From a virus, in IMG/VR virus record IMGVR_UViG_3300042868_007742, positions 1 through 24,068 of that record: 24,068 nucleotides of DNA; one strand, given 5' to 3'. Of the stretch, positions 1 through 24,068 are shown piece after piece (position 1 is the first letter of the stretch; each line of letters begins with the position of its first letter). A program made the position numbers and the translations under genes. Under the pieces are notes generated by a model. The model searched no databases, was not told where the DNA came from, and saw only the letters and a program-made list of their open reading frames with translations.

Positions 1-3000
1 CTGACTTTGGTGGCCATTTTAAGAAGGCGACCAATGTCCTCGGTGCTGTTTCCTTGGTACATTTTCAGGATCTCCCGAAGCAGCTCGGGATTCATATTAA
101 TGTCCGCAAGGAAGTGCCGGGCCGTGGTGGTGTCACTGAGCGTGTTGAGTATAGCCATTGTGGTTCTGCGGAAGAACGGCGAAGCCGCAGAAATAGCCCT
201 TTCAGTGGCGCTTTTTGGTGCCGTGTCAGAGCCGATCACGCCTCCGCCTCTGGTCAGCTTTGTGCGCCGGCCCTCTGATTCAAGGGCGTTTGCGAGCATA
301 TCAAGGCGGCGGACATGATCTTCGCTCGTCAGCACAGACAGCGCCTCGCGCTTGCCCTTGGCAGTGAGAAGACGAATGGTTTTTGCCAAAGAGTCATTGA
401 GATTTTCTGCCTGAACAGCAGTTGAGTCCGTTGGTTTGCTTGTGTTGACTGCCGTGTTCTTGATTGAACGATCAATGTACTCGCGAACGGTGTTATCAAG
501 ATCAGCGCGAGCCTCTGGGGTGCTCGCCGCAGAAACTGCTTCTCTAGCGGCGGCAGGATTTGATAGCACTTCGCGAATTCCAGCGTCTCCGGAGGCAACC
601 TTCATTGACGCAGCTTCGTCTGCGGTCTTTCTCACGGAAGACAGATTGGACTCTGTTTCTGACCTAGACCTACGGAGCCCCATGAGGTCATTCCTTGCGG
701 CTTCTATGTCTTTGCCGGCTTGATTGATCTTGGTTGATTCGTTGTCGATCTGGTTGGCGTATTGCCGGATCTCTTCTCCAATGCTTGCAAACTCCGGCTG
801 GCTGAAGATTGCAGCTTTTTCGGAAAGCCACGCCCTGATGCCCGAGCCTGTTGCCTTTTCGCCGGTTTTGGCAGCAACAGAAGAGACTGCGTACTGCCGC
901 ACTGCATCGACGTTCTCAGGGGTTTTACCCATGATTGCCGCAAGCTGCCGGGAGTTCTCGGCAGACGGCTCACCTTTGAACCACAGCTCCAGCGTCTTCG
1001 AGGGCTGCACTGCGCTTGGGCTGCCTCCGGGGCCGGCCTTGCGGATCTTTGAGGTGACTCCGTGAATCAGGTCCGGGGCAGCTTCAGCATAGAGCTGCTT
1101 CGCCCTCATCAAGTTTGGAGCTTCAGAATCAAGCTGGGCCTTTAGCTCATCAATGATCGGCTGGAGCTCGTTCTTGGTGTTCGTGTATTCCACCCCGCCA
1201 GTCTTGGCGGCCGCACGCATCTTTGCGTTCAGGTCATCCAAGACGGCGGCAGCATTCTCAACAGTCAGCACCTCTGCCGGCGCAGACATCACAGACACAG
1301 CCTCCACAGGCGTAGGCGGCGGGGCCTCCTGCGCAATGGGAGCGGGCTCGGCTGTGCCAGTGTCTTTCAGCATCTCTGTAGGCTCGGCGGCAGTTGCCTT
1401 GCTGCGCTTTGCCCCTACCTCAACAGGTTCGGCGGCCGCCTCTGCCGGCACGGCTTTCATCAGCTCCTCTCGCTCAGAAGACAACTTAGCCCTCTGTTCT
1501 GAAAGCTCTGAAAGTTTTTGGTCAATTTTCCGAACTTCTGTTTTAGCGTCGTCTGCCCTTTTGGGGTCCGAAGAATTGAACCTGTTTTCCAGTTTTGCAG
1601 ATTTCTCCGAAAGAGAATCAATCTGCTTGTTTATCTTTTCAATCCTACTGTCGATCCTTGCCACCTTTGGTGACACTGCCACAGGAGCGGCCTGAGTCGC
1701 CTGCGGCGCTTCTGGCGCAGCCACGGGGGCTTGTGGAGCTGCCTGCGCAACAGGCGCGGCCTGCGCGGCAGCGGCCTGTGCCGCGCGTTCTGGCGAGCCG
1801 ATGTCCCGCTTGGCCATCTGGATGATCTCGTCGGGAGAACGAAGCGAACTTCCACCAAACAGGTCAGCCTTTTGCTGCAAGGCATCGGTTGCCATGTTTG
1901 TCAGCGTTTGGCCAAGCGCTTTTGTGCCAACCTGTCTGCGGCTGCCTTCGTTGTAAAAAAGCTCAACAATAGAAGCAACCGCAGGGTCCGGGCCGCCAAA
2001 CATTGTGCCTTGGTTCAGCGCATCAATTGGATGCGTGCCTTCAAGCCTTGACTGGCGCACAAAGGCTGCGGCCTCCGCAACTTTTTGCCCAAGGTCATAC
2101 TTGGGATCTATCTGACCGCTCTCGACCATCATCCTGAGCTTTGCGAATCCACCAGAGGCATCATCCATTGCTGCCGCAATGGACTTAACCATGGGGTCAG
2201 TGTCATCCCTCATTGACCTAAGGATGGCCTCTGCCGCAGAAGGTTCGGCACCGGCGGCTGCCGCTCGACCTCCGTAGGCGGCCTGATTGAGGCCATCTTG
2301 GTATCGTTTTACCAAGGCCGAATTGGGGCCGCCGTCGCTTTTGATGTAAGGCTGAAGCTCAGTTGAGCCCAATCCAGAGTTTAATTGCCTCACAAAGTCC
2401 GCGTTCGCAGGGTGATCCAAGGACTTGGTTGGATCAAGCTGCGCAACAGCCCCAGACAGAATCCTCTTAGAATCGGACCGTGCCATGTCGCCGGTGGACA
2501 ACTGGGCCACCACAGGCCGGTTCATGTCCACAACATACGCCTCAACCTCGGCGGGTGTCAGCGGCGTAACGCGCTCCTGAACTTCGACCGGGTTTTTGAA
2601 CCCAGAAACGTCGTATCCGGATTTTGTAAGCTCATCAATGTACGCAGCGCGCTTTCCGGCGTTAGGCGGTTCTGTCAACACACGCTCAAGCACAGAAAGT
2701 CTTCCATGACCGCCCTCAAGAATGTTTTTGCTTGAGCCAACAATTGGGGCCCCTGTTGTTGCAGATGGCTGGGAACCAGTAATTTGCCTAGGATCAAACT
2801 TTCCAAAAATGTCGTTAATTTGATTTTTGGAAGCAATCTCTGCTCTGTCGCGATTTTGGTACTCAACAGGATGGGCTTCATTGCCACTGCGCACCACGTC
2901 TTCCAGCTCAACAATCTTCCTTCGCACCTTGATCGTCTGCCCGCCCGGAGTCTTAACCTCAGACTCAACCGGAGCCGCTCCTCCAAGGTATTTTACTGGT

Positions 3001-4820
3001 CCCTTGGGCTCAGGCATGCCCGCAATCCCGGCCTCAATCTGCGCAGCTCTGGCCGGAGTCATTGCAGACGCAGGCATTGGCACGGCTGCGCCCTCTGGCA
3101 CAGACGGCTGCGCCGCAATTACCGTCTTTGTCATTGTTGGCCCTTCAGGAGCCGTGCCGGGCTCTACACCAAATCGAGCAAGCTGCTGCTGAATGTTTTC
3201 AACAATCGGATTAGTCGGTTGAAGCGCTGTCGCAGACACATCCATGGACTGGGAGACACCACGCGCAATCGGCTCTGTGCTGATCGGCTTTGACAGCTCT
3301 GCGGGATCGTTGCCAGCCTCCATTTTATCCTGAAGGTCTTTGTACTGTTTCCCGTATTCTTTGAACGTCGCCTCTCCTGAGGCCTGCCGCTGTGTTGCCG
3401 GGGCATTCTCGTTAAGACGCCCCTGTGCGGCAGCCAGCTCGTTTTCAGCCGTCGCCCTTTGCAGTTCAATGTCACGGATCGTCTGCTCCTGAAGCGCAAT
3501 GCTTGCGTCTGTGTCTGCAAGCGCGCGCTCGACTGGAGAAACAAATTGCCGCTGCCTGTCTGCTGCTGCGGCAGCGTAGGATCCCTCAACTCCGGGTTGC
3601 GGTTCCGCAATGTTCGTCGAGTAGTTGGATAGCGCTTGCTCGTTTCGGTTTCTGGTGCGAACCACCATCGGGTCAACCTCTGAGGGGTACAGGGCCTGCG
3701 CAATCCCCTCGTCTCCGGCGGCCCCAGCGGAGCCGAGCCTGAAGCCGGGAATGTTTTCATCAAACTGAGAGGCCAGTGCCGCATCAATGTTTGCGATTGC
3801 CTCTTGAGGTGAAAGCGCTCGCCTAAGAATGTCGTCTTCTGCGTTTTTGACAGCCATCCGGTTTGCCATCGACTCAAGCGGATTTCTGCCGCCAAACAGT
3901 CCCTTGACTCCAGCGGCCACCGTTCCGGACGCCTTTGCGTCCTGAATGAAGTCCTGCATTTGCTTTGGAGTCCTTGCGATCCCAGAGTTGTCTGCGATCA
4001 ACCCGCGTTTTTCCATGGCCATTCGCATGGCCTCAGTGTGCGCCGGCGTAAGCTCGCGCGAGCCAAACAGGGCCCCCGGAATAGCGCGAGAAGCCCCCGG
4101 AACCATTCCACCGATCACGCTTAATGGAAGATCCACAAGAAGCGGATATTCCCCGCTTGGGTCTACAAACTCAACGGCTGCCTGCCCAGACATACCAGAC
4201 GCCACGTCCATGATTGGGCCGCCCTCTTGCATCACGGCTCCAACCCTTGCTGGCATAGATGCGGCCGCGCCTCTGGCCGCCACGGCAGCGGGGGTGGCTC
4301 CTTTTGCCAGCATTTTTCCAATTCCGTAGCCGCCACCAATTGAATCAATGCCAGCTCTTCCAATGTTAAATACGCTCTGCTCTCCTTCTGTTTCGGGATA
4401 GGGGACACCAAGGTAATCAAGAGCCTTGTCCACAAGCACATTACTTGAGGGCAAAAGCTCATTGCCAAGGAAGGCATTCACCAATGGCGACCCCATGTCG
4501 TAAATGGCCTTTGAGCCAAGCGCAGCAGCAGCACCAAGCGGAGCACCAACACCAAACGGCATCCCGGCAAGCGCACCAAGCCCTGCAACGGTGGCTCCGG
4601 GTGTGACTGCACGAACACCCTTGAGGGCTCCCCTGACAAACTCAGGGGCTTTATCTAGTGGACGAGGCTTCCGGACAGCAGCAAACCCTTCCCCCAAATC
4701 ACCTTCCTCACCACCCTGCACCCCGGTTTCAAGCTGCGGATCTTGAACTGGCGATGCAGTGGCAGAACCCTTTGCCAGTGACCGCATGAACTTGAAGTTT
4801 TCGTCGTCCAGTATGCTCAT
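1..4820 (-). CDS. Giant internal-virion / polyvalent-like protein, C-terminus beyond window (at least 1606 aa)
   Basis: The minus-strand frame starting with ATG at 4820 stays open to the left edge, so the C-terminus is missing. The start overlaps the stop of the upstream gene by one base (TAATG), with AAGGGG (4826-4831) five bases before it. Residues about 50-105 are Gly/Ala-rich and hydrophobic, possibly membrane-active. Residues about 640-980 resemble the ParB/DdrB-like domain of phage polyvalent proteins: a YQNRDR stretch near 657, FDP, TGAPIV, then GGHGRL at about 703-708, PVEVQERVTPLTPAE, and a helical DdrB-like tail. An Ala/Pro/Gln linker (about 1009-1049) precedes a Lys/Glu-rich coiled coil (about 1051-1121); another helical coil lies near 1350-1407. 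Its place after the gp14-like and 654-aa genes matches T7's large ejected core proteins. Inference: it is packaged and ejected with DNA. No lytic transglycosylase motif is seen in the visible part. Confidence 0.85.
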   Translation of the reverse strand, partial: MSILDDENFKFMRSLAKGSATASPVQDPQLETGVQGGEEGDLGEGFAAVRKPRPLDKAPEFVRGALKGVRAVTPGATVAGLGALAGMPFGVGAPLGAAAALGSKAIYDMGSPLVNAFLGNELLPSSNVLVDKALDYLGVPYPETEGEQSVFNIGRAGIDSIGGGYGIGKMLAKGATPAAVAARGAAASMPARVGAVMQEGGPIMDVASGMSGQAAVEFVDPSGEYPLLVDLPLSVIGGMVPGASRAIPGALFGSRELTPAHTEAMRMAMEKRGLIADNSGIARTPKQMQDFIQDAKASGTVAAGVKGLFGGRNPLESMANRMAVKNAEDDILRRALSPQEAIANIDAALASQFDENIPGFRLGSAGAAGDEGIAQALYPSEVDPMVVRTRNRNEQALSNYSTNIAEPQPGVEGSYAAAAADRQRQFVSPVERALADTDASIALQEQTIRDIELQRATAENELAAAQGRLNENAPATQRQASGEATFKEYGKQYKDLQDKMEAGNDPAELSKPISTEPIARGVSQSMDVSATALQPTNPIVENIQQQLARFGVEPGTAPEGPTMTKTVIAAQPSVPEGAAVPMPASAMTPARAAQIEAGIAGMPEPKGPVKYLGGAAPVESEVKTPGGQTIKVRRKIVELEDVVRSGNEAHPVEYQNRDRAEIASKNQINDIFGKFDPRQITGSQPSATTGAPIVGSSKNILEGGHGRLSVLERVLTEPPNAGKRAAYIDELTKSGYDVSGFKNPVEVQERVTPLTPAEVEAYVVDMNRPVVAQLSTGDMARSDSKRILSGAVAQLDPTKSLDHPANADFVRQLNSGLGSTELQPYIKSDGGPNSALVKRYQDGLNQAAYGGRAAAAGAEPSAAEAILRSMRDDTDPMVKSIAAAMDDASGGFAKLRMMVESGQIDPKYDLGQKVAEAAAFVRQSRLEGTHPIDALNQGTMFGGPDPAVASIVELFYNEGSRRQVGTKALGQTLTNMATDALQQKADLFGGSSLRSPDEIIQMAKRDIGSPERAAQAAAAQAAPVAQAAPQAPVAAPEAPQATQAAPVAVSPKVARIDSRIEKINKQIDSLSEKSAKLENRFNSSDPKRADDAKTEVRKIDQKLSELSEQRAKLSSEREELMKAVPAEAAAEPVEVGAKRSKATAAEPTEMLKDTGTAEPAPIAQEAPPPTPVEAVSVMSAPAEVLTVENAAAVLDDLNAKMRAAAKTGGVEYTNTKNELQPIIDELKAQLDSEAPNLMRAKQLYAEAAPDLIHGVTSKIRKAGPGGSPSAVQPSKTLELWFKGEPSAENSRQLAAIMGKTPENVDAVRQYAVSSVAAKTGEKATGSGIRAWLSEKAAIFSQPEFASIGEEIRQYANQIDNESTKINQAGKDIEAARNDLMGLRRSRSETESNLSSVRKTADEAASMKVASGDAGIREVLSNPAAAREAVSAASTPEARADLDNTVREYIDRSIKNTAVNTSKPTDSTAVQAENLNDSLAKTIRLLTAKGKREALSVLTSEDHVRRLDMLANALESEGRRTKLTRGGGVIGSDTAPKSATERAISAASPFFRRTTMAILNTLSDTTTARHFLADINMNPELLREILKMYQGNSTEDIGRLLKMATKV

Positions 4821-6784
4821 TATTTCCCCTTCCCTTTGTTTGAGGCCTTGGCTCTTTCTTCTGTGAATTTCTGAATCAACTCCGAGCCTCTTTCGGCGTC
4901 CGATGGTGCATTGAAGCCCTTTTGTGGAGTAAATCTTTTCAGCCTGTTTTCAATAACAGAAGCAACCCTGTCTCTGAACTGGATAAGTTTTCTTTTGGCT
5001 GTTTCGGCGCTGTCGTATTCGGTTGGCAGAAACTGGGCCGCGTCAATTCTTTCTCCGCCCGTAAGAGCGGCTCCGTAAAGTTCGTGCTTTTCTCTGGCAA
5101 TCGGATCAAACAGTGCCGCCCTCCTTGAGACGCCCTCTCCTTTTATCCCGCTCGCAAGTAGATTATTTCCTATGATTGGGATTTTTGACTGAATCCCTCT
5201 TTGAACGCCAAACGCAGCGTTTGCACCCTCTCCGGAAACAGCTTCAATGGCCCTGTTTATTTGCGAAAGGGAATCATTTAGGCGCGTGAACTCAATGTCT
5301 TCCTTTTCTGGCACGGGCTTGTACTTCACCCTCTCCAAGCTGTACCCATTGCGAACAATATCGCCCTCCCTTGGCGGCTTTACGGCCTCATACAGCGCAT
5401 TGAATGCTTCTGGGTCACCCTGATGGTAGGCCGCTATTTCATCCTTGCTCATGGACTTTAGGGCCTGCTCTGGCGTCATGCCTTGTTGGATCTGTGGGAT
5501 TCTCCAAAGCGCAGACTGATCCTTTGGCGGGCCGGATCTGTCTGCAAATTGAGACAGACGAGGATCACCGGGAGCAGCCACATAAGCGCCTTCTTTAGGA
5601 ATTTGAAGCCCCTCCATCATTACGGCGGCAATTGCCTCCGGGCCATACCCGGCGTCCCGCATCGACTTGATTTTGCCGGCGGTTGGGTTGTTTGGAAACT
5701 CGAAGTCAGCCCTTGCTTTGGCTTCTGCAAGCTCGATTGCCTCATTGCGCTTGTAGGCAAGACGCTGCTCCGGAGACATACCTGCATCTGTCTGATTTTG
5801 GTAAATCTGACCGTACTCCGTGCTTACATCAGGAGTCCTTGCCTTGAGTCGAGCCAGCGATTCAGCGGATTGCGCCCTGAGCCTTTCAAGCTCTGTCTCG
5901 GTCCGAATTTTTTCATTACCCTCAAACTGCAAGCGCTCCATTGGGCGAACGCCCGCTTCCTGAAAATTGTACTCCTGAGCTCCGGTGGGCGTGCTTCTGT
6001 TAAAGTAAGTCTCGCCAAACCTTGCGCTTGCCTCGTCCTCCCTTATTTTGCCACCAGTTTTGATGTCTTGCTCGGCCTGTGCGATACTGGTCTGGCCGGG
6101 CTCCATCGGCGTGACGCCTGTCTCAAGCATTAGGCGGGCCTTGTTGACATCAGCCTTTGCCTTTAGCTCTGGGTCAGCAAAAGCGCCACCTCCAGAAACT
6201 TTCTGGAACCTCAGGATCATATCAATCTGCTCCTGCTTTTGCTCTGGAGTCAGATTGGGATCATTGAGGATACGAAGCGCTGCCGCATATGGCGCTGCGT
6301 TGACATCGTAGATGGCACGCTGGTCGCGAACTTTGTCTGTCTCAAGGCCAAAAAGTCTCTGCTTGTCTGCGGACTGAAGGGTGGTCGCGTAGTTCCTAGC
6401 CGCGTCATAGGGACGCATTTGAGTCGGATCGCCGCCGGCATCAAGGTACGCAGCAATGTCTGCATTGTACGGACTTAGACTCAGCCTTGCGGTTTGTGGC
6501 TGATTGAAGGCGTTGACCAGAGAAGACGCTTCCCCAAGCTGTCCGGTCATTGCCATTTCTGGCAAGGGCAGCTCGTTCGGGCTCACATAAGACCTGCCCT
6601 TTGGCGGTTTGATGCTGTCTCCGAACGCAGCTCCAAGCGCCATTGCGTTGCTGCGCTTAAAGAGATCCTGCTCTTCGGTGAGCTCAAACTTGCGCTTGTT
6701 AAGCATCCCCTCCGGAGTGCCCCAAATGCCCTGCGCAAAAGCGGATGCGCCATCTATTAACTGCCGAGCATCAAATTGTCCCAT
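4820..6784 (-). CDS. Internal virion / DNA-ejection-type protein, 654 aa
   Basis: The start has an AAGGAG site (6790-6795) five bases upstream. The protein is long, mostly helical and hydrophilic, with Gln/Glu/Ala-rich central stretches (residues about 280-330 look like coiled coil). There is no signal peptide or obvious enzymatic motif. The C-terminal part, with YGAALTGGERIDAAQFLPTEYD followed by an Arg/Lys-rich helix, resembles a tail segment I know from large internal proteins of podophages, where an 'ALTG...PT...D' stretch precedes a basic helix. It lies between the gp14-like gene and the giant protein gene, and its stop overlaps the start of the latter, so the two are probably translated together. 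By position it corresponds to T7 gp15. That equivalence is an inference from order and composition, not a clear sequence match. Confidence 0.85.
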   Translation of the reverse strand: MGQFDARQLIDGASAFAQGIWGTPEGMLNKRKFELTEEQDLFKRSNAMALGAAFGDSIKPPKGRSYVSPNELPLPEMAMTGQLGEASSLVNAFNQPQTARLSLSPYNADIAAYLDAGGDPTQMRPYDAARNYATTLQSADKQRLFGLETDKVRDQRAIYDVNAAPYAAALRILNDPNLTPEQKQEQIDMILRFQKVSGGGAFADPELKAKADVNKARLMLETGVTPMEPGQTSIAQAEQDIKTGGKIREDEASARFGETYFNRSTPTGAQEYNFQEAGVRPMERLQFEGNEKIRTETELERLRAQSAESLARLKARTPDVSTEYGQIYQNQTDAGMSPEQRLAYKRNEAIELAEAKARADFEFPNNPTAGKIKSMRDAGYGPEAIAAVMMEGLQIPKEGAYVAAPGDPRLSQFADRSGPPKDQSALWRIPQIQQGMTPEQALKSMSKDEIAAYHQGDPEAFNALYEAVKPPREGDIVRNGYSLERVKYKPVPEKEDIEFTRLNDSLSQINRAIEAVSGEGANAAFGVQRGIQSKIPIIGNNLLASGIKGEGVSRRAALFDPIAREKHELYGAALTGGERIDAAQFLPTEYDSAETAKRKLIQFRDRVASVIENRLKRFTPQKGFNAPSDAERGSELIQKFTEERAKASNKGKGK

Positions 6785-6796
6785 TTTTTCTCCTTT

Positions 6797-7513
6797 TTAC
6801 ATTACGGGGTGAACGTACCCCGCGCCGCCTCCAGCGCCATTCATGGCGGCCATTGACCCGTCACCAATCGGGGCCGCACCGCCTCCGGCCGCACCCATGC
6901 CAGTTGCGCCCATGCCGGCCACAGTTCCAAGCGCAGACAGGAGCGATCCAATTGCCTTGTGTTTATCCCCGGCCTTAGAAGCAACCTGAAGCTCCATTGG
7001 AAGGATACTTGCGGATCCGCGCATGTAGCCACCAAGGGGCGTCTGTGAGTTTGTGATCTGCTGGTTTTGCAGACTGGTGTCTCCCAGCATTTTTGTAAAC
7101 CCACCAAGCGCCGCTCTTGCGGTCAGCATGTTCTGCACGCTTCCGCGAGCCTCGTTCATGCTCTTCTTGTAGACCTCTCCAATTGCCCTTGGGGCGTCCT
7201 GAACCGATTGCATCGGGTCGTTTCCAAAAGGAGACGCCCCTGCAAACACAGAATCAGCAGCATCCTGAAACTTGGTGTTCAGGTCTTGTGAGTTCTTGGC
7301 CTCACGTTCCTGCTGCGAATCCCCTTGGTTGTACTGGAGGGATTTATCAAAAAGCCCAAACGACTCGTCCCGATACCCCTTTTGGCGAGACAGCTCTGCC
7401 AAGTGGGTGTTGTTCATGGCCTTTTCGGCCCTTTTTGCGCCCTGCATCTGCATGGCAGTGCCCGCGCCAATAAGGGCAACGCTTGTGATTGTCAGCGTTA
7501 CAGGGTCGCACAT
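6797..7513 (-). CDS. gp14-like internal virion protein, 238 aa
   Basis: The protein starts MCDPVTLTITSVALIGAGTA, a short hydrophobic N-terminal segment of the kind found on T7 gp14-like internal core proteins of many podophages (MCDPVT is a recurrent start). A charged helical region follows (residues about 25-100). The C-terminal part is Gly/Ala/Met-rich (about 185-238). In T7, gp14 is ejected first and sits in the outer membrane, forming part of the DNA conduit; that role is transferred here by family and position. The start lies two bases after the preceding stop and has no evident Shine-Dalgarno, so it probably depends on coupling. The next gene starts 12 bases downstream with a good site. 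Confidence 0.8.
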   Translation of the reverse strand: MCDPVTLTITSVALIGAGTAMQMQGAKRAEKAMNNTHLAELSRQKGYRDESFGLFDKSLQYNQGDSQQEREAKNSQDLNTKFQDAADSVFAGASPFGNDPMQSVQDAPRAIGEVYKKSMNEARGSVQNMLTARAALGGFTKMLGDTSLQNQQITNSQTPLGGYMRGSASILPMELQVASKAGDKHKAIGSLLSALGTVAGMGATGMGAAGGGAAPIGDGSMAAMNGAGGGAGYVHPVM

Positions 7514-7515
7514 AA

Positions 7516-8145
7516 TTATTGAACGATGGTGGAGCTGGACTTCTGGTTTCTGGGATTCATGCCTGCAAAATAGCCATTGATCCCACCGTATTGACCTCCG
7601 CTGGCATTCGCCATCGAAGTGTCGTTTTTGTACAGGTTGGCAAGCTGGGTAAAGGCGGTTCCAAGGGGCTCGAACGAGTTGGGCCTGTTCATGCTTGCAT
7701 AAGCTTGAGACTGGGCCGCCTGAGCCGCCGCGCCGGCGTCGCTTGTGGCGTTGAGCTGAGACACAAGAGCGTTCCTCATGTCTTGAACTTGCTGCCTTGC
7801 CTGTCCGGAGTAATCCCCAGCTTTTGCGGCAATGTCTGCCTGTCTGTCTGCGTACTCCTTTGCCAGCCTTGCAGCGCCGTAAGCACCGGCAGAAGAGCTG
7901 CCAAGCCCGGACGCACTTAACTGCAACCTGAGGGCAGCGTTTGCGTCATCAAACTGCTGCTTCAATTGAGGAAGGTAGTAATCAGAGTACGCCTTGGACT
8001 TGCCGGCGTAGTACTGGTCGTTAAACGGCGAAAAGGACGAGTCAATGTTGCTCATCCCTTGCCGAATACGAGCCTGACGCTCCTCTTCCTGTCTGCGCGC
8101 TTCAGCGGCGCCACCATCTCCACCGCCTCCTCCTCCTCCGTACAT
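7516..8145 (-). CDS. Putative virion structural protein, Gly-rich N-terminus, 209 aa
   Basis: The start is supported by AAGGAG (8153-8158) with seven bases of spacing; the site overlaps the stop of the preceding gene. The protein opens with a run of seven glycines, then an Arg/Glu/Gln-rich helix, then a long Ala/Gln-rich helical body (residues about 45-160) and an Asn/Gly/Ser-rich tail. I recognise no catalytic motif. Its position directly before the gp14-like gene and its composition suggest a core or tail-associated structural protein. The function is inferred only from context. Confidence 0.75.
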   Translation of the reverse strand: MYGGGGGGGDGGAAEARRQEEERQARIRQGMSNIDSSFSPFNDQYYAGKSKAYSDYYLPQLKQQFDDANAALRLQLSASGLGSSSAGAYGAARLAKEYADRQADIAAKAGDYSGQARQQVQDMRNALVSQLNATSDAGAAAQAAQSQAYASMNRPNSFEPLGTAFTQLANLYKNDTSMANASGGQYGGINGYFAGMNPRNQKSSSTIVQ

Positions 8146-8149
8146 ATAT

Positions 8150-8599
8150 TTACTCCTTATCTATGACCCGGATTTCCGGATCGAGGTTTCTCATGTGATC
8201 CCAGCCACCGCACAAAAATGCGATGTGGGAGTAAAGATCCAGATCCCCGCACCTGACAGACGCGGAGGCCATCTTTTGCTCATCGGTTCCAGCTTTCCAC
8301 TGCTCACCCACAATCGCACGGTTTGCCACCATGGCTATAAAGCCAAAAAGGCTGCCTTTGTGGGCGTTGTAAAAAGGATTAAAAGAGATTTCCTGAAGAA
8401 ACAGCACAAGCTCCCTGATGGCCTCGTCCGCTGACACCGGCTTATCCCGGTCAATCAAGTCATCAAATGCATGCATGAAGCACCAAAACCTCCACAGAAA
8501 CACGCGAGCATCCGTGTTGCCGCATGTGATCCTTTCGATCATCCCCTTGGCGCTTGGATTTTGATAGGCCTCAACGGGCTTGTCTGCGTAGTCGATCAT
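8150..8599 (-). CDS. Uncharacterised helical protein in the tail/core module, 149 aa
   Basis: I chose the ATG at 8599 because it overlaps the stop of the GNAT-like gene as ATGA, the coupling arrangement used elsewhere in this genome; an in-frame ATG 15 bases upstream is the alternative. The protein appears all-helical and is rich in Trp, Phe and Asp. It contains HAFDDLIDRDK (residues about 43-53), which superficially resembles the first aspartate-rich motif of isoprenoid synthases, but no second motif is convincing and the protein is far too short for that family. It has no T7 counterpart that I recognise. Its location between the gp13-like and 209-aa genes suggests a virion-assembly role, which is an inference. 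Confidence 0.7.
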   Translation of the reverse strand: MIDYADKPVEAYQNPSAKGMIERITCGNTDARVFLWRFWCFMHAFDDLIDRDKPVSADEAIRELVLFLQEISFNPFYNAHKGSLFGFIAMVANRAIVGEQWKAGTDEQKMASASVRCGDLDLYSHIAFLCGGWDHMRNLDPEIRVIDKE

Positions 8600-9093
8600 G
8601 GCTGGCACACCCAAATGAATCTCACAAAATCTTCCCCGTTCTTACCCCAATTTGTCAAGATGGCCTCCGGGTAGCCGCCCAGTCGCGCAATCCACCTGTG
8701 GGCCGTGTGGTTTTCGCTCGAAGACAAGCAGTGCCCAACCTTCATTCCCATTTTTTGCACAAGGTACGGAATCACAAACTTGATGCCAAACTTGGTGACC
8801 GTCTTATGGACGCTTTTCCACTCGTCTGTGGCCATCATCCACAGCGACCAAACATCTCCATACTGCCGGTAGGCACCAAAGGCGCAGGCAGGGTTTCCTG
8901 TGCTGCCAGAGTAGGCAACCCAAGCCAACCCCCTGTCTCTTGCAGAGAAGATTGAGCAGGCCAAGTTTTCCGCGTCCGAGTCGTCTTTTGTGCAAAAGAT
9001 CTCTTCGCGATCAGTGTCCCTGAGCCTGTTACACACGAACATCAGGCCTGCAAGGCTCATTTCCCTTATCTCTGCCACAGAATTACCCGGCAT
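8596..9093 (-). CDS. gp13-like protein with GNAT acetyltransferase-type fold, 165 aa
   Basis: This gene follows the gp12-like gene, as T7 gene 13 does, and overlaps its end by 11 bases. The sequence reads like a small GNAT-type domain: EIREMSLAGL at the N-terminus, a central GLAWVAYSGSTGNPACAFG strand pair, a WSLWMMATDEW strand, and a C-terminal HTAHRWIARLGGY segment, where GNAT proteins place the 'fall off a horse, hit a wall, lumpy ground' type LGF/LGG end. Phage gp13-like proteins with such a fold are thought to be virion or assembly factors rather than proven enzymes. The canonical acetyl-CoA loop (R/Q-x-x-G-x-G/A) is not clear, so catalysis is doubtful. Confidence 0.7.
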   Translation of the reverse strand: MPGNSVAEIREMSLAGLMFVCNRLRDTDREEIFCTKDDSDAENLACSIFSARDRGLAWVAYSGSTGNPACAFGAYRQYGDVWSLWMMATDEWKSVHKTVTKFGIKFVIPYLVQKMGMKVGHCLSSSENHTAHRWIARLGGYPEAILTNWGKNGEDFVRFIWVCQP

Positions 9094-11899
9094 CGTTTAT
9101 TTCAAAGTGAACCGCAAAGTTCCCGATTTTTGCATATCCATCAGCGCTGTTGGACATCTTGATGCTGGCATGAGTCCCAATGGCAGTCGCCATGATTCTG
9201 CCGTTTGAGTAGGTGCTGTTTTGTATTTTCCCAATGTAGTCAAATGACTCAGGGGCAGATATATCAGACCCAACGTAGATGTCCCATTCTCCAATACATG
9301 CAGAGTCAACTGCTGATATTGTTTTGAAGTGGGCTGGCTTGCCGCCGTCCAAGTATGGCATCTGCACTTTAACAATGCTTTCGTCGTACCGGCTTCCGGT
9401 CAGCCCGCCGTAGGCGTACACGAAATTCCCAGACCTTGCGTATATCCTGTTGTTCAGCGTGCAAAGGTGCGAGATCTCTATCGGGATCCTGTCCGGACCT
9501 ACGGTTGGCATGTAAACGCTCCAAGCGTTGATTCCAGATGAGGGAAAGTACGAGTAGACGTACACCTTTGGGCCAACAGACAACCAATACCGGCCATCAA
9601 CCGGATCAATCAACCCAAACGCCGCGTCTCTTTTTAGGGAGCTCAATTGAGACACATCATACAGGATCATGTCGTCAATCGGGTTTCCAACGTCAGACAC
9701 AATCGCCACGTTTGACGCATCCCTTGCGCGAAGCGAACGAACGCCCAACTGGCTAAGGAAGTATGTGTCGATGTTTCCAAGCGACACCACAGAGTTTGGC
9801 GCAGATGTTCCGACGTTGTTAAGGATCTGCGAAAACGAGTTCAGCTTTGGGTCTGCGCTCATCGTCCACACTTGAACTGAAGACTCGCTGAAGATAGCCA
9901 GCTTGCCTTGATACAGCGCAATCGAGGTCAGTGCAGACGAGCCTGAATCCTGACTTGAAAGATTGATGACGCCGGCTCCGTTGATCGTGTCGTTTGTAAA
10001 CGCAGATGGTCCACCGTTTGTGGAGGTTTCTGAAAAGTACAGCAGCGACCCGGATGCGCTGTACATTTTATCCATGTGAGTGCGGCAAAACCTGCCGACA
10101 ACAGACGCTCCGGCCTGCGCTGTGTAGTTGACTGAGTCTATGGCTATCGTGAAGACGTCGTACTGCTCGTAGTCGCCCAAGATCTGGACAACAGTAAATT
10201 GAGGCGAGTCAGAGTCTGCTGGGGTTGTTGTGATCGTGATCCCCTGAGCAGCGCCGCCTCCATTAATGGAACTTGCCGTTACAGTGTAACTTGTGTTCTT
10301 TTTGAAGAACTGAATGAAGACCTTGTCATCAAGGCTTGTGGACTCGTAGACGCCATCAAGCTTGATCTGGAGCGCAAAGGAGGCCGCAATGCTTGCGGGA
10401 TCTCCACTTGAGGTTGCAATTGCGTCCCAAGACGTAACCCTTTTGCCATTGTAAAAGTGACTTATGACTCCGTTTTCAAATCTGGCAATTGCGTATATTT
10501 TGCCTTGAAAATTGTCAGCAGACAAAAGTTCTGTCATTTGAACTCCGCCAGAAAATCTTCTCGAAGGAGCGTACACAGATGCATCCCAGCTTGGTTGGCC
10601 GGGAGGGTAGGAGTACACTGGCATTGATGCAGACCACCCATAGTTAATTGTGGTCAATGGATTGTAGTAACTATCGTATGAAGTTATGGTTACATAGCCA
10701 GCGTTAGCAATTGCCGTAAGTTTGTTTGATACGCTGTTCTTGTTTATTGCATCAGCGAGCTGGTCCGCAGCATACCTTAACCACTCTTTTGCAGTTGGGT
10801 AATTTTTAATCTGCAGATCAGATGATGGGTAAAAAGAAACAAATGTTGAAAAAGAAACTTTTGGAGTTGCTGTTGCGTAATAAGACAGCGAATTTACCCC
10901 GCTTTGTGGCACTGCAACATATATCAAAGAGCTTTCGCCCGGATCATTTTCTGCTCCAACAATAAACAGGCATGATGCCTTTTGTGACGCTGGCAAAGGA
11001 AACACTGGCAAAGAACCATCCTCAATTACAACAGTGCATGGTTTTACTACTGTATCCTGTCTTGATAATAGACCTAATGGAGAGTGGGGAACCCAAAAAC
11101 CATCAATGCAGGGAAAAACAGCAAGGCCTACTCCAATTGATTCGTCATCTTTTCTTTTGCAACGCCTGACAACACCAAACTTAGCGTCAAGCGATCCGGT
11201 TTGTGGGGTTGAGCTGTTTGGGTTTGTATCTGAAGTCCAGTGAACACTACCAACGTAGTTTGAAAATGCATAACCTAAAAATATGGTACCAGACACAATG
11301 TCGTAAGGTCCATTTGGATATATGGCAAGCTTATAGGTTCCAGATGCATCTGTCCTAATTCTGTTTACTTTATAAAGCCCATTTGGAGGGGAGCCATAAG
11401 GACCACTAAGATTGGAAAATGTTATATGAAACGTCTGGTATGGAATTGTTGGCACCTCTCCTCCGGGCGGAATAGTCGCAATTAAAACGCCCTGCAAATC
11501 TGATTTGCGTGAAACAGACGGGTCGTAGGGCCTGTCATAAAACGTCATTACAAACGGGGCAACCTGAAGAGTGGACTGGTATCCCCCAGTGTCCAATTTC
11601 ATGTAGTTTACCCTTGGGACGTAGAAGCTTTCAGGGGCAGGACTGGGTGGAAGCGCCCCAAACACGTTTGGATCAAGAGAGTCGGCCGACCCAAAAACCC
11701 AAAGAGCTCCGTTTGCGGAATGAAGCCCGAACGTGCCTGTGGGAAGGTACGCAATTGCGTCAAACGCCTTGCGCTTTTCAATTTCCCCGCCCCTTGTTAT
11801 GTGGGCGTTTTCAAGCTGCTGCAATGTCCCCGGCTTTGACGTGAGCGCCATGCGGCGCGAGTCCAAGCCAGAATTGAAGTTTTCAATTAACAGGTACAT
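9083..11899 (-). CDS. Tail tubular protein B / nozzle protein, T7 gp12-like, 938 aa
   Basis: The N-terminus (NFNSGLDSRRMALTSKPGTL, then QQLENAHITRGGEIEKRKAF) has the pattern of podophage nozzle proteins: a statement of the ring loop, then 'ENA...RGG..EKRKAF'. The C-terminal half has beta-propeller-like Tyr/Ser/Gly-rich strands, for example DTYFLSQLGVRSL and RYWLSVGPKVYVYS. In T7, gp12 forms the hexameric nozzle at the tail tip that retains the DNA. The length exceeds T7's (about 794 aa). A GAGGA sequence lies just upstream of the ATG, and the start overlaps the gp11-like gene by 17 bases. The middle third (about 10430-11470, residues about 144-490) is markedly richer in A+T than its flanks, suggesting a separately acquired insertion domain. 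Confidence 0.85.
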   Translation of the reverse strand: MYLLIENFNSGLDSRRMALTSKPGTLQQLENAHITRGGEIEKRKAFDAIAYLPTGTFGLHSANGALWVFGSADSLDPNVFGALPPSPAPESFYVPRVNYMKLDTGGYQSTLQVAPFVMTFYDRPYDPSVSRKSDLQGVLIATIPPGGEVPTIPYQTFHITFSNLSGPYGSPPNGLYKVNRIRTDASGTYKLAIYPNGPYDIVSGTIFLGYAFSNYVGSVHWTSDTNPNSSTPQTGSLDAKFGVVRRCKRKDDESIGVGLAVFPCIDGFWVPHSPLGLLSRQDTVVKPCTVVIEDGSLPVFPLPASQKASCLFIVGAENDPGESSLIYVAVPQSGVNSLSYYATATPKVSFSTFVSFYPSSDLQIKNYPTAKEWLRYAADQLADAINKNSVSNKLTAIANAGYVTITSYDSYYNPLTTINYGWSASMPVYSYPPGQPSWDASVYAPSRRFSGGVQMTELLSADNFQGKIYAIARFENGVISHFYNGKRVTSWDAIATSSGDPASIAASFALQIKLDGVYESTSLDDKVFIQFFKKNTSYTVTASSINGGGAAQGITITTTPADSDSPQFTVVQILGDYEQYDVFTIAIDSVNYTAQAGASVVGRFCRTHMDKMYSASGSLLYFSETSTNGGPSAFTNDTINGAGVINLSSQDSGSSALTSIALYQGKLAIFSESSVQVWTMSADPKLNSFSQILNNVGTSAPNSVVSLGNIDTYFLSQLGVRSLRARDASNVAIVSDVGNPIDDMILYDVSQLSSLKRDAAFGLIDPVDGRYWLSVGPKVYVYSYFPSSGINAWSVYMPTVGPDRIPIEISHLCTLNNRIYARSGNFVYAYGGLTGSRYDESIVKVQMPYLDGGKPAHFKTISAVDSACIGEWDIYVGSDISAPESFDYIGKIQNSTYSNGRIMATAIGTHASIKMSNSADGYAKIGNFAVHFEINDAG

Positions 11900-12590
11900 A
11901 GTGGGAATCCTCGGTGCGCCTTGCCTTTAGCGTCCAGTCCCTGTTTGCGGAAGGCGTTTCCCCGCCCCCAAACACAAACGTCTGGGTGCGCTGCATCTGC
12001 GATTTGATCTTCGCAAAATGAGCCTGAGCAAATGCGTTTTTGGACTGCGCCTCTGGAGATTTCATTTTTGTCAGAAGCTCTGCCGCAGTGAACAAAACAA
12101 TCAAGGTCGCATCCACATCGGACACATCGTCCGGAGCAAGGAACGGGTTAAGGTTTCTGACAAACCTCCAGCGCATCGTCTGATAGTTTGCAGGCGCGGG
12201 CCAAACCTCATACTGATCCCCTTCCCAAAACCTCCACAGCAAAGCAGGATCTGCCCTGTAGGTGCCCTCTGGCATGGACGCGTTGTAAATGGTCGAGTTG
12301 AACCCGTATTTTACAGGCGTAAACGAGTTCGACCACTTAACCAGCGCCCCGATGATCCTGTCCCGGTTCAGCCTCTCGTTAAAAGAGTAGTACCGCTGCC
12401 CCGGAACAAGGGTCTCATCGGCTTCGATTATAAGATGAGGCCAGTTGAACATGTTGTAGATGATCTCTTGGTTCCTCCTTGCGAGGTACTCAATAGAAGG
12501 CAGCATTGAAATCCCCTGAGTCATGCTGGGGCTTGCCCCAATCTCAAGGCGAATGTCCTTCACAATCTCCAACAGTGTGGCCTGTTTCAT
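11883..12590 (-). CDS. Tail tubular protein A / adaptor, T7 gp11-like, 235 aa
   Basis: The protein has the signature layout of podophage adaptor proteins that join portal and nozzle: an N-terminal helix (TLLEIVKDIRLEIG), EYLARRNQEIIYNMFNWPHL, a strand with GQRYYSF, a WEGDQYEVWPAPANYQTMRWRFVRNL segment, then a helical AAELLTKMKSPEAQ region. Length is slightly above T7 gp11 (about 196 aa). The start ATG is two bases after the preceding stop, with only a weak GAG upstream. The stop lies inside the gp12-like gene, giving a 17-base overlap that fits their one-to-one assembly partnership. Confidence 0.85.
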   Translation of the reverse strand: MKQATLLEIVKDIRLEIGASPSMTQGISMLPSIEYLARRNQEIIYNMFNWPHLIIEADETLVPGQRYYSFNERLNRDRIIGALVKWSNSFTPVKYGFNSTIYNASMPEGTYRADPALLWRFWEGDQYEVWPAPANYQTMRWRFVRNLNPFLAPDDVSDVDATLIVLFTAAELLTKMKSPEAQSKNAFAQAHFAKIKSQMQRTQTFVFGGGETPSANRDWTLKARRTEDSHYVPVN

Positions 12591-12592
12591 CT

Positions 12593-12964
12593 TTACTCGG
12601 GATCTGTGGCTTCTACCTCTGCCTGCTTGCGCTTGCGGCCCTTGCTTGGGGCTTCAACGGGAGGCACAAAGCTGTCTCCAATATCGCTGAGTGTCTGCGG
12701 CAAGACAACCCCCATTCCGGGGAAAACAGAGCTGACCCAGCGCTCTGCTTTGCTGTCTGTCGCAGAGGAGTAAACGATATTCAGACGCTCAAGCTCAGAC
12801 CTGTTCGACACCTCGACGTCGTCCAGAACCTCAAGAACAGTAACAGCGTCAACGGCACCGTGAATGGCCCGGAGGAGCACAATTTCGGGCACAGACACCC
12901 CATCCTTTATGATGGTGTTGGTCATGTCTCCGTTCAGTTTGATCTCTACTTTGCAGAATTGCAT
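12593..12964 (-). CDS. Uncharacterised protein between capsid and adaptor genes, 123 aa
   Basis: I place the start at the ATG at 12964; a longer frame would run back through the terminator hairpin of the capsid gene and is unlikely. The protein has a beta-rich N-terminus (FCKVEIKLNGDMTNTIIKDG), a mixed middle and a basic tail (SKGRKRKQAE, then acidic residues). I do not recognise a family. It lies between the capsid gene's terminator and the gp11-like gene, a position that in podophages often holds small head-completion or head-tail proteins, but nothing in the sequence proves this. Its leader has no Shine-Dalgarno and instead holds tandem AACCAAAAA units. Confidence 0.7.
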   Translation of the reverse strand: MQFCKVEIKLNGDMTNTIIKDGVSVPEIVLLRAIHGAVDAVTVLEVLDDVEVSNRSELERLNIVYSSATDSKAERWVSSVFPGMGVVLPQTLSDIGDSFVPPVEAPSKGRKRKQAEVEATDPE

Positions 12965-12987
12965 ATTTGGTTTTTGGTTTTTGGTTA
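12965..12987 (-). promoter_or_regulatory. SD-less leader with tandem AACCAAAAA repeats before the 123-aa gene
   Basis: Read on the minus strand, the bases before the ATG are AACCAAAAACCAAAAACC followed by AAAT, that is three ACC-A-rich units with no purine-rich Shine-Dalgarno. Related AACCA-plus-A-tract leaders precede the portal, scaffold and 86-aa genes. The leader lies between the capsid terminator and the start codon. A role in non-SD initiation is an inference. Confidence 0.5.
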
Positions 12988-12989
12988 CA

Positions 12990-13027
12990 ACAAAATGGGG
13001 CGACCTCCACTTGGAGGCCGCCCCATT
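12990..13027 (-). terminator. Intrinsic terminator after the major capsid gene
   Basis: A 15-base stem (12994-13008 with 13013-13027) with one internal mismatch and a four-base loop lies 20 bases beyond the capsid stop. On the minus strand the stem is GC-rich in its core and is followed by TTTTGTTGT, a modest T tract. Such a partial terminator after the capsid gene is common in podophages and would raise capsid transcript relative to downstream tail genes. Confidence 0.7.
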
Positions 13028-13047
13028 GCTATCAGGCAGGCTGCTGT

Positions 13048-14136
13048 TTAGGCAACCGCATACACGCCAGAGCTGTTGAGCTGGCGAGCGACAGTGCCGC
13101 CCGTCCAAGTCATGGCCCGGTACAGTGTGTACTTGTCATACGGGCGGGCCGGGGTGTGGGTCTTCCGGTCTTCACCTTCCATGACGTACAACTGGATCGC
13201 ATCAGAGTCGATCATGTAGCAGCGCTTGGAGTAATCCACAGCACTGCCAGTGATCGCTTGAAGGTCGTCCAGCGTAGGATCGTACTCGAACGTGCCAAGG
13301 CCGCGCAGGCTGATCTTGGCCATGCCGATGTCCGTTTTGCCCTCAGACTTGAAGCCCTCAAGGGTGTAGTACCCTTTTTCGTGGACTTCAGATTCCAAGG
13401 CCTCAATGAACTTCGATCCGCACAGGATAACGGTGGGCTTGCCGCCGTAACGAGTGAGCTGGCGAACTTCCTTGCGCAGGAACTTCGTGAGCGTCTGGCC
13501 ACTGGGGCTTGCGGTGATGGTGTTTGCACCAACAGCCGCACGGTTGCGCCAGTAGAAGAAGCCCTTGTTGTCCACCGTGGTGGCGCGAGAAAGGCCGCCC
13601 AGCGTGCCAGTCGTGGGGTCGTCAGCAATGAAGCCGGTGATCCCAGCAACAAGCTTGGCGTCCTGTGCGCCATCGCGCCAGAGCATGTTGTTGAAGGTAC
13701 GAGCCCAGCCTTCTGCCATGTCGTCCAACTTGTCTTCAAGCAGGCCCACCAGACGAGTCATCTCAATGTTGGTGTGGTCAGTTGTCTTCGCGCCATTTGT
13801 CGAATCAATGACGGTAATCCCGTCACGCTTCAACTCAGACAGCGTAACAGTGATGCCGGCGTGGATTTCTTTCCAAGGAAAGTTGACGCGCTTGAGGTTT
13901 GCTGGGTTTGCGTACACGACGGTGTCGTCGTGACTGAAACCGGCGATTGCAGTGGTGTAATCACCCTTCACAGGAAGGTCGATTGAGCCCTTGCCGCCGG
14001 GGAAGGTCTTCTGACGCCGCATATAGTGGTCGAGCAGAGGACGATTTTGGATGGTCTGAGCAAACGCCGGCCCCTTGATATAGAAGTCGAGAGCAGCGTT
14101 CGCAATGTTGGTGATTTCAGCTTGTGAAAATGCCAT
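13048..14136 (-). CDS. Major capsid protein, 362 aa
   Basis: The order portal, acidic scaffold-like protein, then this gene identifies it as the major capsid protein. It starts MAFSQAEITNIANAALDFYI, with RRQKTFPGGKGSIDLPVKGDY in the region where HK97-fold capsids have the extended E-loop, and ends with a beta-rich domain containing CYMIDSDAIQLYVMEGEDRKTHTPARP. GC content is high (38 of 60 bases in the row 13441-13460 onward) and the codon choice is strongly biased, as expected for a highly expressed gene; this also creates long spurious antisense frames. The leader (GTAAAACGCAATCTAT before ATG) has no Shine-Dalgarno, which is odd for a capsid gene. A terminator hairpin follows. Confidence 0.85.
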   Translation of the reverse strand: MAFSQAEITNIANAALDFYIKGPAFAQTIQNRPLLDHYMRRQKTFPGGKGSIDLPVKGDYTTAIAGFSHDDTVVYANPANLKRVNFPWKEIHAGITVTLSELKRDGITVIDSTNGAKTTDHTNIEMTRLVGLLEDKLDDMAEGWARTFNNMLWRDGAQDAKLVAGITGFIADDPTTGTLGGLSRATTVDNKGFFYWRNRAAVGANTITASPSGQTLTKFLRKEVRQLTRYGGKPTVILCGSKFIEALESEVHEKGYYTLEGFKSEGKTDIGMAKISLRGLGTFEYDPTLDDLQAITGSAVDYSKRCYMIDSDAIQLYVMEGEDRKTHTPARPYDKYTLYRAMTWTGGTVARQLNSSGVYAVA

Positions 14137-14156
14137 ATAGATTGCGTTTTACTAAA

Positions 14157-15200
14157 TTAACCACCCATTGCCATTTGGGCCGCTTCCATAAGCGTCCTTG
14201 GGGCGCGGGTGGCGTTGGTTGCCGATGATGCAGAGCTCCCCACTGACCGCATTGGCTGTCTGCGAGGCGAAAGGCTTCCAAGGGAAGCATTTACATCTGC
14301 ATAAGCCCTTTCCGCGATTGCAACTGCTTCTCGCGGACTGCGAGGTTGGTGCTGCGTAAGAAGCACCCGCACACGGTCACTAATTAGCCCTGCCTTGTGT
14401 TGGTAGTCTGGATCTCGCGATTTCACACTGGCCTCCCAAGAGTTGACCGTCGTAGCAATTGACTCAACGTGCTGCTGGTGCTGCTGGTTTTGCAAGTATT
14501 GCTCTTGCTGGACCTGCTGCGCCTGCTGTCGCTGCGCCAAAAAAGCCGCTTGGTTTCTCTGTTTGGCCAACTCAACTGCCGTTTGACGGTCAATAAAGCC
14601 CTCTTGGACTTTGTGGGCAATGTCGTCCGGCAGCGCCTCTCCGGCAAACTGACGCAACCCATTGTAGTGGGGGCGCAGCGCCTCAAGTGCGGCCAACGGA
14701 TTGTTCTTCATCAACGCCATGATCTCCATGCCCTTTTCCACCTCTTGGGTAGAAAGGCCATTGTGAGCCATGTACTGGAGAACTTCGTTAAACTGGGTTG
14801 CGGCACCCTTGTAGGTGTCGCGCTCCTGAATTACCTGCTTCCAGCGCGGATGATTGTGAAACGGCAGCTTTGAGTCATCTTCTTCGGGTTGCTGGGTAGA
14901 GCCATCTCTGGATGCCTCGCCGCCCGTAGCGAATGAATCGCTCGAATTACTACCTGCCGAATTGGACGTTGATCCGGCACCCTCCGATTTGGGCTCTACG
15001 GCGTTGCGCACCGCAGACAGCAAATCCTCAGGCTCTTTAGCGTCCTGCTTCTCGATTGTCGGGGACGAGGCCGACGTAGCGTCATTACTTTCAATGGGCA
15101 CCGTGTCGCCAAAGCCAACCGGAGTTGGCAATGGAGGCTCAGAGCTTGTCTGTGGTGTCTGCTCGGGTGCCGACGAAGCACCTTCACTATTTAGCGTCAT
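14157..15200 (-). CDS. Scaffold-like protein, 347 aa
   Basis: This gene sits between portal and capsid, the classic scaffold position. The N-terminal 110 residues are low-complexity Ser/Glu/Pro/Thr. Then comes FHNHPRWKQVIQERDTY (about 114-130), a segment typical of phage scaffold or capsid-assembly proteins ('HPRW..V..ER'). A helical region with a long Gln-rich coil lies at about 205-255, and the C-terminus has SPRRQPMRSVGSS and ends AAQMAMGG. Scaffolds assist procapsid assembly and then leave. The start ATG lacks a Shine-Dalgarno and is preceded by AACCAACATAAAAACAAAAT. Twenty bases separate its stop from the capsid start. Confidence 0.8.
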   Translation of the reverse strand: MTLNSEGASSAPEQTPQTSSEPPLPTPVGFGDTVPIESNDATSASSPTIEKQDAKEPEDLLSAVRNAVEPKSEGAGSTSNSAGSNSSDSFATGGEASRDGSTQQPEEDDSKLPFHNHPRWKQVIQERDTYKGAATQFNEVLQYMAHNGLSTQEVEKGMEIMALMKNNPLAALEALRPHYNGLRQFAGEALPDDIAHKVQEGFIDRQTAVELAKQRNQAAFLAQRQQAQQVQQEQYLQNQQHQQHVESIATTVNSWEASVKSRDPDYQHKAGLISDRVRVLLTQHQPRSPREAVAIAERAYADVNASLGSLSPRRQPMRSVGSSASSATNATRAPRTLMEAAQMAMGG

Positions 15201-15219
15201 ATTTTGTTTTTATGTTGGT
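15201..15219 (-). promoter_or_regulatory. SD-less A-rich leader before the scaffold gene
   Basis: On the minus strand the start codon is preceded by AACCAACATAAAAACAAAAT, with no purine-rich Shine-Dalgarno in the 25 bases upstream. It shares the AACCA element and the A/C-rich run ending in AT before ATG with the leaders of the portal and 123-aa genes. Confidence 0.45.
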
Positions 15220-15239
15220 TCTACGGAAAATCAAGAGGG

Positions 15240-17459
15240 TCAACCCATATTTGAGGCGGAATTTTGCATTGGAGCAGATCCTCCTACTGTTTGAGATGGC
15301 CCCGGAAGGGGCGCAGCGCCCGGTTGTCTGGGCTGCTCATTCTGCGCGCCCTCGGCTCCTTGTGCGTTTGGATCTTGCTCAGAACCAGCGGCCACTGCCA
15401 TCTGCTTCTGAGAGTTCATGGCAACAATTGACTGAAGCCCGGCAACTAGCGCGTCTGTAGTGTCCAAGTTGTCATCCATGCGCATGATTGCCTGTTTCAG
15501 CAGCCAGCTTGGGTCGAGGCCCGGAATTTGCATTATAATTGGCGCAAGTTGCTGGAAGTTTGCAACTTCTGCTGCTTTGTTTGGGCGTCCGGATGAACCA
15601 GCTTCAATTTCAAGCACCAGCTCGTCTGCAATTTCCTGCGCAGACATAACTGGCCAGACAGCTCCGGGTCCAACAATCTTTTTGACCGTTTCCTCGTTCA
15701 GGTTTGCCAACATGATCTGACCGCAGGCCCGAGCCATCTCAGACAGTAGGTCATCAAGGTCATCAATGTTTGAAGAGATAGCCGCAGACCGGCTCGATTC
15801 TGCAATTGAAGACTGCGTGGCAGTGGCGCTGTTTGTGCCGCCCATGTTGGCCTCTTGGCCACCCACCGTCTTAAGTACGTCATCAAAAATGCCATTTGTC
15901 TCGTACAACGCTGGGTCGATGGGCGCCGGTTTGATGGCCTGAATAACCTCAGACACGCTTTGTCCGGGCTGAAGGGCATTCAGCACCACTACAGCGTTGT
16001 TTGGTCGCGTCTGGAGCTTTTGGACATCCTCTTCATCGAGCATGCCGTTTGGCACGGCGTAAACGGGTCGGTTTGCGATACGGTGCTCGCGTAAGGCCTG
16101 CCGAGAGCGATTGAACTCTTTCTGCATGGGAGCCAAGAGCTCCACATCAGACGGCGGGAAAATTCGACGCTCGTTTTCAATGTCATTAAACGTCAGCGAA
16201 AAGAATGGCCAGAAACGCTCAAGCTGCACATCAGGGGCGCTTGGCTCCTCAAGGAACTCTGGGTAGCCATCGCACACCTTGTAAAGCATGCCGTCTGTTT
16301 TTGAGTAGATTTCCCAGACAACACACATGTCTTTGTCTCCGGGCTCCTTTTGGCGTCTCAAAGGGTTTTCGGCAGGAGCTTCCGGACGGTATGCCGTGTA
16401 GCTCTTTCCGATGTCCACGTTGTAGATCTCCTTCATGTCATCCTTGGACAAGATGAACTCCTGAGCCACCCATTGCGCACCAATGAAGGTGCGAATGTTG
16501 CGGCAGCGCGGGTCAATAATTACCGAAGTTGACGCCGGGAAATCAAAGATTAGCCCCTCTTTGAGGATTTGATCCGGCTTGGCGCGCAGCTCATCAAGAA
16601 GAATGCGAAGCTGCTCGGTTTCGGGGTCATCTTGAGTGATCTTTTCGTCGATTTTGTCTGCGGAGATGCGCTTCAACATCGCAATCCGCTGTGTCACGTC
16701 CGTGATCTTTTCTACGTCCTCAGGGCGCTTTTGCAGGATCCGCTGGAAGCCGACTTTCATGTAGGCAACCGAGCAGGTGCAGGCCCGCCGGATCATCTGC
16801 TTTACCTGAAGCTTAAACCCCGGCTCCTGCTGATGGATGTAGTAATGGAACAGAATCTCCATGGTCTTGGCGATCTTGTCCAGCATCTGACGCCTCTGGA
16901 AGCCCTGCATGGCGTCCTGAATCATGGACTGCGACTGCATGCCCACAGACGGGTCAACAAGGCCCATGGATGCGCCTTGTAGCGACTGCATTGCCGAGTT
17001 CAGGGACTGCATGTTTTCGTCCCATACAGCGAAGTCTAAAGTCTTTCGGCGCTTGCAGACGGCTTTTGGGTTTTTCGCGTACAGCGCAGCTACTTTTTGC
17101 TGAAGATGCCGCTGCACGATGTTTGCGACATACTTGTCTCGCGACTCACTGTCACTTGGCCACTGGTTGCCATGGACAAAGTCCATGTTTGAACGCATCC
17201 GCTTAAAGTCATCTCTCCAGTGCTCTTTTGCCGCAGTGACAAGCGAGGTCCATCGCTTTACCAGAGCCCTGCGATTTGGCTCCGGATCCGGGTCAATACG
17301 ACGAATTAGACCACTTGCTTCCTCGCTGTTTTTTGAGCCCACATCAAGCGACTCCTGCTCGGTGCCCGGCACCTCAAAGCCAGATAACGCTCCCTGCGCA
17401 GCCGGAAGCCCCTCTCCCGGCCCCGAGTTTGGTTCCTGTCCCTGAAAAATGTGTGCCAT
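15240..17459 (-). CDS. Portal protein, 739 aa
   Basis: The protein directly follows the large terminase and has the helical, Gln/Arg-rich organisation of portals. Recognisable parts are an N-terminal helix pair around KEHWRDDFKRMRSNMDFVHGNQW, YVANIVQRHLQQKVAALYAKNPK, a central wing with FPASTSVIIDPRCRNIRTFIG and WEIYSKTDGMLYKVCDGY, then ANRPVYAVPNGMLDEEDV and a helical stem/crown with GGTNSATATQSSIAESSR. It forms the dodecameric DNA channel in the capsid vertex. At 739 aa it is clearly longer than T7's portal (about 536 aa) and closer in size to P22-type portals, so the head may not be of T7 ancestry. The start lies 11 bases after the TerL stop and lacks a Shine-Dalgarno. Confidence 0.85.
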   Translation of the reverse strand: MAHIFQGQEPNSGPGEGLPAAQGALSGFEVPGTEQESLDVGSKNSEEASGLIRRIDPDPEPNRRALVKRWTSLVTAAKEHWRDDFKRMRSNMDFVHGNQWPSDSESRDKYVANIVQRHLQQKVAALYAKNPKAVCKRRKTLDFAVWDENMQSLNSAMQSLQGASMGLVDPSVGMQSQSMIQDAMQGFQRRQMLDKIAKTMEILFHYYIHQQEPGFKLQVKQMIRRACTCSVAYMKVGFQRILQKRPEDVEKITDVTQRIAMLKRISADKIDEKITQDDPETEQLRILLDELRAKPDQILKEGLIFDFPASTSVIIDPRCRNIRTFIGAQWVAQEFILSKDDMKEIYNVDIGKSYTAYRPEAPAENPLRRQKEPGDKDMCVVWEIYSKTDGMLYKVCDGYPEFLEEPSAPDVQLERFWPFFSLTFNDIENERRIFPPSDVELLAPMQKEFNRSRQALREHRIANRPVYAVPNGMLDEEDVQKLQTRPNNAVVVLNALQPGQSVSEVIQAIKPAPIDPALYETNGIFDDVLKTVGGQEANMGGTNSATATQSSIAESSRSAAISSNIDDLDDLLSEMARACGQIMLANLNEETVKKIVGPGAVWPVMSAQEIADELVLEIEAGSSGRPNKAAEVANFQQLAPIIMQIPGLDPSWLLKQAIMRMDDNLDTTDALVAGLQSIVAMNSQKQMAVAAGSEQDPNAQGAEGAQNEQPRQPGAAPLPGPSQTVGGSAPMQNSASNMG

Positions 17460-17472
17460 ATTTTTGGTGGTT
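17460..17472 (-). promoter_or_regulatory. SD-less leader AACCACCAAAAAT before the portal gene
   Basis: The bases immediately before the portal ATG on the minus strand read AACCACCAAAAAT and overlap the TerL stop codon region. There is no purine-rich Shine-Dalgarno. The element matches the AACCA-plus-A-tract pattern of three other starts in this window. Confidence 0.45.
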
Positions 17473-19084
17473 AATATCCGTCTGCGTGAGCAAGCCGCTT
17501 CATGTCTTCCTCGTATTTACTCGCCATTTTCACCCACTCTATTGAGCCGGTGCGTGGTTGAAGTGATTTTTTTATAGAGGGGATGCTTGCAGCGACCTGC
17601 ATGGAAAGACCCAATCCTATCCAAGCAAGAGTGTCCACGAAATCGTCGTGTCTGGCGTTGGGAAACTTCAGAATTTCATCCTGTGCGTCAGACCACCAAG
17701 ACGCGAATTCCGGGAATCGCACGCGACCCATGCTCATGCGGCCTTGGATGGACTGAGCGCGTGTCTGTTTGTCCTTGGCCGGCGTCACCTCTTCAATGGC
17801 ACAGAAGATCTCTTCTTCCACCATGCGTTTTCTCAAGAACGGGCCAATGGACTTGGTGATGTGGCCTTTTTCCGCAAACCAAAGCAGTGGCCTGCGGCGC
17901 TTCATCATATCCAGCATGGCATCCACCACGTCGTCTGTGTTTGCGCGCCTCCACCAGACATCCGGAAGCACCCAGATGACGTTATTTTCATCCACGCCCA
18001 CCGGAATCATCACTGTGGCGTCACGATTTTGAGCCGTGGACACGGCGTGATCGCTTGCGACGTAGATTCTCAGGTTTTTAGGCAGCTCGTCTGGCTTGTA
18101 TGTCTTCAGCCAGTCTTTTTTGAAGAAGTCCCCGTCGTCCGGCGTAGGATTGCCCTGAAAGAGAGCAGAGAAACCACGAGGATCCAAAGTGCGCACATTC
18201 CGAAGGTAAGGAATGGGGAAGCGCTCGGGCCAGAGTGGCTCTCCGGGCTCGCGACCCATTGGGTCTTTCTCGACGGCAATGGCCGGTAGAGACAGGATCT
18301 TCCACTGTTTCGCTTCATCAAATTTGTAGTGCTCATTTCTTGGGTCTGTGAGCCGGCCCACGATGTCATCTTCGTGCCAGCGGGTCATAATAATCACCAC
18401 AGAGCACCCGGAATCCATAAGGCGGGTGTAGGCCACCCTTGTGAACCAATCCCAGAGCCTGTCACGGGCCGCTTTTGAGGCTGCGTCTTCAGTGCCCTTG
18501 ACGGGGTCATCAATCAGGAGGCAGTGAGCACCGCGACCCGTGAGCGCGCCGCCTTGGCCCACAAAGACCATTAGGCCGCTGTGGTCTGTTTCGATGCGGT
18601 CAGCGGCCGCCGAGCCTTTGCGAAGTGTGGCGTTCGGAAAAATCTGCCGGTAGATGGGCGAGCGCATCGTGTTCCGGACACTTCTGCCGATGTCTTCCGC
18701 GTACTCTTGGTTGTATGTGGCAAAAATTACCGAGTTCTGCGGGTTTTTGCCGATGAACCAAGGGATGAACTTCTTGGACGCCAGCTCTGTCTTACCGTGA
18801 CGCGGCGGCATTGTGATGATGAGCCGCAGCATCTCGCCTTTCTGAATAGACTCAAGGGCCGCTGCGAGAATCCGGTGATGCTTTACCGGCTCATACAGGC
18901 TCGCATTCGGGTTATCCGGATCGTCCGGACGCGGCATCATCATGTGCGTAAAATCCAGCAGAGACGCCTGAGCCTTGCGGGCGCGGATCATGCGCTCCGC
19001 AGCAGACACAAGCTGCTCTTGTGCCTTGATCTCTGCCTCAAGCGCGGCCCGCGCCTGCGCCTCCTTCTTCTGCTCTGGGGTCAT
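17471..19084 (-). CDS. terL: Terminase large subunit, 537 aa
   Basis: This is the ATP-driven packaging motor and headful/terminus nuclease. The ATPase has a Walker A motif TMPPRHGKTE (residues 91-100), Walker B HCLLIDDPVKG (187-197) with the acidic pair, and coupling motif IIMTRWHEDD (231-240). The C-terminal RNase H-like nuclease shows IYVASDHAVST (340-350, first Asp at 345), WFAEKG (402-407) and ARHDDFVDTLAW (477-488) with further metal ligands. An N-terminal Ala/Glu-rich coil (about 5-40) precedes the core. The start overlaps the stop of the 143-aa gene (TGATG), and AAGGTGG lies seven bases upstream. All key residues are present, so it looks functional. Confidence 0.96.
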   Translation of the reverse strand: MTPEQKKEAQARAALEAEIKAQEQLVSAAERMIRARKAQASLLDFTHMMMPRPDDPDNPNASLYEPVKHHRILAAALESIQKGEMLRLIITMPPRHGKTELASKKFIPWFIGKNPQNSVIFATYNQEYAEDIGRSVRNTMRSPIYRQIFPNATLRKGSAAADRIETDHSGLMVFVGQGGALTGRGAHCLLIDDPVKGTEDAASKAARDRLWDWFTRVAYTRLMDSGCSVVIIMTRWHEDDIVGRLTDPRNEHYKFDEAKQWKILSLPAIAVEKDPMGREPGEPLWPERFPIPYLRNVRTLDPRGFSALFQGNPTPDDGDFFKKDWLKTYKPDELPKNLRIYVASDHAVSTAQNRDATVMIPVGVDENNVIWVLPDVWWRRANTDDVVDAMLDMMKRRRPLLWFAEKGHITKSIGPFLRKRMVEEEIFCAIEEVTPAKDKQTRAQSIQGRMSMGRVRFPEFASWWSDAQDEILKFPNARHDDFVDTLAWIGLGLSMQVAASIPSIKKSLQPRTGSIEWVKMASKYEEDMKRLAHADGY

Positions 19085-19515
19085 CAGGAAACCACCTTTG
19101 ACGAGCCCTTGATGACAGAAGAGGAGACTGGATTCTGGATCGTGTTAATGTTCTGCATCGGCCCTTGAGTCGGAAGCATCCCGGTTACGGGCATTGCTGC
19201 GGTTATTCCGGGCTGCTGGTTGCTGAACATCGGAGACGGCATTAGCTCTCCAATTGGAGCTTCCGGCCTGCCCTTTGGGGCATCAGTAAATGCGCTTGCG
19301 AGCGACTCGCTAGTTGCGGCATTTGGGTTCCCTGATTTTGCCAAATCAAACACAGGAGGAGGGGGAGGAGGAGCCGCTGCGGCGTTTTTCTCCATAATAG
19401 TCTGGATGGCCTTGCCATACATCTGGCTTTTGCCTGACTGAGGTTGTTGGTCTCCGTACATTCCGCTTCCTGATGTTTGTTGTGGTGGTGGCGCTTGCCC
19501 GCTGTTGTTGTACAT
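19084..19515 (-). CDS. Pro/Gln-rich small protein upstream of terL, 143 aa
   Basis: The protein begins with Asn/Gly/Pro/Gln-rich low complexity (QAPPPQQTSGSGMYGDQQ), has a short helix (KAIQTIMEKNAAAA), a run of six prolines and a Met/Pro/Gln-rich tail. It lacks the helix-turn-helix expected of a small terminase, although its position immediately before terL, with a TGATG overlap, is where one would be looked for. Similar Pro/Gln-rich proteins occur in podophage structural modules. No function can be assigned. The start has no Shine-Dalgarno and lies 14 bases after the tail-fibre stop. Confidence 0.65.
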   Translation of the reverse strand: MYNNSGQAPPPQQTSGSGMYGDQQPQSGKSQMYGKAIQTIMEKNAAAAPPPPPPVFDLAKSGNPNAATSESLASAFTDAPKGRPEAPIGELMPSPMFSNQQPGITAAMPVTGMLPTQGPMQNINTIQNPVSSSVIKGSSKVVS

Positions 19516-19529
19516 GCAGGTTGATCTAG

Positions 19530-20591
19530 TTAATAGGTTCCAAAATCAGGACTTGCGTCAGCAGCGGCCTGAGCGGCCTGAGCGGCCGTTAGCGCTGTGG
19601 CCGCATTGTTGAATGCCGAATCCGCTCGGGCCTGAGCGGTGGCCGCATTGGTCACGCCCAAATTTCCGCGAGTCAGCGCTGTTGCGGCATTTGTGACCGC
19701 CGTGTTGGCGGTTGTCTGCGCCGCGTTTGCTGCTGTTAGCGCATTGTTGGACGTGGTGTTTGCCGAGGTGGAGATGCTGTTTGCGTTGTTCGCAGTTGTA
19801 ACAGCGTTGTTCGCAGTGTTGGCAATGTTGTTGGCAACCGTCTGCGCAGTCGTGGCGGTTGCAGACGCCGTGTTGGCCGTGGAGATTGCCGTGTTGGCCC
19901 GCGTCAGCGCCGTGCTGGCGTTTGCATTGGCAGTGGTGGCGTCATTTGCCGCGTTGATCGAGCGCGTGTTTGCCTGAGTGGCTGTTGCTGTTGACGAGTT
20001 TGCTGTGGCAATTGCACTGTCGGCTTTGGTGACCGCGTTGGCGGCCACTGCGGTTGTGGCGTTTGCCGTGGTCACCGCACCGTTTGCCGTAGAGACTGCG
20101 GCGGCCGCAGTGTTTGATGCGGCTTGGGCGGTGGTGGTGGCCGCGTTGGCCGCAGATACTGCTGTGGCCACTTGAGTGGTGGCAGTTTGGGCTGCTGTGG
20201 TTGCTGTTGCAGCAGCAGAAGATGCGGAAATCGACCTATTGTTTGCTGTATTGGCTATCCCAATCGCCGAGTCTGCGGTTGCTGTTGCGGCGTTTGCCGT
20301 GGTTATGGCCGCCTGACTGTTTGCCAGCGCCGTGTTGGCATTGGCAATCGCTCCCGGCATCTGCGAGACACTTGTCTGCACCGGAGTGGACAGGGAGTCA
20401 GTTGTGACGATCCCGTTCTTGAGCGCCCCGTCATCCCGCTGCACCTCAAGCGTCCGATCAATCAATTGATTAACTCTGGAGACGATCTGGTTGAATTCGG
20501 CATCCAGATCCACCGGATCATACGACTGCCCAACGACAGCGTTGGAGGTGAATGACGTGATTCTGACAAGGTCTGCGGGCACAGCGCTCAT
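19530..20591 (-). CDS. Tail-fibre-like protein with Ala/Thr/Asn repeat stalk, 353 aa
   Basis: I place the start at the ATG at 20591 (MSAVPADLVRITSFTSNAVV); the frame stays open further upstream only by running through a tRNA gene, so longer versions are rejected. Residues 1-75 look like a podophage fibre attachment domain: 'LVRITSFTSN...VGQSYDPVDLDAEFNQIVSRVNQLID'. From about residue 80 to the end the protein is almost only Ala, Thr, Asn and Ser in quasi-heptads such as TANNAVT and TANTAVT, consistent with a long alanine-core trimeric coiled coil. It ends DASPDFGTY without a globular receptor-binding or chaperone domain. The gene is upstream of terL rather than after the internal virion genes. 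No Shine-Dalgarno is visible. Confidence 0.8.
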   Translation of the reverse strand: MSAVPADLVRITSFTSNAVVGQSYDPVDLDAEFNQIVSRVNQLIDRTLEVQRDDGALKNGIVTTDSLSTPVQTSVSQMPGAIANANTALANSQAAITTANAATATADSAIGIANTANNRSISASSAAATATTAAQTATTQVATAVSAANAATTTAQAASNTAAAAVSTANGAVTTANATTAVAANAVTKADSAIATANSSTATATQANTRSINAANDATTANANASTALTRANTAISTANTASATATTAQTVANNIANTANNAVTTANNANSISTSANTTSNNALTAANAAQTTANTAVTNAATALTRGNLGVTNAATAQARADSAFNNAATALTAAQAAQAAADASPDFGTY

Positions 20592-20643
20592 GTGGGCATA
20601 TTGATAATCAGAAGCCGTCTGCGTCAAGTCTGTGCAAAGGCAA

Positions 20644-20675
20644 CCCCTCCGCTCGCTACCACACGAACGGAGGGG
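20644..20675 (-). other. Strong hairpin just downstream of the tRNA
   Basis: CCCCTCCG (20644-20651) pairs with CGGAGGGG (20668-20675); the RNA read from the minus strand extends this with three further pairs and one G-U to about 12 pairs around an eight-base loop. It lies 22 bases beyond the tRNA 3' end and 53 bases before the tail-fibre start. What follows is TTGCCTTTGC, a poor T tract, so it may be a weak terminator, a processing or stability element for the tRNA, or a barrier in the fibre leader. Confidence 0.6.
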
Positions 20676-20696
20676 GAACATGAACCACTGCCAAAT

Positions 20697-20771
20697 TGGT
20701 AGCGGGGGCGTGAGTCGAACACGCGACCTTCTGGTTATGAGCCAGACGAGCTGCCACTGCTCCACCCCGCG
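20697..20771 (-). tRNA. tRNA-Met, anticodon CAU, initiator (fMet) type
   Basis: The 75-base gene folds fully on the minus strand: acceptor CGCGGGG/CCCCGCU, D stem GAGC/GCUC, anticodon stem UCUGG/CCAGA around CUCAUAA, five-base variable loop, T stem GCGUG/CACGC with loop UUCGACU, and an encoded ACCA end. The anticodon is CAU. Position 1:72 is C-U, so no Watson-Crick pair, and pair 11:24 is A:U (purine:pyrimidine); both are initiator hallmarks known from bacterial tRNA-fMet, and the first 14 bases match the E. coli initiator. It differs in having only two of the three consecutive G:C pairs at the base of the anticodon stem and a short seven-base D loop. Confidence 0.93.
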
Positions 20772-20986
20772 ATTGGAGCCGTCTCTCCGGCTGTCACGCC
20801 GATAGGCAGGCGTTCGCCACAACTCACATGTCAGTTGCCGACAGGCACCTTTTCCTCGGCTTTACCCGTGAAGAACGCAGGTGTCGCGTGCCAATCACCC
20901 GATTTCTATTAGCCACACCTTTCAGCAGTGGTCGGGGCGCATGGCGGCGCGTGAGGCCCAGAGTGTACAGGAGCAGACATCCGGGC
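20772..20986. other. Non-coding stretch between the early-block terminator and the tRNA
   Basis: About 215 bases with no convincing gene on either strand. Short frames exist but run into the terminator or lack starts with signals. On the minus strand it holds several small GC stems, for example ACGCC...GGCGT and GCCG...CGGC just before the tRNA 5' end. A TAATAG (in GGCTAATAGAAATCGG, around 20905-20920) could be a -10 element for transcription of the tRNA and late genes, but no good -35 is seen 16-18 bases upstream. It is the most likely place for a late promoter. Confidence 0.45.
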
Positions 20987-21021
20987 AAGAAAAAACCGCT
21001 ATCCACACTCATGGATAGCGG
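20987..21021 (-). terminator. Intrinsic terminator of the thyX block
   Basis: A perfect 10-base stem, CCGCTATCCA (20996-21005) and TGGATAGCGG (21012-21021), with a six-base loop, is followed on the minus strand by TTTTTTCTT. It lies 56 bases past the stop of the 79-aa gene and separates the nucleotide-metabolism block from the tRNA and late genes. Confidence 0.9.
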
Positions 21022-21076
21022 CTCTTTTCCGCAACCCCGCCAGTCGTACAGTTGTTAGGGTTGAGCGACCCTTTTC

Positions 21077-21316
21077 TCAGTCCTCGTCGCCTTCGTCAAT
21101 GATTTCGACTGTGATTTTTGCGGTCCCACTGTTGGTGGACTGAATGGTCAAAACAGCGGTGTCGCTGTTCATGTCAATAACGTGCTGAATGAGAACAGAA
21201 CAGGCGTCCGAAAGCTGATCCATGGTCACCTTATGTCCGCAGGTTTGTCCCGACTTTTGTCCAGACTTCTTCTTCTTTGGGGGCATGCTTCTGCCGCCGA
21301 ATTCATCCAAGTGCAT
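21077..21316 (-). CDS. Uncharacterised small protein, 79 aa
   Basis: The ATG at 21316 overlaps the preceding stop as TGATG, which favours coupled translation; an alternative start at 21286 would give MPPKKKKSG. The protein has a Lys-rich N-terminal stretch, a helix (QLSDACSVLIQHVIDM), and a beta strand pair (TAVLTIQST, AKITVEII) before an acidic tail. It contains two cysteines. I do not recognise a family. It is the last gene before the terminator. Confidence 0.65.
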   Translation of the reverse strand: MHLDEFGGRSMPPKKKKSGQKSGQTCGHKVTMDQLSDACSVLIQHVIDMNSDTAVLTIQSTNSGTAKITVEIIDEGDED

Positions 21317-21501
21317 CAGTGTGTTTGTGGTTCGTGATCCAGACTCGCTTCGAGCTCGACTGGGTCTATATGTATTTGATTGCTAACGATTAAGCGCGCT
21401 TCGCACTCGCCTTCGGCGCGCACCTTCCATTTCCGAAACGGCAGGAAATCAGCGGTCACAACGTAGTTGAGCCGCCAGTCCCTGCGGGGCTGCTCATTCA
21501 T
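21316..21501 (-). CDS. Uncharacterised small protein, 61 aa
   Basis: I chose the internal ATG at 21501 because it overlaps the ThyX stop (ATGAATGA) and is preceded by a GGGGGATAAAG sequence acting as a weak Shine-Dalgarno; a longer frame begins inside thyX. The protein is basic and then acidic (EQPRRDWRLNYVVTADFLPF, later VELEASLDHEPQTH). It is probably a small beta-rich domain and is of unknown function. Confidence 0.6.
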   Translation of the reverse strand: MNEQPRRDWRLNYVVTADFLPFRKWKVRAEGECEARLIVSNQIHIDPVELEASLDHEPQTH

Positions 21502-22153
21502 CTTTATCCCCCAACATGGCTTCTGCAATGTCCGGAAAAATGTCCCGAAAGATACAGCTAATCTCAAAGGCAATGTGCCGATGTTCGAGCTGGGTGTCTT
21601 CTTTGGTCCGGAGACGCAGATAGTGGATCCAATCCCGAACGCTGCCGGTCATGTACACAACTGTCTGCGCACACATGGGCAGGATCATCCGAGCGCACTC
21701 GCGGGCCACGCCGGCGTCCAGCAGGTCAGAGTAGGCCTGCTCGGCAAGCTCGATCTGCCGGTTCACGATGAGCTTCAGCTCCGGGCTGTCACAGTGCTCG
21801 GAGCTGGACTGTCGGTTCTTGGCCGCCTGTCTGCGCAGCTCCACTGGCTCAAAAGCCGGCACAGAGGCGTACCTTTGTGAAAACTCCTGAAAGTGGAAGC
21901 TGCGGTGACGCAGGATCTGCGCGCTGATGGCGCGGGAGGTGGTGATTTCCACACCCAGCGAGGCCTGCTCAAAGACCGACCAATGCCCGTGCTCCATGCA
22001 GTACCGCAGGAGCCTTGGGCCGGAGGCCGTGTTGAGCTGGTTGATCGGATTGGACACGCGGGCCGCGTAGACGATCAGGTCTTGGGCCGTACGGATACCC
22101 TGCCTGACAAGCTCAGGGGCCGGTTGAGTGAACGAAATAAGTTTGACACTCAC
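21494..22153 (-). CDS. thyX: Flavin-dependent thymidylate synthase ThyX, 219 aa
   Basis: ThyX makes dTMP from dUMP using FAD, NADPH and methylene-tetrahydrofolate. The signature RHRX7S is intact as RHRSFHFQEFS (residues about 82-92), followed by QRY. Upstream is EHGHWSVFEQAS (about 55-65), and the C-terminal block WIHYLRLRTKEDTQLEHR fits the substrate-binding region. The start is GTG at 22153, overlapping the stop of the 128-aa gene as GTGA, with AAGGGAG (22162-22168) eight bases upstream. A 25-residue Arg/His-rich extension from an upstream ATG is out of family and rejected. With the nearby dNMP kinase it serves phage thymidine nucleotide supply. Confidence 0.95.
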   Translation of the reverse strand: MSVKLISFTQPAPELVRQGIRTAQDLIVYAARVSNPINQLNTASGPRLLRYCMEHGHWSVFEQASLGVEITTSRAISAQILRHRSFHFQEFSQRYASVPAFEPVELRRQAAKNRQSSSEHCDSPELKLIVNRQIELAEQAYSDLLDAGVARECARMILPMCAQTVVYMTGSVRDWIHYLRLRTKEDTQLEHRHIAFEISCIFRDIFPDIAEAMLGDKDE

Positions 22154-22536
22154 CTTAGCGGCTCCCTTCTGGCGGTGGCGATGCCTTCCATGAGCTCGAT
22201 GTGTTCGCTGTCCACGATTGCCTTGCAATGCGGGTGGCAGTTTTCACGAAGCCAACGCATGAGCGGCAGGGCCGCCTCACGCATGTCCTCGATCTGCTCA
22301 TTGGATAGCCATGGGTTCTTTGCCGCGCCGCGCCGCTCCACTATTCCCTCAAGGCGTTCGTTTTCCTGCTCGGCTTCGAGCAGGTCGCGCTTGAGTGCCG
22401 CACGCATCGACTCCAGCACCTCGATGCGGCGAATGGCTTCGTCCGTAATGACAATGCCGGCCTCATGCTTCTTGTGCTCAAGCATGCGCTTGAGCTCCCA
22501 CAGTGCCTCCACGGCAAGCTCGCTTGTGATGCTCAT
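22150..22536 (-). CDS. Uncharacterised helical protein, 128 aa
   Basis: The start ATG overlaps the preceding stop (ATGA), and GGGAGG (22545-22550) lies eight bases upstream. Residues 15-70 form a Glu/Arg/Leu-rich coiled coil. The C-terminal part, LMRWLRENCHPHCKAIVDSEHIELMEG, resembles a small C-terminal motif seen on many phage hypothetical proteins ('W..ENCHPH...IV....EL.EG'). That motif's function is not known to me. Translation is coupled to thyX through a GTGA junction. Confidence 0.75.
   Translation of the reverse strand: MSITSELAVEALWELKRMLEHKKHEAGIVITDEAIRRIEVLESMRAALKRDLLEAEQENERLEGIVERRGAAKNPWLSNEQIEDMREAALPLMRWLRENCHPHCKAIVDSEHIELMEGIATARREPLR
22162..22168 (-). promoter_or_regulatory. 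Shine-Dalgarno deciding the GTG start of thyX
   Basis: AAGGGAG on the minus strand, eight bases before GTG at 22153. Together with the GTGA overlap, it fixes the start and excludes the upstream ATG. Confidence 0.8.
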
Positions 22537-22826
22537 TGTGGTGACCTCCCGCCGGAATTGCCGCTTGAGGTAGAGTAGGCGTACGGAGGCACAGGCGGCA
22601 GGTGTCCGGGGCCGCCCGAAGGACCACTCAAATCAACCACGGGCGCAATGAAGTCAAACACGGCGCGCGGCTTGCCGTTGATCTCAACAGTGGTTGTCTG
22701 GGAGATCATCGTGCCGCCGGGGAGCACTTTGACAAGGGAGTTGAGCACGTCCACTGAGATCGGCCCCAGTACGGTCAGCACAGGGGTGGGCTTGGGGGTG
22801 CGGATGCGGGTCTTCTTGGTTTCCAT
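22533..22826 (-). CDS. Uncharacterised protein with Pro/Gly-rich tail, 97 aa
   Basis: The protein starts METKKTRIRTPKPTPVLTV (basic), has a small beta-rich middle (ISVDVLNSLVKVLPGG, TTTVEINGKPRAVFDFIAPV) and a low-complexity Pro/Gly/Ser tail (GPGHLPPVPPYAYSTSSG). I recognise no family. It lies five bases after the 86-aa gene and overlaps the 128-aa gene by four bases. Its start has no Shine-Dalgarno (GAATAAACACC before ATG). Confidence 0.7.
   Translation of the reverse strand: METKKTRIRTPKPTPVLTVLGPISVDVLNSLVKVLPGGTMISQTTTVEINGKPRAVFDFIAPVVDLSGPSGGPGHLPPVPPYAYSTSSGNSGGRSPQ
22545..22550 (-). promoter_or_regulatory. Shine-Dalgarno of the 128-aa gene
   Basis: GGGAGG on the minus strand with eight-base spacing to ATG at 22536. 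It shows that ordinary SD initiation operates in this genome. Confidence 0.7.
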
Positions 22827-22831
22827 GGTGT

Positions 22832-23092
22832 TTATTCGTGAGAGATGACTGCGCTTGAGTCTGCGGACTTGTTCTCTTCCTCCAGCGCTCCGGTGAGCTG
22901 CTGATAAATATCCTTGGCCACATAGGAGGCCGCGCCAAAGATTAGCGACGGCGAGTTCTTGCCGTGGCCGATGATATGGAAGTCCTCTCCGACTTTAAGA
23001 AGCAAGCAGGCGACATCACTGCCGTGCTCGTTACAGATGCTTTCGAGTGCCTTGCGGCAACTGTTGATGCTTTCGTTGCTGAGTCTGCTCAT
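22832..23092 (-). CDS. Uncharacterised small protein, 86 aa
   Basis: The protein has an N-terminal helix (NESINSCRKALESICNEHG), a strand pair (VACLLLKVGEDFHIIGHG) and a C-terminal helix (VAKDIYQQLTGALEEENK). I do not recognise it. It lies 39 bases after the kinase stop. Its start lacks a Shine-Dalgarno and is preceded by TAACCAAAACACA, one of the AACCA-type leaders in this window. Confidence 0.65.
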   Translation of the reverse strand: MSRLSNESINSCRKALESICNEHGSDVACLLLKVGEDFHIIGHGKNSPSLIFGAASYVAKDIYQQLTGALEEENKSADSSAVISHE

Positions 23093-23105
23093 TGTGTTTT
23101 GGTTA
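23093..23105 (-). promoter_or_regulatory. SD-less leader TAACCAAAACACA before the 86-aa gene
   Basis: Immediately before ATG on the minus strand. It is A/C-rich, contains AACCA, and has no purine-rich Shine-Dalgarno. It resembles the portal, scaffold and 123-aa leaders. Confidence 0.45.
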
Positions 23106-23131
23106 TGTGCCGGCGTGATTGCCGGTAAGGT

Positions 23132-23671
23132 CTATTCGGCCGGTGGGCAGGCGAGCTTTAGCCTTTTTTCGAGGCGCTTGTCTTTTTCCAGCCTCACCAC
23201 GGCGAGCACGTTCTCATGCAGCGCCTTGAGTGTGCTGTCGTTGGCAATGGTGTAGTCGTGCCGGATCTCCAGATGTGCCGTTTCGGAGATGTGGTGGTTC
23301 TGGGGGTGCGAGGGGCGCGTGATGTTGATGATGATGCCGCCTCTTTTGGCAATGAAATCTGCTTCGTTACCAAACCGCACGTCCGTCCACAGGATCGGCG
23401 CGTTCCCGGCCGTATCTGGCAGCCGCTCAGACACGACCTTCACCCACAGGTCCGGGTCGTAGGCTCTGCCGGCCATGCCGATGTCTTGCAGGAGGCGGCG
23501 GCCCCTGAGGTCTTTGTTGCCGTCCCAGCCGATGCTCTTGGCGATGGCCTTGAGCGCGTCTGCGAACGCGCGGCGCGTGTAGCGCACGTCTGCCTTGTAC
23601 ACGGCGTCTGAGGCCGCGTTCTTTCCCGCACCGGCGAAGCCGGTGAAGCCGATGTCGAAGAGGTCGTTCAT
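23132..23671 (-). CDS. Deoxynucleoside monophosphate kinase, 179 aa
   Basis: The enzyme phosphorylates dNMPs to dNDPs for phage DNA synthesis. The P-loop GFAGAGKN (residues 11-18) follows a short DLFDIGFT strand. As in other phage dNMP kinases, the residue after GK is not Ser/Thr (Asn here, Asp in T4 gp1). Further family-like parts are an RRAFADALKAIAKSIG helix, PILWTDVRFGNEADFI, GGIIINITRP and SETAHLEI. I chose the ATG at 23671 because the P-loop then sits near the N-terminus; a TTG 39 bases upstream is the alternative. No Shine-Dalgarno is visible. It pairs with thyX in the same block. Confidence 0.88.
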   Translation of the reverse strand: MNDLFDIGFTGFAGAGKNAASDAVYKADVRYTRRAFADALKAIAKSIGWDGNKDLRGRRLLQDIGMAGRAYDPDLWVKVVSERLPDTAGNAPILWTDVRFGNEADFIAKRGGIIINITRPSHPQNHHISETAHLEIRHDYTIANDSTLKALHENVLAVVRLEKDKRLEKRLKLACPPAE

Positions 23672-23870
23672 GGTGCGCGTCAAGGTGGGGTGTGTTGTTT
23701 TTGCTGTCAACTAATTTTAGCGAGGGGGGCGGCCCGCGTCCAAAGTCCACCCGTCGGGGGTGGGTGGCGGGGTCCGCATGTTGCACATGGCGCATCTGCA
23801 TGTTGCCTTGCATTAGGTGCCAATCCCCCACGTTTACAGAGAGAACCGCCCACTTCTTGCGCTTCGCGCA
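23672..23870. other. Intergenic region before the dNMP kinase
   Basis: About 200 GC-rich bases. On the minus strand it holds a CCACCC...GGGTGG short stem (around 23744-23765) and a TTGACA at 23705-23710 without a convincing -10 element at the right distance. A frame across it continues into the kinase gene in another phase and is not credible as a gene. Confidence 0.4.
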
Positions 23871-23873
23871 CTA

Positions 23874-24068
23874 CACCGCCCCGCCCTCTTGCTCCCCTTG
23901 CACCTGCACCGCTTGCACCTCAAGCGCCGGCGCCGCAGACCGCAGACCGCTCAGGGCCGCCCGTCCCCGAGCGATGAACCCTTCGAGCTCGCCCAGACTC
24001 ATTTCAGCCAGCGCCTTCTCCGGTTCCCCGACCCGCTCTGCGATGCGGGCAGCCAGACCTTGCCCCGA
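23874..24068 (-). CDS. C-terminal end of an unidentified protein cut by the right edge
   Basis: A minus-strand frame is open from the right edge for 65 codons to TAG at 23871-23873. It reads through a helical, Glu/Arg/Ala-rich stretch (ARIAERVGEPEKALAEM, then LEGFIARGRAALSGL) into a Gln/Val/Gly-rich tail (QVQGEQEGGAV). Composition and orientation fit a real gene, but there is too little to name it. Confidence 0.55.

Follow-up and report, generated by a model that had tools for sequence, protein, structure and literature searches.

The only tRNA gene detected in this stretch of viral DNA is, on its sequence features, of the initiator type, and it lies at the head of the late genes beside a conserved, covarying two-helix leader RNA that is in no Rfam 15 family. 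Both features recur: solitary initiator tRNAs of phages lie within the packaging/structural module, in the same orientation as its genes, and over 100 further phage contigs carry the leader RNA, in most cases upstream of terL and on the same strand. We consider it probable that the gene provides a functional phage-encoded initiator tRNA from a late-operon leader. The window (the whole stretch analysed, 24,068 nucleotides) is a 24-kb linear metagenomic record and a fragment; further tRNAs may lie outside it. Its relevant features are as follows.

13048-14136, minus strand: major capsid protein gene (phrog_9953, E 2.3e-40)
15240-17459, minus strand: portal protein gene (phrog_156; 45% identical to proteins of OP028995 and MN988536)
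17471-19084, minus strand: terminase large subunit gene, terL (phrog_38, E 2.5e-111)
19530-20591, minus strand: tail fibre gene (phrog_13173, E 1.4e-10), the first coding gene after the tRNA
20644-20675, minus strand: 13-bp hairpin between the tRNA and the tail fibre gene (z -6.3)
20697-20771, minus strand: initiator-type tRNA(CAU) gene, 75 nt, with the encoded CCA at 20697-20699 (ARAGORN, Rfam RF00005, covariance models)
20996-21021, no strand assigned: strong terminator-type hairpin at the end of the early genes, with T/A tracts on both sides (z -7.6)

The first-pass annotation had placed the tRNA between the early terminator and the tail-fibre, terL and portal block, and this placement is supported; the structured leader RNA, which it had not noticed, lies between the terminator and the tRNA. 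The hairpin at 20644-20675 may mark a processing site; alternatively it is terminator-like, though its U tract is weak. No promoter of the sigma-70 type could be detected at the tRNA, and a search for repeated phage promoters in the window returned coding repeats only. The tail fibre gene (19530-20591, minus strand) is largely an Ala/Thr/Asn-rich degenerate repeat, and the early block includes genes for a ThyX-like thymidylate synthase and a deoxynucleoside monophosphate kinase (21494-22138 and 23132-23710, both on the minus strand).

ARAGORN made a single call in the window, a tRNA-Met(CAT) running from 20771 to 20697 on the minus strand, which Rfam RF00005 matches with 60.4 bits (E 5e-11). 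The sequence, CGCGGGGTGGAGCAGTGGCAGCTCGTCTGGCTCATAACCAGAAGGTCGCGTGTTCGACTCACGCCCCCGCTACCA, with CCA encoded, forms a canonical cloverleaf with a CAU anticodon, C1xU72, A73, A11:U24 and a 7-nt D loop. The anticodon loop is an unchanged CUCAUAA, and the anticodon stem consists of U29:A41, G30:C40 and G31:C39, without the typical third pair G29:C41. It thus has the CAU cloverleaf, the unpaired 1:72, A11:U24 and the pairs G30:C40 and G31:C39 of initiators, and lacks the paired 1:72 (mostly G:C or G.U) and the C11:G24 of elongator Met and Ile2 tRNAs. A published survey covers 9,917 bacterial CAU tRNA genes, 4,438 of them initiators and 5,479 elongator Met or Ile2 genes; C:U at 1:72 occurs in 626/4,438 annotated bacterial initiators versus 0/5,479 elongators, A11:U24 in 4,430/4,438 initiators versus none of the elongators, and a templated CCA is typical of initiators (PMC5143459). 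The window tRNA scored 100.6 bits with an initiator covariance model (R1) versus 57.5 bits with an elongator-CAU model (R2), and held-out elongators score the opposite way, with R2 above R1. The window tRNA was left out of both models: R2 was built from elongator-type CAU tRNAs of viral contigs, and R1 from chromosomal initiators that a short-D-loop pattern had picked out, together with one E. coli tRNA-fMet sequence, which one phage record matches at 100%.

The published feature statistics and the model scores together make the tRNA initiator-type, as the first-pass annotation had proposed. Its other readings of the gene also hold: C1xU72 and A11:U24 are both present, the 5' end resembles that of E. 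coli tRNA-fMet (the first 15 nt match), and the anticodon stem has two rather than three G:C pairs, the third being replaced by U29:A41. The comparison with elongator models that it had suggested as a check came out on the same side, R2 lying 43 bits below R1. It is next to inconceivable that an elongator tRNA-Met or tRNA-Ile2 was mistaken for an initiator: the CAU anticodon is compatible with such a tRNA and nothing else is, and the sequence already refutes this reading, by the 43-bit deficit and by two features, C1xU72 and A11:U24, found in 0/5,479 elongators.

U29:A41 is the only unusual base pair of this tRNA; it is rare in bacterial chromosomes and common in viral contigs. Four other stem types (GGG/CCC, AGG/CCU, AGG/UCU and GGG/UCC) account for 4,423 of the 4,438 published initiators, so that U29:A41 can be present in at most 15, and because 556/4,438 have A at position 29, G29:C41 is typical without being universal and was not used as a defining feature (PMC5143459). 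U29:A41 was found in 1/118 of a chromosomal sample, in 0/201 Chloroflexota genomes and in 2/14 matched Patescibacteria chromosomes, the last of which rules out that the pair is strictly phage-specific. When viral contigs were searched with a pattern agnostic at 29:41, U29:A41 was present in 16/80 among the matches listed, versus at most 15/4,438 for chromosomes (Fisher p ~5e-21, a value inflated by phylum sampling and redundancy); a direct search for the pair in viral contigs gave at least 102 stretches. The 16S rRNA base G1338 contacts pair 29:41, and small changes in the contact region alter start-codon discrimination (PMC11497404). An initiator-like tRNA of Sinorhizobium phage phiM7 (L527 300-376) combines U29:A41 with C31:G39, so that a single one of the three G:C pairs, G30:C40, is left.

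The remainder of the molecule is ordinary. The short D loop, described in the first-pass annotation as a departure from the canonical initiator, does have 7 nt, but this is a common chromosomal form and no phage oddity, being normal in initiators of Chloroflexota, some Bacillota and CPR: a search of bacterial genomes with the short-D-loop 5' half gave at least 117 stretches, mostly in Chloroflexota, with some in Bacillota and CPR. Many of these chromosomal initiators share C1xU72, and the best among the matches listed are 68/75 identical to the window tRNA. These tRNA-fMet genes of Chloroflexota, CPR2 and Thermomicrobia (for example L086, L095, L109, L110, L142) have the same C1xU72, A73, short D loop, CCA and A11:U24 but differ in the T-stem and at 29:41, which is G:C in them and U:A in the window. 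The terL relatives of the window phage infect Microcystis, Rhizobium and Pseudanabaena; the tRNA resembles those of Chloroflexota and CPR. Among the closest terL relatives, no tRNA was detected in any of 19 records (0/19, many of them fragments), which rules out a tRNA conserved with terL across the lineage and indicates that the gene is dispensable there.

The rarity of phage initiator tRNAs implied in the first-pass annotation was overstated. Initiator-like tRNAs are present in 347 phage records (345 with the E. coli query), many of them annotated as tRNA-Met and in large tRNA-rich phages; they are a known class of several hundred records, mostly from tRNA-rich genomes, and one huge-phage genome has been reported to carry two tRNA-fMet genes (PMC10747093). 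The tRNA-rich phages (Mycobacterium C1-type, Caulobacter and Lak phages; 1-SewaA, PMC10747093) likewise encode initiator-type tRNAs, often annotated tRNA-Met, but there tRNA-fMet is one among many in a large genome, whereas here it is the sole tRNA of the window and lies in a late leader. In Bacteroides phage LoVEphage (L525 6001-6843), an initiator-like CAU tRNA heads an eight-tRNA array that lies between terL/portal and the major head gene.

The placement of solitary initiator tRNAs was analysed in dereplicated viral contigs where no other tRNA shares the locus with the initiator and a distance of 1 kb or more separates the initiator from the locus end; the loci or records in which tRNAs were counted may be fragmentary. 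With PF03237, phrog_2, PF03354 and a local profile, whose detection is incomplete, terL was found in 13/19 solitary U29:A41 lineages. In these 13 lineages, the tRNA is on the strand of terL in 12 and within ~7 kb of it in 12, both being true of 11; with the other stem types, the figure for the terL strand is 17/18 (p 1.4e-4). Among solitary elongator-CAU controls, terL was found in 8/20 lineages and lay within 7 kb in 2/8, so that proximity to terL differs between the groups (12/13 versus 2/8, Fisher p 0.003, the elongator set including larger genomes). Single genomes illustrate the arrangement: in MW202675 (L523 8000-8076), the major capsid gene is preceded by a U29:A41 initiator that the record leaves unannotated. 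Erythrobacter phage R6L (L522 4045-4121) has an unannotated C1xA72 CAU tRNA between the terminase and portal genes; this is a partial case and a possible hybrid, with an elongator-like C11:G24 and anticodon stem. In the contig of L209 (G144:C1 21979-23292), the terL match is interrupted by TAG and TAA, through recoding, an intron or decay.

The closest counterparts of the window tRNA are in two IMG/VR contigs, L207 (8011-8085) and L225 (3703-3777), whose tRNA is 72/75 identical to it and also lies in the late structural module, but directly after the major capsid gene. Their structural genes are unrelated to those of the window (neither the portal nor the other window proteins matched L207), and there are three copies of the leader RNA. 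This near-identity, which includes the leader (see the block below), points to transfer of tRNA and leader between phages.

20775-20814, minus strand: conserved two-helix leader RNA element (covariance model R3, 37.1 bits, E 3.4e-8)
20813-20809 with 20800-20796, minus strand: helix P1 of the element, ACGCC/GGCGU (covariation)
20795-20792, minus strand: GACA of the element
20791-20778, minus strand: hairpin P2 of the element, GCCG/CGGC with a GAGAGA hexaloop (covariation)
20779-20843, minus strand: block 91% identical over 66 nt to L207 7828-7893, upstream of the L207 tRNA (blastn)
20844-20887, minus strand: possible degenerate first copy of the element (GCGACACCTGCG ... GGTGCC), proposed from comparison with L207, L266 and L282

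The model R3 was built without the window copy. The motif occurs three times in L207 and also near initiator tRNAs in L266/L282, L240, the L232 family and L523; a motif scan of viral contigs regardless of tRNA gave at least 120 stretches (pattern GGYGTGACAG-stem-GARAGA-stem; loci window 20775-20814 on the minus strand, L528-L647 and L649-L653). Both helices are supported by covariation. P2 is fully paired in 99 of the 109 dereplicated copies among the matches listed, against a maximum of 38 in 1,000 shuffles, and its pairs include CG, GC, UA and AU. In the same 109 copies P1 co-varies, GGCGT going with ACGCC (51 versus 7) and GGTGT with ACACC (15 versus 2; p 8e-9). An alignment of 31 sequences has 99.7% paired cells, 43 double changes and a covariation of 0.405 versus 0.106 when shuffled; P1 partners were pre-selected in it, and the fair test of P1 is the 109-copy set. 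Comparison of Rfam 15 with the window and the element loci returned only the tRNA and weak, sub-threshold, unrelated matches. We found no description of this RNA in the open papers searched, and it may be described elsewhere.

Among motif-selected loci with terL, the element is on the terL strand in 23/24 pairings, mostly 0.2-0.8 kb upstream, the single off-strand pairing involving an instance with an unpaired stem. Cultured phages also carry it upstream of terS/terL (Cronobacter CS01, Morganella IME1369_02 and Pseudomonas Itty13), and in Pseudomonas Medea1 it precedes an early operon. Most copies have no tRNA. Where a tRNA lies within ~300 nt, 9/15 loci carry a CAU tRNA with initiator-type 1:72 bases, and a few nt separate the P2 helix from the start of the tRNA in the window (6 nt there) as well as in L207 and L523. 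At L540 4725-4799, L564 888-962 and L634 5741-5815, a C1xA72 CAU tRNA with an elongator-like D arm follows a copy of the leader RNA.

We read the leader RNA as a putative operon-leader control element because it lies upstream of terS/terL or of an early operon and on the strand of terL. Most likely it would control transcription of the late operon in an antiterminator-like manner, antitermination itself being a guess. The put antiterminator RNA of phage HK022 consists of two stem-loops in phage operon leaders (PMC9378689); like it and the lambdoid nut boxB, the window element forms two stem-loops in such a leader. It is not the put RNA, as neither the pattern nor R3 finds a copy in the HK022 genome (NC_002166). 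Antitermination acting on nearby terminators is not supported either: terminators lie within 300 nt downstream of the element in 5/97 cases versus 7% of random windows, with no enrichment. A search with R3 of 61 genomes of the phylum of G022 (a Sporosarcina) gave 0 matches, which, being without a positive control, shows little. It is possible, though short of probable, that a widespread RNA (P1 AC[G/A]CC/GG[C/U]GU, GACA and P2 with a GARAGA loop) heads late and some early operons of many tailed phages and controls their transcription, and that solitary U29:A41 initiator tRNAs were inserted beside it, coupling the supply of initiator to late expression.

The most likely role of the tRNA would be to supply initiator during the late phase. 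Late transcription would make a precursor holding both leader and tRNA, co-transcribed with the late genes, from which RNase P would separate the leader; the host would then charge and formylate the phage tRNA, and the extra fMet-tRNA would sustain initiation on virion mRNAs late in infection, when demand may be high or the host initiator pool depleted. Despite U29:A41 the core P-site pairs 30:40 and 31:39 are preserved, and a stem that carries U29:A41 might perhaps be a poorer target for initiator-specific host nucleases. The latter leads to a reading that we regard as rather unlikely yet still a live alternative, in which the tRNA mainly replaces a host initiator hit by defence toxins (by VapC-type cleavage of the anticodon stem-loop or AtaT-type acetylation of tRNA-fMet) and U29:A41 lowers recognition. 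VapC toxins of several bacteria do cut the tRNA-fMet anticodon stem-loop (PMC7180214, PMC8522696), extra initiator copies partly rescue growth (PMC8522696), phage tRNAs with anticodon-loop changes are predicted to give resistance (PMC10264068), and U29:A41 is concentrated in the viral stretches listed (16/80 versus at most 15/4,438 chromosomal initiators). Yet the anticodon loop of the window tRNA is unchanged, and the pair in 2/14 matched Patescibacteria makes a host origin possible for some of these tRNAs.

Late-phase supply must also be weighed against two further readings. The tRNA fold could mainly serve to cut the late transcript, by RNase P at its 5' end and by 3' processing before the tail-fibre gene, parting the leader RNA from the virion mRNA. 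The few nucleotides between P2 and tRNA in the window, L207 and L523 and the strong hairpins flanking the window tRNA agree with such a device; but any tRNA would do for it, yet 9/15 of the tRNA-bearing element loci have initiator-type 1:72 CAU tRNAs, initiator identity is preserved in detail and most copies of the element do without a tRNA, all of which makes it improbable. Slightly less credible still is a passenger, a host initiator gene acquired as a moron or att-site remnant without a selected role. In its favour, att sites are frequently tRNA genes, many viral contigs have an initiator tRNA close to a locus end, and the window tRNA differs from chromosomal initiators at as few as 7 positions (68/75). 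Against this, the gene is complete with intact hallmarks, deep in the late operon and co-directional with terL, the same placement is seen again in unrelated phages, none of the window proteins scanned was identified as an integrase, and the near-identity with L207, leader included, points to transfer between phages.

The presence of tRNAs in phages has long called for an explanation, and codon compensation is the one usually offered. That explanation does not extend to an initiator tRNA on its own, which can compensate no codons; its recurrent placement in the late module opens initiator supply, or the evasion of toxins aimed at the initiator, to direct test. The adjoining leader RNA, widespread, covarying and outside Rfam, marks late-operon heads, including those of the cultured phages CS01, IME1369_02 and Itty13.

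The first-pass annotation had further proposed that the initiator acts on start-site choice, several late genes lacking Shine-Dalgarno sites. Such sites are indeed absent from 6/14 late and 4/5 early genes tested, but usage does not differ between phages with solitary initiators and those with solitary elongators (p = 0.60), or between the former and terL relatives without tRNA (p = 0.12). Because terL relatives that have no tRNA lack such sites just as often, the missing sites are uninformative on the tRNA, and we rejected compensation by the initiator, a first impression from two relatives having been misleading. The same pattern (10/19 scored window genes without a Shine-Dalgarno site) is seen in the terL relatives L005-L012, and the genes of the window and of these relatives suggest a host with weak Shine-Dalgarno use.
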